From Sphingorhabdus sp. (GTDB lineage: Bacteria; Pseudomonadota; Alphaproteobacteria; Sphingomonadales; Sphingomonadaceae), in the NCBI GenBank assembly GCA_028279555.1, contig JANQNO010000002.1, forward strand, positions 62,001 through 126,000: a stretch of 64,000 bases of DNA, in the 5' to 3' direction. The position numbers and the translations under genes are program-made. Shown here in pieces: positions 1 through 64,000 of this stretch (position 1 is its first letter; every line of letters begins with the position of its first letter). The notes beneath the pieces are model-generated. The model was not told the origin of the DNA and ran no database searches. It saw only the letters and a program-made list of their open reading frames with translations.

Positions 1-623
1 TATTGGCGTTGCCGTTCGTGTTGACCGTGGTGTTGTCGGCGACGGTTACATTTTCGTTCGGTCTGACCTGAGCGTCATAGGTCGTGGCCGCGCGCGTCCC
101 GGTCCAGTTGGTTGGATCTTCCTGTCCCGTGCTGGAGCGTTCGAAGTTGGCATTGATCGGTGTTTGCGGGTTCGCTGCCTTCGCGCCATTCTGGGTGATG
201 TCGAAATAAATGTAATAGGTCTGCGCGCCGCCATCCTCGACAATCCATTTTACCTCGCCGCGGTTGTTTCCTGCGGCATCGGTGGCGTCGTTGAATATCC
301 GGTCTGTATATTCCTGCGTGGTCGCGAGCGTGCCGCCGGGCCGCACGACGCGTACCGAGTTGATGTCGAAAGTGCCGGTAATGCCGAGCTGCGTCATGAG
401 CGTGGCGAAATCGACATTTACCTTGGCGGTGCTGTTGACGCTGGATGTCGCGGGAAGCGTTACCGGCACGCGGTAGTGCCAGTCTTCGCCGCTCGCAACG
501 CCGTCTGGATCCCACCATCCTGGCGCGCGCAGGTCTGCCTGCGCCGGGAGGAACGGCACAGCCAGAAGGGCGGCCAACAGTGCAAGACAGGCGGCCCGGA
601 AAGTCAGGAGCCCACAATCCATT
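1..623 (-). CDS. Exported protein of unknown function, 3' end cut by window edge
   Basis: The reverse strand reads open from an ATG at 623 to the window edge, giving 207 residues with no stop. The N-terminus is a clear Sec signal peptide: a hydrophobic stretch rich in Leu and Ala, then a cleavage-like FLPAQA. The mature part is rich in Thr, Asn and Asp, with beta-strand-like segments and a Tyr-rich YYIYFDI strand near residue 140. It ends in an Asn/Thr-rich region (ENVTVADNTTVNTNGN) suggesting a surface or repeat protein. No domain is recognised with confidence. It is divergent from another exported protein at 820. No good Shine-Dalgarno precedes the ATG, so the exact start is uncertain. The frame and signal peptide make a real gene likely. 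Confidence 0.7.
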
Positions 624-819
624 GCAACTTTGTAGAGTAACTTGGTTAACAGATTCTAAGCAGTTGGGGCAGTCGGATATGGCTTGCCAGCCGGAAAGTG
701 GTGGCATTCGCCAATGGATGTAAAATTGTATGGGTTTTACGAGTGAGGTTACGCCGAATTAACCATTTTGGATGAAATATACTCCGAATTGGATTTAATT
801 GGATTGGACGTAAACCATT

Positions 820-2037
820 TTGCCAAACCGGCTGAGACATTGGAGCCCAAAAGGGCCTCGGTTGTGCTGCGTGCTGCTTGCCCTCATTGCAGGCGCTCAT
901 ACCCCTGTTTTTGCTCAAACTAGCTGCAGTGCTGCCAACCAGTATGTCTTTGATTTTGGCACACAGGCCACGCAAACCTTAAACTACGCCAACAACTACA
1001 ACTATACAGCAACCCGGACCGCTGGCGGCTCTGTTAACGTCAATGTCAGTTTTGCCACATTTGGATTGGCATCCTCAATTGTGGCTGGCCGGCAGATGCC
1101 GGAAATTAGCAATCTGATATCTGGCGCTGTCATCCAGAATTCCCTGGTGATTGGTTCCATATTTACCGGACGGACGCCCAACATCGCGCTTAACAACAGG
1201 GTTGTTGCAACCACATTTACATTTTCCCAACCCGTCCGGGAGGTAAGGATTGCGACGCATGATATTGATTTCGCTTCGAACCAGTTCCGTGACTATGTGC
1301 AGATTCTGGGCAGGAATGGCGCTGCTGCATATACTGGAAATCTGTCTTCCCCGGCTGGCAACAACAACCAGGGCGGGCCAATAACCGCTGCTGGGTCTTC
1401 GCTTTCATTTGGGCCCGCCGCCACGCCGGTGGCAATTACAGTCGACCAAGCTCAAGGCCTGTCGGCCAGTGGCAACAATGCCGATACGGGCAACATTGAT
1501 ATTCTGTTTGATGAACCTGTTACCTCTGTGGAATTGCGCTATGGTAACGCACCCCTCGTGGCTGGAGAGACCAACACTGGCCAACAGGCAATTGGCGTTT
1601 CGCGCATTGCCTTTTGCCCACTGCCAGATCTGTCGGTTGTCAAGTCGTCCAACTCTGTCGAAACTTCGGGCATTCACCGCTTCGACATTCCGGATTCGGA
1701 TGTACAATATAGCCTTCAGGTGACCAACAATGGCGACAGTACGGTCGATGCCAACACGATTGCTCTCGCCGACATTCTGCCGCCGGATGTGGAGTTTTTC
1801 AACGGAGATATCGATGCCGGCTCTCCGGGCGTCCAGAATTTTCTGATAACATCTGGCAGCAGCGGTTTAACATTGGGATCTGCAGATATCAGCTATTCCA
1901 ATGATGGGGGTGCAACCTTCACCTACTCGCCAACAGCGGGCTATGACGACAATGTGGATGCCGTGAGATTTGAACCACAGGGAACCATGGCTGCCAACAG
2001 CAGTTTCACGATAGAATTTCGAACCAGGATCAAATAG
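820..2037 (+). CDS. Exported DUF11-like surface protein
   Basis: The protein has 405 residues and starts at TTG; an in-frame TAA at 811 leaves no upstream room and the next in-frame ATG is far inside. After the start comes a signal peptide with core CCVLLALIAG and a cleavage site near VFA-QTS. Residues about 40-265 form a Thr/Asn/Gly-rich beta region of unknown family. From about residue 268 the sequence (LPDLSVVKSS, then VQYSLQVTNNGDSTVDA and LADILPPDVEF) matches the DUF11 pattern, an Ig-like fold common in bacterial surface and adhesin proteins. No anchor is visible at the C-terminus. Its stop is 2 bp from the convergent rsmE. GC content is lower than in its neighbours. The role is unknown. 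Confidence 0.75.
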   Translation: MPNRLRHWSPKGPRLCCVLLALIAGAHTPVFAQTSCSAANQYVFDFGTQATQTLNYANNYNYTATRTAGGSVNVNVSFATFGLASSIVAGRQMPEISNLISGAVIQNSLVIGSIFTGRTPNIALNNRVVATTFTFSQPVREVRIATHDIDFASNQFRDYVQILGRNGAAAYTGNLSSPAGNNNQGGPITAAGSSLSFGPAATPVAITVDQAQGLSASGNNADTGNIDILFDEPVTSVELRYGNAPLVAGETNTGQQAIGVSRIAFCPLPDLSVVKSSNSVETSGIHRFDIPDSDVQYSLQVTNNGDSTVDANTIALADILPPDVEFFNGDIDAGSPGVQNFLITSGSSGLTLGSADISYSNDGGATFTYSPTAGYDDNVDAVRFEPQGTMAANSSFTIEFRTRIK

Positions 2038-2039
2038 GC

Positions 2040-2789
2040 TTAGCTCTGCCAGTCTCCCTCGGCCGCCATCCACACCGAAATGGCCGCCACCGCAGCCGTA
2101 TCTGCGCGCAGGATGCGTGGGCCGAGCGATACCGGAATGGCCTGTTCGCAGGCGCGAATGGCTGCATTTTCTTGATCGGTGAAACCGCCTTCGGGACCGA
2201 TCAGGATCGCTGCCGGTCCGATGTTGTCGGCTATGGCTTCCGGGAAACTTCCCCCGCCGCGCTCATCGCAGAAAAACAGCCTGCGGCCCTCCGGCCATTT
2301 GTTCAGCAGCTCTTGCAGCCTGACCAGCGGCGCGATTTCGGGAAGCGCGGTCCGCTCGCATTGCTCGGCGGCATCGATCATATGGCTGCGCAGCCGGTCT
2401 TCCTTCACCTTGTCTACGACGCAGCGGCTGGTGAGCACAGGCTGAAACTGCGCGACGCCCAGCTCGCACGCCTTTTCCGCGATCCAATTGAAACGGTCCT
2501 TCTTTATCGGTGCCTGCAGCAACCAGAGATCGGGAACCGCCTCTCGCTCCCGCAGTTTGGCCTCAATGGTCAGCGTCAGATCGCGCTTTCCCGCCCCAGA
2601 TATAACGGCCAGATATTCGCCGGTCTTATCGTCGAACAGTTTGACGGCGTCACCTGATTTCACCCGCATGACGCGCAGCAGATAGTGCGCCTGAGCTCCG
2701 TCGATATGCAGCGAATTGCCCTCGCTCAGTTCCTGATCGATAAACAGGCGTGGGGCGGAGTATGGAGGCCAGGCGGGTGTTGCGGGCAT
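2040..2789 (-). CDS. rsmE: 16S rRNA m3U1498 methyltransferase RsmE
   Basis: A SAM-dependent SPOUT methyltransferase that methylates N3 of U1498 in 16S rRNA in the assembled 30S subunit. At 249 residues it matches the usual RsmE length. An N-terminal PUA-like domain (RLFIDQ, HYLLRVMR) is followed by the trefoil-knot domain with the family signatures ILIGPEGGF near residue 195 and LGPRILRADTA near residue 222, which form the SAM pocket. It is convergent with the DUF11-like gene and divergent from ubiA. A palindromic repeat lies in the gap before ubiA. Confidence 0.95.
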   Translation of the reverse strand: MPATPAWPPYSAPRLFIDQELSEGNSLHIDGAQAHYLLRVMRVKSGDAVKLFDDKTGEYLAVISGAGKRDLTLTIEAKLREREAVPDLWLLQAPIKKDRFNWIAEKACELGVAQFQPVLTSRCVVDKVKEDRLRSHMIDAAEQCERTALPEIAPLVRLQELLNKWPEGRRLFFCDERGGGSFPEAIADNIGPAAILIGPEGGFTDQENAAIRACEQAIPVSLGPRILRADTAAVAAISVWMAAEGDWQS

Positions 2790-2800
2790 AGCGGCCTCAT

Positions 2801-2879
2801 AACTGCTCGTCCCAAGCTTGTCGAAGGACGATTATCATAATAGGACAGGCGGGCTTCGACAGGCTCAGCCCTAACGGTT
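2801..2879. repeat. Palindromic intergenic repeat, family A copy 1
   Basis: A pair of inverted arms around GCTTGTCGAAGG and CTTCGACAGGCTCAG, with outer ends near AACTGCTCGTC and CCTAACGGTT. The same arms recur at 14741-14826 and, as a translated copy, inside smc at 7579-7674. It is a REP-like element of the type common in sphingomonad genomes. It fills the gap between the divergent rsmE and ubiA starts, so it may lie in their 5' leaders. Confidence 0.8.
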
Positions 2880-2885
2880 ACCATA

Positions 2886-3791
2886 TTGACTCAGACCAAT
2901 CTCCCCGACAGCGAATATACCGGCCTCACCGGCCTGCTGCCGGAAGGATTGCGCCCTTATGCCCTGCTCGCGCGCTTCGACCGGCCAATCGGCTGGTGGC
3001 TGTTATACTGGCCCTGCATATTCGGCCTTGCACTCACAGGAGGGCTGATCCGGCAGTGGGAGCTCGTCTTCTGGTTCCTGCTCGGCGCTATTGCGATGCG
3101 CAGCGCGGGCTGCGTCTATAATGATATTCTGGATCGCGATCTGGATGCCCGGGTGGAGCGCACGGCCTCTCGCCCGCTGGCCAGCGGCGCGGTCAGCCTG
3201 AGGGCCGCCTGGATCTGGCTGATCCTGCTCTGCCTCGTTGGCCTCATTGTGCTCCTGCAGCTCAGATGGGAGGCGCAGCTGATCGCGCTCGCAAGCCTCG
3301 CGCTGGTCGCTGCCTACCCGCTGATGAAGCGCATCACCTGGTGGCCGCAGGCCTGGCTGGGGCTGGTCTTCAGCTGGGGCGCGCTGGTCGGCTGGATGGC
3401 AGTGCGGGGCGAAGCCGATCCCGCCATGTGGTGGCTTTATGCCGGCTGCGTCTTCTGGGTCATCGGCTATGACACCATCTATGCGATGCAGGACCGCGAG
3501 GATGACGCGCTGGTCGGCATCCGGTCGAGCGCGCTGCGGCTGGGTAGCAATGTGAGGATAGGTGTGGCGCTGTTCTATGCGCTGGCACTGGCTGGATGGA
3601 GCCTCGCCATCTGGCAGATACGCCCGCAGGGGCAGGCGCTCATCGCGCTTCTGCCGGCGGCGCTTCATCTTCTCTGGCAAGTGGCGAAGCTCCGCGAGGA
3701 CGGGAAGACATCGCTGGAGCTGTTTCGCTCCAACCGGATGGCGGGTTTCCTCGCCGCGCTTGGCTTTTTTGTGGTGGGCGCTTCAGCCTAA
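2886..3791 (+). CDS. ubiA: 4-hydroxybenzoate polyprenyltransferase UbiA
   Basis: Integral membrane prenyltransferase that attaches the polyprenyl tail to 4-hydroxybenzoate, the second step of ubiquinone synthesis. It has 301 residues with about eight hydrophobic helices. Both Asp-rich Mg-diphosphate motifs are visible: NDILDRDLDARVERT near residues 79-93 and YDTIYAMQDREDD near residue 200. The start is a TTG directly after a family A repeat; no in-frame ATG lies close by. It appears to be a single gene, followed by an MDR dehydrogenase. Confidence 0.93.
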   Translation: MTQTNLPDSEYTGLTGLLPEGLRPYALLARFDRPIGWWLLYWPCIFGLALTGGLIRQWELVFWFLLGAIAMRSAGCVYNDILDRDLDARVERTASRPLASGAVSLRAAWIWLILLCLVGLIVLLQLRWEAQLIALASLALVAAYPLMKRITWWPQAWLGLVFSWGALVGWMAVRGEADPAMWWLYAGCVFWVIGYDTIYAMQDREDDALVGIRSSALRLGSNVRIGVALFYALALAGWSLAIWQIRPQGQALIALLPAALHLLWQVAKLREDGKTSLELFRSNRMAGFLAALGFFVVGASA

Positions 3792-3859
3792 TTTGCTCGA
3801 CTCTGCGCATGCAATCGCATAGCCCAATACACAAAATGAAACCGAAAATGGAGCGAGAC

Positions 3860-4996
3860 ATGACCCAATTTCCCGATGCAAAACAGCTTTTCACCACCGT
3901 CACCGATGATGGCAAACTCGTCCTGTCGGTCGAAGCAGACAATGTTGCCGAGCCGGGCGAAGGGGAGATTGTGGTGCAGATGGAGGCGGTGCCGATCAAT
4001 CCGTCCGACCTCGGTCTGCTCACCGCGCCAGCCAATATGGAAAGTGTGCGGCATGAGGACGTGGACGGGAGCCCGGCTCTGGTTGCCGATGTCGATCCGG
4101 CGATGATGCGCATTTTCGCTGGCCGCAAGGGTAAGAAAATGCCGGCTGGTAATGAGGGGGCAGGCACGGTCGTTGCGGCAGGCAAAGGTGCCGAAGCGCT
4201 GATGGGCAAGAAGGTGAGCATAGTCGGCGGCGAAATGTACCGCACGCACCGCGTCATGAATGCGATGATGGCGGTGCCGCTGCCCGACGGGGCGGAGGCG
4301 CGCGAAGGCGCATCGCTTTTCGTTAATCCGATGACGGTGCAGGGCTTTGTGAATACGATGCGCAGCGAGGGCCATGAGGCGCTGGTGCATACTGCGGCGG
4401 CCTCCAATCTGGGGCAGATGCTCGCAAAGCTGTGCCTGAAGGAAGGCATCCCGCTGGTCGCCATCGTGCGCAGCCCGGCACAGAAGAAAATCCTCACCGA
4501 TATAGGTTTGCCAGAGGGGCACGTGCTCGACAGTTCGACCGATAATTTCTTCGGTGATCTGGTCGATGCGCTGGCGGAAACAGGCGCGACGCTGGGCTTC
4601 GATGCCATCGGTGGCGGCAAGATGGCCAACTACATTCTCACCGCGATGGAGCAGGCGGCGGCGAAACGCGGCGCGGAATTCAGCGTCTATGGTTCGACCG
4701 TCAACAAGCAGGTTTATATCTATGGCCGCCTCGACACCGGCGAGACGATCCTGACCAGCGGATATGGCCTCTATTGGGGTGTGGGCGGCTGGCTGCTGAC
4801 CCCGCATCTGGAACAGGTCGGCATGCAGCGGATGATGGAGATGCGCGCGTTTTCGGTCGAGGAACGCAATGGCATTTTTGCCAGCGATTATACGCGCGAA
4901 ATCTCACTCACTGACATGACCGATCCGGAGATCGCCAAGGCCTATGAGCGCAAGGCGACGGGCGAGAAGTTTCTGGTCAATCCGGCGTTGGGGTAG
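3860..4996 (+). CDS. MDR-superfamily zinc-binding-type dehydrogenase / quinone oxidoreductase
   Basis: Medium-chain dehydrogenase/reductase family protein of 378 residues. The N-terminal GroES-like part contains VPINPSDLGLL and NEGAGTVVAAG. The Rossmann part contains VHTAAASNLGQMLAKL and TLGFDAIGGG. The structural-zinc cysteine cluster of classical alcohol dehydrogenases is not seen, which fits the quinone-oxidoreductase side of the family. The ATG at 3860 is preferred over an in-frame ATG at 3848 because GGAG lies about 6 bases before it. The substrate cannot be read from the sequence. Its stop is 3 bp from the convergent nucleotidyltransferase. Confidence 0.85.
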   Translation: MTQFPDAKQLFTTVTDDGKLVLSVEADNVAEPGEGEIVVQMEAVPINPSDLGLLTAPANMESVRHEDVDGSPALVADVDPAMMRIFAGRKGKKMPAGNEGAGTVVAAGKGAEALMGKKVSIVGGEMYRTHRVMNAMMAVPLPDGAEAREGASLFVNPMTVQGFVNTMRSEGHEALVHTAAASNLGQMLAKLCLKEGIPLVAIVRSPAQKKILTDIGLPEGHVLDSSTDNFFGDLVDALAETGATLGFDAIGGGKMANYILTAMEQAAAKRGAEFSVYGSTVNKQVYIYGRLDTGETILTSGYGLYWGVGGWLLTPHLEQVGMQRMMEMRAFSVEERNGIFASDYTREISLTDMTDPEIAKAYERKATGEKFLVNPALG

Positions 4997-4999
4997 GGG

Positions 5000-5812
5000 T
5001 CACTTCAATGATGAAGCATATTTATAGAATAGTGCCTTTGCCATTTCCGTTTCATCAGGTGAAATCGAATTGGGCGTTGGTGGCAAACACGATTCTGCGA
5101 GACTATACTCATTCTCAATAAAAGCCATAACCTCAGCTGGAATCGCTGAATGCCCCATTTCACGAGTTTTGGCCTTCGCCGCTACCAAGTCTTCGAACTT
5201 GTTGCGCATGGCTGCCGGGGTATCTGCTTCAGTAATGAGTTTTTGAAAATTCATCGGAGGAATCTTTCTCTTCTCATCCAACCGCATCCAACGCAAGCAA
5301 AGTGCTGGGCGCGCTGCATAAAACAGTTTTTTGATCGGAGCCTCATCACCAAGCTCAACAATTCGTTCCCACTGTTTCAAACCAAGATGATAATAGTGGC
5401 GTAGATAATGCGATCGCTGCGCACATTTTGTTGCAAATGCCATCATATCTTTTTGGAATACCTGGTCGCCTTGATAAACTATAGGAGACTGGAGCCACTC
5501 GAGCACTACAGCGTTGCCCTTGAGCACTAGCTTAATCGCTTTACCCAAGTCCCATCCATTTACATCCATATCGCCTTCAATTGGCATTTCAATGACGTCT
5601 CTGGGCGGCCAGGGGCTGACATACTGCTCTATAGATCTGACATAAATGAAACGGGCGTCGTAATCGCTATCTGGAGATGGAAATCCCCATGCTCTGCTTC
5701 CACTTTCAATTGCCCATAATATTGAGGCATCTTCTTCGTTTTTAATAGTCTCCAACCTACGGTCGACTCCGGTCACTGCATCTGCAGAGAGGTGATCCAG
5801 AGCATTGCGCAT
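5000..5812 (-). CDS. Nucleotidyltransferase-fold protein (COG3541/YcgL-like)
   Basis: Predicted pol-beta-superfamily nucleotidyltransferase of 270 residues. The diagnostic segment is GSRAWGFPSPDSDYD near residues 38-52, with the paired Asp of the metal site, followed by RFIYVR. This matches the COG3541 pattern; the substrate is unknown, and relatives occur in phages and mobile regions. The ATG overlaps the smc stop as TGATG, so translation may be coupled to smc. GC content is much lower than in smc and the MDR gene on either side (judged by eye), which suggests acquisition by transfer. No antitoxin-like partner is visible. Confidence 0.8.
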   Translation of the reverse strand: MRNALDHLSADAVTGVDRRLETIKNEEDASILWAIESGSRAWGFPSPDSDYDARFIYVRSIEQYVSPWPPRDVIEMPIEGDMDVNGWDLGKAIKLVLKGNAVVLEWLQSPIVYQGDQVFQKDMMAFATKCAQRSHYLRHYYHLGLKQWERIVELGDEAPIKKLFYAARPALCLRWMRLDEKRKIPPMNFQKLITEADTPAAMRNKFEDLVAAKAKTREMGHSAIPAEVMAFIENEYSLAESCLPPTPNSISPDETEMAKALFYKYASSLK

Positions 5813-8800
5813 CACTCCGCCGCGAGCAATTCTTCGGCAGCATCGAGGTCCACGCTGACCAGCCGGCTCACGCCCTGCTCGATCATGGTCACGCCGAACA
5901 GGCGGTGCACGCGGCTCATCGTCACGGCATTGTGCGTGACGATCAGATAGCGGGTGTCGGTCTCGCGGTGCATCTTGTCGAGCAGGTCGCAAAAGCGCTC
6001 GATATTGGCATCGTCGAGCGGCGCATCGACCTCGTCGAGCACGCAGATAGGCGCGGGATTGGTGAGGAATAGCGCAAAAATAAGCGCGATGGCCGTCAGC
6101 GCCTGTTCGCCGCCTGAAAGCAGCGTCAGCGACTGCAATTTCTTGCCCGGCGGCTGCGCGTAAATTTCGAGGCCCGCTTCGAGTGGATCGTCGCTTTCGA
6201 CGAGCGCGAGATGCGCTTGCCCGCCTTCGAAGAGCGTGGTGAAGAGCCGCCGGAAATGCTGGTCGACCGCCTCGAAAGCCTCGAGCAGCCGCGTCCGCCC
6301 TTCGCGGTTTAGCGAACCAATGGAGCCGCGCAGCTGGTTGATCGCCTGGGTCAGCTCCTCGCTTTCGGCGGCTTTTTCGGCCTGCTCGCTTTCCAGCTCT
6401 TCAAGCTCATCGGCGGCGATCAGATTGACCGGACCGATGCGCTCGCGGCTCGCCTGCAGCTTTTCGAGCCGCGCGGACTCGCTGGCGGCTTCCTCGACAT
6501 CATCGCCAGGAAATTCCAGCTTTTGGGGTAGATCGGCAGGCTGGCATTCGAAGCGCTCGCTCGATATCCGGCCCATTTCGATGCGCCGGCTTTCTGCATT
6601 TTCGGCCCGCGCTTCTGCACCGGCCCTGGCTTCGCGCGATGCCGAGAGCGTTTCGGTCGCCTCGGCAAGCTGGTTTTCGAGCAGGCCCAGCGCCTCGCCG
6701 CTTTCCGTCTCCGCCGCCTGCAATCCCGCCAGCTTTTCCGACAGCGCCGATTTTTCCTTTTCCAGCGCGGCGATCTCTTGCGACAGCACCGCAGGCCGGC
6801 CTTCGATGTCTGCGCGCTCCTCGGCAATTTCGCCCTCGCGCTTTTTCATTTCGGCGATGCGTTTTTCCGCTTCGCCCGCGCGGTCCTGCCAGCTGCGAAT
6901 TTCGGCCTGCGTGACGGCTCGCCGCTCTTTTTGTTGTGCCAGCGTCTGATCGAAAGCGGAAAGATCGGCCTGCGCGCGCATCAGCGCCTGGCGAAGCGCT
7001 TCGCCCTCGTTATTCAGCTTTTCAACCAGCGCGCTATTCTCATCGGCATCGGGCAGCGCGGCCGCCGTCTTTTGCGCAGCTGCCAATTCGGCGCTGGCGA
7101 GCTCCAGATCTTCGGCATTTTGCGCCAGCCGCTGCTTCAGCGCCGCGCTTGCCGATTGCAGCCGTTCGAGCGCGCCCGCCGCCCGGTCGAGATCGCGCAG
7201 CGCTTCGCGCAATTCTTCATCCAGCTGCTGACGGGCCTGTTCGGCCTGCTCGGCCTTAGTGCGCAATGCGGATAGCTCATCGGATATCCGGGCGGCATCT
7301 TTTTCGGCTTTCTCGGCTGCCTCTTTTGACGGCGCAATCAGATTGGCAAGTTCGCGCAGGCGGTTGCTGCGGATCAGCATCTCTGCCTGGGTCGCGCCTT
7401 CATCCTCGCTCACAAAACCGTCCCAGCGGCGCATTCTGCCATCCAGCGTTACGAGGCGTTCACCGGGTGCGAGCGGACGCCTGTCATCGCTGTCGGCCAC
7501 GATGATCATGGCAAGCCTGGCCGCCAGTTCGGGAGGCGCGGTGACATGACCGGTAAGGCGCGCATTGTCCGATTTAATACCGCTAGGGCTGAGCCTGTCG
7601 AAGCCCGCTTCGCTGTCTGAAGACGCCCTTCGACTTTCGTTTTCGCCTTGCGAAAACGGCTCAGGGCTAGCGGTTTTTGGGCTGATATCTGCCCACCGCC
7701 TGCCACTGTCTCCGCCAATGACAGCTTCGGCATCCTCGCCCAGTGCAGCCGCCAGCGCGCGTTCATAGCCCTTTTCGGCGCGAATCCGGTCGATCGCCTT
7801 GTCGCCATCTGCATGTGCGAGTGCGCGTTCCAGCGCGTCCCGCTCCGCTTCCAATGCGGTATGGTCCGCGCGGGCCTTTGCAAGCGCATCCTGCGCCTCG
7901 CTGCGTGCGGTGATCAGCTCCTGCCGCCGGGCATCGAGCGCATCCGTTTCCCGCGTGCTTGCCGCGACCTGCTTTTGTAAATCTTCCTTCCGCGCCTCGG
8001 CCGCGTCCTTCTCCCTTGCCAGCGTATCCTCATCACCCAGGGCTGCTTTCTCCTGCGCCAACCTGTCCGCTTCTTCGGTTGCGCGCGAAGCCCTCGTTTC
8101 GGCTTGCTCAAGCGCGGCCCGGGCGACCCTCTGCTCGGCTTCTGCCTTTGCCTTTTCGGCATGCGCGCGCGCCAGCGCCAGCTCGCTCTCGCGCAATGCC
8201 TTTTCGGCATTTTCCGCTTTTCGGGCGAGGGCAGGACGCTCGGCTTCGCTCGCCTTCGCCGCCTCTGCAAGCTGAGCATTCTCTGCCTTCAGCTTCTCAA
8301 GCGCCTCGGCGGCATCATGCGTCAGCTTGCTTTCTCTTGCGCCATCGTCGGCAATGCGCTGCGCCTGCGCTTCAAGCTCGGCGATCCGCTCGTTGATCCG
8401 CTCGCGCTCGCCGGTCAGGCGGATGATCTTGCCCGAAAGATCGCTCGCCGCATCGCGCGCAGCCATCGCTGCGGCCCTGTCGTTGGCCAGCTTGGCCGTC
8501 GCTGCTTCCTGTTTTTCGGTCAGCGCGCTTTTTGAAGATGCCGCTGCCTCGACCGCCGCGCTCGCCTTGTCGGCTTCGGCTTTGGCAGCATCGGCTGCTG
8601 CCTTGGCTTCGCTCCAGCGGGCATAGATGAGCCGGGCTTCGGCTTGCGCGATCTCAGTCGTCAGTTTCTTGTAGCGCTCTGCTTGCCGCGCCTGCCGCTT
8701 GAGCTGCCCGGCCCGCGCGGTCATATCGCCCAGCATCGTGTCCAGCCGATCGAGATTGGCGGATGCGGCGCGCAGTTTCTGTTCGGCATCCTTGCGCCTT

Positions 8801-9333
8801 ACATGCAACCCGGAAATACCCGCTGCTTCCTCCAGCATCATCCGCCTTTCCTGAGGCTTGGCGGAGATGATCGTGCCGATCCGGCCCTGGCTTACCAACG
8901 CAGGCGAATGCGCTCCGGTGGCGGCATCGGCAAAAATCAGGGCAACATCCTTTGCCCGGACATCGCGGCCATTGGCGCGGTAGGCGCTACCCGCGCCGCG
9001 CTCGATGCGCCGGGTAACCTCGACTTCGTGGGTGTCGTCATTGGCGATGAAACCGGGTGCCTGCTCGTTTTCGTCGCGCTCGGCCAGAATGCTGACTTCG
9101 GCAAAATCGCGGCTTGGGCGGCTGGCGGTACCGGCGAAGATCACATCCTCCATTCCGCCGCCGCGCATCGATTTCGGGCTGCTTTCCCCCATCACCCAGC
9201 GGATGGCCTCCAGCAGGTTGGATTTGCCGCAGCCATTGGGACCAACTATGCCAGTCAGTCCCTTCTCAATGCGCAATTCGGTGGGTTCGACGAAGCTCTT
9301 GAAACCGGCAAGTTTGAGGCGCTTCAGCCGCAT
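5812..9333 (-). CDS. smc: Chromosome segregation ATPase SMC
   Basis: Structural maintenance of chromosomes protein that organises and segregates the nucleoid with ScpA/ScpB. It has 1173 residues. Walker A GPNGCGKS is at 31-38, followed by two long Ala/Glu/Lys-rich coiled coils flanking a central hinge at about 520-670. The C-terminal head has the signature LSGGEQ at 1072-1077 and Walker B ICVLDEVD at 1096-1103. Residues about 554-586 are encoded by a palindromic repeat (7579-7674) that keeps the frame open inside the hinge region. It lies downstream of the DsbA-like and DUF721 genes and overlaps the following nucleotidyltransferase gene by one base. Confidence 0.97.
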   Translation of the reverse strand: MRLKRLKLAGFKSFVEPTELRIEKGLTGIVGPNGCGKSNLLEAIRWVMGESSPKSMRGGGMEDVIFAGTASRPSRDFAEVSILAERDENEQAPGFIANDDTHEVEVTRRIERGAGSAYRANGRDVRAKDVALIFADAATGAHSPALVSQGRIGTIISAKPQERRMMLEEAAGISGLHVRRKDAEQKLRAASANLDRLDTMLGDMTARAGQLKRQARQAERYKKLTTEIAQAEARLIYARWSEAKAAADAAKAEADKASAAVEAAASSKSALTEKQEAATAKLANDRAAAMAARDAASDLSGKIIRLTGERERINERIAELEAQAQRIADDGARESKLTHDAAEALEKLKAENAQLAEAAKASEAERPALARKAENAEKALRESELALARAHAEKAKAEAEQRVARAALEQAETRASRATEEADRLAQEKAALGDEDTLAREKDAAEARKEDLQKQVAASTRETDALDARRQELITARSEAQDALAKARADHTALEAERDALERALAHADGDKAIDRIRAEKGYERALAAALGEDAEAVIGGDSGRRWADISPKTASPEPFSQGENESRRASSDSEAGFDRLSPSGIKSDNARLTGHVTAPPELAARLAMIIVADSDDRRPLAPGERLVTLDGRMRRWDGFVSEDEGATQAEMLIRSNRLRELANLIAPSKEAAEKAEKDAARISDELSALRTKAEQAEQARQQLDEELREALRDLDRAAGALERLQSASAALKQRLAQNAEDLELASAELAAAQKTAAALPDADENSALVEKLNNEGEALRQALMRAQADLSAFDQTLAQQKERRAVTQAEIRSWQDRAGEAEKRIAEMKKREGEIAEERADIEGRPAVLSQEIAALEKEKSALSEKLAGLQAAETESGEALGLLENQLAEATETLSASREARAGAEARAENAESRRIEMGRISSERFECQPADLPQKLEFPGDDVEEAASESARLEKLQASRERIGPVNLIAADELEELESEQAEKAAESEELTQAINQLRGSIGSLNREGRTRLLEAFEAVDQHFRRLFTTLFEGGQAHLALVESDDPLEAGLEIYAQPPGKKLQSLTLLSGGEQALTAIALIFALFLTNPAPICVLDEVDAPLDDANIERFCDLLDKMHRETDTRYLIVTHNAVTMSRVHRLFGVTMIEQGVSRLVSVDLDAAEELLAAE
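7579..7674. repeat. Family A palindromic repeat translated inside smc
   Basis: A 96-bp element, a multiple of three. Its left end reads ACCGCTAGGGCTGAGCCTGT and its right end is the near-complement ending GGCTCAGGGCTAGCGGT. The inner CTGTCGAAG and CTTCGAC match the intergenic copies at 2801 and 14741. In the smc frame it encodes a low-complexity Ser/Glu/Arg-rich stretch, including SPEPFSQGENESRRASSD and EAGFDRLSPSG, unlike the flanking hinge sequence. The open frame is kept on both sides. Confidence 0.85.
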
Positions 9334-9398
9334 GGCGGTTTGCTCCCCAACTGCCGAAAGCGGCTCAGGCCGGCTATGTCATTCACCCACTGCATGCT

Positions 9399-10133
9399 TT
9401 ACCGCGCGCCGGCATCCTGCAGCAGTTTCTTGACATCGTTCCAGCCAACAGTGTTGAGCTTGTTGCCATTCACGAAGAATGTCGGTGTCCCCTGGATATC
9501 ATATTTCTTGCTATAGCCTTCCACCATGTCGGCCAGCTTCTGCAGATTTTCCTTGTCCGACAGGCAGGCCTGTAACTGGTCGCGCGCAATGCCGCGCTGG
9601 CCAAAATACTCATAGAGACCGAGGGCTTCAGCATATATCCCAGGGCGGTCCAATGGATCGGCAGCGGAGATCCTTTGATTTACGCCCTGATCCAGTTGTT
9701 GGGCCTGCGTTAGAATCTCGATCTGCGATTCAAAAAACTGCTTGGAAAGCGGATAAAAGCTCTCCTTGGTTCCGCAGCGGATCGCTACTGCTGCCGCCAG
9801 ATCAAGCGGATCACGAATAAAGTTGCGATATTCAAGGCTCACCTTGCCGCTGTTGATATAGCTACTGTCCAATTCTTCGGAGGCATCGGTCGAAAATTTC
9901 CCGCAGCCCGGGCAGGTGTAGCTTGCATATTCTGTGAGTTTGATCGGCGCATCTGGATTGCCGATCAGATATCCGCCCTCTTCTGTCACCGATACCGTAT
10001 CGACCCATTGCTGGCCTTCGGGCGCTTTCACTTCGGCGACCGGTTCACCCTTGAGGCTGCCTTCCTCGCCGCCGCCGCAAGCGGAAAGCGATAGCGCAAA
10101 GGCGGTTGTGAGAGCAGTTGCAAATTTACGCAT
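9399..10133 (-). CDS. DsbA-like thioredoxin-fold lipoprotein
   Basis: Predicted periplasmic thiol-disulfide protein of 244 residues. A lipobox LSAC places the lipidated Cys at residue 19, followed by a Gly/Glu linker. The thioredoxin-fold core has the active site CPGC at 74-77, in a TCPGCGKF context, and the cis-Pro segment GTPTFFVNG near residue 215. It is probably an inner- or outer-membrane-anchored oxidoreductase. It lies next to a second DsbA-like gene with a different active site (CSVC), both upstream of smc and read the same way. The partner is unknown. Confidence 0.88.
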   Translation of the reverse strand: MRKFATALTTAFALSLSACGGGEEGSLKGEPVAEVKAPEGQQWVDTVSVTEEGGYLIGNPDAPIKLTEYASYTCPGCGKFSTDASEELDSSYINSGKVSLEYRNFIRDPLDLAAAVAIRCGTKESFYPLSKQFFESQIEILTQAQQLDQGVNQRISAADPLDRPGIYAEALGLYEYFGQRGIARDQLQACLSDKENLQKLADMVEGYSKKYDIQGTPTFFVNGNKLNTVGWNDVKKLLQDAGAR

Positions 10134-10148
10134 GATCGGAAAATTCCT

Positions 10149-10850
10149 CTATTTCTGGATCAGAAGGGATTTGATGGAGGCATAATCGTTATAGGGTGAC
10201 ACCGAGCCATTGACGAGCAGTGTCGGGGTGGCGTTGATCTTCAATATCCCCGTGGCTTCGCGGCTCATGGTGAGAACAGCCGACTGCATATTCCTGTTGG
10301 CGAGGCAGCTTTTGGCCTGCCCGTCGTTCAGCCCGAGCTTGGCCGCGTGCGGTCCCAGGCGCATATCGGTATAGACCCCGAACACATAGTCGGTCAGCCT
10401 GTTCTGATCGAGATGCGCGTGCGTCTCAGGCGTTATCTGGTTATAACCCGCCAGCCACTGGCTTTGTGTCTCCATCCAGTATTTATGGTTGGCAAAAAAA
10501 CTGTCCTTGCCGCCGCAGCGCGCAAGCACGGCGACCGTTAAATCGATGCCGTCGCGGACTAGGTTGCGTATCTCGAAGCTTACCTTGCCGAAAGCGACCT
10601 CATTTTCCTTGATCTTGGGGACATCCTGCATCTCGAAACGCGAACACACGCTGCAGGTATAGCTTGCATATTCGACCAGTTTGGTAGGTGCTTCGGGATT
10701 ACCGACGACATGGCCCAGCCGGTCGCTCAACGAATAGACTTTGGTCCAGTCGGGGGCAGCTGCCTCTTCGGCTGCGGCAGCTGGCGTCGCAAAAGCGAAC
10801 AGCACAGCAGCGGCCACCGATGATGATTTCAGATAAGATAAGGGGCTCAT
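10149..10850 (-). CDS. DsbA-like periplasmic thioredoxin-fold protein
   Basis: A 233-residue paralogue of the neighbouring lipoprotein. It carries a cleavable signal peptide (VAAAVLFAFATPAAAA) and no lipobox. The active site is CSVC at 66-69, and the cis-Pro segment is ATPTLLVNG. Both proteins share YASYTC and the spacing to the NPxAPxKL motif, so they probably arose by duplication. Predicted role: periplasmic disulfide oxidation or isomerisation. The gap to the lipoprotein gene is 15 bp, consistent with one operon with DUF721. Confidence 0.87.
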   Translation of the reverse strand: MSPLSYLKSSSVAAAVLFAFATPAAAAEEAAAPDWTKVYSLSDRLGHVVGNPEAPTKLVEYASYTCSVCSRFEMQDVPKIKENEVAFGKVSFEIRNLVRDGIDLTVAVLARCGGKDSFFANHKYWMETQSQWLAGYNQITPETHAHLDQNRLTDYVFGVYTDMRLGPHAAKLGLNDGQAKSCLANRNMQSAVLTMSREATGILKINATPTLLVNGSVSPYNDYASIKSLLIQK

Positions 10851-10888
10851 TGTTGCGACACCATTGAAATTTCCCCGCCCATCTGCCG

Positions 10889-11482
10889 TTACTCGTCGTC
10901 TTTGGCAAGGGAATCTGCATTGCCCAGGCTTTGCGCCAGCGATTCCAGCACCATCTGCAGTTCGGGATCGGCGATTTCCCTCAGGCTTTCGCCCAGCTCT
11001 GCCGGAACGGGCTTCAGCATCGGCGGAGCCTTGGGCTCCGGCCTATCATCGGGCTGCGCAACATGCCCCTGCCGGATTTTGATCTTGGCGACGGCATTAT
11101 AGCCGAAAAAGCGGTTCACCCTCTCTATGATTTCAGGGATCACATGCTGTATCATCGGCGCAAAGGCGCTTTCGACGGTCATTTCCAATGTGCCATCCGA
11201 TTTTTTTCCAACGGGAAAGCGGATCATTTCCGGGGCCGACATGCGGGCGTAGCGCTCGCCCACAATCTCGCTCCAGCGGCTGACGATAGAGCTCTGGACA
11301 AAGCCGAAACGGCGAAAGGCAGCGCGGCCAACCTCTGGCATCAGGTCGGATATCGTCCGCGCCTCTCCGCCGCGCGGGCGCTTGAACGGTTTTGCCGCCG
11401 CCTTGCTGCCCTTTTTCGCGCGATTGCTTTTGCCCTTAGATGACTTGCTTTCGCCCATGCCATCTTTCATGCCATGCCGCAT
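10889..11482 (-). CDS. DUF721 / DciA-family protein
   Basis: A 197-residue protein with a basic N-terminus (repeated Lys/Ser, SKSSKGKSNRAKKGSK), then the DUF721 core (GRAAFRRFGF, SIVSRWSEIVGERYA, FAPMIQHVIPEIIERVNRFFG). DUF721 includes DciA, the ancestral loader/operator of the replicative helicase DnaB. An acidic C-terminal tail follows. The ATG at 11482 shares the bases CATG with the divergent mutY start; later in-frame ATGs at 11470 and 11458 are also plausible. Position between mutY and dsbA/smc is typical of alphaproteobacteria. Confidence 0.85.
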   Translation of the reverse strand: MRHGMKDGMGESKSSKGKSNRAKKGSKAAAKPFKRPRGGEARTISDLMPEVGRAAFRRFGFVQSSIVSRWSEIVGERYARMSAPEMIRFPVGKKSDGTLEMTVESAFAPMIQHVIPEIIERVNRFFGYNAVAKIKIRQGHVAQPDDRPEPKAPPMLKPVPAELGESLREIADPELQMVLESLAQSLGNADSLAKDDE

Positions 11483-12563
11483 GAGCCGCGTCCAACCATT
11501 CGCGAAAAAAGCTGGGGAAATTTCGCGGTGCCTGCTTGCCCATTATGACCGGCATGCGCGCGTGCTGCCCTGGCGCCTACCGCCGCGTCATGGCGCAAAA
11601 AAGCGGCCCGATCCCTACCGGGTCTGGCTGTCGGAGATCATGCTTCAGCAGACGACCGTGGCCGCAGTCATTCCCTATTTCGAAAAATTCACCGCGCGCT
11701 GGCCGGATATCGCGGCGCTTGCAGCGGCAGGCGAGGCCGAGATTCTGGCCGCATGGGCCGGGCTCGGCTATTATGCCAGAGCGCGCAATTTGCATAAATG
11801 TGCAAAGCTGGTCGCTTCAGAATATGGCGGCGCATTTCCCGATACAGAGGCCGAACTGCTCAAGCTTCCGGGGGTTGGAAATTATACCGCGGCAGCGATT
11901 GCAGCGATAGCATTTGGGGAGCGCGCCGTAGTCGTCGATGCCAATGTCGAGCGCGTTGTTGCCCGGCTGTGCGCGATTGACACGCCCCTGCCCGGAGCCA
12001 AGGCTGAAATCCGGTTGGCGGCGGATGCCATCACGCCAAAGAAGCGGGCGGGCGATTTCGCGCAGGCGATGATGGATCTCGGCGCGACAATCTGCACGGC
12101 CAGGAGCCCCGCATGCCTAGCATGCCCGCTCCGCGAATATTGTGCCGCCTTTGCCACCGGCAATGTAGAGGCTTACCCGGTCAAAGCGCCCAAAAAAGCA
12201 AGGCCGCACCGGAAGGGCAGGGCATTCTGGATTGAGCAGGACGCGCATGTCTGGCTGGTTCAGCGGCCCGCCAAGGGGATGCTTGGCGGAATGCGCGCAT
12301 TTCCGGACGATGGCTGGAATGCACGCCGCGATGGCGACGGTCAGCTTCCATTCAGCAGCGATTGGCAAGACACCGGTGTAGCAATCGATCACATTTTTAC
12401 CCATTTCTCGCTGACGCTTTCGCTTGCCGCTACGGAATCCAGCGTTGCGGGCGAAAGTGCAGAAAATGGAGAATGGTGGCCGGTGAAAGACCTCGACAAG
12501 GCCGGCCTTCCAACCCTATTCAGGAAGGCGGCCAGCGAATGGATGAGAAAGAGGAAATCATGA
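11481..12563 (+). CDS. mutY: A/G-specific adenine glycosylase MutY
   Basis: Base-excision repair enzyme that removes adenine mispaired with 8-oxoguanine. It has 360 residues from the preferred ATG. The HhH-GPD core includes catalytic Glu in SEIMLQQT, the hairpin LPGVGNYTAAAI and catalytic Asp in VVVDANVERV. The [4Fe-4S] site is CTARSPACLACPLREYC (C-x6-C-x2-C-x5-C). A C-terminal NUDIX-like 8-oxoG recognition domain follows. ATGs at 11457 and 11469 would add residues absent from the family. Its stop overlaps the start of the serine hydrolase gene. Confidence 0.95.
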   Translation: MSRVQPFAKKAGEISRCLLAHYDRHARVLPWRLPPRHGAKKRPDPYRVWLSEIMLQQTTVAAVIPYFEKFTARWPDIAALAAAGEAEILAAWAGLGYYARARNLHKCAKLVASEYGGAFPDTEAELLKLPGVGNYTAAAIAAIAFGERAVVVDANVERVVARLCAIDTPLPGAKAEIRLAADAITPKKRAGDFAQAMMDLGATICTARSPACLACPLREYCAAFATGNVEAYPVKAPKKARPHRKGRAFWIEQDAHVWLVQRPAKGMLGGMRAFPDDGWNARRDGDGQLPFSSDWQDTGVAIDHIFTHFSLTLSLAATESSVAGESAENGEWWPVKDLDKAGLPTLFRKAASEWMRKRKS

Positions 12564-13870
12564 TGGAACAGACCAGCACTTCAGGAATGAGCAGGCGGCA
12601 GCTTTTCGGAATGGCTGGACTGGGCGCGCTCATACTAGCCTTGCCGACACCGCTGCGCGCGGAGTTGATGCGCAAATATCCGACGCTGCAGGCCAAGCTG
12701 CAGGAGTATCTTGCCGGACGAAAGGCCGCAGGAATTGTGATTGCCATCGGTCACGGCAATGAAGCGCCCCAGATCATCAAGGGCGGAAAGCTGGGTTTCA
12801 ATCGGGACGCGGCAGTCGACAAACACAGCCTGTTTCGCATCTATTCGATGACCAAACCCGTGACCGGCATCGCGGCGATGATGCTGGTCGAAGACGGCAA
12901 GATCAAACTCGATCAGCCGATTGCCGACTTCCTGCCCGAATTCGCCCAGATGAAAGTGCTGACCGACCCCGACAACAGCATGAATGCCGTTGCCTCCGAA
13001 ACGCAGATCACGCTGCGGCATCTGCTCACCCATACTGCCGGTCTAGGCTACAATATCGTCAACAAGGGGCCGATCAAGCAGGCCTATGAGCAAGCCGGCT
13101 TGCTGCCCGGCCAGGTGACCAAGCTGCCGATTCCGGGCCTTGGCGGGGGCAATACAGTGGGCAGTCTGCAGAAATTTTCCACCGAGCTCGCCAAAATGCC
13201 GCTGGTTTATGAACCCGGCACCAAATGGAGCTATTCGGTCAGCCTTGATTTGCTCGGCCATCTGATCGCCGTGGTCAGCGGGATGAGCTTCGAAGCCTTT
13301 CTGCAAAAACGGATATTCGATCCGCTCAAGATGACGAGTACCTATTGGCAAGTGCCGCGCAGCGAGATCAATCGCTTTACCGACAATTACGGCTTGTTTC
13401 AGGGTGCGCTGGTACCGCTCGATCCGGCGGCGCAATCGATCTATCTCGACAAGCCCGCCTTTGCCTTTGGTGGTGCCGGGCTGGTCAGCAGCGCGCATGA
13501 CTATGACCGCTTCCTGCATGCGTTGATGAATTATGGCGAGCTTGAAGGCGTGCGCATACTGAATAGCGAAACGGCAAAGCTCGCCATGTCGAACCTGCTT
13601 CCCCAAGGCGCAGACAAGGCCGGCACATGGATTGCCGATGCCGGTTTTGGGGCTGGCGGTGTTGTTGGGCGCGGCGGTCAGGATGGTAGCTTTGGTTGGG
13701 GCGGCGCGGCAGGCACGAACGCCTTTGTCAGCACCAAGCGCCGCATACGTGCGACTGGTATGATCCAGTATATGCCGGCCGATCAGCAGGATTTTCAGCG
13801 CAGCTTCCCTACATGGGTATTGGCCGACCTGATGGCGATGGCAGAAATGGTGAAGGACAAGGCTGCGTGA
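12560..13870 (+). CDS. Tat-exported serine hydrolase, class C beta-lactamase-like
   Basis: A 436-residue serine hydrolase of the beta-lactamase/esterase (EstB-like) family. The signal MSRRQLFGMAGLGALILALP has a twin-arginine SRRQLF motif, so export folded through Tat is predicted. The catalytic SMTK (S-x-x-K) is at 96-99. A YSV triad follows in WSYSVSLDLLG, where Y-x-N is usual in true beta-lactamases, and the third motif appears as GWGGAAGT. Esterase or peptidase activity is therefore as likely as beta-lactamase activity. ATGATG at 12560 overlaps the mutY stop, with GAGG upstream, suggesting coupled translation. Confidence 0.85.
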   Translation: MMEQTSTSGMSRRQLFGMAGLGALILALPTPLRAELMRKYPTLQAKLQEYLAGRKAAGIVIAIGHGNEAPQIIKGGKLGFNRDAAVDKHSLFRIYSMTKPVTGIAAMMLVEDGKIKLDQPIADFLPEFAQMKVLTDPDNSMNAVASETQITLRHLLTHTAGLGYNIVNKGPIKQAYEQAGLLPGQVTKLPIPGLGGGNTVGSLQKFSTELAKMPLVYEPGTKWSYSVSLDLLGHLIAVVSGMSFEAFLQKRIFDPLKMTSTYWQVPRSEINRFTDNYGLFQGALVPLDPAAQSIYLDKPAFAFGGAGLVSSAHDYDRFLHALMNYGELEGVRILNSETAKLAMSNLLPQGADKAGTWIADAGFGAGGVVGRGGQDGSFGWGGAAGTNAFVSTKRRIRATGMIQYMPADQQDFQRSFPTWVLADLMAMAEMVKDKAA

Positions 13871-14736
13871 ATCCCGGTTTCACCGGATCGCCGCTCGACC
13901 GGGTAGATCATCTGCGCAATGACGAAGATGGCTATCGCGCACTGCTTTCCGATTGGCGGGCCCGGATATTGGGGCTTGACGGGATCTCGCCTGTGCTTTC
14001 GCCGGAGGGCGGTCTGCATTGGCAATCGCTGGCTGACATTGAGGGCGAGGCGGAGCTGATATTGCTCGGCATGGCCGATGGTAAACCGCATTTTGTGCCT
14101 GTCACCGATGTGCGCGGCGATGCTTTTAGGACACCGGCTTTATGGAGTGCGCTCAACACGCTGCCATCGGAAGATGCCGCGATCTATGGCACGGCCCGCA
14201 GCCTGATCGACTGGCACAACAACCACCGATATTGCGCGCGCTGCGGCGGTTCGACGAAACTGTTCCGCGCCGGCTGGGGCCGCAAATGCACCGCCTGCGG
14301 AGCCGAGCATTTCCCGCGCACCGACCCCGTTGTCATCATGCTGGCGGAATATGAGGATCAGGTTCTGGTCGGTAGGCAGACGCGCTTTCCGCCGCGCAAC
14401 TATTCGGCGCTGGCGGGTTTTTTGGAACCGGGCGAAAGCATGGAAGAGGCGGTGCGGCGCGAAATCAAGGAAGAGGCAGGGATCGCCTGCGGCTCTGTCC
14501 GCTATGTGATCAGCCAGCCCTGGCCCTTTGGCGGTTCGCAGCTGATGATGGCCTGCATTGCCGATGCGCAGTCACAGGATATCACTCTGGATACCAATGA
14601 GCTGGAGGATGCCATGTGGGTCACGCGAGATGAGGCGCGTGCTGCGCTTGCCGGAGAAGAAACAAGCCGCTTCAACGCGCCGCCGCCTTTTGCAATCGCG
14701 CACAGCCTGCTCAAACATTGGGCGGATAATGGATAA
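13867..14736 (+). CDS. nudC: NAD+ diphosphatase / NADH pyrophosphatase NudC
   Basis: Nudix hydrolase that cleaves NADH and removes NAD caps from RNA. It has 289 residues from a GTG that overlaps the upstream stop (GTGA). A zinc ribbon (CARCGG, then CTACG) is followed by the Nudix box GFLEPGESMEEAVRREIKEE. The NudC-specific element reads SQPWPFGGS, where SQPWPFPxS is typical, so one Pro is replaced by Gly. It is probably the last gene of mutY-hydrolase-nudC, since a palindromic repeat follows directly. Confidence 0.93.
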   Translation: MNPGFTGSPLDRVDHLRNDEDGYRALLSDWRARILGLDGISPVLSPEGGLHWQSLADIEGEAELILLGMADGKPHFVPVTDVRGDAFRTPALWSALNTLPSEDAAIYGTARSLIDWHNNHRYCARCGGSTKLFRAGWGRKCTACGAEHFPRTDPVVIMLAEYEDQVLVGRQTRFPPRNYSALAGFLEPGESMEEAVRREIKEEAGIACGSVRYVISQPWPFGGSQLMMACIADAQSQDITLDTNELEDAMWVTRDEARAALAGEETSRFNAPPPFAIAHSLLKHWADNG

Positions 14737-14740
14737 CAAT

Positions 14741-14826
14741 ACCGTAGCCCAGAGCTTGTCGAAGGGCGTTTGTCAGCTTGGTGCAATCGCGCGAGGCGTG
14801 CTTCGACAGGCTCAGCACTGACGGTT
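14741..14826. repeat. Palindromic intergenic repeat, family A copy 3
   Basis: Left arm ACCGTAGCCCAGAGCTTGTC followed by GAAGGGCG; right arm GTGCTTCGACAGGCTCAGCA followed by CTGACGGT. The outer ACCGT and ACGGT and the inner CTTGTCGAAG and CTTCGACAGG are inverted repeats. It starts 5 bp after the nudC stop and ends 21 bp before the FrnE-like ATG, so it may act as an mRNA processing or termination structure between them. Confidence 0.8.
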
Positions 14827-14847
14827 TTGATTGCAAGGAGTTGCTTC

Positions 14848-15525
14848 ATGTCTGACAATCCAAAGCTGCGCATCAATATCGTTTCCGATGTTGTCTGCCC
14901 CTGGTGTATCATCGGCTACAAGCAAGTCGAAAAAGCGCTCACCATGCTGCCGGATCAGATAGAGGCAGAATTCTGGTGGCACCCTTTCGAGCTCAATCCG
15001 CATATGCCGGCAGAGGGGCAGGATGTAGCCGAGCATATCGCCGAGAAATATGGCACGACACCTGAACAAAGCGCCGCCAATCGCAGCCGGATTTCCGAAG
15101 CGGGCAAGAGCGTCGGTTTTGAATTCCGCCATCGCGAAGGCATGCGCATCTATAACAGCTTCAAGGCGCACAAGCTGTTGACGATCTTCGCCAATGAGCG
15201 CGGCCCGGGCGCGCAGACGCAGCTCAAGCTCGCCTTCTTCCGTGCCTATTTTCAGGAGGGCCGGGATGTCAGCGACGAGAATATCCTGCTCGACATTGCA
15301 GAGGCCAATGGCATGGCGCGCGAGACGGCGAAATCATGGCTTGACGATGATGCACTGACTGAGGCTGTGCGGGCCGAACAGGCCGAGTGGCGCAACCGCG
15401 ATATTCAGGGTGTGCCAGCGATTATCTTCGATCAGAAATTTATGGTGCCCGGCGCGCAGTCGGCAGAGACATTCGCCAATGTCATCTCCAGAGTATTGGC
15501 AAAGCGCGAGGCGGCCGAGGCCTAG
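14848..15525 (+). CDS. FrnE-like DsbA-family oxidoreductase (cytoplasmic)
   Basis: Thioredoxin-fold protein of the FrnE/2-hydroxychromene-2-carboxylate isomerase-like branch of the DsbA family. It has 225 residues. It lacks a signal peptide and has the active site CPWC at 17-20 (SDVVCPWCIIG). The helical insert and the cis-Pro GVPAIIF are present. AAGGAG lies 7 bases before the ATG. The stop shares CTAG with the stop of the convergent CPBP gene. The substrate is unknown; relatives have been linked to oxidative-stress protection and polyketide synthesis. Confidence 0.88.
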   Translation: MSDNPKLRINIVSDVVCPWCIIGYKQVEKALTMLPDQIEAEFWWHPFELNPHMPAEGQDVAEHIAEKYGTTPEQSAANRSRISEAGKSVGFEFRHREGMRIYNSFKAHKLLTIFANERGPGAQTQLKLAFFRAYFQEGRDVSDENILLDIAEANGMARETAKSWLDDDALTEAVRAEQAEWRNRDIQGVPAIIFDQKFMVPGAQSAETFANVISRVLAKREAAEA

Positions 15526-16367
15526 CCAAGCAGCGGCATCATCGCTGCAACAGCTTTCTCTGCCTCCCTGGCTTGCTGCGCGAGCGGCTCAAGCGCCAGC
15601 GCCGCGGCATTGTTGAAGACATGCAATAGAATGGTCACCCGAAGCGATTTGGTGATATGGTAGATCACGCCGAAGGCAGCACCCAGCGCCATCAGCGGGC
15701 CCAGCGCTTCGGGCTGAAAGTGGATCAAGGCAAAAATAAATGCGGACAGAATGATCGCGGCCCAGGGCGGTAGATAGTTTGCCAGGCTATTTTGCAGTAG
15801 GCCGCGGAAAATAACCTCTTCGACGATTGGCGCGACGACAGCGACGGTGAGAAAAAGCAATAGCTGGTTGCCGAGTGTTTGCGGGATCGCTGCAAATAGT
15901 TCGCGCATCGCTCCTTGCATGTCCAGGTCTGGAAAAATATAGTTGGTATAGACATAGTTGAAGCTGAGAGCGGCAGCCACGCAAATGACAAACAGCGCTG
16001 CCGTTTTCCACCAGTTGATCACGCTCCATCGATGCCAGCCCAATCGCTGGAGCCGATTGCCGCGCCGCAGGAACAGCCACAGGATACCAAGCACGAAAAT
16101 ATTCGAGATCAGGGTGGCCCAAATGGCAGGTAGGGCAATGACCGACGTGTCGCTGAGCGACTGCATCAATTCTGCCTGGGAAACACCATGCTCGGCGTTC
16201 ATGGCTGCAGCAATGGCGAGCCCCACGAGCGAAAAGACGAACTGGCAAAAGAGAAAGAGGAAGACCGCGCCAATTGCTGCAACAAGCTCCAGCGCCTTGT
16301 CGCTTTTTACCTTGGCGGCATCAGGCGTTTCCGGCTTTGCCGCCTCGACCCTGTTTTCCTCTTCCAT
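15522..16367 (-). CDS. CPBP-family intramembrane metalloprotease
   Basis: A 281-residue membrane protein with about seven hydrophobic segments after a charged cytosolic N-terminus. The CPBP/Abi signature is intact: EEVIFRG (paired Glu), FALIHF and HVFNN, which together bind zinc in Rce1-type proteases. The substrate is unknown. The ATG at 16367 overlaps the DUF1489 stop as TGATG; a GTG at 16370 is an alternative. It probably forms a two-gene operon with DUF1489. Confidence 0.88.
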   Translation of the reverse strand: MEEENRVEAAKPETPDAAKVKSDKALELVAAIGAVFLFLFCQFVFSLVGLAIAAAMNAEHGVSQAELMQSLSDTSVIALPAIWATLISNIFVLGILWLFLRRGNRLQRLGWHRWSVINWWKTAALFVICVAAALSFNYVYTNYIFPDLDMQGAMRELFAAIPQTLGNQLLLFLTVAVVAPIVEEVIFRGLLQNSLANYLPPWAAIILSAFIFALIHFQPEALGPLMALGAAFGVIYHITKSLRVTILLHVFNNAAALALEPLAQQAREAEKAVAAMMPLLG

Positions 16368-16771
16368 CACACCAGTCCCAATCTGCTGAGTTCTTTCAGC
16401 ATCCCTGGCGGCATTTGTGCGCGCACGTCAACCTCTCCTTCGGCGAGATCGCGCGGCGTATCCTCTGCTTTGAGATAGCGCCAGCCCTGATGCGCGCGTT
16501 TGGGTTTGGGGCTGACCGGTCGGGCCTGCGGTTCGATGACGATATGCGTGCGGCCATCGGGCGCATCTTCGAAGCCCAGTATCTGCGAGCGGGCCTGCAG
16601 CTGATGCGCGATGATCCAGTATAGCGAGCCGCCGACCATCTCGCCGTGACGTTTCGGCAAGTAGCGCGTGGTCAGCCTTGTGGCTCCCTCCTCCTGCCGC
16701 GCATTCAGCCTGCGTTGCAACTGCGACAGATCGTCGCATCCGAAAGCGATTTTGGTCATATGCAGGGGCAT
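16367..16771 (-). CDS. DUF1489 family protein
   Basis: A 134-residue alphaproteobacterial DUF1489 protein. Recognised by FGCDDLSQL near the N-terminus, TRYLPKRHGEMVGGSLYWII in the middle and QARSQILGFE after it. No catalytic motif or signal peptide is visible and no function is established. An alternative ATG lies at 16759. Its stop overlaps the CPBP start by one base. Confidence 0.85.
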   Translation of the reverse strand: MPLHMTKIAFGCDDLSQLQRRLNARQEEGATRLTTRYLPKRHGEMVGGSLYWIIAHQLQARSQILGFEDAPDGRTHIVIEPQARPVSPKPKRAHQGWRYLKAEDTPRDLAEGEVDVRAQMPPGMLKELSRLGLV

Positions 16772-16820
16772 GGCGGAAAGATGGCGTCGCGGTTGTCTGG
16801 TATCAAGCTGTCCGAAAAGC

Positions 16821-18227
16821 TCACACCAACCCGCTGGCGACGGCGAGCCCCAGAAAGATCAGGAAGCCCATGCTGTCGGTTATCATGGTTACGAAAATGG
16901 AGCTGGAAACTGCCGGGTCCTGCCCCAACCGGTCGAGGATGACGGGGATAATGACGCCCGACGACGCGGCGATCAGAATGTTGAAGAGAATAGCGCCAGC
17001 GATGACGCCGCCCAGCATCGGATTTGCATAAAACAGCCAGGCACCGATGCCTGCAAGGATGGCGACCGTCATCCCGGTTAGCATCGCCACGCTGATCTCC
17101 CGCCAGATGGTGCGCGCGGTGTTTGATTGGGTCAGCTGGTCGGTTGCTATCGCGCGGACGGTCACGGCCAGCGTCTGTGTACCCGCATTGCCGCCGATCG
17201 ATGCAACAATCGGCATCAACACCGCGAGCGCCACAAAGGTCTCGATGGCAGTCCCGAATTGCGCGATGATGAAGCTCGCAACCAGCGCCGTGCCGAGATT
17301 GGCGATCAGCCAGCGCACGCGCGAGCTGTAGCTGTCCCTCAGCGGCTCGTTGATGTTGCCTTCGCCGGCACCTGACAGCCGCAGAATATCCTCATCGGCC
17401 TCTTCCTGAACGACATGGACGACATCGTCGGCGGTGATCATTCCGACCAGCCGCCCATGCTCATCCACGACGGCGGCCGAGATAAGCGCATATTTCTGGA
17501 AGCGAAGCGCCACCTCTTCCTGGTCCATATCGACCGGAATCAGCGTTTGCTCTTCCTGCATCACCTCGCGCACAGTCGTCGCGCGCGCCGAACGCAGCAG
17601 CTTGCTCAGCATCATTGTACCCACCGGTTTGTATGCTGGATCGACGACAAAGATTTCCCAGAATTCGGTCGTGAGTTCCTGATGATCGCGCAGATAGTCG
17701 ATGACCTGACCGACATCCAGATGTTGGGGCACCGCGATCAGATCGCGCTGCATGATGCGCCCGGCCGATTCCTCTGGGTAAGTCAGCGCTTCCTGGATTG
17801 CGACGCGGTCTTCGGGCGCGAGCCGGGCGAGCACGTCCTCCTGCTCCGGCTCTTCCATATCCTCGATAATGGCAACCGCGTCATCGGTATCGAGCTGCGA
17901 TGTCAGCTCCGCCACCTGCGCATTGGGCAGCGCATCGACAATGTCCTCGCGGACATAGTCATTCATCTCGGCGAGCACATCTGGAGTCAGCTGTTCTTCG
18001 ATCACGCGTGCCAAGGCGTCGCGATCCTCCGACGGTGTCGCTTCGAAAAGGTCGGCGACATCTTCGTCGCGCAGCGGCACGACCAGATCATGGACTGCCT
18101 GACCATCGCCGGCATTGAGCTGGGACAGGACATGATCGACGAAATCGCGCGTCAGATTACCGTCTTCGTCGAGGATGTCGTAGCGTCCGGCTTCGGTGAT
18201 ATCGGGGTCGGCGGCATTGCTGCTCAT
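16821..18227 (-). CDS. mgtE: Magnesium transporter MgtE
   Basis: Mg2+ channel of 468 residues. Domains in order: an acidic N-domain (repeats such as DVADLFE and EDMEEPEQEDVLARL, about 30-140), tandem CBS domains (about 150-270, GMITADDVVHVVQEE at the end), a plug helix and five transmembrane helices (about 300-468). The pore-side signature SIGGNAGTQTLAV is present. Cytosolic domains sense Mg2+ and close the pore. It stands alone, divergent from the cyclophilin gene. Confidence 0.95.
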   Translation of the reverse strand: MSSNAADPDITEAGRYDILDEDGNLTRDFVDHVLSQLNAGDGQAVHDLVVPLRDEDVADLFEATPSEDRDALARVIEEQLTPDVLAEMNDYVREDIVDALPNAQVAELTSQLDTDDAVAIIEDMEEPEQEDVLARLAPEDRVAIQEALTYPEESAGRIMQRDLIAVPQHLDVGQVIDYLRDHQELTTEFWEIFVVDPAYKPVGTMMLSKLLRSARATTVREVMQEEQTLIPVDMDQEEVALRFQKYALISAAVVDEHGRLVGMITADDVVHVVQEEADEDILRLSGAGEGNINEPLRDSYSSRVRWLIANLGTALVASFIIAQFGTAIETFVALAVLMPIVASIGGNAGTQTLAVTVRAIATDQLTQSNTARTIWREISVAMLTGMTVAILAGIGAWLFYANPMLGGVIAGAILFNILIAASSGVIIPVILDRLGQDPAVSSSIFVTMITDSMGFLIFLGLAVASGLV

Positions 18228-18371
18228 GATTCTCGCCTCCCCTTCTGCCCTGTGGTTGCCGCTGTCCTAGCCCTGCTCTCGCAAAAAGCAATGATTACCC
18301 TTGGCATTCTCGGCGGCTATCCCCTAGGGAGGCGGGCCAAACACCAGCATTTGAAAAAAGGAACTATTCTC

Positions 18372-18821
18372 ATGGCCGATGAAACCCTCACGCTCACCGT
18401 CGATGGCGGCGATATAGTGATCAAATTGCGACCCGACCTTGCCCCGGGCCATGTGGCGCGGATCAAGGAACTGGTGGGCGAGGGGTTCTACGACGGCCTG
18501 AAATTCCACCGGGTCATCGATGGCTTCATGGCTCAGGGCGGCTGTCCGCAAGGGACAGGGATGGGCGGTTCGGACAAGCCTGACCTGCCGCAGGAATTCA
18601 ATGCCGAGCCTCATGTCCGCGGCGTCTGCTCGATGGCGCGGGCGCAAAACCCCGATAGCGCCAACAGCCAGTTTTTCATCTGTCTTGATGATGCCACTTT
18701 CCTCGACCGGCAATATACCGTCTGGGGCGTGGTGGAATCGGGAATGGAGCATGTCGATGCCATTCCGAAGGGCGAACCGCCCGCCGATCCGGGCGTTATT
18801 CACAAGGCTGTCGTGAACTAG
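18372..18821 (+). CDS. Cyclophilin-type peptidyl-prolyl cis-trans isomerase
   Basis: A 149-residue single-domain cyclophilin. The catalytic and binding segments FHRVIDGFMAQGG, CSMARAQNPDSANSQFFI and TVWGVV are conserved. No signal peptide is seen, so the cytosolic form (PpiB-like) is likely. The region upstream is antisense to mgtE and shows no further domain. A structured repeat follows the stop. Confidence 0.93.
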   Translation: MADETLTLTVDGGDIVIKLRPDLAPGHVARIKELVGEGFYDGLKFHRVIDGFMAQGGCPQGTGMGGSDKPDLPQEFNAEPHVRGVCSMARAQNPDSANSQFFICLDDATFLDRQYTVWGVVESGMEHVDAIPKGEPPADPGVIHKAVVN

Positions 18822-18860
18822 TTGCGGTCAAAGTTAACCTGATCACCCCCGGCTCCAAAG

Positions 18861-18948
18861 GGCGTCACTCCCGTGAACGCGAGAGTCTATCCCGGTTCAA
18901 TTGCTTGACCGGGAATCGGGATAGGCCCCAGCCTTCGGTGGGGCGACG
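18861..18948. repeat. Cruciform-type repeat, family B copy 1
   Basis: Two hairpin parts joined by long-range pairs. GGCGTCACTC with GCGAGAGT forms the first part. CTATCCC pairs with GGGATAG across the centre. CCCCAGCCTTCGGTGGGG forms a terminal hairpin, and GTC/GAC closes the base. The same plan, with GGGATAGGCCCCAGCCT nearly identical, recurs at 25461-25567. It lies between the convergent cyclophilin and Sel1 genes. Confidence 0.8.
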
Positions 18949-18978
18949 GCAGGAATAGCCTGCTGCGATGGTCTAAAG

Positions 18979-19281
18979 TTACGCCGCGCGGCGTCCGGCG
19001 TCCATGCTTTGCAGCCAGGCGCGGGCTTCCTTTTGCGCTTCGGCAATTTCACGCGCGGTCATCTCGTCGGATATTTCCGCGCGGCAGGTCATCGCTTCGT
19101 CGCTGCCATTGAGCGCGGCCAGATTGAACCATTTGTGGGCTTCGATCAGGTCGACGTCGATGCCGCCGCTTCCGGTCGAGTATGCGACCCCTAAATCATA
19201 AAGCGCTTCGGCATCGCCCTTGGCGGCATCCGCAAGTCTGCTTTCCATCAGAAAGCTCGCGCTTTTCATGCTGTTACCCAT
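18979..19281 (-). CDS. Small Sel1-repeat protein
   Basis: A 100-residue protein with one Sel1/TPR-like pair of helices: ADAAKGDAEALYDLGVAYST, then DLIEAHKWFNLAALNGSDEA, then a helical tail rich in Ala and Glu. No signal peptide is visible, so it is probably cytosolic. Sel1 repeats mediate protein contacts; the partner is unknown. An in-frame ATG at 19269 is an alternative start. Confidence 0.8.
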   Translation of the reverse strand: MGNSMKSASFLMESRLADAAKGDAEALYDLGVAYSTGSGGIDVDLIEAHKWFNLAALNGSDEAMTCRAEISDEMTAREIAEAQKEARAWLQSMDAGRRAA

Positions 19282-19402
19282 ATCAACCCCAACTCCACAT
19301 CGCTGCTGTTGAGGGCAATTCAGCCGAAGATGGTAAATTAGTGGTTAACGGATTTCGATGTTTTTGACTTTGCCGCCTGTTTTTACAACTCTTTTGAAAG
19401 CG

Positions 19403-21478
19403 TTAATCGAGCGCCTGCAGCATGCCTGGAGTCAGGATCTGGGGCAGTTTCTCCGCTTCCTTGCCGGGGGAGAACCACAGATAGAGCGGCACACCGGCGC
19501 TGCCATGCTCGGCCAGTACCCGCGCCAGTGCCGGATCCTTGCGCGTAAAATCGCCAACCAGCACTGCGACATTTTTGTCGCGAAAGGCGGCGGCGGTCTC
19601 TGTCTGGCTCAGCGCTGTGGCCTCGTTGATCTTACATGTCACGCACCAGTCCGCGGTGAAATAGACGAAAACCGGCCGGCCTTCGCGGCGATATCTCGCC
19701 AGCGCTTTTGCGCTGTATGGTTCGGCGTCCAATAGCCGGGCAGTGGCTGCCGTCCCGCTGCGCTCGACCGGTTCGGCGGGGAGCAAGACCAAGAGCGCTA
19801 TGGCCGCGACTGCCGCCGTGACATAGCCCCAAAGTCCGCTTGCGCCCGATTGCTGTGCGCTGCGTAGCCGCCAAAACGCGGCCAGCAACGCGATGATCCC
19901 GACCACGCCGATGAGCAGGCCCCACTCACCCGACAGCCGCCAGAGTAGCCACAACAGCGCGGCGGCGGTGAGCGCCATCGGCACCGCCATCGCCTTGCGG
20001 AACATCCCGAGCCAGGGGCCCGGTTTGGGCAAGCGCTTTCTGAAAGCCGGGACAAAGGCGATGAGCAGATAGGGAAGGGCAAGGCCCAGCCCCAATGCCG
20101 CAAACAGCGATAGCGCCTCAGCCGCCGGAAGCAGCAATGCCGCGCCCAATGCCGCCGCCATGAAGGGCCCGGTGCAGGGGGTCGCCAATATTGCCGCCAG
20201 CACGCCAGTGCCGAATGCGCCAAAGCGGCTCTCGTCCTGCCCGCCCGGCAGCGCCAGGGTGATCTCGAACAAACCGGCCAGATTGGCTGTGATCGCCGCC
20301 ATCAGCAGCAGGAGCGCCAGCACGATGCGCGGTTCCTGCAACTGGAAAGCCCAGCCGACCTGCTCTCCGGCAGCGCGCAATGCGAGCATCAATGCGCCGA
20401 GCGCAAGCACGCTCAATATCACGCCGGCGCTATAGGCAATCGCATCGCGGCGGGCAGCACCTTCATTGCCGCCCATCTTGGCAAGGCTCAGCGCTTTCAG
20501 CCCAAGGATCGGGAAGACGCAGGGCATGAGATTGAGCAGCAGGCCGCCAAGCAGGGCGAAAAACAGGATTGCGCCCAAGCCCAGCGACGAAGACTGACTT
20601 CCCCCATATCCGGCGGGCGGCTTTCCGTCGCCCAGATAGGCCGGAATCGCTGCGCCGCCCTCGGGAACCTCACCGGGCCGGAGCGTGACCATCACCCCGC
20701 GCCCGTCATCGATCCTGAGCAGCCCCTTTATCGGGCCATTCGCTTCCCCCTTGGCTTTGAGCGAGAAGACAAGCATGTCACCGGCCTGCCGCACTGTCTG
20801 CGGCGCGGAATAGTTGAAGATATCGCGCGGCAGGGGAAAGAAATAGGGCGGGGCGAGCTGAGCCGATTGCGGGTAGGGAATGGCAATCTCGTAGCGGTCG
20901 CCGCGCTTTTGATAGGTGCCCTCGCGGTCGAGCGGCAGCGGAATTTCCGCGCGGTAAGCATCGAAGCGTTCGCGCATCGCGCCGTCGATTTTCCCATCGC
21001 CTGCGGTCAGGTTGATCGACAGAGCGGTCTTGCCCGGAATGCATATCCGGTCCGTGCATTCGGACCATTCGGCCAGCAGATTGACGGGAAGCGCGGTGCC
21101 ACTCGCAATGCCGGGCGCAAGGGTCAAATCGACCAGAAAGGCATGGTCCCGCTCATAGACATAGTTGGCATATTCGAAGACCCAGAGGAGCTTGGGAACC
21201 GGTGCCCGGATGTTCCCCGCCGTCACGCCGCCGGGCAAATCCCATTCGAGCTCGAGCGGTGTACCGGCATCGCCGGGGTTGAGCCAATAATCATGCCAGC
21301 CCTCATCGGGCCGCATGACGATCGCCAGCGTCACCTTCTCGCCTGGAGCAGGCGTCTGCGTTTCGGCTTCGAGCGCGGCCTGTATATTCGGAGTGCGCTC
21401 TGACAACTGCGCGTGCGCCGGGGAAAGCGCAGCAAACAGCAGGGCGCAAAAGAGAATAAGGCGGAGCGGCATGATCAT
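19403..21478 (-). CDS. DsbD/ScsB-like thiol:disulfide interchange protein
   Basis: Inner-membrane reductase that passes electrons from cytosolic thioredoxin to periplasmic proteins. It has 691 residues. Order: signal peptide, a periplasmic N-domain with the cysteine pair SECTDRIC near residue 160, about eight transmembrane helices (300-570) with NLMPCVFPILGLK and ATPCTGPF, and a C-terminal thioredoxin domain with CVTC at 612-615. The N-domain is larger than in classic DsbD, which fits the ScsB branch. It could supply electrons to the DsbA-like proteins at 9.4-10.9 kb, but this is inference. A second ATG lies at 21472. Confidence 0.92.
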   Translation of the reverse strand: MIMPLRLILFCALLFAALSPAHAQLSERTPNIQAALEAETQTPAPGEKVTLAIVMRPDEGWHDYWLNPGDAGTPLELEWDLPGGVTAGNIRAPVPKLLWVFEYANYVYERDHAFLVDLTLAPGIASGTALPVNLLAEWSECTDRICIPGKTALSINLTAGDGKIDGAMRERFDAYRAEIPLPLDREGTYQKRGDRYEIAIPYPQSAQLAPPYFFPLPRDIFNYSAPQTVRQAGDMLVFSLKAKGEANGPIKGLLRIDDGRGVMVTLRPGEVPEGGAAIPAYLGDGKPPAGYGGSQSSSLGLGAILFFALLGGLLLNLMPCVFPILGLKALSLAKMGGNEGAARRDAIAYSAGVILSVLALGALMLALRAAGEQVGWAFQLQEPRIVLALLLLMAAITANLAGLFEITLALPGGQDESRFGAFGTGVLAAILATPCTGPFMAAALGAALLLPAAEALSLFAALGLGLALPYLLIAFVPAFRKRLPKPGPWLGMFRKAMAVPMALTAAALLWLLWRLSGEWGLLIGVVGIIALLAAFWRLRSAQQSGASGLWGYVTAAVAAIALLVLLPAEPVERSGTAATARLLDAEPYSAKALARYRREGRPVFVYFTADWCVTCKINEATALSQTETAAAFRDKNVAVLVGDFTRKDPALARVLAEHGSAGVPLYLWFSPGKEAEKLPQILTPGMLQALD

Positions 21479-21647
21479 CTGTTCGCGCCGCTATGGCAAA
21501 AGGTCACTATTTGTGAAACCGCTTTGTCGCCGCGTCGCTCCGCGCAAATAGCCATTGGTCCCTTTCCAGACGCCGTTGATCGAAGAGCGTTGGCCTACCA
21601 TGTCATTTCGATTACATATGTAGTCATACACAAATCAGGAGGCAAGG

Positions 21648-22085
21648 ATGATCAACAATCGGTATGTAGGTGTTTTGGCGGGGCTGGCTCTTCTCGGAAT
21701 TGCCGCGACCACCTCTGTTCACAGCGCGCGAGCGCATGATGGCGATCATAAATTTGACAAGGAATGGGCCGAGGATCTGGCCGAGCGCATTCAGGAAGCG
21801 GTGCGCAAGGGTATGGCCAAAGGTGCCGACGGGATGGAGAAAGGCGCGGATCAAATGCTGAAGGGGGCCGACAAGCTGGACGCCTATGCCGACCGCATCG
21901 AGAGCGACCCTGAATTTCGCGAAAAGGAAGCCGCCAAAAAGAGCAAATGGAGCGATGAAAAGCTGACCGCTGATGATCTGCTGAAAAAAGTGCCCGAACT
22001 GCGCGACGGCGCAAAAGGCATGCGCGAGGGTGCTGACGGAATGCGCGAGGCGGCAGAGAAAATGCGGCGCGGCGAAACGGAATAG
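21648..22085 (+). CDS. Exported helical repeat protein of unknown function
   Basis: A 145-residue exported protein. The signal peptide (YVGVLAGLALLGIAATTSVH) ends near ARA-HDG. The mature part is highly charged and contains tandem degenerate repeats of about seven residues. One block reads KGADGMEKGADQMLKGADKL and another GAKGMREGADGMREAAEKM, with Gly-Ala/Glu-Gly-Met spaced as in an amphipathic helix or coiled coil. AGGAGG sits just upstream of the ATG. No family was recognised. It is convergent with valS; a perfect palindrome fills the gap. Confidence 0.75.
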   Translation: MINNRYVGVLAGLALLGIAATTSVHSARAHDGDHKFDKEWAEDLAERIQEAVRKGMAKGADGMEKGADQMLKGADKLDAYADRIESDPEFREKEAAKKSKWSDEKLTADDLLKKVPELRDGAKGMREGADGMREAAEKMRRGETE

Positions 22086-22093
22086 GCTAGTCC

Positions 22094-22115
22094 ATCCTCT
22101 CCCATGGGAGAGGAT
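22094..22115. terminator. Perfect 22-bp palindrome between convergent genes
   Basis: The two halves, ATCCTCTCCCA and TGGGAGAGGAT, are exact complements without a loop. It sits between the convergent stops at 22085 and 22119 and has no T-run on either side. Hairpin in either transcript; possible bidirectional end or mRNA-stabilising structure. Confidence 0.5.
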
Positions 22116-22118
22116 CAT

Positions 22119-25100
22119 TCACCCCAACCGATCCAGTGCCGCCTGTAACCGATCGGCTTCCGCCGATTTTTCCGCGAGATCGCTGCGCGCCTTTTCGACC
22201 GCCTCGGGTTTGGCGCGCTCGACAAAATTGGCGTTGCCGAGACGGCCTTCAAGGGATTTAACCTCTTTGGAAACACCTTCCAGCGCCTTAGCGAGGCGGG
22301 CCTTCTCGGCATCGATGTCGATGATGCCTTCGAGGGGCACCGCGATAGTTTGCCCTTCGACGACCAGTTGCATCGAAGCGCCTTCGGGCGCATCACCGAA
22401 ATTTGCGGCGCCCATGCGCGCAACGCGCTCCAGCGTTGAAATGAGCGGCGCGACCTTGCCTCCCATGACTGCGGGGAACCAGCAATCAAGCTTTGCGCCC
22501 GGCGCAATACCGAGTTCGTTCTTGGCGCTGCGCATCGCGCTGGTGAAACCAATCACCCACTCGATCTCGGCCTTCGCTTCCGCATCCACCTCGGCGCGCG
22601 GGTTCGGCCATTTGGCGACGATCAGGTCGTAACTGCGTCCTTCACCTCCCGCCATCGCATGCCAGAGCTCTTCGGTGACAAAGGGCATGAAGGGATGCAG
22701 CATGACCAATATCTGGTCGAGCACCCAGCCAGCGACTTTGCGGGTTTCGTCGACTTCATTAAGCCCCTCCCCCTTGTGGGGAGGGGTTGGGGTTGGGGTA
22801 TCATTGTCCAGCCCCCCTCCGTCATCTGCTTTCGCCGAGGCTTCAGCAGATGCCACCTCCCCCACAGGGGGGGAGGATTGATTGAGTATCGGCTTGATCA
22901 GCTCCAGATACCAGTCGCAGAAATTGTCCCAGACAAAATGATAGATCGCGTTCGCCGCCGCATCGAAACGCAAATCCTCAAGCGCCTTGTCGAGCGCCGC
23001 GAGCGTTTCGGTGACCTCGCCGATGATCCAGCGATTGACTGGCAGCGTCGCTTCCGGTGCAGCGAGCGTATCGCTCGCACCGATGCCATTCGACTGCGCA
23101 AAACGCGCAGCATTCCAGAGCTTGGTCGCGAAATTGCGGTAACCCTCGACGCGCTTGTCATCCATCTTGATGTCGCGGCCCTGGCTCTCCATCGCCGCCA
23201 TGAAAAAGCGTAAGGCGTCTGCGCCATATTGATCGATCAGCCCGAGCGGATCGACGACATTGCCCTTGGATTTGGACATTTTCTGGCCATCCGCGGCGCG
23301 CACCAGCCCGTGCAGATAGAGCCGCCGCCAGGGCACCTCGCCCATAAAGTGAATGCCCTGCATCGCCATCCGCGCATCCCAGAAAAACAGGATGTCGAAG
23401 CCGCTGATCAGCAGGTCGTTGGGATAGTGTTTTTGGAGCAGTGAGGGAGCGCCCACCCCGCTGCGACTAACTTCGCCTTCGGCTGCGTAAGTCTCGCTCC
23501 CCTCCCGCTTGCGGGAGGGGTTGGGCGTGGGTTCTTCCTCAGGCCAGCCCAGCGTGCCGAAGGGCCAGAGCGCCGAGGAAAACCAGGTATCGAGAACGTC
23601 TTGGTCCCGAACGAGGATTTCCTTTCCTGCATTCTCGGTCTTAACACCTTCCAGAGCATATTCTTCCTCAGTGTCCACGATGATTATATCGTCCGGCGGA
23701 ACCGAGTATCTTTTGGCGGCTATAGCTCGAACTTCATCTTCGTTTCTAGCTACCAATGGCACCCGTTCTGAATCGTGTTCATCGTTAAATTCATCATCCA
23801 GTTTCGGCCCATACCACGCCGGTATCCGGTGACCCCACCAGAGCTGCCGCGAGACGCACCAGGGCTGGATATTCTCCATCCAGTTGAACCAGGTTTTCTC
23901 CCAAGTCTTCGGTACGATTTCGATATCGCCATTCTTGACCGCTTCGATCGCGGGCTGGGCCAGAACATCCGCCTTCACATACCATTGATCGGTGAGCCAG
24001 GGTTCGATCACCACGCCGCCGCGATCGCCAAAGGGCGTTGCGATAGTGCGCGGCTCGGCGTCATGTTCGACTTCCTCGCCGTCCTTGTTCTTGGTGATAT
24101 GCGGAATGAGAAAGCCGCCTTCTTTCAGTCGCTGAACCACCAGTTCGCGCGCGCCATCCACCTTGTCGCGTTTAAACCGGTGGAGCCCGATAAATTCCTC
24201 CGGCACCAGACCATCCGCCGTCTGGCAGACATTGGCCTCGCCATCGAGCATGTTGAGCATCTCACCTGGGGCAATCCCGGCGCGCTTGCCAACGTCGAAA
24301 TCGTTGAAATCATGCCCCGGCGTGATCTTCACCGCGCCGCTGCCCAGTTCGGGATCGGCATGTTCGTCGGCGATGACCGGCACGCGGCGGCCCGTGATCG
24401 GCAGCACCACGTGTTTGCCGATGACGCTTGTATAGCGCTCATCCGATGGATGCACGGCAACCGCCATATCGGCGAGCATCGTTTCAGGACGCGTGGTTGC
24501 GACCTCGATATAATCCTCGCCGCTATCCAGTTTAGCGCCATCGGCGAGCGGATATTTGAAATGCCAGAAATGCCCCTTGATATCGCTGGTCTCGACCTCC
24601 AGATCACTGATCGCGGTCTTGAGCTTCGGATCCCAATTGACGAGCCGCTTGTCGCGGTAGATCAGATCCTGATTGTAGAGATCGACGAAGACCTTGAGCA
24701 CGGCCCGCGAAAAATGCTCGTCCATCGTGAACTGCTCGCGGGACCAGTCCATCGAACAGCCAAGACGGCGGAGCTGGCGCGTGATCGTGCCGCCTGATTC
24801 CTCTTTCCATTCCCAGACCTTCTCGACAAATTCTTCGCGGGTGTAGTTGGTGCGCTTGTCCTGCTTTTCTTCCAGCTGGCGCTCGACCACCATCTGCGTC
24901 GCGATACCGGCATGATCGGTGCCCACGACCCAGAGCGCATCCTTGCCGCGCAGGCGTTCGTAGCGGATCATGATATCCTGCAGCGTATTGTCGAGCGCAT
25001 GGCCGATATGCAGGCTGCCGGTCACATTGGGCGGCGGATTGACGATGGTATAGGGCGGCGCTTCGGGGCGCTTCGGGCGGAACTGCCCGCTTTCTTCCCA

Positions 25101-25157
25101 ATGCGGATACCATTTCGCCTCGATGGCGGCCGGGTCGAAATTCTTGTCGATGGTCAT
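22119..25157 (-). CDS. valS: Valyl-tRNA synthetase
   Basis: Class I synthetase that charges tRNA-Val and edits Thr. It has 1012 residues, longer than the usual 870-950. HIGH is at 50-53 ([12 protein letters not shown]), the editing domain follows, and KMSKS is near 625. The anticodon-binding domain and C-terminal coiled coil end the protein. Two low-complexity inserts explain the extra length: residues about 543-569 (encoded by the repeat at 23452) and about 761-799 (repeat at 22761). Both keep the frame. A third stretch (about 452-506) is AT-rich and also longer than usual. Confidence 0.95.
22761..22876. repeat. Multi-hairpin repeat translated inside valS (family D)
   Basis: About 116 bp holding three hairpins: CCCCTCCCC with GGGGAGGGG, CATCTGCT with AGCAGATG, and CCTCCCCC with GGGGGGGAGG. 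In the valS frame it encodes a Pro/Ala/Asp/Gly-rich segment ([20 protein letters not shown], then [12 protein letters not shown]) just after the conserved IKPIL. The flanking sequence resumes as a normal anticodon-binding domain ([19 protein letters not shown]). Confidence 0.8.
23452..23531. repeat. Palindromic repeat translated inside valS (family C copy 1)
   Basis: An element of about 80 bp beginning CCCACCCCGCTGCGA and containing the hairpin CCCTCCCGCTTGCGGGAGGG. Positions 23491-23525 are identical over 35 bases to 56146-56180 in the restriction-gene remnant. On the valS strand it encodes [11 protein letters not shown], then EGE and RSGVG, between GWPEEEPT and the conserved [15 protein letters not shown]. 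Confidence 0.85.
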
Positions 25158-25203
25158 AGTGTTTCTTTGTCAGAATTTTCCCGTTCGGAAAATCGCCGCA
25201 CCA

Positions 25204-25264
25204 GCCCTCTCCCCCACCCGACCCCCAACAGGATAATTTGGTGTGGTCAGGTGGGGGAGAGGGC
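25204..25264. repeat. Long inverted repeat upstream of valS
   Basis: The 19-base left arm GCCCTCTCCCCCACCCGAC pairs with GTCAGGTGGGGGAGAGGGC with one mismatch, around a 23-base loop. It is about 45 bp upstream of the valS ATG and would be in or near its leader. Confidence 0.75.
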
Positions 25265-25407
25265 CGGAACCGCAATTTGATCAATTCGTCTTTGGCAGCG
25301 GACGTCAAAGGAAACAACACCCTAATCGTGATCCCGGCGGAGTCGAAGACGGCGCGAAGGCACCAACCTGGAAGCTCCCCATTTCACTGCAAAGAGGGCC
25401 GCTGGAG

Positions 25408-25428
25408 ATCCCGGATCAAGTCCGGGAT
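25408..25428. repeat. Short REP hairpin
   Basis: ATCCCGG and CCGGGAT, perfect 7-base arms, around ATCAAGT. The sequence matches the familiar alphaproteobacterial REP hairpin (GATCCCGGATCAAGTCCGGG). Confidence 0.75.
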
Positions 25429-25460
25429 GGCGAACTAAAACATGATCCACTCAAGCTGTG

Positions 25461-25567
25461 TCGTCACACTCGCGCAGGCGAGTGTCTATCCCAACTATCG
25501 GTTTGAACTGGCTATGCTGCGCAAGACAGACGTGCGGGATAGGCCCCAGCCTCCGCTGGGGCGACGA
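25461..25567. repeat. Cruciform-type repeat, family B copy 2
   Basis: TCGTC at the left end pairs with GACGA at the right. CACTCGC/GCGAGTG forms the first hairpin. CTATCCC pairs with GGGATAG. CCCCAGC/GCTGGGG forms the last hairpin. It has the same plan as 18861-18948, with a longer unrelated centre. Confidence 0.8.
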
Positions 25568-25625
25568 TGCAGGCATCGTCGAAGGGGTTGGGGCGACGGG
25601 CCGTTCAACGCAAGAGGATCATGCT

Positions 25626-26297
25626 CTAGCTCGCCAGAATCGCATCGATTTCGTCATTGGCGCGCTGGCGCAATTGCCTTTTGCAGGCGCGGAAACCCGG
25701 CTGGCTGCTCAGCCCCTTGGCGCGATCAAGCGCCTGGCCGATCAGCGCATCGGGCGCGACCAGCTCGTCGGCGAGCCCGGCGGCTATGGCTTCTTCGGGC
25801 GACAGCAGCTGCGAGGATAGGGCCAGACGCCGCCGCCAGACCGGATCGAGCCAGTGGTCGAGAACCACCTGCGGCACGGGCGGGAAGGGCAGGCCGGCCT
25901 TTGCTTCGGGGAGGCCGATTTTATAGTCGCCCCGCGCCGCGACCACCCAGTCGCCCGCCAGCGCCATGATGCCGCCGGCACCAATGGTGTTGCCGTTGAT
26001 GGCGATAACCAAGGCGCAGGGTAGGCGGTGCAATGAAGCGCAATAGACATTGATCGCGGCGATCGCGCGGTCGCGGTCCGCTGCGTCGAATGTGGCAGCA
26101 GCCTTGGTATCCATGCCGCAGGTGAAATGTTCGCCTTCGCCGGTCAAAATGACGCCCTTTTCAGGCTGGTCGCTGGCCAGCGCCGAGAAGATTTCGGCGC
26201 CTTCTTCCAGCATTTCTGAGATTAGCGAATTCAGTGGGGCGCGGTTTATCCGGACGATGGCTGTGCCCTCGGTTTCTTCAGTCTTGAAAAAGCTCAA
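25626..26297 (-). CDS. Crotonase / enoyl-CoA hydratase family protein
   Basis: A 223-residue crotonase-fold protein, short for the family (about 255-260). The oxyanion-hole segments are HFTCGMDTKA near residue 58 and GNTIGAGGIMALAGD near residue 105; the trimerisation part LPEAKAGLPFPP follows. The usual catalytic Glu pair is not clearly present, so the exact reaction (hydratase, isomerase or hydrolase) cannot be named. It stands alone, divergent from the plcP-like gene. Confidence 0.82.
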   Translation of the reverse strand: MSFFKTEETEGTAIVRINRAPLNSLISEMLEEGAEIFSALASDQPEKGVILTGEGEHFTCGMDTKAAATFDAADRDRAIAAINVYCASLHRLPCALVIAINGNTIGAGGIMALAGDWVVAARGDYKIGLPEAKAGLPFPPVPQVVLDHWLDPVWRRRLALSSQLLSPEEAIAAGLADELVAPDALIGQALDRAKGLSSQPGFRACKRQLRQRANDEIDAILAS

Positions 26298-26423
26298 ACT
26301 TGCTCTCCTGGTTGCCGGGAAAGCCTATGCTGAACCGGCGAGGTATTTGCAAGCAGCGCGCTGACCGGCAGAAACGCAATCACGCATTGACTGACTCATT
26401 TGTGACTCGGAGCTTTCTTCAAA

Positions 26424-26465
26424 CTGTCACCGAACGGGAATCAGAGCGTAACAAATCCCTGTCAT
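26424..26465 (+). promoter_or_regulatory. Possible PhoB-site region (two CTGTCAY motifs)
   Basis: CTGTCAC at 26424 and CTGTCAT at 26459 lie 94 and 59 bp upstream of the plcP-like ATG. PhoB boxes are CTGTCAT direct repeats 11 bp apart. Here the spacing is 35 bp and the 11-bp partner positions are degenerate, so this is only a weak candidate. Confidence 0.25.
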
Positions 26466-26517
26466 AGCGGCATTCCAATGGACTGGGCCTCGTGCTTTTA
26501 ACCATTGGGGGGTTGAT

Positions 26518-27417
26518 ATGAATGCACTGACCGATTTTTCCTTGCCGACCGATGACAGCGCTTATGATGCCAAACTGAGGCGCAAGCCCAGGGCAAAAGA
26601 AATCCATCGCCGCAAATATCGCACCATCTGGATTTCCGATATTCATCTGGGGACGCGCGGCTGCAATGCCGACATGCTGATCGATTTTCTCGACCATGTC
26701 GACAGCGAGTGCCTGTATCTGGTTGGCGACATCATCGATGGCTGGCGGCTCAAGAAGAAGTTCTACTGGCCGGAAAATCACAATGACATTGTCTGGCGGA
26801 TTTTGAAGCGGGCGCATCGCGGAACGCGGATCGTCTATATTCCCGGCAATCACGACGAAATGTTCCGGCAGTTTAACGGCTTTGATTTTGGCGGCGTCGA
26901 AATCCGCCGGTCGGCAGAACATGAAACCGCCGATGGCCGCAAGCTGCTGGTGCTGCATGGCGACGAGTTCGACACGGTCATGCTTGCGCATCGCTGGCTC
27001 GCCTTTGTCGGAGACACTGCCTACACCGCGATGATGAAGCTGAACACGCTGGTGAACAAGGTTCGGCAGCGGCTGGGGCTGCCTTACTGGTCGCTATCCA
27101 AGATGGCGAAGCATAAGGTCAAGAATGCCGTTGAGTTCATTTCCAAATTCGAGGAGCTGGTCGCGCGTGCGGCCAGGCAGCGCGGGCTCGATGGCGTCGT
27201 TGCCGGCCATATCCACACAGCCGAATATCGCCGTATCGACGGGATCGACTATTATAATGACGGCGATTGGGTCGAGGGCTGCAACGCGCTGGTCGAACAT
27301 GCCGACGGCCGGATGGAAATTTTGAACTGGGCCGACGAAATCGAAAAACGCCGGAGCGAGGAGAAAGCCCGCGAGGCGGCAAGAATCCGGCCAGAGCGTG
27401 AGCTGGAGGCCGCTTGA
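26518..27417 (+). CDS. plcP: PlcP-like metallophosphoesterase (LpxH-related)
   Basis: Calcineurin-like phosphoesterase of 299 residues. Metal-site motifs: ISDIHLGTRG, VGDIIDGWR, PGNHDE, LHGDEFD and GHIHTAEY. Generic annotation would be UDP-2,3-diacylglucosamine diphosphatase. The YWPENHNDIVWRIL, KHKVKNAVEFISKFE and GDWVEGCNALVEHADGRMEI segments instead look like PlcP, the phospholipase C that releases diacylglycerol from phospholipids during phosphate starvation. The next gene, overlapping by one base, looks like its usual partner Agt. An LpxH role in lipid A synthesis is the alternative; alphaproteobacteria usually use LpxI for that step. Confidence 0.7.
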   Translation: MNALTDFSLPTDDSAYDAKLRRKPRAKEIHRRKYRTIWISDIHLGTRGCNADMLIDFLDHVDSECLYLVGDIIDGWRLKKKFYWPENHNDIVWRILKRAHRGTRIVYIPGNHDEMFRQFNGFDFGGVEIRRSAEHETADGRKLLVLHGDEFDTVMLAHRWLAFVGDTAYTAMMKLNTLVNKVRQRLGLPYWSLSKMAKHKVKNAVEFISKFEELVARAARQRGLDGVVAGHIHTAEYRRIDGIDYYNDGDWVEGCNALVEHADGRMEILNWADEIEKRRSEEKAREAARIRPERELEAA

Positions 27418-28514
27418 TGAACATGATGGACGGCGATGATTTTGGCGAGTTTCAGCTACCGCGGCGCATCGCGATTGTCACCGACGCCTGGAAACCGCAA
27501 TGTAACGGCGTCGTGCGCACGCTGGAAACGGTGATTGGCATATTGCGCGCGCAGGGCCGCGATATTCTGGTGATTTCGCCCGACATGTTCCGCTCGGTGC
27601 CTTGCCCGACATATCCTGAAATCCGCCTTGCCTTTGCCGGCAAGCGCAAGGTTGGCAGGATGCTGATGGAGTTCAGTCCCGATGCAATCCACCTGTCGAC
27701 CGAAGGCCCGCTATGTATGGCAGCGCGGCGCTGGTGCATGCGGCAGGGCCATTGCTTCACCACCGCCTATCACACACAATTTCCCGATTATCTCGCGCGG
27801 CGGACGGGCCTCTCTCCGGACATCTTCTGGCGGTATATAAGGCGCTTCCATGCGCCGTCCGCCCGGGTCATGGTCTCCACCGGCAGCATCGCACGGGAGC
27901 TTGCCGCACAGCAAATCGGACCGACCGTGCATTGGGGCCGCGGCGTCGATCTTGAAAATTTCACGCCCGATGCCCCGCCGCCGGATTTCTTTGCGCAGCT
28001 TCCGCGCCCGATCCAGCTTTATGTCGGGCGGGTCGCGGTCGAGAAGAATATCGAGGCTTTTCTGGAAAGCGATCATCCAGGCAGCAAGGTCGTGGTCGGC
28101 GACGGTCCTTCGCTCGAACGGCTTCGGCGCGGCTATCCCGATGCGCATTTTCTGGGCCGGAAATCGGGCCGCGCACTGGCGGGCTGCTATGCCGGCGCGG
28201 ATGTTTTCGTCTTTTCTTCGCGGACCGACACATTCGGTTTGGTCAATATCGAAGCGCTTGCCTGCGGCACGCCGGTGGCGGCCTATCCCGTGCCCGGCCC
28301 GATTGACATTCTGACCGGCGAAACGGGCGCGATGCATGAAGATTTGCGCCGCGCGATCACGGCGGCATTATGGCTCGACAAGGAAGACTGCATTGCGCAT
28401 GCGACCAGCTATAGCTGGCAGGAAAGCGCGCGCCAGTTTCTGAAAGGTCTCGTGCCGGTCAGCGGAGTGCCGCCTGCGCATGTGCCGCCGGATATCTGGG
28501 CGGAAGCGGCCTAG
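27417..28514 (+). CDS. agt: GT4-type glycosyltransferase, Agt-like
   Basis: A 365-residue GT-B glycosyltransferase of family 4 type. N-terminal acceptor domain: RIAIVTDAWKPQCNGVVRTL, then PCPTYPEIRLAF and AIHLSTEGPL. C-terminal donor domain: YVGRVAVEKNIEAFL and the EX7E region VFSSRTDTFGLVNIEALACG. The ATG overlaps the upstream stop as TGATG. With a PlcP-like partner it probably glycosylates diacylglycerol to make glycolipids that replace phospholipids. The sugar donor cannot be told from the sequence. Confidence 0.75.
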   Translation: MNMMDGDDFGEFQLPRRIAIVTDAWKPQCNGVVRTLETVIGILRAQGRDILVISPDMFRSVPCPTYPEIRLAFAGKRKVGRMLMEFSPDAIHLSTEGPLCMAARRWCMRQGHCFTTAYHTQFPDYLARRTGLSPDIFWRYIRRFHAPSARVMVSTGSIARELAAQQIGPTVHWGRGVDLENFTPDAPPPDFFAQLPRPIQLYVGRVAVEKNIEAFLESDHPGSKVVVGDGPSLERLRRGYPDAHFLGRKSGRALAGCYAGADVFVFSSRTDTFGLVNIEALACGTPVAAYPVPGPIDILTGETGAMHEDLRRAITAALWLDKEDCIAHATSYSWQESARQFLKGLVPVSGVPPAHVPPDIWAEAA

Positions 28515-28532
28515 GGCCCCTGGCCCTGGAAC

Positions 28533-29285
28533 CTACTGGGTCGCGAGTTCGACCGAGGGGTCGCCATAGCTCCATTCATCGCTACTGCCGCTGCCATAGT
28601 CGCTGCCGCCATAGCTGTTGTCGCTGGACGCATAGGCGTTGCTTGCGCCTTCCGTCGTTTTGGTGCGCAGGCTGGGTTCACCAAAATTTTCGGCTGTGGC
28701 TGGCTGCGCCTGATCAGAAGTGTCCTGGTCGAGTATCCTAATCGTGTCGGCGAAGCCTTCAGCTTTTGCCCATTTGGACGGGTTTGTTCCCAGATCTATC
28801 GCCAGGAGCATTTCGGAAACATTGTTGATGGCCTTCTCTCCCGAGCCTCCGGTGTTTTTGGAGTCGGCATAGCGTTGCAGTGTCTTTTCCAGCTCCTTCA
28901 GCACCTTGAATTCCGAAATATATTTTTTCGGATCTTTCGGAGCCCTGACAGGCGGGACATTGACGGTGGCCTTGATTTCGGTTCCGCCATCTTCGCGCGG
29001 TGTGAATTCGAATGTGATGTTTGATCCATCATCGTCTTTGCTGGAATCTATGTCGAACCCTACGGTTTGCCCCGGTGTTACGAATTTGCTTACACCGGAA
29101 GAGATTTCCGCCTGCAAAAGTTCGGCGGGATTGTCATCTACTGCATTAAAATCGGAATATACGTCACCGACATTGGCATTAACGACATACACTTTGCTTT
29201 CGCTGGCGCTGCCGCTGAAATCGCCTGTGCCGAAGCCCATGATCGCGGCGACGATCGTGACGATACCAATGACCATATATTTCAT
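28533..29285 (-). CDS. Exported protein of unknown function
   Basis: A 250-residue protein with a short N-terminal hydrophobic segment (YMVIGIVTIVAAIMGFG), either a signal peptide or an anchor. The middle (residues about 35-120) looks like an SRPBCC/START-type domain (VNANVGDVYSDF, FEFTPREDGGTEIKATVNVP). The C-terminal 80 residues are low-complexity, rich in Ser, Gly, Tyr and Asp (SYGGSDYGSGSSDEWSYGD). No catalytic motif is seen. It is convergent with agt; a short AGGGCC/GGCCCT hairpin lies between their stops. Confidence 0.65.
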   Translation of the reverse strand: MKYMVIGIVTIVAAIMGFGTGDFSGSASESKVYVVNANVGDVYSDFNAVDDNPAELLQAEISSGVSKFVTPGQTVGFDIDSSKDDDGSNITFEFTPREDGGTEIKATVNVPPVRAPKDPKKYISEFKVLKELEKTLQRYADSKNTGGSGEKAINNVSEMLLAIDLGTNPSKWAKAEGFADTIRILDQDTSDQAQPATAENFGEPSLRTKTTEGASNAYASSDNSYGGSDYGSGSSDEWSYGDPSVELATQ

Positions 29286-29409
29286 GACGAGTCCCCGATT
29301 GTCCGATTGAGTGCCGCTTATAGCGTCCTAAAGTTAACCTGCCGTAACCGGGCAACATCGCCGCTTGCCGATTTCGCAATCCGCCCCTATAATAAGACCA
29401 ACATATTCA

Positions 29410-29441
29410 GGCCGCTCCGTTGAGGGGCGGCCCTTTATTTT
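29410..29441 (+). terminator. Terminator-like hairpin in the trcR leader
   Basis: GGCCGCTCC and GGGGCGGCC (one G-T pair) form a 9-bp stem with a 5-base loop, followed directly by CTTTATTTT. The Shine-Dalgarno GGAG starts at 29442, right after the T-run. No plus-strand gene lies upstream, so it would be either an attenuator of trcR or the end of a short RNA starting in 29290-29400. Confidence 0.6.
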
Positions 29442-29453
29442 GGAGAATAGCAG

Positions 29454-30155
29454 ATGGCTACCCCATTGATGCCGCATGCAACAGCCGCATGGCTGGTTGA
29501 CAATACCGCGCTTGGCTTTCCGCAGATTGCCGAATTCTGCGGCCTTCATATCCTCGAAGTGCAGGCGATGGCGGATGAAACCGCGGGCAGCAAATATACC
29601 GGGCGCGATCCCGTGCAGGCCGGCGAATTGACGATGGAAGAAATCGAAAAGGGGCAGGCCGACGAAGACTATGTGCTGCAGATGAGCAAAGGGCCTGAAC
29701 AGATCCGCCGCACGAAAGGACCGCGCTATACGCCGGTTTCCAAACGGCAGGACAAGCCCGACGGCATTGCCTGGCTGCTCAGGAATCATCCGGAGATTTC
29801 CGATGGCGCGATCTGCAAATTGATCGGCACAACGCGCAATACGATCAATGCGATCCGCGACCGCACCCATTGGAATATTGCCGAGATCCAGCCGAAAGAC
29901 CCAGTGACCCTGGGCCTTTGTTCACAGCGCGAGCTTGACGCAATCGTTGCCAAGGCCGCCAAGAAGGCTGGCATCGAAACTGCTGCTCCCGATGATGAGA
30001 AGCTGGGCAGCGATCGCGAGAAGCTGATCGAGGAACTGCGCGCCGAGCGCGAAGAGGAAAAACGCGTCGCAGAGGCCGCGCTGGCGGGCGAGGATGAAGA
30101 AGAGGAAAAACCCGAACTGACCGCCGAGACGCTGTTCAAGAAAGAAGGCGAGTAG
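29454..30155 (+). CDS. trcR: DUF1013 / TrcR-family RNA-polymerase-associated regulator
   Basis: A 233-residue cytosolic DUF1013 protein. The family member TrcR of Caulobacter follows RNA polymerase and affects cell-cycle transcription. The conserved core includes ATAAWLVDNTALGFPQIAEF at the N-terminus, KGPRYTPVSKRQDKPDGIAW in the middle and a helix-turn-helix-like AICKLIGTTRNTINAIRDRT. The C-terminal 80 residues are a Glu/Lys/Ala-rich helix. GGAG lies 8 bases before the ATG. A leader hairpin upstream and a good terminator downstream suggest a single-gene unit. Confidence 0.88.
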   Translation: MATPLMPHATAAWLVDNTALGFPQIAEFCGLHILEVQAMADETAGSKYTGRDPVQAGELTMEEIEKGQADEDYVLQMSKGPEQIRRTKGPRYTPVSKRQDKPDGIAWLLRNHPEISDGAICKLIGTTRNTINAIRDRTHWNIAEIQPKDPVTLGLCSQRELDAIVAKAAKKAGIETAAPDDEKLGSDREKLIEELRAEREEEKRVAEAALAGEDEEEEKPELTAETLFKKEGE

Positions 30156-30181
30156 CAGTTTTCTCGTCCATTTTTGCGAAG

Positions 30182-30209
30182 AAAGGCGGCCATTGGTGCC
30201 GCCTTTTTT
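30182..30209 (+). terminator. Rho-independent terminator after trcR
   Basis: AAAGGCGGC and GCCGCCTTT form a 9-bp stem with loop CATTGGT, and the T-run continues to 30209. It is 27 bp after the trcR stop. Confidence 0.88.
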
Positions 30210-30347
30210 GTGCGCCAGGGATGGGTCGGGGAGCTGTTTTATAGACGAATCGGGCGAATTTGATTAAGCAGATGCCGTCAACCGGGGTCGCGTTCATTCA
30301 GATGTCGCAGGCAAAGCTGCGGCGATTCACGAGGGAGGAATCAAGCA

Positions 30348-31085
30348 ATGTTCCCAATTGACTTTTCGAAATTTTCGTCCGCTTCTTTATGCAGCGGCGC
30401 AATCCTTGCCACCGCCACTTTGGTATCCGCGCCGGAGGCAAAAGCCAACACCGGCTCACAAATGATAAACTGTCCATTGACCAAGGCGCGGCGCACGATA
30501 ACCGACGAGTTACCAGAAAGTTGGTGGACTACGCCGCTGATTGCCAATCTGACCGAGGCAAAGGTCACAAAAATTGCCGGCAAGACGGTGCTGCAATGTA
30601 TCTATGGCGCGGCAGGCAGAATTCAGCGTTATGCGCCCGATGGCACGACCTGCTATGCGCGCCGCAACCGGTATTTTATCTGCCGCAAAAAGGATGGCGG
30701 CGATGGCGAGATCAGCAATCCCGGCACCTATTCGACGGGGCCAATCAATATCCGTCAGACTTACCTGGCCGATCTCGATAGCGGGAAGGAACAGTCCTCT
30801 GGTGCTGATATCTGGTTTGAGGCCGAGACCAAGGACCTGCTCTATGTAGTGCCGCGCAATAACGCGAGGCTGGGAGTCGGTGACCGGTCCAATCGCGGCT
30901 ATGCAGGTTGTTCGCGCGCGCGATACAACACTTCGCGCGTGTCGCTTAAGGATATTCCGGTCGGCTCTTATGTCTGTGTGAGAACCAGCGAGGGGCGTGT
31001 CAGCCAGTTCCGCGTAAATGCGGTAACGGGTGGAAGCGGGCCAAAGACCCTGCGCATCGGCTACACGACCTGGCGCAAGAAATAA
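30348..31085 (+). CDS. Exported Cys-containing protein of unknown function
   Basis: A 245-residue protein with a signal-like N-terminus (AILATATLVSAPEAKA). Two parts are visible. Residues about 38-110 carry ELPESWWTTPLI, TVLQCIYG and TTCYARRNRYFIC. Residues about 125-245 carry ADIWFEAETKDLLYVVPRN, GYAGCSRA, PVGSYVCVRTSEGR and LRIGYTTW. The Cys pattern and Trp/Tyr-rich strands suggest a secreted beta domain with disulfides. I have seen similar C-terminal patterns in unannotated exported proteins but cannot name the family. A hairpin follows before the metallo-hydrolase. Confidence 0.7.
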   Translation: MFPIDFSKFSSASLCSGAILATATLVSAPEAKANTGSQMINCPLTKARRTITDELPESWWTTPLIANLTEAKVTKIAGKTVLQCIYGAAGRIQRYAPDGTTCYARRNRYFICRKKDGGDGEISNPGTYSTGPINIRQTYLADLDSGKEQSSGADIWFEAETKDLLYVVPRNNARLGVGDRSNRGYAGCSRARYNTSRVSLKDIPVGSYVCVRTSEGRVSQFRVNAVTGGSGPKTLRIGYTTWRKK

Positions 31086-31122
31086 CACGGCGACAGCCGC
31101 CACCTTCCGCAACGTCAACATT

Positions 31123-31144
31123 GCCTTAATCACGCGATTAAGGC
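31123..31144 (+). promoter_or_regulatory. Perfect hairpin in the leader of the metallo-hydrolase gene
   Basis: GCCTTAAT and ATTAAGGC are exact complements around CACGCG. It lies 38 bp after the preceding stop and 12 bp before the next ATG. There is no T-run. It may be a processing or translational control site. Confidence 0.4.
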
Positions 31145-31156
31145 ACGGAAGCGGTC

Positions 31157-32293
31157 ATGGCCTCGAAGCTTGAACCGAACATGTCCGGCGATGCCCCGCG
31201 CAAAAGCTATGACATGTCGCTTTCGGACCACGGCTTCGAGAGCAAGCAGCTAAAGGGGCTCAGCTATCCGCTGGGTGATCATGCGCCGGGATATGGCGAG
31301 GTCTATCCGCTTGCGCCCGACATTGGCTGGACGCGGCTGCCGGTGCCGGGCAATCTCGATCATATCAATATCTGGCTGCTCGATGACGAATTTGACGGCC
31401 GTGAAGGCTATGCGATTGCCGATACCGGGCTTTTTCTGAAAGAGTGTATCGCCACCTGGAAAGAGATGTTTGGCGGCGTTCTATCAGGCCGCGACGTAAC
31501 GCGGATCTTTGTCACTCATTTTCATCCCGACCATATTGGCTGCGCAGGCTGGCTGGCGAACCGGCACAAGGTGCCCGTCTGGATCAACCGGACCGAATGG
31601 CTGATGGCAAGGATGCTGACCGCAGATGTGCAGGATCACCCACCCAAGGAAGCGGTCGCAATCCGGCGGCTGATGGGATATCCCGAAGAGCGGGTGCAAA
31701 AATTTGCGCAGCAGGGCTGGGGCCGCTTTGCGCGCGCCGTATCGCGGCTGCCGATATCCCACCAGCGTATCGATGACGGTGATATGGTGCAGATCGGCGC
31801 GCGCGAATGGCAGGCGATCACCGGCGGCGGACACACGCCCGAGCATACATGCCTGGTCGATCACCATAATGGCGTGATCATTGCGGGGGATCAGATTCTG
31901 CCGCGCATCACCAGCAATGTGTCCATGATGGATATGGAGCCGCATGCGGATCCGCTGGGCGAATGGCTGGCCTCGATCGCGAAATTCAAGGCAGTGCTGG
32001 CATCCGACATGCTGGTGCTGCCCGCGCATGGATCGCCCTTCACCGGCGTGCAGACGCGCCTCGACCGGCTCGCCGAAGGCCATCATGAGCGGCTCGACAT
32101 TCTCGAGCGCGAACTGGAGAAACGCGAACTACGCGCCACCGATTGTTTCGATCTGCTCTTCGACCGCGAAATCGACGATAGCGTTTATGGGCTGGCGGCT
32201 GGCGAGGCGATGGCGCATCTCAGGCATCTGGAATGCAGCGGCAGGGCAAGCTGCGAAATACGCGATGGTGTTGCCTGGTTCGCAAAGCTATGA
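31157..32293 (+). CDS. MBL-fold metallo-hydrolase
   Basis: A 378-residue metallo-beta-lactamase-fold protein. The metal ligands are visible: THFHPDHIG near residue 118, GGHTPEHTC near residue 230 and AGDQILPRI near residue 246, with a final His in LPAHGSPF near residue 295. A C-terminal winged-helix-like tail follows. No signal peptide. The substrate is unknown; relatives hydrolyse thioesters, lactones or nucleic acids. GGAAG precedes the ATG. Confidence 0.88.
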   Translation: MASKLEPNMSGDAPRKSYDMSLSDHGFESKQLKGLSYPLGDHAPGYGEVYPLAPDIGWTRLPVPGNLDHINIWLLDDEFDGREGYAIADTGLFLKECIATWKEMFGGVLSGRDVTRIFVTHFHPDHIGCAGWLANRHKVPVWINRTEWLMARMLTADVQDHPPKEAVAIRRLMGYPEERVQKFAQQGWGRFARAVSRLPISHQRIDDGDMVQIGAREWQAITGGGHTPEHTCLVDHHNGVIIAGDQILPRITSNVSMMDMEPHADPLGEWLASIAKFKAVLASDMLVLPAHGSPFTGVQTRLDRLAEGHHERLDILERELEKRELRATDCFDLLFDREIDDSVYGLAAGEAMAHLRHLECSGRASCEIRDGVAWFAKL

Positions 32294-32395
32294 CGATGTT
32301 GCCCTGACGCCTTGAAACCGGCGGATTATGTGCTAACAGAAATGTAAATAATCGGGTTCGTTCGCGGCCCGCTCTTCGATAATGCAAGGATGATT

Positions 32396-34081
32396 ATGGC
32401 TGCCCAGCAGGCCTGGCTGAATGACTATCTGCATCCTGCCGCATGGCAGCAGGAATTTGCGCCCCTGTCCGCGCATGCCATGTTTTTTGACAGCGCGGCG
32501 CGCATGGGCGATGCGCCTTTCCTCGATTTTCTGGGGCGCAGCTTCAGCTATGCCGAACTGGCGGACGCGGCGCGGCGCGTGGCCAGGGGCCTGCAGCAGC
32601 GCGGCGTTGGCGATGGCACCCGCGTGGGCCTCTATCTTCCCAATGTTCCGCATTATGTCGCCGCCTATTATGGCGCGATGGCGGCGGGTGCCACCGTGGT
32701 CAATTTCTCGCCGCTCTATACGGTGGAGGAATTGTCGCATCAGGTCGCCGATAGCGGGACCGAGCTGCTCTTTACCGTGTCGGCGCAGGCGCTGCTGCCC
32801 ACCGCTCTTGACGTGCTCGATCAATCGGAGCTGGGCGGGCTGGTCGTCGGCAGCATCGAGGAAGTCTTGCCGCGCCTGAAAAGCTGGGCCTACCGGCTGT
32901 TCAAGCGCAGCGAAGTTGCCGCTATTCCAGGCGATCGCCGCATTACCCGCTACGCCGAACTGATAGGCAATGACGGCCGCTTTGCAGAAGCCTCATGCGA
33001 TCCAGTAAAAGACGTCGCGCTCCTTCAATATACCGGCGGGACAACCGGCGTTCCCAAGGGCGCGAAGCTGACGCACCAGAATCTCACCGCCAATGCGCGG
33101 CAGATCAACCTGATCGATCCGCATAGCCGGGCGGTTGCAGGGGGGGATGCAGCCGAAGACCGCATACTGGGCGTGCTGCCCTTCTTCCATGTCTTCGCCA
33201 ACGCGACCGTGCTCAACCGCACCGTGGCCAATGGCGGCGAGGTGATCATGTTGCCGCGCTTCGATGCAAAGGATGCGCTGGCCGCTGTCAACCGCCGCAA
33301 GGCGACATCGATGCCGGGCGTGCCGACCATGTATCAGGCGCTGCTCGATCATCCCGATTTTGCCGGAACGGATTTTTCCAGCATGCGCGCATGCGTGTCT
33401 GGCGGCGCGCCGCTTGCCGGTGAGCTCAAGGCAAAATTCGAGGCGGGCAGCCAGGCTGCCGTTATCGAAGGCTACGGCCTCACCGAAAGCTCCGGCGTGA
33501 TCAGCTGCAATCCCTATTTCGGTGAGAACAAGCTGGGCAGCATCGGACAGCCTGTCCCCGGCACCGAGGTAAAGCTGGTCGACAAGGAAGACCCCACCAG
33601 GCCGCCGCCCGAGGGTGAACCCGGCGAGCTGGTATGCAAGGGGCCGCAGATCATGACGGGATACTGGAACCGGCCCGATGCCGATGCCGAGGTTTTTGTG
33701 GACGGCTGGCTGCGCACCGGCGATGTGGCGCGGATCGACGAAGATGGTTTCATCTTCATCGTCGACCGGATCAAGGATATGATCGCCGTCGGCGGCTTCA
33801 AGGTCTTCCCCAGCCAGGTCGAGGATGTTCTCTATGGCCATGATGCGGTCAAGGAATGCCTCGTGATCGGCGTGCCGGACGATTATCGCGGCGAAGCGCC
33901 GCGCGCCTATGTGACGCTGAATGATGGCGCGGCAGCCGACGATGCGGTGCTGACCGAATGGCTCAATGCGAAGCTTGGCAAGCATGAAAGGGTCGACAGC
34001 GTCGTCATTCGCGAAGAGCTGCCCAAAACCATGATCGGAAAGCTCGACCGCAAGGCGCTGAGGGCGGAGGTGCTGGGTTAG
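32396..34081 (+). CDS. Long-chain fatty acid-CoA ligase (AMP-binding)
   Basis: ANL-superfamily adenylating enzyme of 561 residues that activates fatty acids to acyl-CoA. The P-loop YTGGTTGVPKGAKLTHQN, the A5 motif EGYGLTESSGV, A7 WLRTGDVARIDEDG, A8 DRIKDMIAVGGFKVFP and the catalytic Lys in MIGKLDRKAL are all present. AAGGA is 5 bases before the ATG at 32396, which is preferred over 32390. The stop overlaps the end of the convergent TetR gene. Similar to FadD. Confidence 0.9.
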   Translation: MAAQQAWLNDYLHPAAWQQEFAPLSAHAMFFDSAARMGDAPFLDFLGRSFSYAELADAARRVARGLQQRGVGDGTRVGLYLPNVPHYVAAYYGAMAAGATVVNFSPLYTVEELSHQVADSGTELLFTVSAQALLPTALDVLDQSELGGLVVGSIEEVLPRLKSWAYRLFKRSEVAAIPGDRRITRYAELIGNDGRFAEASCDPVKDVALLQYTGGTTGVPKGAKLTHQNLTANARQINLIDPHSRAVAGGDAAEDRILGVLPFFHVFANATVLNRTVANGGEVIMLPRFDAKDALAAVNRRKATSMPGVPTMYQALLDHPDFAGTDFSSMRACVSGGAPLAGELKAKFEAGSQAAVIEGYGLTESSGVISCNPYFGENKLGSIGQPVPGTEVKLVDKEDPTRPPPEGEPGELVCKGPQIMTGYWNRPDADAEVFVDGWLRTGDVARIDEDGFIFIVDRIKDMIAVGGFKVFPSQVEDVLYGHDAVKECLVIGVPDDYRGEAPRAYVTLNDGAAADDAVLTEWLNAKLGKHERVDSVVIREELPKTMIGKLDRKALRAEVLG

Positions 34082-34686
34082 CCGTCCTCCTTTAGAGAGG
34101 AGCACAAGGCCTTCGCCACCATGATGCCGAGTTGCGCGCGATATTCGGTAGGCGGTAACTCTGTGAGTTTTGTCGTCCAGCTTCGCGCCAGCCATTGCGC
34201 CGGCCCGAAAATCAGCGCCGCATATAATTCGGGGTGCATGGGCAAAAGTCTGCCAGATTTCAAATGCGGCTCTGCCCAATGGGCGAAGCGGGCAGCAAAT
34301 TTTTGATTGAGTGCTGTCACATGCTCGGCATGCCGTGCCATCCAGTCGGCGCTAGCACATTCGATCATGAAGTTGTGGCGCCCCGGATTGCTGGTCTGAT
34401 ATTCAAGTACAGCAGCTACCGCCGCCGCTATCGCATCCTCGGGCAAGTTGCCGGCGGCCTCCAAAGCATTCATGCCATGTGCCCAATAGCTGTCCCTTTC
34501 TGCCAGATATAGCTGCAGGGCGAGGCCATCTTTCGAACCGAAGTGATGGAAGATGCTCCCGTTTGAGATACCTGACAGGTCCCGCACATCCTTGATTGAG
34601 ACGTCATGATAACCTCGCTCGACAAAGAGCTTGCTTGCCGCCTGGATGATTTTGGTACGAGTATTGTCGCTTTTCTGCCTCTGCAT
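34078..34686 (-). CDS. TetR-family transcriptional regulator
   Basis: A 202-residue TetR repressor. The N-terminal HTH spans TRTKIIQAASKLFVERGYHD to SNGSIFHHFGSKDGLALQLY, with a variable ligand-binding domain behind it. The ATG at 34686 puts the HTH about 8 residues in, as usual for the family; a longer frame upstream looks non-coding. It may control the acyl-CoA ligase it converges with or the exported protein gene it diverges from. A palindrome in the latter gap is a candidate operator. Confidence 0.88.
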   Translation of the reverse strand: MQRQKSDNTRTKIIQAASKLFVERGYHDVSIKDVRDLSGISNGSIFHHFGSKDGLALQLYLAERDSYWAHGMNALEAAGNLPEDAIAAAVAAVLEYQTSNPGRHNFMIECASADWMARHAEHVTALNQKFAARFAHWAEPHLKSGRLLPMHPELYAALIFGPAQWLARSWTTKLTELPPTEYRAQLGIMVAKALCSSLKEDG

Positions 34687-34816
34687 CTGAAGGAACCTAA
34701 AACAAATTTTTTCCAGCGTCACCAACTTTAGAAATCTGATATATTTAGAGAAAAGCATCGATGCGTAGCATCTGCGCTTACCGGTCCAGCCAAGCAATTT
34801 GTGTTCAGGCTGAGTT

Positions 34817-34831
34817 TAGATTAATAATCTA
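34817..34831. promoter_or_regulatory. Candidate operator palindrome
   Basis: TAGATTA-A-TAATCTA is a perfect 15-bp inverted repeat in the AT-rich gap between the divergent TetR gene and the exported-protein gene at 34873. A related half-site, AAATCTAA, follows at 34838. TetR operators are often 15-20 bp palindromes in such positions. Confidence 0.45.
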
Positions 34832-34872
34832 GAGTATAAATCTAATTGACTCACGGAAGATGGAGGGACTGG

Positions 34873-35592
34873 ATGATGTTGGGGAGATATATGCTTGCAA
34901 TAGGTGCCGCCGGATTGCTGGCCAGCGTGCCGGTTTGGGCCAAGGTCAGCTTATCATCGCGAGGAACCCACGGCTCAGATGCGCAGGGCGTTGGTCTGAA
35001 GGCGGAGACTGGTATCGTCATTGTTAACGTCCGCAACACATCGACCAGCAAAGACCCCAAAAATGTAAATTTGGCGCATGATAGCAATGGTTTTGAACTG
35101 GATATGAAAGGCGGTGTTCGCTGTAAATTCAACTTCGGAGTTACCCGCGCTGGGTTCTTCTTGGGCGGCAAGGAACTGCGCTATTTTTCACCAAAGGGAA
35201 AACCGCGCGAAAAACACTACAACACGCAGCAGTTTATCCCTGCATCGCAATTCAAAAAATCCGGCCTCGATCCAGTGAAGGTCGTCTATGACGCGATGTA
35301 TAAACATATCGACAAGGGCGGCAGCAAGACCGGCTTCCTGCGCAAAGACCGGAATTTCACGGTCGAACTGGAACCCGAGTTCAAGGGACGCTGTGTCAAA
35401 AAGGTCAAATTCAAGTTTGACTCAGGTGGCCTCTACCATCGTGCCGCCAAGACCAGCGACAAGGTCAAGGTCTATGTTCGCTATGCTGGTGATGCAGATC
35501 TGGGGCGATATGATCGCGCCAAGTCACCGCCGAAGCGGGATCGTTCGACGCATAGTTCCAGCGCACATCGCAGGCAGGAGCCAGTTAAATAA
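34873..35592 (+). CDS. Exported basic protein of unknown function
   Basis: A 239-residue protein with a signal peptide (MLAIGAAGLLASVPVWA) and a Lys/Arg-rich mature part. Segments of note: ETGIVIVNVRNTS, GGVRCKFNFGVTRAGFFLGG (one Cys), RNFTVELEPEFKGRCVKKVK (second Cys) and a strongly basic tail (PPKRDRSTHSSSAHRRQEP). Beta-strand character is likely. The ATG at 34873 is chosen because GGAGG lies about 6-7 bases before it. No family was recognised. It diverges from the TetR gene. Confidence 0.68.
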   Translation: MMLGRYMLAIGAAGLLASVPVWAKVSLSSRGTHGSDAQGVGLKAETGIVIVNVRNTSTSKDPKNVNLAHDSNGFELDMKGGVRCKFNFGVTRAGFFLGGKELRYFSPKGKPREKHYNTQQFIPASQFKKSGLDPVKVVYDAMYKHIDKGGSKTGFLRKDRNFTVELEPEFKGRCVKKVKFKFDSGGLYHRAAKTSDKVKVYVRYAGDADLGRYDRAKSPPKRDRSTHSSSAHRRQEPVK

Positions 35593-35603
35593 GGGGAGCT
35601 CTC

Positions 35604-36137
35604 CTATTCCGCCGGCATGTCCCCCGGCCCGGCATCCACAAATTTTCGTGCGATATCGAAATCATGGCCGGCGCGCAGGAAGGCCTGCAATTGCTTGCGT
35701 CGGCGCTCGTCATCGGCGCGCTCGCTTGCATAGGGTCCGATCCGGCGCTTACGGGCAAAATTATCGGCGGAAATCCACGCGTTATCGCGTGCTTCTTCCA
35801 TCGCTTCTGCGCTGTCATTGTCGCCGATCCCGTCATGATAGAGCGTTTGCGACAGACGCCTTGCGCCATGCCCCTTGCGGATGGAGGCGCGCGATTTGGC
35901 CTGCGCCAGTGCAGCATCGTCGACATAGCCCAGCCGCGCAAATTCGGCCGCCAAGGTTTCAGGGTCAGCCGGCTGCTCGCCTTCCCACCCGCGTTCACGC
36001 AATTTGCGGGCCAGATAACCGCGCAATTTCGCCTCGCTCACGGCATATCGCCCGACATACCAGAGCGCGAGATCGCGCATGCTTTCCGGGGTCAAAGCCG
36101 GTGGGGGGCGTTTTTTGCGCGATGAACCGAATTTCAT
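35604..36137 (-). CDS. recX: Regulatory protein RecX
   Basis: A 177-residue RecX-family protein, which modulates RecA filament growth. Three helical repeats are visible: RDLALWYVGRYAVSEAKLRG, GYVDDAALAQAKSRASIRKG and DERRRKQLQAFLRAG. The RGYLARKLRERG and GARRLSQTLYHDGI segments are typical. No recA gene is nearby in the window. It diverges from the acyl-AMP ligase with about 100 bp between starts. Confidence 0.88.
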   Translation of the reverse strand: MKFGSSRKKRPPPALTPESMRDLALWYVGRYAVSEAKLRGYLARKLRERGWEGEQPADPETLAAEFARLGYVDDAALAQAKSRASIRKGHGARRLSQTLYHDGIGDNDSAEAMEEARDNAWISADNFARKRRIGPYASERADDERRRKQLQAFLRAGHDFDIARKFVDAGPGDMPAE

Positions 36138-36236
36138 GCCGCATTTATGCCATAGTCGGGTCGAAATTTAAACGCGCCAGACGGTCTAAAAGACGGTTTT
36201 ATCGGGTAGTCCAATGACTGGGGTAAAAAAGACATA

Positions 36237-37964
36237 ATGAGTGAGTTAGTCGCAACACCTTCGAAAGACGCGCTTCCACGCCGTTTTTCGGATTTCGATA
36301 CGCTGGGCGAAGCGCTGGATTATGCTGCCGAGGGACAGCGCGGACTGAATTTTCACGATATGCGCGGCAATCTCGCCCGGGTCTATCCCTATGCAGAGAT
36401 GCGCGGCGATGCGCTCGATATGGCTTACCGGCTTATCAGCCACGGTGCGAAGAAGGGTGACCGAATTGCCCTGATCGCCGAGACCGGCCCTGATTTTGCG
36501 GCGTTGTTCTTTGGTTGCATCTATGCGGGCGCCTGGCCCGTGCCGCTGCCCCTGCCGACCAGCTTTGGCGGTAAGGAAAGCTATGTCGACCAGCTTTCGG
36601 TACAATTGCAGTCAAGCGACCCGTCGATCCTCTTTTTTCCGCCCGAGCTTGCCGAAATGGCGGGGGAAGCTGCCAAGCTATGCAAGGTGGAAGGCATCGA
36701 CTGGGCGGCGTTTGCGGATGAAATCGCGCTGAAAAGCGATCTGCCCGAACAGAAAACCGACGAGATTTGCTATTTGCAATATTCTTCCGGTTCGACACGC
36801 TTCCCGCATGGCGTGGCGGTGACGCATAAGGCGCTGCTCAACAATCTTTCGGCGCATTCGCACGGGATGGAGCTTGAGGATACGGATCGCTGCGTGTCCT
36901 GGCTTCCATGGTATCATGATATGGGTCTTGTCGGATGCTTCCTCTCGCCGGTCGCGAACCAGGTCACAACCGACTATATGAAGACCGAGGATTTCGCCCG
37001 CCGTCCGTTGGCATGGCTCGATATGATCAGCCGCGCCGAGGGCACGGTGATTAGCTATTCGCCCACTTTTGGCTTCGATATCTGCGCCCGCCGCATGTCG
37101 AGCCAGACGCGCGCGAGCGAGCGTTTCGAGCTTTCACACTGGCGGATTGCAGGCAACGGTGCCGATATGATCCGTCCTGACGTGATGCAGAGCTTTGTCG
37201 ACGCATTTGGCGAGGCGGGCTTTGAGGCGAGCGCCTTCCTGCCCAGCTATGGTCTGGCCGAGGCGACGCTGGCGGTTTCGATCATGCCGCCTGGCGAAGG
37301 GATTAGGGTGGAACTGGTCGAGGAAACCGAACTGTCGGGACAGGCCGGTTCGAAAGATCGCCCGACCCGTTACCGCGCGATTGTCAATTGCGGCAAGGCG
37401 GTCAAGGATATGACGATCGAGATCCGCGACGAAGATGGCGGCAAGCTGCCGGATAAAACGATTGGCAAAGTCTGGTGTTCGGGGCCATCGCTAATGAGCG
37501 AATATTTCCGCGATCCCGAAAGCACGGCGGCTTGCCTGGTCGATGGCTGGCTCGATACTGGCGATATGGGTTATCTTTCAGACGATTATGTCTATATTGT
37601 CGGCCGCGCCAAGGACATGATCATCATCAACGGCAAGAATCACTGGCCGCAGGATATCGAATGGGCTGTCGAACAGCTCCCGGGATTCAAGGCCGGTGAC
37701 ATTGCCGCATTTTCGGTGTCGACGCCCGGCGGCGAAGAAGCCCCTGCCGTTCTGGTTCAATGCCGCACGTCCGATGAGGCTGAGCGGTCGAAACTTCGCG
37801 AGCAAATTCGCGACAAGGTCCGTTCGGTCACCGGCATGAACTGCGTTGTCGAGCTGGTTCCACCCCGGACTTTGCCGAGGACCAGTTCGGGCAAGCTGAG
37901 CCGCGCAAAGGCGCGCAATCTCTACCTCAATGGGGAGATTCAGCCCTATGCCATTGCGGCTTGA
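36237..37964 (+). CDS. Fatty acyl-AMP ligase (FAAL-like)
   Basis: A 575-residue ANL enzyme of the fatty acyl-AMP ligase branch. P-loop QYSSGSTRFPHGVAVTHKAL, LPWYHDMGLVG, PSYGLAEATLAV and GWLDTGDMGYLSDDYVYIVG are typical, as is GRAKDMIIINGKNHWPQDIE. FAALs pass acyl-AMP to an acyl carrier protein for polyketide or lipid synthesis. No ACP, PKS or NRPS gene lies nearby. In sphingomonads a related role in sphingolipid acyl-chain activation is possible but unproven here. The Shine-Dalgarno is weak (GGGG about 12 bases upstream). Confidence 0.85.
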   Translation: MSELVATPSKDALPRRFSDFDTLGEALDYAAEGQRGLNFHDMRGNLARVYPYAEMRGDALDMAYRLISHGAKKGDRIALIAETGPDFAALFFGCIYAGAWPVPLPLPTSFGGKESYVDQLSVQLQSSDPSILFFPPELAEMAGEAAKLCKVEGIDWAAFADEIALKSDLPEQKTDEICYLQYSSGSTRFPHGVAVTHKALLNNLSAHSHGMELEDTDRCVSWLPWYHDMGLVGCFLSPVANQVTTDYMKTEDFARRPLAWLDMISRAEGTVISYSPTFGFDICARRMSSQTRASERFELSHWRIAGNGADMIRPDVMQSFVDAFGEAGFEASAFLPSYGLAEATLAVSIMPPGEGIRVELVEETELSGQAGSKDRPTRYRAIVNCGKAVKDMTIEIRDEDGGKLPDKTIGKVWCSGPSLMSEYFRDPESTAACLVDGWLDTGDMGYLSDDYVYIVGRAKDMIIINGKNHWPQDIEWAVEQLPGFKAGDIAAFSVSTPGGEEAPAVLVQCRTSDEAERSKLREQIRDKVRSVTGMNCVVELVPPRTLPRTSSGKLSRAKARNLYLNGEIQPYAIAA

Positions 37965-38057
37965 GGCAAGCAAAGCTGGTTAACATCGCCTTAAATTCGT
38001 AGATATTTGAATTTTATAAAGAAAAATTTGGCGATTTCATCGCAAAACTGGCCCATG

Positions 38058-38095
38058 CTTACTTTTGAGTAAGGAAGCGGCGCTAAAAGCAGCGC
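38058..38095 (+). promoter_or_regulatory. Two leader hairpins flanking the Shine-Dalgarno of the GGDEF-EAL gene
   Basis: CTTACT-TTTG-AGTAAG (38058-38073) and GCGCT-AAAAGC-AGCGC (38080-38095). AAGGAAG (38071-38077) lies at the junction. The GTG start follows at 38097, so the second hairpin sits entirely between Shine-Dalgarno and start codon. Confidence 0.5.
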
Positions 38096-38096
38096 T

Positions 38097-40454
38097 GTGA
38101 GTGAAGTAAAGACCCCTAGCGAACTGCCCGCATCGCTATCCTATCGGGCATTGCTCGGCCTTGCCGATCCGCAAGGTGTCGACCCGGAAAATCTGCGCGC
38201 AATCCAGGCCCGATCGATAAAGGACCGCAGCTTCGAGCGGGTTGGAATCACACTCTTTTGCGCCATATTTGTCGTTGTATTATACCGCGAAGTCGCGCCT
38301 GTATGGGCGTTGGCAAGCTGGGCCGCAGGATTGAGCGCTTTCAAGCTGTTCTCCTTCCACCGCATTCGCAAATATTGGCAGGAATTCGGCCAGCATTCGG
38401 GCAAGATGGACACCGGGATGGTGACTCGCCATGCGCTCGGTACGGGCGTGGCCTGGGGTTCGGGCCTGCTCCTGCTCGGCAGTTTTGGCAACGCGACCCA
38501 GCTTTTAGGGCTTTGGGCGGTCGTGCTGGCGATGATGGTATTCGCTTCGATGCTTATGCCAACGCTGCCCAGGGCGACGGCGCTTTTTGTCGGAACGACC
38601 AGTGTTTCCGCCACCATCAGCTTCGCTGTGAACCAGAATTACTATCTGGCGGCGATCGCGCTTGGGATCGGGGTTTTGCTGACGATATCCGCGCTACGTT
38701 CGGCGCGCGCACAGCTGCTCTACGAAATCGCAAATAGCGTGCTGCAGGAGAAATCGGAAACGGTCAGCCTGCTGCTGCGGGAATTCGAGGATAGCGGCGC
38801 AGACTGGCTGTGGCAGACAGACACGCATCGCTGCGCTGTCCATGTCGGGCCGCGTTTTGCCTATGCGCTGAGTGCCAATGCATCGGAGATCGAGGGGCAG
38901 CCGCTGCTCAAGCTGATCGCTGGCGATGCCTGGGAAGAGGGACGCTATCCCGATGCGCTGCATGAGCTTGCCGAAAAGCTGAAGCGCCGCGAACCGTTCA
39001 GCAACCTGATCGTCCCGGTTACCATCAACGGGCAACAGCGCTATTGGGAGCTTTCGGCTTCACCGCGCAATTCCGAAAGCGGAAGCTTCCTTGGTTTCCG
39101 GGGCGTCGGGTCGGATGTAACCGAACAGCGCCAGTCGGAAGAGAAGATCTCGCATCTGGCGCGCTTCGATACATTGACGTCGCTGCCGAACAGGTTGCAG
39201 CTGACCGAAGCGCTGGGAGAGGCGCTTTCAGATGCCGACAAATGGCGCCGCCGCTGCGGCTTCCTGATGATCGACCTTGATCGCTTCAAGGCGGTCAACG
39301 ATACGCTGGGCCACCCGGTCGGCGACCGGCTGCTGGCGCAGGTTTCCAAAAGGCTGCAGCAGATCATGACGCCCAACGAGCTTGTCGGGCGGCTGGGCGG
39401 TGATGAATTTGCTGTGGTCCTGAAAGACGCAAGCGATAGCGCCTATGTCTCGGATCTGGCAGGCAAGATCATCGAAACCGTTTCGCGTCCCTATAGCGTC
39501 GACAACAACACGCTCTATATCGGGGCCAGTGTCGGCAGCGCGGTTGGTCCGCAGGATGGCAGAACGGTCGAACTCCTGATGCGCTCCGCTGACCTTGCGC
39601 TATACCGGTCCAAGGAAGAGGGCGGCAACAGCCACAATAACTATCAGCACAAGCTGCATGCCAATGCCGAGGAACGGCGGGTGATGGAATTCGAGCTGCG
39701 CAATGCGCTCGAGAAAGAGCAGCTTCATCTGGAATATCAGCCGCTGGTGGCAAGCAGCAGCGATCACACATTGCTGGGATTTGAAACCCTGCTGCGCTGG
39801 GAGAACCCCAAATTCGGCAAGGTATCGCCTGCCAAATTCGTCCCCGTTGCCGAAGATGCGCGGCTGATCGTTCCGATCGGCGAATGGGTTCTGCGCAAGG
39901 CCTGCGAGGATGCCATGAACTGGCCCGAGACGACCCGCGTGGCGGTCAATATCTCGGTCGACCAGCTCACGACAAGCGGCTTTGTCGAAAGCGTCATTGC
40001 CGCGCTTGCCGATTCCGGGCTTCCGGCATACCGGCTCGAGCTGGAAGTGACCGAGAGTATATTCCTGCGCGACGGCGGTCTTGCTATCAAGGTGCTCGAC
40101 AGGCTGCGCGACCTTGGCGTCAAACTGTCGCTCGACGATTTTGGCACCGGCTATTCGTCGCTCGGCTATCTGAAGGAAACGCGCTTCGATACTATCAAGA
40201 TCGACCGTAGCTTCGTGCAGGGCGCTGCCCAGAACAAGGCGGAAAGCCTGGCGATCATTCGTGCCGTCGTTGCGCTGGCAGAAAGCCTGGGCGTTGCGAC
40301 CACGGCCGAGGGCGTCGAGACCGAGGCGGAGCTCACCATGATCCAGCAATTGGGGTGCCAGAAGATCCAGGGCTATTATTTCGGGCGACCGATGCTGTTC
40401 GACGATGCCTGCGAAATCTTCCGCCAGATGCCGCCCAGCGAGCGGGTCGCCTAA
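38097..40454 (+). CDS. Membrane GGDEF-EAL c-di-GMP enzyme with PAS domain
   Basis: A 785-residue protein that could make and break c-di-GMP. About five or six transmembrane helices (residues 55-205) are followed by a PAS domain (about 230-350), a GGDEF domain with intact GRLGGDEFAVVL near residue 440, and an EAL domain. The EAL motif reads FETLLRW (ExLxR kept). The catalytic residues in NISVDQL, LEVTES, LDDFGTGYSSL and AEGVETEAE are present, so phosphodiesterase activity is plausible. The start is GTG with the Shine-Dalgarno 20 bases away across a hairpin. Confidence 0.92.
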   Translation: MSEVKTPSELPASLSYRALLGLADPQGVDPENLRAIQARSIKDRSFERVGITLFCAIFVVVLYREVAPVWALASWAAGLSAFKLFSFHRIRKYWQEFGQHSGKMDTGMVTRHALGTGVAWGSGLLLLGSFGNATQLLGLWAVVLAMMVFASMLMPTLPRATALFVGTTSVSATISFAVNQNYYLAAIALGIGVLLTISALRSARAQLLYEIANSVLQEKSETVSLLLREFEDSGADWLWQTDTHRCAVHVGPRFAYALSANASEIEGQPLLKLIAGDAWEEGRYPDALHELAEKLKRREPFSNLIVPVTINGQQRYWELSASPRNSESGSFLGFRGVGSDVTEQRQSEEKISHLARFDTLTSLPNRLQLTEALGEALSDADKWRRRCGFLMIDLDRFKAVNDTLGHPVGDRLLAQVSKRLQQIMTPNELVGRLGGDEFAVVLKDASDSAYVSDLAGKIIETVSRPYSVDNNTLYIGASVGSAVGPQDGRTVELLMRSADLALYRSKEEGGNSHNNYQHKLHANAEERRVMEFELRNALEKEQLHLEYQPLVASSSDHTLLGFETLLRWENPKFGKVSPAKFVPVAEDARLIVPIGEWVLRKACEDAMNWPETTRVAVNISVDQLTTSGFVESVIAALADSGLPAYRLELEVTESIFLRDGGLAIKVLDRLRDLGVKLSLDDFGTGYSSLGYLKETRFDTIKIDRSFVQGAAQNKAESLAIIRAVVALAESLGVATTAEGVETEAELTMIQQLGCQKIQGYYFGRPMLFDDACEIFRQMPPSERVA

Positions 40455-40463
40455 GCCAAGCGT

Positions 40464-41435
40464 TTACTCCCCGGCACTGGCATCCGTCTCGCGCTGTTTG
40501 TCCAGCCAGGCGATAAGGTCCGATACGCTTGTCTCCGGTGTCTCCTCCATCGGCAGATGACCGACCCCAGGATAGATATGCGTTTTGTGCTCAGGATATT
40601 GCCTTTCGAACCACTGCGCTGCGGCAACGGGAATCAGCTTGTCCTCATCGCCCCAGATAATCATCGCCGGAATATTCCGCGCTGTATCCATGCTTGTGTC
40701 GCGATCCTCATAGCGTGAGAAGCGGTCGATGGTTGCTTGCCGGTTTCCGGGATACCGTTGCAGATCCCAATATTCATCGATCTCGGCTTCGGTCACGACA
40801 TCCTGGTTGCTGACGCTTTGCCGGAGCGAACGCGCAATGATCGAGCGCGGGGTGAAAACAGTCGCGATCTCGCGGATTCCCGGAATAAGCATGACCCGAA
40901 AGCCCAGCGGCAATTCACGATCCCCATTTTCGGGCGCGCCGCCGGCATTGACCAAGATGGTACCGGAGAGTTTTTCGGGATGCATGCCGGCATAGGCATG
41001 GGTGATCCAGCCGCCCATCGAATTGCCGCCGAGATAGAATGTCTCAAGCCCGCGATTGGCGGCGACATTGTCCACCGTTTCTGCAAAACATTCTGCGCTG
41101 TAGCAGCCATCGGGATGCGGCCCTGTCAATCCATGCCCGGCCTGATCGAAGCGGATGACCCGGTAACTCTGCTTGAGCTTCTCGGTCCATTGATCCCAGG
41201 TCAGCAGCGACGCGTTGGAACCATGGAGCAGGATGATGGCCGGTGCATCTTCTGGTCCCTCATCCCGCAGATGAACCGTCATTCCGTCATCGAGTTCGAC
41301 AAATTCGCTTTCATCATTCGCATATTTGGCGCGCAGTTCTTCGGGCGGAATATCGGGGGCATATCCCCATGCGAAGAGTCCTCCGAGTGCCACTATGAGC
41401 AGCAGCAGAATTCCAATGAGAGTTTTACGGATCAT
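40464..41435 (-). CDS. Alpha/beta hydrolase, membrane-anchored or exported
   Basis: A 323-residue alpha/beta hydrolase. The N-terminus MIRKTLIGILLLLIVALGG is a signal anchor or uncleaved signal. The oxyanion segment is LLHGSNASLLTW, the nucleophile elbow GGNSMGGW, the acid in IIWGDEDKLIP and the His in GVGHLPMEE. The substrate is unknown (ester or epoxide). The ATG at 41435 is preferred because the upstream frame lacks coding character. It diverges from a small membrane protein gene. Confidence 0.85.
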   Translation of the reverse strand: MIRKTLIGILLLLIVALGGLFAWGYAPDIPPEELRAKYANDESEFVELDDGMTVHLRDEGPEDAPAIILLHGSNASLLTWDQWTEKLKQSYRVIRFDQAGHGLTGPHPDGCYSAECFAETVDNVAANRGLETFYLGGNSMGGWITHAYAGMHPEKLSGTILVNAGGAPENGDRELPLGFRVMLIPGIREIATVFTPRSIIARSLRQSVSNQDVVTEAEIDEYWDLQRYPGNRQATIDRFSRYEDRDTSMDTARNIPAMIIWGDEDKLIPVAAAQWFERQYPEHKTHIYPGVGHLPMEETPETSVSDLIAWLDKQRETDASAGE

Positions 41436-41513
41436 ATGTTTCGTCAGCGAGCTTCCAATATGAAGATTGGTACTGTAGCTGTGCGGGCAGTTCAACAACA
41501 AGAGGTGATATCA

Positions 41514-41966
41514 TTGCTCCGCAAGACCATGAATTTTGTGATCGAGAGCTTCGACCCCAGGCGGGACGCGGATGCTAACACCCCAAGGGCGGCACTGTTG
41601 CTCAAAGCGTTCTCGGAGTGGATTTTCAAGGTGATAGGCTTCTTCCTGGCCTCATGCCTCATCTTGGGCCTTACCATGGCGGCTTGCCCGGATAACATAT
41701 TCCTTGCTTATCTGCCATTTATCGCAGCATTCGCCTTTTTCTCCTATCTGGCGGTAACCACGATAGGCGTTCCGCTATTCTATGCCATAGGGAAAATACG
41801 GTCTCCCTTTTATCGCAGGGTATATGCGTATTTTCTGGTTGTTTTTATGACGTTCACTATATTGTACTCTTTGGAATATTCGCCCCTGTTCGCTGATATG
41901 GAAGCCTACGTTGAGAGGTTTTTCCCCGATGCTAAAAAATGCACAAGGGTGGTTGATCCGTTCTAG
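41514..41966 (+). CDS. Small membrane protein of unknown function
   Basis: A 150-residue protein with three predicted transmembrane segments: IFKVIGFFLASCLILGL, FLAYLPFIAAFAFFSYLAV and VYAYFLVVFMTFTIL. An amphipathic N-terminus and a short charged C-terminal tail complete it. A TTG start is proposed because AGAGGTGA lies about 6 bases before it; ATGs at 41460 (upstream) and 41532 (downstream) are alternatives. GC is lower than in its neighbours. No family was recognised. Confidence 0.55.
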   Translation: MLRKTMNFVIESFDPRRDADANTPRAALLLKAFSEWIFKVIGFFLASCLILGLTMAACPDNIFLAYLPFIAAFAFFSYLAVTTIGVPLFYAIGKIRSPFYRRVYAYFLVVFMTFTILYSLEYSPLFADMEAYVERFFPDAKKCTRVVDPF

Positions 41967-41987
41967 GCAGCTGTTCGGCTTTCTTCG

Positions 41988-42332
41988 CTACAAAATCTCG
42001 CGCACCTTGTCCTGCGGGCGGCACAACCGCACGCCCTTGCCGGTTTCGACGAAGGGCCGTTCGACCAGCATCGAATCCTTTGCCATCTCATCAAGGATAT
42101 GGTCGCTATCGTCGCTGTCCAAGAGGCCCAGTTCGGCGGCCCGCGAGCCGCGTGTGCGCAGCGCCTCGCGCGGGCTGAGCCCGGCATCGGCGAAAAGCTG
42201 GACCAGCTTGCCGCGCGCAAAGGGCTCTTTCAGATAGAGGATGACCTCCACATCCGCGCCGGCCTCTTCCAGGATTGCCAGCGTCTTTCGCGACGTGCCG
42301 CATTTCGGATTGTGCCAGATGGTTGCCTTCAT
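41988..42332 (-). CDS. arsC: ArsC-family arsenate reductase (glutaredoxin type)
   Basis: A 114-residue ArsC-fold protein. The catalytic Cys is in WHNPKCGTSRKTL near residue 11; the conserved arginines in ALRTRGSRA, ERPFVETG and LCRP match the arsenate-binding set, which favours ArsC over Spx or YffB. GGAAAGG lies about 10 bases before the ATG. No ars operon genes are adjacent, so it may act as a stand-alone detoxification enzyme. It diverges from the TonB receptor. Confidence 0.85.
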   Translation of the reverse strand: MKATIWHNPKCGTSRKTLAILEEAGADVEVILYLKEPFARGKLVQLFADAGLSPREALRTRGSRAAELGLLDSDDSDHILDEMAKDSMLVERPFVETGKGVRLCRPQDKVREIL

Positions 42333-42430
42333 ATTCTCATGCCTTTCCTGCGCTGAAATCTGGTCTGCTCCCATAACCCAATAGCCACAGTTGCAAAAGA
42401 AAATTGGCGGATTGCATTTTTGCAATTGAA

Positions 42431-42445
42431 TATGAGAATAAGTCT
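42431..42445 (+). promoter_or_regulatory. Fur-box-like palindrome upstream of TonB receptor
   Basis: TGAGA-ATAAG-TCTCA is a symmetric 15-bp site 67 bp upstream of the receptor ATG. It resembles the core of Fur boxes (TGAGAATNANTCTCA-like). Iron repression of the receptor would follow; the match was judged by eye. Confidence 0.55.
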
Positions 42446-42511
42446 CAATAGAACGCAGAACGAAAGTTGCGAGCGACTCGCAATAAAAAAAATTTCAGGG
42501 AAAACATATTT

Positions 42512-44710
42512 ATGCGCCTATCTTCTTCGGCATCGCTCACAACCATCGCTGCTGCGCTTTTGGCCCCTCTGGCTCCGGCCCATGCAAGCGAGGATAACAA
42601 TGCAGCATCCGGGGAGGTGGAAGAGAGCAGTTATGACGGCATCGTGGTGACAGGCAAGGTGCTTTATGCCGATCAGGTCAATGCCCTGAAAGCTCCCACG
42701 CCGATTATCGATGTGCCGCAAAGCCTGTCGATTGTCACCGAGGATGAAATCCGCCAGCGCGGCTTTACCAGCATCGGTCAGATTATCGATTACACGCCGG
42801 GAGTGAACACGTCGCAGGGCGAGGGACACCGTGATGCGGTTGTGTTTCGCGGTGTACGCTCGACCGCCGATTTCTTCATCGATGGCGTGCGCGATGATGT
42901 GCAGTATTACCGCCCGCTCTATAATCTGGAGCAGGTTGAGATATTGCGCGGGCCCAATGCGCTGCTTTTCGGCCGCGGCGGCACCGGCGGCGTTCTCAAC
43001 CGCGTGACCAAGAAAGGCGTTCTGAATGAGGTCTTTGTCGGCTATCAGGCCAGCGTCGATAGCTTCGGCGGCCTCGGCTTTCAGCTTGATGCCAACCTGT
43101 CGACCAACGACGAGGTCGCTGTCCGCGTCAATGCAATGTATGAAAGTCTCGACAATCACCGGGATTTCTATGACGGTGATCGCTACGGCTTGAACCCGAC
43201 TGTCAGGTTCAGGCTTGGACCAGATACCTCGCTCGATCTCTCCTATGAATTTGTCGATCATACGCGCTTTATCGATCGCGGTATCCCGACCGGGGCCGAT
43301 GGCCGGCCGGTCGAGGCTTTTGAAGATATTGTTTTCGGTGATCCCGAACTCAACACGTCTCAGCTTCAGGCGCATCTCCTGCGCGCAAATTTGCAGCATG
43401 ATTTTTCGGAGAATCTCAAAGGCAATTTCAGCGCCTTTTTCGGCGACTATGACAAGCTGTATCAGAATTTCTATGCCTCCGGCTATGATCAGGCGGCTTC
43501 GCCCGGATTCGTCACGCTGGATGGCTATCTCGATACCACGCGCCGCCAGAATCTGATCCTGTCGGGCAATCTGGTTGGCGAATTTGCAACGGGAAGCATC
43601 AACCACACCATCGTCACAGGAGTGGAATATATCGGGACGTCTTCCGATCAGGATCGCTACAATAGTTTTTGGGATACGACCCAGGATGACAATGAGATTT
43701 TCGCCATCAACCGTCCGCTCGATCTGCGCGGCGGTGTTGGCACCGGCTTTCAGTCCAACCCGCTGGGCGTCACGACAACCAACAGCTTCGACCTCGATCT
43801 CAACGATGATACGCGCGTTGATATAGGCGTGTTTTCAGCCTTCATCCAGGACCAGATAGAAGTTGCCGACTGGCTCGATGTCGTCGTCGGCATTCGCTAT
43901 GACAGCTTTGATATCGAAGTGAACAATGTCGTTGCGGGCGAAATCAGAAGCCGCAAGGATGAGGAATTTTCTCCGCGTTTCGGCGTGATCCTGAAGCCGC
44001 AGGAAAATATCTCCATCTATGGCAGCTTCAGCGAGAGCTTCGAACCGCGCAGCGGCGAGCAATTCGCCAACATCAACGGCAACAATAATGTGCTCGAGCC
44101 GAACCGCTTCACCAATCTCGAGGCCGGTATCAAATGGGACTTTATTGAGGGTCTCAGCTTCACAGCGGCGATATTCGAGATTGAGCAAAGCTCGCCGCAG
44201 CCTGCCGACAATGATCCGGCGACGCTCGACATTATCGATTCCAAGATTCGCGGTGCCGAGCTGCAGCTGCAGGGGCAGATTACCGACCGCTGGTTTGTCT
44301 CCGCCGGCTACAGCTATCTGGAAGGAAACCGCGTCGGCAGCGATGGCAATGTGCTGACCGATCCGAATGGCGCGGAGCTGCGCATCCGCGAATTGCCCGA
44401 GCATATGTTCTCGCTGTGGAGCAGTTTTCAGGTCACCGACCAATTCGGCTTTGGCGCTGGCGTCACCTATCAGGATGAAAGCTTCATCACCAATGGCAGC
44501 ACCGCCCAGCCCGTCGCGCTGCGCCCGACCCTTCCAGGCTACACACGCTTTGATGCGGCAGCTTACTATGATGTCTCGGAAAATCTGCGCTTGCAGGTGA
44601 ATCTGGAGAATGTGACCGACGAGCTTTATTTTCCGAATGCGCACAGCACGCATCAGGCAACCGTCGGCGCGCCTTTCAATGCCCGCTTTACCATTAGCGG
44701 CCGATTCTAA
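42512..44710 (+). CDS. TonB-dependent siderophore receptor
   Basis: An outer-membrane receptor of 732 residues. The signal peptide ends near PAHA-SED. A TonB-box-like GIVVTG is near residue 36. The plug domain has APTPIIDVPQSLSIVT and the conserved VEILRGPNALLFGRGGTGGV. The beta-barrel ends in FTISGRF with terminal Phe. The plug pattern is that of the catecholate-siderophore receptor group (Fiu/CirA-like). No transport genes flank it. A Fur-box-like palindrome upstream suggests iron control. Confidence 0.93.
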   Translation: MRLSSSASLTTIAAALLAPLAPAHASEDNNAASGEVEESSYDGIVVTGKVLYADQVNALKAPTPIIDVPQSLSIVTEDEIRQRGFTSIGQIIDYTPGVNTSQGEGHRDAVVFRGVRSTADFFIDGVRDDVQYYRPLYNLEQVEILRGPNALLFGRGGTGGVLNRVTKKGVLNEVFVGYQASVDSFGGLGFQLDANLSTNDEVAVRVNAMYESLDNHRDFYDGDRYGLNPTVRFRLGPDTSLDLSYEFVDHTRFIDRGIPTGADGRPVEAFEDIVFGDPELNTSQLQAHLLRANLQHDFSENLKGNFSAFFGDYDKLYQNFYASGYDQAASPGFVTLDGYLDTTRRQNLILSGNLVGEFATGSINHTIVTGVEYIGTSSDQDRYNSFWDTTQDDNEIFAINRPLDLRGGVGTGFQSNPLGVTTTNSFDLDLNDDTRVDIGVFSAFIQDQIEVADWLDVVVGIRYDSFDIEVNNVVAGEIRSRKDEEFSPRFGVILKPQENISIYGSFSESFEPRSGEQFANINGNNNVLEPNRFTNLEAGIKWDFIEGLSFTAAIFEIEQSSPQPADNDPATLDIIDSKIRGAELQLQGQITDRWFVSAGYSYLEGNRVGSDGNVLTDPNGAELRIRELPEHMFSLWSSFQVTDQFGFGAGVTYQDESFITNGSTAQPVALRPTLPGYTRFDAAAYYDVSENLRLQVNLENVTDELYFPNAHSTHQATVGAPFNARFTISGRF

Positions 44711-45414
44711 CCGTAGCTGTCCTTCAGCTTGAGCCACTGGGTGCCATAATCGAGGCTGCCCTCATCGCGTCCCTTGGGCACCAGGTCGAGGAAGTTATAG
44801 GCCGCCATCGTATTTTCCAGGCCGCGTGCATAGGCCGAATAGCTGTGATAGATGGTGTCGTCCTCACCCTTCACAAAGATGCTCAAGCCCGGCACCTCAC
44901 CGGGATGCGGTGAGGTGTAGGACTGGTAGTTGTAGGTGGCCTCGCCGCGCTCGAATTCCTCCTTGTCGATGGTCACGCCGAAGTCGCTATTGAAATCGCT
45001 ACCTTCCGAAGAGATCCAGGGGAAGCTCCAGCCCATGCGCTCCCTAAATGCGAGCAGCTTGTCGAGCGGCGCTACCGAAACCGCAGCGAATGCAACATCG
45101 CGCTGTGCCAGATGAACCGTGATCGGGTCCACACTGTCGGCCATGAATGAGCAGCCCGAGCAGCCCGCTTCCCAATCGGACTCGAACATGAAATGCTGCA
45201 GGATGAGCTGCGTGTGATCGCCAAACAGGTCGCCCAGTGTCACCTCTCCGTCGGCACCTTTAAAGCGGTAGTCCTTTTCGACTTTCACCCAGGGCATGGC
45301 CATGCGTGCCGCTGTCAGCTCGTCGCGCGCGCTTGTATGCGCCTTTTCCTTTTCCAGAAGTGCCTGCCGCGCTTCATGCCATTCTTCGCGCGTTACGATT
45401 TTTGGGTTAGCCAT
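44707..45414 (-). CDS. DUF899 thioredoxin-like protein
   Basis: A 235-residue DUF899 protein with a thioredoxin-like fold. Segments: EEWHEARQALLEKEKAHT at the N-terminus, QLILQHFMFESDWEAGCSGC with a CSGC pair near residue 88, RMGWSFPWISSEGSDFN, and the C-terminal YHSYSAYARGLE and YNFLDLVPKGRDE. Function is not established; such proteins are often near redox or dehalogenase genes. The stop shares bases with the stop of the convergent receptor gene. Confidence 0.87.
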   Translation of the reverse strand: MANPKIVTREEWHEARQALLEKEKAHTSARDELTAARMAMPWVKVEKDYRFKGADGEVTLGDLFGDHTQLILQHFMFESDWEAGCSGCSFMADSVDPITVHLAQRDVAFAAVSVAPLDKLLAFRERMGWSFPWISSEGSDFNSDFGVTIDKEEFERGEATYNYQSYTSPHPGEVPGLSIFVKGEDDTIYHSYSAYARGLENTMAAYNFLDLVPKGRDEGSLDYGTQWLKLKDSYG

Positions 45415-45494
45415 TATGCTCTCCTTTCAAAGTCAAAGGACCGGGCGGAGCGCCACCGTAGCAACCGCCGAAGCTGCCTGCAAAGTCATGCTGG

Positions 45495-46055
45495 CTACAT
45501 CTCGGCGAGAGCCTTTTTATGTGCTCGGCCGTTTTCGACATAGTGCGCCACGCCCAGTTGCAGCCCGGCTACCGCCGCATCATCCAGGTCACGCAGCTTC
45601 TTGGCCGGACTACCAACCCATAGCTCCTTCTTGCTGATCGTCCGGCCTTCTGGAAGGAGCGCGCCAGCACCCAGCATTCCGGCCTCTTCGATCACGCAGC
45701 CATTCATGATCGTTGCGCTCAGCCCGACAAAGCCCCTGTCGCGGATGGTGCAGCCATGGACCATCGCCATATGACCGATCAGCACATCCTCGCCGATGAT
45801 CGTCGGGCAGCCTTCTGGCGCTCCGGGCATGGGGCCATCGCAATGGACCACGCTGCCATCCTGAATATTGGTCCGCGCACCAATTTCGATCCGGCTGACA
45901 TCGGCGCGCAGCACGCAATTATACCAGATCGACACGTCGGGGCCGATAGTGACATCGCCGATTATCCGGCATCCCGGGGCGATGAAGGCGCTTTCGTCAA
46001 TCTGCGGCGTCTTGCCATGAATCGGGATGATCGAGATGTCGCTGCGCCTGTTCAT
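45495..46055 (-). CDS. Gamma-type carbonic anhydrase-like protein
   Basis: A 186-residue left-handed beta-helix (hexapeptide-repeat) protein. Repeats run from residue 25 (RIIGDVTIGPDVSIWYNCVL) to 130. The zinc-site histidines sit in SVVHCDG and LIGHMAMVHGC, as in gamma carbonic anhydrases and their YrdA/PaaY relatives. A C-terminal helix follows. The ATG overlaps the upstream gene's stop (ATGA); it is the last gene of the hemB operon. Confidence 0.88.
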   Translation of the reverse strand: MNRRSDISIIPIHGKTPQIDESAFIAPGCRIIGDVTIGPDVSIWYNCVLRADVSRIEIGARTNIQDGSVVHCDGPMPGAPEGCPTIIGEDVLIGHMAMVHGCTIRDRGFVGLSATIMNGCVIEEAGMLGAGALLPEGRTISKKELWVGSPAKKLRDLDDAAVAGLQLGVAHYVENGRAHKKALAEM

Positions 46056-48307
46056 TCGAGATTCTCCCAAAGATAGAGATGCGGCAGGATGGAAGCATAA
46101 TCGTCGCTCCACGGCGTTACACCTTCGCCAGCCGGCATGACAACCCAGCGATCGGCATAGTAATAGGCGGGTTCTTCTTTTTCGAGCGTCCCGGTCAGCG
46201 CGGCGAGCTGGCCTTCGTCGCGGCTCATCGCAACCCAGATGGAAGATCGCACGCCATCGTCGGGATCGGCCTCGGGCGGACGGTCAAAGCGGATCGCCGC
46301 GTGCCAGTCGCCATCGCGGGCCAGCGATGCCACCACCGGTGCCAGATCGACATAGCGGTTGGAAATATGCACCAGCAGCAGCCCGCCCTCCCACAATGCA
46401 TTGCCATAGATTTCGAATGCTTCGCGGGTCATCAGATGCAGCGGGATGGCGTCGGAGGAGAAGGCGTCGATGGCAAGCAGATCATAGCTGCCCCGCGGCT
46501 TGTCCTGCAGCGAAAGCCGTGCATCGCCCAAAGTGATCTGCGCGCCCGGCGTGCAATTTGCGAGATAGGAGAAGATATTGCTGTCGCGCGCAATCTCGAC
46601 CATCAATGGATCGATCTCGAAAAACTCCCAATATTGGTCCGGCTTGGCGTAGCAGGCGAGTGTGCCGGTCCCCAGCCCGACGATGCCGATACGCGCATCT
46701 TCTCCGAAGAGCCGGTCGCTTTTGGCGAGGGCGAGGCCGACCCCGGAATTTTTCCAGTAATAGCTGACCGGCGTGGTCGGTGTTTCGAGCATCTGCATGC
46801 CATGCAGTGTTGTGCCATGGCTCAGCCAGCGCATCCGCCCGTCGGGTGAGCTGTTGATCGTGTAGATTCCGAAATAGCTTCTTTTTCGCTGGTCATCATA
46901 GGAGAGCTCAAGGCTGTTCCAGGCACCGTTGGCAAGCAGAAGCGAGGCGGTGACGACAACGAAAGCGGGCCGGTTTCCGATTATAACGATCCCCAGCGCC
47001 AGGATAAGACAGACAAGCAGGATCTTTTCTGTCTCCATTTCGACCGGCAACTCTTCGCCGCCATAGATACCCAGCGCCATACAAATGGCAGCCATGACAA
47101 ACAATATGGCGCGCCAGCCCTTGGGGCCGAAAATCTCTTCCTCGCCCAGAGAGAAGAGCCGTTTCTGCGGCAGCAAGGCTGCGGCAGCCAGGATCAGCAA
47201 TACATGTTCCCAGCTCCAGTCGAAAAGCAGCGGTGCGATGATAGCACAGAAAAAGCCGCCGAGCGCGCCGCCGAAAGCCATGGCGAGATAGAATTTGGTG
47301 AGATGGACGGGGTCCGGGCGTGTGCGGTACATCTCTCCATGAAGCGTCACAGCCACGACGAAGAGCAGATAGAGGCCGGCAAGCATGCTGAGTGCCGCGT
47401 TGCCGCCCCAGACCGATATGGATGACAATGCCAGCAGCAGGAAGATCGGAGGTGCAAAGAATGTCGTGACATTGGTCAGCCAGCGGCGGTCCGAAAAGGC
47501 AACGGTAAAGCTGAGCAGGTAGATGCCAAGCGGCAACACCCAGATGAGCGGCATGGCAACAAGGTCGGTGGTAAGATGCGTCGTCGTTGACAGCATCAGC
47601 CCCGAGGGAACAGCCGCCAGAATGATCCAGTATCCGATTTGCCGCCCGGTGACCGGATCGCGCGCGCTTGCCGGGCCGGATTGTTCTACCCGATCAGGCA
47701 AGGCATTCCAGATTGCCCGCGCGCAGAGCATTACGAGTAGCAGGAGCAAGATGTAGAAGATGCTCCAGAAATTGCGCTGCCCGTCGACCGGAAGCAGCGG
47801 CTCGGCAATGAGCGGGTACGCAACCAATCCACCGAAACTGCCGATATTGGAGGCGGCGTAAAGCGCATAGGGTTCGCCCGTGTTGCCCGCAAAACCGTAC
47901 CATCGCTGCAGCAACGGAGCCTGCGCGGAGACGGCAAAGAAAAGCGGGCCAATCGAAGCCAGCAGCAGCCATGGTGCCCAGAAGATGGGAGAACCGTTGG
48001 CAGGAGGCGACATGGCCAGCAATCCGATGGGCAGCCAAAATGCGGCCAGGAAGAGCAGGGCGATATGCAATTGTGCCTGTCGGCGCGGTGCCAGCGAGGA
48101 GATTGCATGTGCATAGGCATAGCCGCCAAGCAGCAAGGCTTGATAAACGAGCATGGCGCTGTTCCAGACCGCGGGCGCTCCGCCCAGCCGCGGCAAGGCC
48201 ATGCGCGCGATCATCGGCTGGACAAGAAACAGCAGAAAACTGCCGAGCAATATGGTGACGACAAAACGCCGCCGGGCAGCCTTCCCCTGTTTTGGCTCAG
48301 CAGTCAT
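46052..48307 (-). CDS. Fused MFS-like transporter / spermidine synthase-like protein
   Basis: A 751-residue fusion. Residues 1-480 hold about 12 to 14 transmembrane helices (ILLGSFLLFLVQPMIAR onward). Residues about 500-751 form a Rossmann methyltransferase-like spermidine synthase domain with IGIVGLGTGTLACYA, FFEIDPLMVEIA, LGDARLSL and LLAIDAFSSDAIPLHLMT. This is a known fusion type with unclear substrate. It lies in an operon with hemB and a GNAT gene, with 4-bp ATGA overlaps at both ends. Confidence 0.85.
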   Translation of the reverse strand: MTAEPKQGKAARRRFVVTILLGSFLLFLVQPMIARMALPRLGGAPAVWNSAMLVYQALLLGGYAYAHAISSLAPRRQAQLHIALLFLAAFWLPIGLLAMSPPANGSPIFWAPWLLLASIGPLFFAVSAQAPLLQRWYGFAGNTGEPYALYAASNIGSFGGLVAYPLIAEPLLPVDGQRNFWSIFYILLLLLVMLCARAIWNALPDRVEQSGPASARDPVTGRQIGYWIILAAVPSGLMLSTTTHLTTDLVAMPLIWVLPLGIYLLSFTVAFSDRRWLTNVTTFFAPPIFLLLALSSISVWGGNAALSMLAGLYLLFVVAVTLHGEMYRTRPDPVHLTKFYLAMAFGGALGGFFCAIIAPLLFDWSWEHVLLILAAAALLPQKRLFSLGEEEIFGPKGWRAILFVMAAICMALGIYGGEELPVEMETEKILLVCLILALGIVIIGNRPAFVVVTASLLLANGAWNSLELSYDDQRKRSYFGIYTINSSPDGRMRWLSHGTTLHGMQMLETPTTPVSYYWKNSGVGLALAKSDRLFGEDARIGIVGLGTGTLACYAKPDQYWEFFEIDPLMVEIARDSNIFSYLANCTPGAQITLGDARLSLQDKPRGSYDLLAIDAFSSDAIPLHLMTREAFEIYGNALWEGGLLLVHISNRYVDLAPVVASLARDGDWHAAIRFDRPPEADPDDGVRSSIWVAMSRDEGQLAALTGTLEKEEPAYYYADRWVVMPAGEGVTPWSDDYASILPHLYLWENLE

Positions 48308-48873
48308 CCCTTCTGGGCCGCCAGCCAGCCGCCGCGCTTGGCGATGTAAACGATCGTCGGATTGTCGCGCGGCGGAAAGTCAGGATCGTCAAAATCCAGC
48401 GCATGATCGTGCTGCATGCCGAGCTTTTCCATCATCTGCCAGCTTGGGCGGTTGCTTTCGCTGGTGAGCGCGAGGACACGCGGAGCGCCAAGCCGGCTGA
48501 AAGCGTAGTCTAGACTGGCAGCGGCCGCCTCGCTGGCATAGCCCTTGCCCCAGGCATCCTCCCGCAAGATCCAGCCAATCTCCAATTCGCCTTTTACATG
48601 CTCGGGCGCAGTCGCGGCATCGAGGCGTTTCAGCCCGCAACATCCCAGCAGGGTGCCGGTCTGTTTTTCGGTGACGAACCAGAAGCTGAACCCCTCGCGC
48701 GCCTGCGATGCCGCGCCTCTTGCAAATGCTGCCTCTATGTCATGCGCTTCCTCGGGGCCGCCCAGAAATTCGCGCACTTTGGGGGTGTTCATATGCTGCA
48801 TCCAGATTTCAAAATCGCCTTCGGCCTGCGTGCGCAGAATAAGCCGCGGTGTTTCAATGATGATGTCAGCCAT
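48304..48873 (-). CDS. GNAT-family N-acetyltransferase (RimJ/RimL-like)
   Basis: A 189-residue acetyltransferase. The N-terminal TPRLILRT and the acetyl-CoA site (EIGWILREDAWGKGYASEAA, with the Q/RxxGxG/A motif region) are typical, as is ALTSESNRPSWQMMEKLGM at the end. The substrate is unknown. It overlaps hemB upstream by 8 bp and the MFS fusion gene downstream by 4 bp. Confidence 0.88.
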   Translation of the reverse strand: MADIIIETPRLILRTQAEGDFEIWMQHMNTPKVREFLGGPEEAHDIEAAFARGAASQAREGFSFWFVTEKQTGTLLGCCGLKRLDAATAPEHVKGELEIGWILREDAWGKGYASEAAAASLDYAFSRLGAPRVLALTSESNRPSWQMMEKLGMQHDHALDFDDPDFPPRDNPTIVYIAKRGGWLAAQKG

Positions 48874-49864
48874 TCAGCAATTTCGCAGCGTCGGCGGCAT
48901 GGTAGGTCAGAATACCGCTGCAGCCGGCACGCCGGAATGCGGTGAGCGTTTCGAGTATCAAAGCCTCGCGGTCGCCCGCACCAGCCGCCGCCGCCGCTTC
49001 GATCATCGCATACTCGCCAGACACCTGATAGGCGTAAACGGGGATATTGAACCGGTCGCGGACCCGCCTGACGATATCGAGATACGGAAGCCCTGGCTTG
49101 ACCATCACGCTGTCTGCTCCTTCGGAGATATCAAGCGCGACCTCGCGCAGCGCCTCGTCGCTGTTGGCCGGGTCCATCTGATAGCTTTTCTTGTCGCCCT
49201 TGAGCAATCCGCCCGAACCGACAGCATCGCGAAAGGGGCCGTAAAAGGCGCTCGCATATTTTGCCGCATAGCTCATGATCTGGACATTGTAATATTCACC
49301 CATCTCCAGCGCCTGGCGGATGGCATCGACACGGCCATCCATCATGTCGGATGGCGCGATAATGTCGGCACCCGCCCGCGCCTGGTTGACGGCCTGATCG
49401 ACCAGCACGGCGACTGTTTCGTCATTGAGGACATAGCCGGTATCATCGATCAGCCCGTCCTGCCCGTGGCTGGTATAGGGATCGAGCGCGACGTCGGTCA
49501 GCACGCCGATGGCATCGCCATGCGTATCCTTGATAGCTTTTATCGCATTGCAAATCAGATTGTCGGGATTTGTCGCTTCCGAGCCATCCTCGCTGCGCCG
49601 GCCCGGCTGCGTGTTGGGGAACAGCGCTACGCAGGGAATGCCCAATTCGGCGGCGTCGCCGGCGCGCTTCACGATATTGTTGACCGACCAGCGCGATACG
49701 CCGGGCAGGCTGGAAACCGGCTCTTCGATATCCTTGCCGGACGTAATGAAGAGCGGCCAGATCAGATCGCTGGGCGAAAGCGATGTTTCGCAAACCATAG
49801 CCCGGCTCCAGGCCTGGGAGCGGCTGCGGCGGAGGCGCAAATTGGGGTAAGATGGCTGTGTCAT
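48866..49864 (-). CDS. hemB: Delta-aminolevulinic acid dehydratase (porphobilinogen synthase)
   Basis: Condenses two 5-aminolevulinates to porphobilinogen in heme synthesis. It has 332 residues, normal length. The two Schiff-base lysines are in MSYAAKYASAFYGPFRD and SVMVKPGLPYLD. The metal region reads DVALDPYTSHGQDG, the Asp-type (Mg2+) version rather than the Cys-rich zinc site. First gene of the hemB-GNAT-MFS/SpeE-like-gamma carbonic anhydrase operon. Confidence 0.96.
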   Translation of the reverse strand: MTQPSYPNLRLRRSRSQAWSRAMVCETSLSPSDLIWPLFITSGKDIEEPVSSLPGVSRWSVNNIVKRAGDAAELGIPCVALFPNTQPGRRSEDGSEATNPDNLICNAIKAIKDTHGDAIGVLTDVALDPYTSHGQDGLIDDTGYVLNDETVAVLVDQAVNQARAGADIIAPSDMMDGRVDAIRQALEMGEYYNVQIMSYAAKYASAFYGPFRDAVGSGGLLKGDKKSYQMDPANSDEALREVALDISEGADSVMVKPGLPYLDIVRRVRDRFNIPVYAYQVSGEYAMIEAAAAAGAGDREALILETLTAFRRAGCSGILTYHAADAAKLLNG

Positions 49865-49895
49865 GATAAATGTCTAGCGAAGCGGGATGCAGTGC

Positions 49896-50729
49896 TCAAT
49901 GCATTTGCGACAATGGAACACCGGCCATTGTAATCCGGTGCAGATAGCGGCGGTGGCCGGGATAATCGTTCATCGCATAATGCCATGTTGCGCGATTGTC
50001 CCACATGGCAAGCATGCCCTCCTTCCAGACGTGCCTGTAGTGGAATCGGGGCTGCTGTATATGGGCATATAGCTCGGCCAGCAATGCATCGCTCTGCTCG
50101 CGCTCCATATCCTCGATATAGAGCGTGAAGCCGGGATTGACATAGAGGCCTTTCCGGCCGCTGTCGGGATGAGTCAATACAACGGGATGCACGGCTTCCT
50201 GCCCGGCGGACCTGGCATTGCCCAGCCGGCCGTTCATCGCCTTTTGATAGTCGCTCTTCTCCCCAAACACATGATCATTTCCATGCCGCGCCTTCAGGTC
50301 TGAGATTCGTTCTTTCATCGCGTCAGGCAGGGCGTCATATGCCGCCGCCATTCCGGCAAACAGCGTGTCACCACCTGAAGGCGGAATCTCCAGCGCATAG
50401 AGGATCGAGCCCATCGCGGGTGCTTCATCATAGCTGTGATCGGTATGCCAGCCGCCGCCAATATTGAGCAGCTGATCCGGTTCCTTGAGCACTTCGGCGA
50501 TCTCGGGATAGCCGCTCACGGGGGTGAAAAAGCGGTTGACGTCGATCTCCCCCCAACGGCGCGCAAAGGCGATATGATCTTCGGGCGTCAGTTTTTGCTG
50601 GCTGAAAAACAAAGCGCCGTAGTCGGTGAAGGCTTTGCGGATATCGTCAAACTGGCTGTCTGTCAGGCGGGTGACATCCACGCCCTCGACCAAGCCGCCC
50701 ACAGCTTCGCTCGCCTTGGAAATCTGCAT
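49896..50729 (-). CDS. TauD/TfdA-family 2-oxoglutarate-dependent dioxygenase
   Basis: A 277-residue non-heme Fe(II) dioxygenase. The HxD iron ligands are in GGWHTDHSYDE near residue 94, and the distal His in TWHYAMNDYPG near residue 253. The 2-oxoglutarate Arg is in HRRYLHRI. GGGAGAAG precedes the ATG. The substrate is unknown (taurine, herbicide-like ethers or others). Upstream hemB is read in the same direction, but 31 bp separate them. Confidence 0.9.
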   Translation of the reverse strand: MQISKASEAVGGLVEGVDVTRLTDSQFDDIRKAFTDYGALFFSQQKLTPEDHIAFARRWGEIDVNRFFTPVSGYPEIAEVLKEPDQLLNIGGGWHTDHSYDEAPAMGSILYALEIPPSGGDTLFAGMAAAYDALPDAMKERISDLKARHGNDHVFGEKSDYQKAMNGRLGNARSAGQEAVHPVVLTHPDSGRKGLYVNPGFTLYIEDMEREQSDALLAELYAHIQQPRFHYRHVWKEGMLAMWDNRATWHYAMNDYPGHRRYLHRITMAGVPLSQMH

Positions 50730-50753
50730 TGCGCTTCTCCCTTGGCGGGAAGG

Positions 50754-52340
50754 CTATCCAAATTTGCGGGAGGGGGCAACTTTTTGAGTCAGGCGGTCAA
50801 TTTCGCGCTGAGGCTTGCTATCCTGCTGTTTGCGGCCCTGCAATGGTGCCAAGGCAGCTCCGGGCTTGATCGACTTCAACTGCTTGAGACGCGCGCGAAA
50901 ATTCGCAAGATCCTGGCCCGATAGCTGGGAGCGGGTAGCGAATTTGACCGAAAGCGGATTGACCGTCCGGCCGTTTCGATAGAGCTCATAGTGCAGATGC
51001 GGGCCGGTCGAGAGCCCCGTTGAACCAACATAGCCGATGATCTGGCCGCGCCGCACACGCTGCCCGGAACGCACTGCAATGCGGCTCATATGGCCATAGC
51101 CGCTGCCAAGTCCGCCGCTATGTTTAAGCTCGACAAATTTGCCATAACCGCCCTTGCGCCCCGCATAGCGGACAACGCCATCGGTGACGGCATAGATCGG
51201 CGTGCCCGTTGGGGCACCGAAGTCTATTCCTGCATGCATGCGGCGATAGCCCAGTATCGGGTGACGGCGCATACCATAGCCCGAGGTGATTCTGCCGTTG
51301 ACGGGGCGGCCGAGGAAGCCCCGGCTTTTGCCTACGCCCGATGCCTCGAACCATTGCGTGCTGCCGCCGCTTTTCCACTGCAGCAGTTGCAGCTTGGACT
51401 TGCCGCCGCGGTCGATGCCTGCATAGAGCAGCTTGCCCGATTTCACCTCGCCGGTTTCCGCCCGGCGATAGTCAACGATAATGTCAAACTCGTCGCCTTC
51501 GCGCAGCCGCGACAGGCTGGTATGGGCGGAGATGACCTTGAGGAAATTCTGGATTGCACTGGCCGGCGCGCCAGCTGCACGCGCCGAGCGATACAGGCTG
51601 CTGCCAACCTTGCCGCGAATGCGCAGGGGTGTTTGATCGACGCGGATCGGAAGGCGTTTTAGCGTCAGCGCATCGTTAACCCGCGACAGTTCGAGATTGA
51701 GATCGAAGCGCGCGCGAAATGCCAGTGCCTCGAGCGGGCGAGGCTGTCCTCGCGAGGCTCGTTTGCCGAGCGTGATCGAAATCGGTGTGCCCGCCTCGAT
51801 ATCGCCAAGCGACGTCGCCGACGAAACGAGCGAAGTTGCCTGCCGTGCTTCGTTTTGGCTCACGCCGGAGCGTTGCAATACCCGCGAAAAGCTGTCGCCG
51901 CGGCCCAATGCAGCGCTCAGTTCGATACGGGGGCGTTCGGGGCTAGCGGCCAGAGCTACGACATTTTCGGTCGCAGCCATTCGCTTTCCGCTATCGCTTC
52001 CAAAGGCAATCGGCGTGATCATCTGCGCGCGCGCCTCGTCAAATTCGTCGGCATTGGGTAGCGGGGCCTGTGCGCCATAGACAGGGTCGAAGCCGGGGAG
52101 CAGAGCCAGTGCCCCGATGCATAGCAATGTCAGCGTCGCGAGGCCGCGAAACCAGCGCGGCGAACCAATATTGTCACCCAGATCGGTAACCAGTTCGAAG
52201 GAAGCAAGTCGCTCGCGCCAGCCTGGCCCAGCACTGGCGGCGTTTCGGGGAAACGCCACCGTGGCCGCATCTATATCGGGCGGCAGGGTCGCCGCTTCTC
52301 CGCCGCCGGTCGTATAATTTAGGTCTTTTGCTTCGAACAT
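50754..52340 (-). CDS. M23-family murein endopeptidase
   Basis: A 528-residue cell-wall peptidase. A cytosolic N-terminus of about 65 residues precedes a membrane anchor (TLTLLCIGALALLPGF). An OapA/LysM-like and coiled periplasmic region follows, then an M23 (LytM) domain with the zinc motifs GYRRMHAGIDFGAP (H-x3-D) and STGPHLHYELY (HxH). All zinc ligands appear present, so it should be active. A basic tail ends the protein. It probably acts in cell separation or peptidoglycan remodelling, like MepM. Confidence 0.9.
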   Translation of the reverse strand: MFEAKDLNYTTGGGEAATLPPDIDAATVAFPRNAASAGPGWRERLASFELVTDLGDNIGSPRWFRGLATLTLLCIGALALLPGFDPVYGAQAPLPNADEFDEARAQMITPIAFGSDSGKRMAATENVVALAASPERPRIELSAALGRGDSFSRVLQRSGVSQNEARQATSLVSSATSLGDIEAGTPISITLGKRASRGQPRPLEALAFRARFDLNLELSRVNDALTLKRLPIRVDQTPLRIRGKVGSSLYRSARAAGAPASAIQNFLKVISAHTSLSRLREGDEFDIIVDYRRAETGEVKSGKLLYAGIDRGGKSKLQLLQWKSGGSTQWFEASGVGKSRGFLGRPVNGRITSGYGMRRHPILGYRRMHAGIDFGAPTGTPIYAVTDGVVRYAGRKGGYGKFVELKHSGGLGSGYGHMSRIAVRSGQRVRRGQIIGYVGSTGLSTGPHLHYELYRNGRTVNPLSVKFATRSQLSGQDLANFRARLKQLKSIKPGAALAPLQGRKQQDSKPQREIDRLTQKVAPSRKFG

Positions 52341-52585
52341 GGATGCTGTCTGACGACCCCTGTATCGCGTATCTTGTTGCAGGCGCTAAAGCCCATCGCA
52401 CTGTGCGCGGCCTTGGTTAATGTCAAATTAAGATGACGGGCAAATGAAATTGCCTGCGATGAGCGGTGTAAAATCGCCGACAAGGCTCTATCGGACAGGA
52501 TTCGTGAGGCTTTGCGTGCGTTTTCGCATTCTCGTCCCCGAAAATTTGCTTCAATCCGCCGTAACGAGCGTTTAGGAGCAACAAT

Positions 52586-53320
52586 ATGAAAGCGCTCACG
52601 AAAATTCTGTTGCTTGTGCTAGGCTTGCCGGCGATGTCTGCCTGCAGCCAGCAAGCCGATCCCGATGCCGACCGGCTCGAGACATCACGCGAGTTTCCGC
52701 GTGCCTATCGCGCGGTATCCAAGGCCGGCGATACCGAATTCTCGACCGAAGCCAAACGTGATGAGGCAGGCGAGGCGAAAATGGTCATGGATTGGGCGGG
52801 AATCCAGCCCGGAACGACGGTTGCCGATATCGGTGCCGGCGAAGGCTATTACACCGTGCGGCTGGCCGAACGCGTTGGAAGCAAGGGCCGGGTTCTCGCG
52901 CAAGACATCAATCGCGGCGCGCTCAACCGGCTGGGCGAACGGGTAAACCGCGAAAGGCTCGATAATGTCGCGATCAAGGAAGGCGCGCTCGACGATCCGC
53001 AATTGCCGAAAGCGAGCTTCGACCGGATATTCATGGTGCATATGTATCACGAAATAACAGAGCCTTACGCCTTTTTGTGGCGGATGCGGCCGGCTCTGCG
53101 CGAGGGCGGTCAGGTGATTGTTGTCGACCGCGACCGTCCGACAAACCGCCACGGCATCCCGCCAAAGCTGCTCTTTTGCGAATTTGCCGCCGTCGGCTAC
53201 CGGCTCAAGGATTTTACCGAAAGGCTCGATGTCGGCGGATATTTTGCGCGCTTCGAACTAACCGGCGAGCGCCCCGAGCCGGACGCGATCGAGGCCTGCG
53301 CGGAGCCTGGCGACGCATAA
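52586..53320 (+). CDS. Lipoprotein with SAM-methyltransferase domain
   Basis: A 244-residue protein. The signal peptide ends in the lipobox MSAC, with the lipidated Cys near residue 20. The rest is a class I methyltransferase: TTVADIGAGEGYYTVRLAE (motif I), VLAQDIN (motif II), FDRIFMVHMYHEI and GGQVIVVDRD. SAM is not expected in the periplasm, so either the lipobox is misleading, the domain binds something else, or it is held at the cytosolic face. AGGAG is about 8 bases before the ATG. A hairpin follows the stop. Confidence 0.85.
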   Translation: MKALTKILLLVLGLPAMSACSQQADPDADRLETSREFPRAYRAVSKAGDTEFSTEAKRDEAGEAKMVMDWAGIQPGTTVADIGAGEGYYTVRLAERVGSKGRVLAQDINRGALNRLGERVNRERLDNVAIKEGALDDPQLPKASFDRIFMVHMYHEITEPYAFLWRMRPALREGGQVIVVDRDRPTNRHGIPPKLLFCEFAAVGYRLKDFTERLDVGGYFARFELTGERPEPDAIEACAEPGDA

Positions 53321-53345
53321 CCTCGCGCTTCACACGAAAAAAATA

Positions 53346-53381
53346 GGCCCTCGGCCTCGCAAGGAGTGGAGGCGAAGGGCC
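53346..53381 (+). terminator. Hairpin after the lipoprotein methyltransferase gene
   Basis: GGCCCTCGGCCTC pairs with GAGGCGAAGGGCC with a single mismatch/wobble pair, around a 10-base loop. It lies 26 bp after the stop. No T-run, so it may be a Rho-linked or processing structure. Confidence 0.5.
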
Positions 53382-53533
53382 AGTGAGCGCCGCTGCCCTG
53401 GGGTTCGGGGGATGGGCCGCCAGCGCATAGTTGCTGCGGTATCAGGTCGCACAAACTACCGCAGCGGTTCTATGTCTGTTTCCTGACGCGGCGTCGTTGT
53501 GCGTGCCGCCGTTCCAGCTGTCTCATTTTTGCG

Positions 53534-53719
53534 CTATGCGCGCCGCGCCTTGCGCAAAATGCGCTGCCAGTGCTTGCGGTCGCGCGTCGGCAGGCTGCGA
53601 TCACGCGCGCGCCCTTTGAGCTCCTGAACCAGCGTGTCGCCATACCGGTCCCTGAGCAACCTCACCTCCTTGGCATCGCGCGCCGCGCGCTGCCGCGATT
53701 CAAACAGCATATCAAGCAT
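53534..53719 (-). CDS. Small basic protein of unknown function
   Basis: A 61-residue, Arg-rich helical protein (MLDMLFESRQRAARDAKEVR, then KGRARDRSLPTRDRKHWQRI). GGAAG lies about 7 bases before the ATG at 53719, and the composition is coding-like for a short basic cytosolic protein. A longer form from 53743 is possible. It could bind nucleic acid; no family was recognised. Confidence 0.5.
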   Translation of the reverse strand: MLDMLFESRQRAARDAKEVRLLRDRYGDTLVQELKGRARDRSLPTRDRKHWQRILRKARRA

Positions 53720-53980
53720 GGGTCGCTTCCATCCACAAACCAACCAGAATGAGCGGGGCGATTTGCGCCGCCACGACTCATTATGATTCGGTTAATTACA
53801 CTATTTTACATTTATGTGTCAAAAGTTGGGTCTGGGCGCTATTTCTGCGCAACATAATTGCGCGGCGCATGGGCGGTGTTGCACTAAGCTGCCTGGCGCG
53901 CGGCAGGTGAGAGACTCTGCCAAGTGCCCATCCCGAAATGGGGCGACAAGCAAACGCTGTGGCCTCGCCTGCCTTTATCC

Positions 53981-54003
53981 AGATCAAAGTGCCGCTTTGA
54001 TCT
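53981..54003 (-). terminator. Perfect hairpin just after lepA
   Basis: AGATCAAAG and CTTTGATCT, perfect 9-base arms around TGCCG, start 8 bp beyond the lepA stop on the minus strand. There is no long T-run; probable end structure of the lepA transcript. Confidence 0.55.
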
Positions 54004-54010
54004 GCAACGC

Positions 54011-55840
54011 CTACTCCTCCCCCATCCTCAGCGCGGCGATGAAGGCCTCCTGCGGAATGCTGACATTGCCATATTCGCGCATCTTCGCCTTGCCCTTTTT
54101 CTGCTTTTCCAGGAGCTTCTTCTTGCGGGTGATATCGCCGCCATAGCATTTCGCGGTGACATCCTTGCGCATCGCCGAAATCGTCTCGCGCGCGATCACC
54201 TTGCCGCCGATCGCCGCCTGCACAGGGATCTTGAAAAGATGGCGCGGGATGAGTTCTTTCAGCCGCTCGCACATATGCCGCCCGCGCGCGGCCGCCGCAT
54301 CGCGGTGCACAATCATCGATAGCGCATCGACGGCTTCCGAATTGACGAGGATGTTCATTTTCACGAGATCGCCGGGGCGCAGGCCGATCTGCTCATAATC
54401 GAAGCTCGCATAGCCGCGCGAGATGCTCTTCAGCCGGTCGTAGAAATCGAACACCACTTCGTTCAGCGGCAGCTCGTAAGTCACCTGCGCGCGGTCGCCG
54501 ACATAGGTGAGGTTCTTCTGGATGCCGCGCCGGTCCTGGCAGAGCTTCAGGATGCCGCCCAGATATTCGTCGGGGCAATAGATCACCGCTGAAATCCACG
54601 GCTCCTCCATCTCCGCGATCTTCACGACATCCGGCATGTCGGCGGGGTTGTGCAGGAAGCTCTCGCTGCCATCGGTCTGCGTCACCTTGTAGACCACGCT
54701 AGGCGCCGTCGTGATGAGGTCCAAATCATACTCACGCGTCAGCCGCTCCTGAATAATCTCCAGATGCAAGAGGCCGAGGAAGCCGCAACGAAAGCCCTGA
54801 CCCAGCGCGGCGCTGGTCTCCATTTCGAAAGTGAAGCTCGCATCGTTCAAACGCAGCTTGGAGATGCTTTCGCGCAGTTTCTCGAAATCCGCCGCGTCGA
54901 CCGGGAACAGCCCGCAGAAGACCACCGACTGCACTTCCTTGAAGCCGGGCAGCGGCTCTTCCGCGCCGGCCTTTACGGTGGTGATCGTGTCGCCAACGGC
55001 GGTCTGCGAGACTTCCTTGATCTGCGCGGTGATGAATCCGATTTCGCCAGCGGCAAGGCTCTCCAGCTGCTCGATCTTGGGCCGCATACAGCCGACACGG
55101 TCGACCAGATGCTCGGTCCCCTGCGCCATGAATTTGATCCGCTGGCCCTTCCTCAGAACCCCCGCGACCACGCGCACCAGAATGACGACGCCGAGGTAAG
55201 GATCATACCAACTGTCCACCAGCATGGCCTTCAAGGGCGCCTCGCGATTCCCCTCGGGCGGCGGGATGCGCGCGACGATCGCCTCCAATATATCCTCGAT
55301 GCCGATGCCGGTCTTCGCGCTCGCCAGCACCGCGTCATCGGCGGGCAGCCCTATAATCTCCTCGATCTCGCTCTTCACCCGGTCCGGCTCCGCGGCGGGC
55401 AGATCGACCTTGTTGATCACCGGCACGATCTCGTGGTCATGTTCTATCGACTGATAGACATTGGCGAGCGTCTGCGCCTCCACCCCCTGCGCCGCATCGA
55501 CGACGAGCAGCGCGCCTTCGCAGGCCGCGAGGCTGCGCGAAACCTCATAGGCGAAATCGACATGCCCCGGCGTGTCCATCAGGTTGAGCGTATAGGTCTC
55601 GCCATCCTTCGCCGTATAATCGAGCCGCACGGTCTGCGCCTTGATGGTGATCCCGCGCTCCTGCTCGATATCCATATTGTCGAGCACCTGCTCGCTCATC
55701 TCGCGCTCGGAAAGGCCCCCGGTATGCTGGATCAGGCGGTCGGCAAGCGTCGATTTGCCATGGTCGATATGCGCGATAATCGAGAAATTGCGGATGCGCG
55801 CCAAGGGAGTGGAAAGCGGAGTGGAGGAGGGGGTTGTCAT
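54011..55840 (-). CDS. lepA: Elongation factor 4 (LepA)
   Basis: Ribosome-associated translational GTPase of 609 residues, usual length. G1 is [14 protein letters not shown] near residue 21, G3 DTPGHVDF and G4 NKVDLP. The C-terminal LepA-specific domain ([20 protein letters not shown] and [19 protein letters not shown]) is complete. It stands alone between a gene-poor stretch and the restriction locus. Confidence 0.96.
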
Positions 55841-55892
55841 GTTGACGCGCGAGATAGGGGTGATGGCCCGGAAATGGAAGGGGGGTTAGGCG

Positions 55893-56286
55893 TTAGTCCA
55901 GCGGCAATTCGATTTCCTGCATGATCCGGTCCGTCTTGATCAGGATTTTCACAAACCCCTGATAATGGCCGATATCTTCCCAGCTCAGTTCGCGGCCCTT
56001 GCGATCTTTCAGCCATTTCTGCGCGGGCTGGTAGCCACCAATATAAAATTCCCATGCGCTTTCGGGGACATCGGCAAAATACTGGTCCTTGTTGATGAAC
56101 ACCTGGCCCACCCCGCTGCGATCAGGCTCACCTTCGGTTCGCGAAGTCTCGCTCCCCTCCCGCTTGCGGGAGGGGTTGGGGTCGGTGACTCCCGCGCCAT
56201 ATCGGTGTCCGCCGGATCGATCCCCGCCCGCTCGCAAATATCGGCATAAATCTTCGGATCCAAATTGACCGTGCGCCCGGTCGACG
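55893..56286 (-). pseudogene. C-terminal remnant of a type ISP/IIG restriction-modification enzyme
   Basis: Two pieces in different frames. The distal piece encodes VFINKDQYFADVPESAWEF, then IGGYQPAQKWLKDRKGREL and GHYQGFVKILIKTDRIMQEI, which matches the end of the type ISP C-terminal specificity domain. The proximal piece encodes NLDPKIYADICERAGIDPAD, matching an earlier part of the same domain. The roughly 100 residues usually between them are gone; a family C palindromic repeat (56107-56187) sits at the break and the frame is shifted. It lies directly behind the stop of the intact enzyme gene and points the same way. Confidence 0.75.
56107..56187. repeat. Palindromic repeat in the restriction-gene remnant (family C copy 2)
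   Basis: Begins CCCACCCCGCTGCGA like the valS copy, with the hairpin CCCTCCCGCTTGCGGGAGGG. Positions 56146-56180 equal 23491-23525 over 35 bases. On the minus strand it encodes [15 protein letters not shown] and RSGVG in the frame that runs on into the INKDQYF piece. Confidence 0.85.
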
Positions 56287-56291
56287 AGGTC

Positions 56292-59200
56292 CTAGATCAA
56301 ACTCATCTGATCATCGTTTTCGCTTTTTACTTCTGGTGCTTTACGTTCCGCCTCGGTCGGTTTTGGCAAGTCTTTGGCGAGGAAACACTCGCCAGCAACA
56401 ATTTCATCCAGCAGCGACGATAGGTCGGGTTCCATGGCCAGCGTTTCTTCCAGGACCCAGAGCAGCTCCAGAAACTCATCAGTCATCCGTGGTGTCCAAA
56501 GATCGGGTCGGATATCATCGAGCGGGGACGATTTCCTGCCTGCCCGTTCTTTCATCCTATATGCCAGCCACGATTGAACGACTTTTAACCCCGAAACTTC
56601 GAAGTCCCAGATTTCGGTAGCGACCGGCCCAAAAAACCCGTCGCCAATCCTGATTTCCTTCTTTTCCGAATCATATGCAAAATCCTCAGGATAGTTTGCC
56701 GGATCGGATGAGACACCCTTGATGCTGGTTGCCGAGCCTTTGGGCACTACATCACCACGGTCGTCGCCAAGGAACCGTTCGGCATAGGTGTGGAGCCAGA
56801 TGAGCCTTTTACCGAGATCGACGCCCCGCCGGAACCCGTTTTTATCTTTCGTTATCGGAACACGTGGTCCCGGTGTTTCAAGTTCGTTCCAGAAACGGCC
56901 TGTATACGATTGTCCGCCTAGAACAGCATAGATATATCCCGTTAGTTCTTCAGCAGTTACCTCTTCATCATACGTTTCGCCTAACTTTTCCAACAATCCC
57001 GGCGTCAAGTTCGGTTCTAGACCTTCACCGTCTCGATACAGTGGCATCACCATTCCGTGACGGCCGTGAAAATAGTTTAGATCTGGGACAAATGCTGACG
57101 CCATTATGCCCTGACCATTGCCAAGCTGTTCGGTAATCAAGCTCGTAAGGTACACTTGAGTTTTGCTACGCGTTTCAAGCAGTGGTGGCCTGAGATAATC
57201 CCCTAGTCGGTAGTCTAGCAACGCAACATGTCGATCAAATGAGCGAAATCCGTAGCCATCTGGCGCTGGCATTTTTGAATCGGCTTCTAGCGACCCTATT
57301 GTGGGGCCGGTCGATTTGTCTTTAGATTGATAGAAAGGATCTCGGTCCCTACTCTTCTTGAAAAGTTTGGATTTTGATTGATCAGTTTCGGCGGTTAACA
57401 GAGCATTCCACCTGTTCTTCAAAACTTCGCTTGTTTCTGCGATCGGCCAGGTTCGTTGAAATTGAGAGCCAGTGTGACTCCAAGGAAAAATGTCTGTTAG
57501 CTTGCACCACGAAAAGTAATCACCTTGCCCGACTGGCAAGAAAGGTGCTTCCCAGTCATCAGAGCACGTTCGCCAAGTCAAATCTTCGAACTGTAAACGA
57601 GATGCTAGCTGCTTGAGTTTTGAGTCTCGATCGGCGGCAGACACTTTTGCATATTTGACTTGTGCAGGTTTTTCACTTGATCCGTTTTTGCTCCTGACGC
57701 CAACCGATACAGCGACAGGGGTTTGAATATTGAACACATTCGGCGTTTTGCGTGCGCCAATATTGTCACCACCCAGATCAATAATCCAAAGCTCGTCAAA
57801 AGTTTGGCGCATCATTTTTCTCATGCCCAAAAAGCCGGGACCTGCCAGATAGCTCGATGCCGTGATGAACGAGACGATGCCTCCACACGCCTGTTGTTCG
57901 AACATGCGCCAGAGTGTCCATCTCCAGAAATAGACATAGTCGTTGTACAGATTTTTTAGATGAACGCCTTGCCCTGCCAATCGCGCCGGTTCTAAGAAAT
58001 CCTCCAGAATCGGCTCTTCACCCTGTTCTTCGGCTTTGGCTCCACCTTCGATCTGATCACCAAATCTGACCCAACCGCCCTTCCTCTTGGTAGAAGTGTC
58101 TCCTTCATCAATATTTTGCCGGTCATAGGGAGGGTTTCCAAGGCAAACGAGAATATCACCCTCATTTTTGACCTTGCGTGCTGCCTCATGCTCTTGTGTC
58201 AGCACACGATGCGTCAAATCCAGCCCGCCGGGTGGCGCTTCATTGGGGCTTCCAAGAGTATCAGCAAGGTAGATTTTTAATCGTTCAGGCATTGTCGCTC
58301 CTGAACCTTCAAGCGCCTGCGTCAACCGCAAGTGAGCAACCGCATAGGGGCCGACAAGAACCTCAAAACCATACATGTTCTGTGCCATTTGCGATGCGCG
58401 ACCAGCGACTGCCCCTTCACCAGATCGGGCGCTGACCTTTTCCAGTGCATGCCGGATCGCAGCCACTGGATAAGTTCCTGTTCCAACCGCTGGATCGAGG
58501 AACACTACTCCGTCGTCAGCGAAGCCTAGTTTCTTGTCAAAGCGCGTTTCCAGTAGCTCACTAACCAGCCGAACCTGCAATTCCACAACCTCTCGCGGAG
58601 TATAATAGACGCCATAGTCGCGCCGGAGTTTGGGATCATAAGCTGCCAGAAAATCCTCATAGAAATAGAGCCATAAGTCAGGTTTCGACTTCATGAAATC
58701 ATGGGGGTCAAGTGACTCCAGTGAGCGTTGCAGCAGTTCGAAACCTACTCGTAATTCTTCTCTGGCATCTTTTTGGCCAAGCAATTCCAGGGCGCGAGCC
58801 AATAATCTGTTACCGTTGTCCAGTGTTTTGGCAGCTTCGATAGGATCGAGTTTTTCGGCGCCGGAAAGCCGTGCCAGTAACATTGCATAGGTTACAGTCT
58901 GTGCATACGCATCTGCAAACTGGGCATCATCGGCGGTTGGAAAGAAAAAACTCCGCCATTCGGAAGCCAGCGCCGAAATGTCGGATTCCGGTCTGGCTAG
59001 GGCTGCTTCAACTTCTGATCGGAGAAACCGAGTGAAAGGAGCCAGATATTCTGCAAGGGGGCTTGGCTTGTGGGGAACAACCGGCTTCCATCCCAAAAAG
59101 GGCTGAATGACTTTGGACAACGCATCGGCGTTATCTTGGCTGACGGCTTTCTTCCCAACATCGACTGGATCATCGTCAAACCGAACAATCGGCCCCTGCC

Positions 59201-59573
59201 GGACACCGGATCGATAGAGCGCCCACTCGCGCCCGTCGGAATATATCAAATTGGGTAGACTCTTTAGCTTTGCCCATTGCGCTTTGTTATGTTTGCCTTT
59301 CAGTTTCGGTGCATCCGCACCGAGACCGGGAGCCTTCAATTCAATATAGCCGCAGATCAAGCCACCAACGTAAATTGCAATATCAGGGCGTACCTTGAGC
59401 TCGGACAGGTGAGTTTCAGTTCGACTCTCGACTTTGAGTGAGATAGTCTTGCCTGCTTGGGTAAAAAGATCAGCCACAAGCGGCTTGAGTTGATCCTCGG
59501 GAGACGCCTGACCGGGCAGTGCAAACTTTTCTTTCAGGTCCTCGGAGAATTGTTCGAGTATCTCGATGTTCAA
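56292..59573 (-). CDS. Single-chain restriction-modification enzyme (type IIG / ISP-like)
   Basis: A 1093-residue enzyme with nuclease and methyltransferase in one chain. N-terminal PD-(D/E)xK nuclease: RPDIAIYVGGLICGYIELK at 62-80. A helical linker follows, then the N6-adenine methyltransferase with YYTPREVV near 325, motif I FLDPAVGTGTYPV near 358-370 and motif IV GNPPYDRQ near 479-486. The C-terminal type ISP-like target-recognition domain includes PDLNYFHGRHGMVMPLYRD. No helicase domain is present. The TTG at 59573 is chosen because GGAGG lies 6 bases upstream; a longer frame adds 23 unlikely residues. GC is lower than in flanking genes. Neighbouring remnants suggest it replaced another enzyme. 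Confidence 0.87.
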   Translation of the reverse strand: MNIEILEQFSEDLKEKFALPGQASPEDQLKPLVADLFTQAGKTISLKVESRTETHLSELKVRPDIAIYVGGLICGYIELKAPGLGADAPKLKGKHNKAQWAKLKSLPNLIYSDGREWALYRSGVRQGPIVRFDDDPVDVGKKAVSQDNADALSKVIQPFLGWKPVVPHKPSPLAEYLAPFTRFLRSEVEAALARPESDISALASEWRSFFFPTADDAQFADAYAQTVTYAMLLARLSGAEKLDPIEAAKTLDNGNRLLARALELLGQKDAREELRVGFELLQRSLESLDPHDFMKSKPDLWLYFYEDFLAAYDPKLRRDYGVYYTPREVVELQVRLVSELLETRFDKKLGFADDGVVFLDPAVGTGTYPVAAIRHALEKVSARSGEGAVAGRASQMAQNMYGFEVLVGPYAVAHLRLTQALEGSGATMPERLKIYLADTLGSPNEAPPGGLDLTHRVLTQEHEAARKVKNEGDILVCLGNPPYDRQNIDEGDTSTKRKGGWVRFGDQIEGGAKAEEQGEEPILEDFLEPARLAGQGVHLKNLYNDYVYFWRWTLWRMFEQQACGGIVSFITASSYLAGPGFLGMRKMMRQTFDELWIIDLGGDNIGARKTPNVFNIQTPVAVSVGVRSKNGSSEKPAQVKYAKVSAADRDSKLKQLASRLQFEDLTWRTCSDDWEAPFLPVGQGDYFSWCKLTDIFPWSHTGSQFQRTWPIAETSEVLKNRWNALLTAETDQSKSKLFKKSRDRDPFYQSKDKSTGPTIGSLEADSKMPAPDGYGFRSFDRHVALLDYRLGDYLRPPLLETRSKTQVYLTSLITEQLGNGQGIMASAFVPDLNYFHGRHGMVMPLYRDGEGLEPNLTPGLLEKLGETYDEEVTAEELTGYIYAVLGGQSYTGRFWNELETPGPRVPITKDKNGFRRGVDLGKRLIWLHTYAERFLGDDRGDVVPKGSATSIKGVSSDPANYPEDFAYDSEKKEIRIGDGFFGPVATEIWDFEVSGLKVVQSWLAYRMKERAGRKSSPLDDIRPDLWTPRMTDEFLELLWVLEETLAMEPDLSSLLDEIVAGECFLAKDLPKPTEAERKAPEVKSENDDQMSLI

Positions 59574-59599
59574 ACTTACCTCCAAATATATCCTGCAGT

Positions 59600-59938
59600 T
59601 CATGCCTTCAACATTGCATCCACGTATTTGCTTTGCGGCCAATGGTCGAAATTTGTAAAGGCCTTCTCATAGCGCTTCCGCTGCTCGACTGAGTAGCCCT
59701 TCAGCTTGATGTTATCCTTGTCGATATCCTTCGCCTCACACCAGCCGATATCGATGCCATCACGCTGAAACAGGCAATCGACCATCCCGACGTCGGTGCG
59801 CTTGGGCTCATTGATGACAGTGAGATTTTCGTCGATGCTCTGGAACAACCCTTGGAGCGCAGGGCGGTAACTATGCTCGGTTGCCTGCCCGCTTTCGAAC
59901 TTGGCACGAACTTGATCGAGATATCCTGCAATGTCCAT
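59600..59938 (-). pseudogene. N-terminal remnant of another restriction-modification enzyme
   Basis: A 112-codon frame from an ATG. It starts YLDQVRAKFESGQATEHSYR and holds a PD-(D/E)xK-like core, DVGMVDCLFQRDGIDIGWCE followed by AKDIDKD, then GYSVEQRKRYEKAF. This is the usual N-terminus of type IIG/ISP enzymes. Homology seems to end near residue 95, and the frame stops 26 bp before the TTG of the intact gene. With the C-terminal remnant at 55893 it would frame one older gene whose middle was replaced. It could instead be expressed as a short protein. Confidence 0.7.
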
Positions 59939-60319
59939 ACTGGCGGCGCATTCCCCCTCACACCCCCATCCCCAAAATCGTATCCCATTGCAAGCGGGAA
60001 GGGGTATCACTGAGCGCGTGCATCCCGAACGCTTCGCATGGCAAATCCGCCACCGTTGATTACCGCCCCGGCGCGCACTTCTTACGCGCATGGCACTAAG
60101 CCCTGTCCTACAGCCGCCCTGAATTCGTATGCAGCGGGGATGGAGATCATGCTTCTTCTTTGTTGTTCACCGGCGGGTTTGCCGTTCCGCTGGCCTGCCG
60201 CTGCGCTTTTCGCTTACGAAAAAATCCGGGCAGAGTGTCACCCTATCTCTGGGGTGGTTTTTCCGCGTCAAGGCACTGATATTATGGAAAATTATCTGAA
60301 AGGCACGTGCGCGACACAC

Positions 60320-60337
60320 TGTCACCCTTGTCACCCT
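60320..60337 (+). repeat. Tandem 9-bp repeat upstream of zwf
   Basis: TGTCACCCT twice without a gap, 125 bp before the zwf ATG; a third copy lies at 60236-60244. Candidate binding site for a regulator of the Entner-Doudoroff operon, or simply a local duplication. Confidence 0.4.
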
Positions 60338-60427
60338 CATCGTGACGCTGCGACTCAGGCTGGCGTGGAAAAGGCACTCGCGATTCGAAGCTTCGCAGTC
60401 GTTGCCGCCGAAGCGCATTTGTATATT

Positions 60428-60445
60428 CCCCTTTGCGCGAAGGGG
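60428..60445 (+). promoter_or_regulatory. Leader hairpin next to the zwf start
   Basis: CCCCTT-TGCGCG-AAGGGG, perfect 6-base arms. The right arm AAGGGG is the nearest purine-rich stretch before the zwf ATG at 60462, so folding could hide a weak ribosome site. Confidence 0.4.
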
Positions 60446-60461
60446 CGCTACGCAGGCGCGC

Positions 60462-61913
60462 ATGACCAAGGGGAAAACATCTGCGGCCCTGCTGCTGTTC
60501 GGGGCGACCGGCGATCTGGCGCGGCGCAAGCTGCTGCCATCGCTTTACGCGCTGCACGAAGACGGGTTGATCCCTGCCGATCTGAAGATACTCGGCACCG
60601 CGCGCAGCGCAATGAGCGATGCGGAATTTCGCGATATTGCGCGCGCGGCGCTGGCGGAATTCCTGCCCGAGGACCGCAAGAATGAGAAGCAGCTGGCGGC
60701 ATTTGCGGAGCGGCTGTTCTACCAGCCGCTCGATGCATCGAGCGTCGATGGCTTCGATGCGCTGGCGGAGAAGCTGGGCGATATTTCCGGCGGGCTGTCG
60801 ATCTTCCTGTCGACCGCGCCCTTCCTGTTCGGGCCGACGATCAAGGGGCTGTCGCATGCCGGCCTCACCGGGGAGCAGGTGCGCATCGGCCTGGAAAAAC
60901 CGCTGGGGCATGATCTGGCATCGTCGAGCGAGATCAACGATGCGGTCGCGGCGGCTTTTTCCGAAGCGCAGATTTTCCGGATCGACCATTATCTCGGCAA
61001 GGAGACGGTGCAGAATCTGATGGCGCTGCGCTTTGCCAACATGATGTTCGAGCCGCTGTGGAATTCGAACGGCATCGAGCATGTCGAGATTACCGTGAGC
61101 GAGACCGTCGGGCTGGAAGGGCGGCACGGTTTCTATAACGATACCGGCGCGCTGCGCGATATGGTGCAGAATCACATGCTGCAGCTGCTGGCGCTGACCG
61201 CGATGGAGCCGCCGGCGGATCTGGATGCAACGGCGGTGCGCGATGAAAAGGTGAAGCTGCTGCGCGCGCTGCGGCCGGTGGCGGGCGATGAAATGGTGCG
61301 CGGCCAGTATGGTAGCGGCGCGGTGAATGGCGAGGCGGTCGGCAGCTACACGGATGATCTGGGCGAGGCATCGGAGACCGAGACATTCGTGGCGCTCAAG
61401 GCGCATGTCGACAATTGGCGCTGGCAGGGCGTTCCCTTTTACTTGCGCACCGGCAAGCGGATGCATGAGCGGCGCAGCGAGATCGTCATCCAGTTCAAAT
61501 GCGTTCCGCACAATATTTTTGCCGAGCGGGGCGGCAAACTCTCCGCCAACCGCCTCGTCATCCGGCTGCAGCCCGAAGAATATGTGCGGCTGCAGGTGAT
61601 GGCCAAGGAACCGGGGCTTGACCGGGACGGCGTGACCTTGCGCGAAGTCCCGCTCGATCTGTCGCTCACGCAGGCCTTTGCAAAGGCGCGGCGGCGCATC
61701 GCCTATGAACGTCTGCTGCTCGATCTGATCGATGGCGATCCGACGCTGTTCGTGCGGCGCGACGAGGTGGAGGCGCAGTGGCGCTGGATTGATGCGATAC
61801 GCGAAAGCTGGCGCGAAAGCGGCGCATCGCCCAAACCCTATGGCGCGGGAAGCTGGGGCCCATCGGCGGCGATCGCGCTGACCGAGCGGGATGGAGTGAG
61901 CTGGAATGAGTGA
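60462..61913 (+). CDS. zwf: Glucose-6-phosphate 1-dehydrogenase
   Basis: First enzyme of the Entner-Doudoroff route: oxidises glucose-6-phosphate to 6-phosphogluconolactone with NAD(P). It has 483 residues. The nucleotide site is [15 protein letters not shown] near residue 13, and the substrate/catalytic segment is RIDHYLGKE near 170. The C-terminal domain is complete. The ATG at 60462 starts the conserved N-terminus; upstream sequence lacks family features. It overlaps edd by 8 bp. Confidence 0.95.
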
Positions 61914-63729
61914 GCTGCATTCAACCCTCGCCAAAGTCACCGAGCGCATTATCCAGCGGTCGAAGGCCAGCCGCAGCGCCTATCTCGATCTGATCGACCG
62001 GCAGCGCGGCGAAGGCGTGCACCGGCCTAATCTCTCCTGCGGCAACCTCGCCCACGGCTTTGCTGCGAGCGGCGATGACAAGGCGGCGATCCGCTCCGGC
62101 AAGGCGATGAATATCGGCATTGTCACCGCCTACAACGACATGCTCTCGGCGCATCAGCCCTATGGCCGCTATCCCGAGCAGATCAAGATATTCGCGCGCG
62201 AGGCTGGCGCGACGGCGCAGGTCGCGGGCGGCGTGCCCGCCATGTGCGACGGCGTGACCCAGGGGCAGGCGGGCATGGAGCTGTCGCTCTTCAGCCGCGA
62301 TGTCATTGCGATGAGCACGGCGGTGGCGCTGTCGCATGGTATGTTCGAGGCGGCGTTGCTCTTGGGCATCTGTGACAAGATCGTGCCCGGCATGCTGATC
62401 GGCGCGCTGCGTTTCGGCCACCTTCCGGTGGTGCTCGTCCCCGCAGGGCCGATGCCGTCGGGGCTGGCCAACAAGGAAAAGCAGCGGGTGCGGCAGCTTT
62501 ATGCCGAGGGCAAGGCGACGCGCGAGGAGCTGCTCGAGGCCGAAAGCGCCTCCTATCACGGCGCGGGCACCTGCACCTTCTATGGCACTGCCAACTCCAA
62601 CCAGATGATGATGGAGATGATGGGGCTGCATATTCCAGGTTCCAGCTTCGTCAATCCGGGCAGCAAGCTGCGGCAGGAGTTGACCCGCGCGGCGGTTCAC
62701 CGCGTGGCGGAAATCGGCTGGGATGGCGGCGATTACCGGCCGCTTGGCCATTGCATCGATGAAAAGGCGATTGTGAATGCGATTGCCGGGCTTCTGGCGA
62801 CTGGCGGATCGACCAACCATTTCATCCATATCCCCGCCATCGCCCGCGCGGCAGGTATCCTGGTCGACTGGGACGATATGGACCAGCTGTCGTCGATCGT
62901 GCCGCTGATCGCCAGCGTCTACCCCAACGGGGCCGGCGATGTGAATTACTTCCATGCTGCAGGCGGCATGGGTTTCGTTATCCGCGAGCTGCTTGATGCC
63001 GGTCTCGCCCACGGCGACATAAGGACCGTCTATGGCGGCTCGCTCGCCGATGGAGTGAAGGAAGCGAAGCTGGAGGGCGACGCGCTTACCTTCGAGGATG
63101 CGCTAGCCGAGAGCCGCGATGAAAAGCTGCTGCGTCCCGTGTCCGCCCCGTTCCAGGCCGAAGGCGGGCTGAAATTGCTGGCAGGCAATCTCGGGCGATC
63201 GACGATGAAAATCAGCGCTGTAGCACGCGAGCGCTGGACAACCGAAGCGCCGGCGCGCCTATTCGATGATCAGAATGACGTTGTCGCGGCCTTCAAGGCG
63301 GGCGAGCTCGACAGGGATGTGGTCATCGTGCTGCGTTTTCAGGGGCCCGCGGCGAACGGCATGCCCGAGCTTCACAAGCTGACTTCCCCGCTCGGCGTGT
63401 TGCAGGATCGCGGGCACAGGGTCGCTCTGGTAACAGACGGTCGCATGTCGGGCGCGAGTGGGAAGATACCGGCTGCGATTCACTGCTCGCCAGAAACATT
63501 GAAAGATGGCCCGCTGGGCAAACTGCGCGATGGCGATATCGTTCGGGTATGCGCCGAAAAGGGCGAGCTGGAAGCGCTGGTCGATGCCGCCGAATGGGAT
63601 AAACGCAGTCAGGCGGATGCGCCCGCCGCCGCCCTTGGTACCGGCCGCGAGCTGTTTGCGATGATGCGCGCGCATGCGTCGCCGGCTGAAGAGGGCGGAT
63701 CGGCGATGCTGCAGCAGGCCAGATTGTGA
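61906..63729 (+). CDS. edd: Phosphogluconate dehydratase
   Basis: Converts 6-phosphogluconate to KDPG, the defining Entner-Doudoroff step. It has 607 residues of the IlvD/Edd family. Fe-S cluster cysteines appear in [18 protein letters not shown] and [30 protein letters not shown] and the C-terminal [16 protein letters not shown] are typical. It overlaps zwf by 8 bp; the next gene starts on its stop (GTGA). Confidence 0.95.
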
Positions 63730-63959
63730 GCCGAATGCGCGAGATCATCGTTGCGGATATTGGCGGTACACACGCCCGCTTCGCCATTGCGCAAATCGAG
63801 GATGGCAAGGTCAGCGGTCTCGATAACATCATTAAGATGCGCGCCAGCGATCACGCTAGCCTGCAGATTGCGTGGGAGGTCTATGGCGAGCAGCTTGAGA
63901 GGGATATGCCGCGCGAAGCATCGATCGCGGTGGCGTTCTTTAAGGAGCACGGAAAATGA
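63726..63959 (+). pseudogene. glk: Glucokinase, truncated by apparent internal deletion
   Basis: The N-terminus is a normal sphingomonad Glk: REIIVADIGGTHARFAIAQI with the phosphate-1 loop DIGGTHARF, then HASLQIAWEVYGEQL. After PREASIAVA, where AGP and about 250 residues should follow, the frame continues only with FFKEHGK and stops. Glk proteins often end with a similar helical tail, so a deletion joining residue about 67 to the last residues is likely. GTG at 63726 overlaps the edd stop; ATG at 63735 is the alternative start. If the sequence is right, this copy cannot phosphorylate glucose. Confidence 0.7.
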
Positions 63960-64000
63960 GCGCCGAGAAGCTTTGACGCATGCCCGTCATTTGCAAGCCT

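Follow-up and report, generated by a model that had tools for sequence, protein, structure and literature searches.

The valS locus

The window, by which is meant the whole stretch of 64,000 nucleotides that was analysed, carries a valyl-tRNA synthetase gene with two palindromic insertions and, elsewhere on the same strand, a second copy of one of these palindromes next to type ISP restriction/modification sequences (Table 1). The valS product matches the Pfam families tRNA-synt_1, Anticodon_1 and Val_tRNA-synt_C, and its best solved chain is 1gax, named valyl-tRNA synthetase, which we take to come from T. thermophilus.

Table 1. Features of the window, in order of position
Feature	Positions	Strand	Remarks
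valS (valyl-tRNA synthetase), 1012 aa	22119..25157	-	host of two in-frame palindromic insertions
Second valS insertion, variant hairpins	22766..22876	-	in frame; KP site, after residue 757
Palindromic element in the GWP..YPND loop of valS	23451..23531	-	in frame; encodes 27 residues
ORF joining the element to a C-terminal remnant (about 70 codons) of a second type ISP enzyme	55893..56237	-	Type_ISP_C profile positions 274-341 only; plasmid homologs
Second window copy of the element	56107..56187	-	adjoins the remnant; not an in-frame insertion
Complete-looking type ISP restriction/modification gene, 1116 aa	56292..59642	-	N6_Mtase and Type_ISP_C (1-342 of 342)

The element in the GWP..YPND loop consists of a core hairpin tagged CCCAC and a second hairpin, with an outer stem closing both, and its RNA folds at -45.9 kcal/mol (z -5.07). 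It is located between residues 473 and 476 of 1gax. The spacing from GWP to YPND is 38 residues in the window's valS as compared with 10 in L123, a net insertion of 28 residues (84 nt), of which 27 are element peptide. The initial annotation had placed this copy in the valS frame, and translation of both strands bears this out, with relatives mostly showing a short loop at that point. Within the genus, the loop held no recognised repeat in 26 of 30 rows and other repeats in three. To judge from these sequences, the site looks like a clean insertion, unlike the loops described below where native residues have been lost. The insertion at the KP site, which the initial annotation did not mention, has the end of its peptide read in the frame-1 phase.

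The second window copy

The likeness between the two window copies proved slightly greater than first described: the identical core is 37 bp long from position 23489 (originally given as 35 bp), and the peptides match at 20 rather than 19 of 25 residues. A 33-bp core occurs twice in the window; 100 dinucleotide shuffles averaged 0.00 occurrences.

What did not hold up is the claim that the second copy also lies in frame inside a host gene. It adjoins the ISP remnant, and the intact ISP gene, which lies upstream of that remnant, ends (...QMSLI-stop) before the element copy is reached. The intact gene additionally shows a weak MADS2 match of 24.7 bits, relative to a cut-off of 720. The remnant (VFINKDQYF...) is at most 65% identical to its plasmid homologs, which have GEGDNVVDKARFEGGKVWVNKTQHF-like or GEGDNVVDKARFEGGK-like residues just before the point corresponding to the element junction. 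No such ISP-like residues were seen before the second copy in three translated frames; the reading upstream of it aligns to the intact ISP gene with a score of only 30 and has no match in the plasmid collection. As the reading frames present it, the shared frame of the second copy is a read-through into the ISP remnant, and the copy marks a rearranged edge, its frame being uninformative on tolerance in a working gene. Since this copy is not inside a gene's reading frame, the pair in the window provides no evidence of frame bias.

Structure and distribution of the element

Both window copies belong to a family of short palindromes. In the window's own genome, 32 palindromes fit the pattern CCTCCCN2-12GGGAGG, versus one for a reversed-pattern control. 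The recurring unit is CCCACCCC-NNA-CCCCTCCCGC-NN-GCGGGAGGGG, its tag is CCCAC/GTGGG, and it is often paired tag to tag as a doublet of about 80-100 bp. The window copies combine the tagged core with a second hairpin different from that of the unit, the outer arms (CCCACCCC/GGGGTGGG) being about 8 bp in length; the predicted fold of both has a stem of 9 bp and a loop of 4 nt.

The exact unit is present in 77 of 298 Sphingomonadaceae genomes and in none of 187 genomes from outside the family, these belonging to a class-wide draw of 190 whose three matches were all within the family. The exact 33-mer of the window type was found in 56 named stretches, chiefly of Novosphingobium, Erythrobacter and Porphyrobacter, names that point to Sphingomonadaceae in the wide sense; 50 of these 56 loci could be evaluated for in-frame copies, and they yielded three candidate ORFs, none with a Pfam match. 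Copies are mainly intergenic. Among the 214 sites not called genic, a number that excludes unsupported ORFs, doublets with facing tags (RF) are the commonest arrangement (64), along with 10 doublets having the tags outside (FR) and 62 single units with one tag. In the own genome, a CGTC-type repeat (CGTCATTCCCGCGAAGGCGGGAATCCA) also occurs in L030 just upstream of the element copy at 6298-6364.

Rfam gave no matches on the window at gathering scores, and no mobility event or transposase was found. A Y1 transposase (PF01797) was considered as the mover and rejected, as the own genome gave no hit and no association was seen across the 298 genomes, where the unit occurs in 11 of 39 with Y1 and 66 of 259 without (p=0.70). 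By hand comparison of the tables, 66 of the 77 carrier genomes, the own genome included, lack a PF01797 hit. No direct repeat suggestive of a target-site duplication was seen by eye in flanks or in comparisons of filled with empty sites, the empty sites being those of diverged species only.

Copies within genes

The search for gene-borne copies covered 208 loci read around exact units (138 among the matches listed and 70 from a further set), which comprised 244 family sites, 237 of them evaluable and seven too near contig ends; the own genome contributed 21 sites. Codon use served to score the ORFs that span a copy, which were then checked by Pfam or by similarity to Pfam-checked genes. Supported in-frame copies were found at 22 of the 237 family sites, in 14 gene families: valS and carA (four each), uvrA and rnr (two each), and one each in glyS, ileS, ligA, mfd, ppdK and the genes for a dnaE-type polymerase, an MFS transporter, an ABC-F-like protein, an MmeI-type enzyme and a pdhC-type E2, the gene names beyond Pfam families being our own reading. 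In the own genome, six of 21 sites qualified (valS two, glyS three, uvrA one). Two pdhC-type copies, L052 and L056 (fwd2 and rev0), came from a search of relatives and stand outside these gene counts.

There were 37 candidates in the family sample, of which 12 were dropped as unsupported genes and three more lie in genes but are other hairpins. No Pfam family was matched at 0.001 for L153, L174, L209, L225, L236, L269, L274, L282, L318 or L349, with L236 having one sub-threshold Pfam match. L237 and L345 were rejected as genic copies, the element lying before or between the matched domains with a separate ORF start likely. The second site of L151, the first site of L181, and L230 are genic, but their hairpins are not those of this element. 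One of seven own candidates, L035, was set aside for want of a Pfam family.

Frame and length bias

The initial annotation had suggested counting in-frame copies genome-wide, and this count, run across the Sphingomonadaceae, reveals a frame bias among supported genic copies. Sense or antisense orientation, which the annotation also proposed to compare, is of little use here, since most genic copies are symmetrical doublets. In 228 exact units, forward frames 0, 1 and 2 are open in 226, 228 and 120, and the corresponding reverse frames in 228, 225 and 139. Within supported genes, the forward unit is read in frame 0 in 21 cases, frame 1 in two and frame 2 in two, and the reverse unit in 19, one and zero, respectively; two rev0 pattern matches inside fwd2 were removed from these figures as double counts, and degenerate units fitting no pattern are uncounted. 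The exceptions include frame-1 readings of the forward unit in the own valS KP copy, L212 and L239, frame-2 readings in L194 and L297, and a reverse unit in frame 1 in L194.

Collapsed by gene family over the own and family samples, the reverse unit is read as rev0 in 12, rev1 in one and rev2 in none. Against an expectation of 0.385 from frame openness, 12 of 13 gives p=9e-5, and p=0.0017 against a conservative 0.5, in a hand-assembled tally and with tests that treat gene families as independent and leave ancestry unmodelled. Read as PLPxAGG in 12 of the 13 families, the reverse unit takes its Trp/Cys frame in none of them. That Trp/Cys-rich reverse frame, found in 0 of 13 supported gene families, occurs in 5 of 9 ORFs lacking Pfam support (p=0.005), or in 5 of 10 when L236 is added (p=0.0075). 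Hydropathy does not account for the preference of frame 0 to frame 1, the mean values of frame-0 and frame-1 pairs being similar.

Length is biased as well. Doublets measure a multiple of three in 14 of 17 genic cases versus 22 of 64 others (p=0.0005), and in 8 of 11 once collapsed by gene (p=0.02); four RF doublets in unsupported ORFs, one a multiple of three and three not, were kept outside the test, and three of the 17 genic doublets are not multiples of three. The original idea that the element is tolerated only in the observed frame thus finds support for the family in the sense of a main frame, by the 12 of 13 gene families and the doublet lengths; other frames do occur, and the window pair lends it no support.

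A second idea, that the peptide is selected to be harmless, has indirect support from the missing Trp/Cys-rich frame, and there is no sign of conservation of the peptide after insertion. In units with one to three mismatches, third-position changes number 0 of 22 in genes and 16 of 125 elsewhere, with no genic enrichment. Codon positions gave no sign of purifying selection on the peptide, in a test whose outcome shifts with the limit set (p=0.13, 0.018 and 0.37 at three, four and five mismatches) and whose one low p-value goes against conservation. Because the peptide shows no conservation once in place, the phrase "selected to be harmless" is best taken to mean a filter at the time of insertion and not later maintenance.

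Loops shared by several palindromes

The same loops are repeatedly used by palindromes, and native residues are often lost in the process. At the FVC turn of glyS, the only repeat seen is the doublet type studied here, which occupies three separate places on the gene tree (own, G026 and G016; fewest changes 3) and occurs also in another genus (G364). Every FVC case reads its first unit in frame 0 and lacks the native HDxxGK-like turn. At the EEGIVK site of the same gene, five repeat types, this element included, occur among 32 rows from 31 genomes, with nine changes as the fewest on the gene tree, the labels of the other repeat families being rough ones from our own peptide patterns. The carA loop before VVAID, a short acidic loop in unfilled relatives, contains this doublet in L430, whereas L436 has a CGTC-like repeat there. 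Beside the element, the native residues of the loop have disappeared in glyS, carA, uvrA and at the KP site of valS.

Of nine loop inserts examined, one belongs to this family. All nine have better folds than shuffled letters (z -3.0 to -9.6), the eight others by far and over that same range, and their inverted repeats differ, which indicates that the other loop fillers are palindromic too. The weakest is the valS insert of L145, whose best exact inverted repeat of 7 was matched in 28 of 100 shuffles and whose fold has a z of -3.04.

Several further peptides were observed along the way. The own glyS (L032, 3092-5644) bears three insertions of CCCCTCCC..GGGAGGGG-type hairpins, and at about residues 215-240 a peptide, RAEPVE..LRQAQGE, that is also present in the relatives L399 and L400 and absent from the other rows compared. 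The glyS loci L398-L427 and uvrA loci L368-L397 show the palindrome-encoded peptides RPELVEG..SSART, SPAQAGA..DPGLRRG, HPELVSGS..KQVQHDG and SSPERGG..PPPRAGE in the same loops of different species. In L452 (the glyS of G364), the FVC doublet is accompanied at a second site by a CGTC-like repeat peptide, VIPAKAGIQ..DSRLRGND, both being in frame.

Interpretation

The reading that we favour, and hold to be probable, is that of a REP- or MITE-like, non-autonomous element of the Sphingomonadaceae whose surviving genic copies have been filtered by frame and loop tolerance. The element would spread by a transposition-like process without an enzyme of its own, and selection would then remove frame-breaking and badly tolerated insertions, giving rise to the bias. 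Genic survivors would be those with a total length that keeps the frame, a frame that is free of stops and of the Trp/Cys-rich reading, and a location in a permissive protein loop. Their peptide usually takes the form SPLPxAGGxGGGP..., and the valS insert would be one such survivor. The host loops presumably lie on the protein surface, where the peptides may act as neutral loop fillers. Some findings sit uneasily with this reading: the lack of any mobility event, transposase or target-site duplication among the results; the native residues lost in glyS, carA, uvrA and at the valS KP site, which simple insertion leaves unexplained; the preference for frame 0 over an equally open frame 1, for which hydropathy offers no explanation; and the genic doublets whose length is no multiple of three, together with the genic readings in frames 1 and 2. 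In addition, the number of gene families is small, and common ancestry or transfer may link some of the sites.

A rival to be taken seriously, if an unlikely one, is that the phase is set by an insertion preference for targets between codons (e.g., pyrimidine-rich codon ends), with no selection on the peptide. By eye, the bases just outside the doublets tend towards YTY/TC on the left side and towards GA/GGA on the right, whether the copy is genic or not; frame 0 places the doublet ends on codon boundaries, and the similar hydropathy of frame-0 and frame-1 pairs suits the idea. However, the outer bases may be part of the element itself, the Trp/Cys frame is missing only from supported genes, and the replacement of native residues at several genic sites means that the phase of the junction is not simply the phase of the target.

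A bolder proposal, which is also doubtful, is that several distinct, translation-compatible palindrome families are interchangeable loop cassettes that repeatedly enter the same housekeeping loops, remove native residues and survive in one preferred frame. If so, housekeeping proteins would be remodelled by selfish palindromes through replacement and not simple insertion.

Quite improbable, in our estimation, is the possibility that a few ancestral insertions or transferred segments have been counted repeatedly and that the bias is a matter of historical chance. Filled sites certainly recur in the same genes (valS at KP, carA, uvrA and glyS at FVC), and the FVC junctions are identical in four filled genomes. 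Nonetheless, the bias survives collapse to 13 gene families; the filled FVC rows are scattered among empty relatives, requiring the minimum of three changes given above, and have differing spacers; and there is the further filled case from another genus.

That the two window copies share a frame by mere chance, with nothing further behind it, is very improbable as an account of the whole. The second copy lies outside any gene's reading frame, and two copies of the window's element type would share a frame by chance with a probability of about 0.18 (by frame openness in 53 named copies). Chance thus likely explains the pair, but across the family these data show a strong bias. Finally, the notion of a mobile loop cassette whose peptide is useful or whose sequence is maintained by selection is scarcely credible. 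The recurrence of one peptide at the same loops of the same housekeeping genes speaks for it; against it, copies in genes show no enrichment of third-codon-position changes, the loops are empty in many relatives, and other palindromes also occupy them.

Comparison with known systems

The best-known examples of in-frame, protein-coding palindromes come from Rickettsia and Wolbachia. RPEs and the Wolbachia WPEs are short palindromes that sit in frame within many unrelated genes and encode a conserved peptide each, at exposed positions in contact with solvent, and the authors did not exclude insertion hotspots for RPEs (PMC3767692, PMC10969869). The Sphingomonadaceae element behaves in an RPE-like way, with in-frame copies of a recurring peptide in unrelated genes at the 22 of 237 family and six of 21 own sites. 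It differs in its host family and in having most copies outside genes, and, compared by description, in its length (about 80-100 bp versus 100-150 bp for RPEs). The ATGAC motif given there for RPE-4, -6 and -7 is not in the Sphingomonadaceae unit.

Closer in some respects are the CGTC-tagged REPs of alphaproteobacteria. Di Nocera (2013) places GTAG and CGTC REPs inside uvrA, ligase, DnaE2 and tRNA synthetase genes, and notes intragenic copies in tRNA synthetases of E. lithoralis and S. alaskensis (spelled as in that paper) as well as in repair genes (PMC3733652). The 9-bp stem and 4-nt loop of our element fall within the ranges described for these repeats (stem 8-9 bp, loop 4-5), and pairs with facing tags are common in both, no dedicated transposase having been found (PMC3733652). 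The tag is different: in place of CGTC, TGTC or CCTC and the A-T pairs at the start of the stem that the same text describes, there is CCCAC (PMC3733652). The CCA tail is also lacking, and the bases after the core of RF doublets begin GA, GG or GC. With GTAG REPs and their RAYT (Y1_Tnp) enzymes, the element shares small palindromes in symmetric pairs that are mostly intergenic, but the unit has no GTAG tag, and most carriers lack a Y1 transposase hit. The outer arms also fall short of the 15-30 bp terminal inverted repeats of MITEs, a figure from PMC3733652.

A literature search for the letters of the core DNA and peptide, with subscription journals and supplements outside its reach, turned up no recognisable description of the element. 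Hence the RPE-like behaviour is known, and what we did not find described is a differently tagged element of the Sphingomonadaceae that displays it. This element provides enough genic copies to count frames, as well as relatives with empty loops, which makes it possible to test what fixes the frame of a genic palindrome, whether selection against harmful peptides or a preference at the time of insertion. Moreover, loops common to several repeat types mark tolerant insertion points in essential enzymes.
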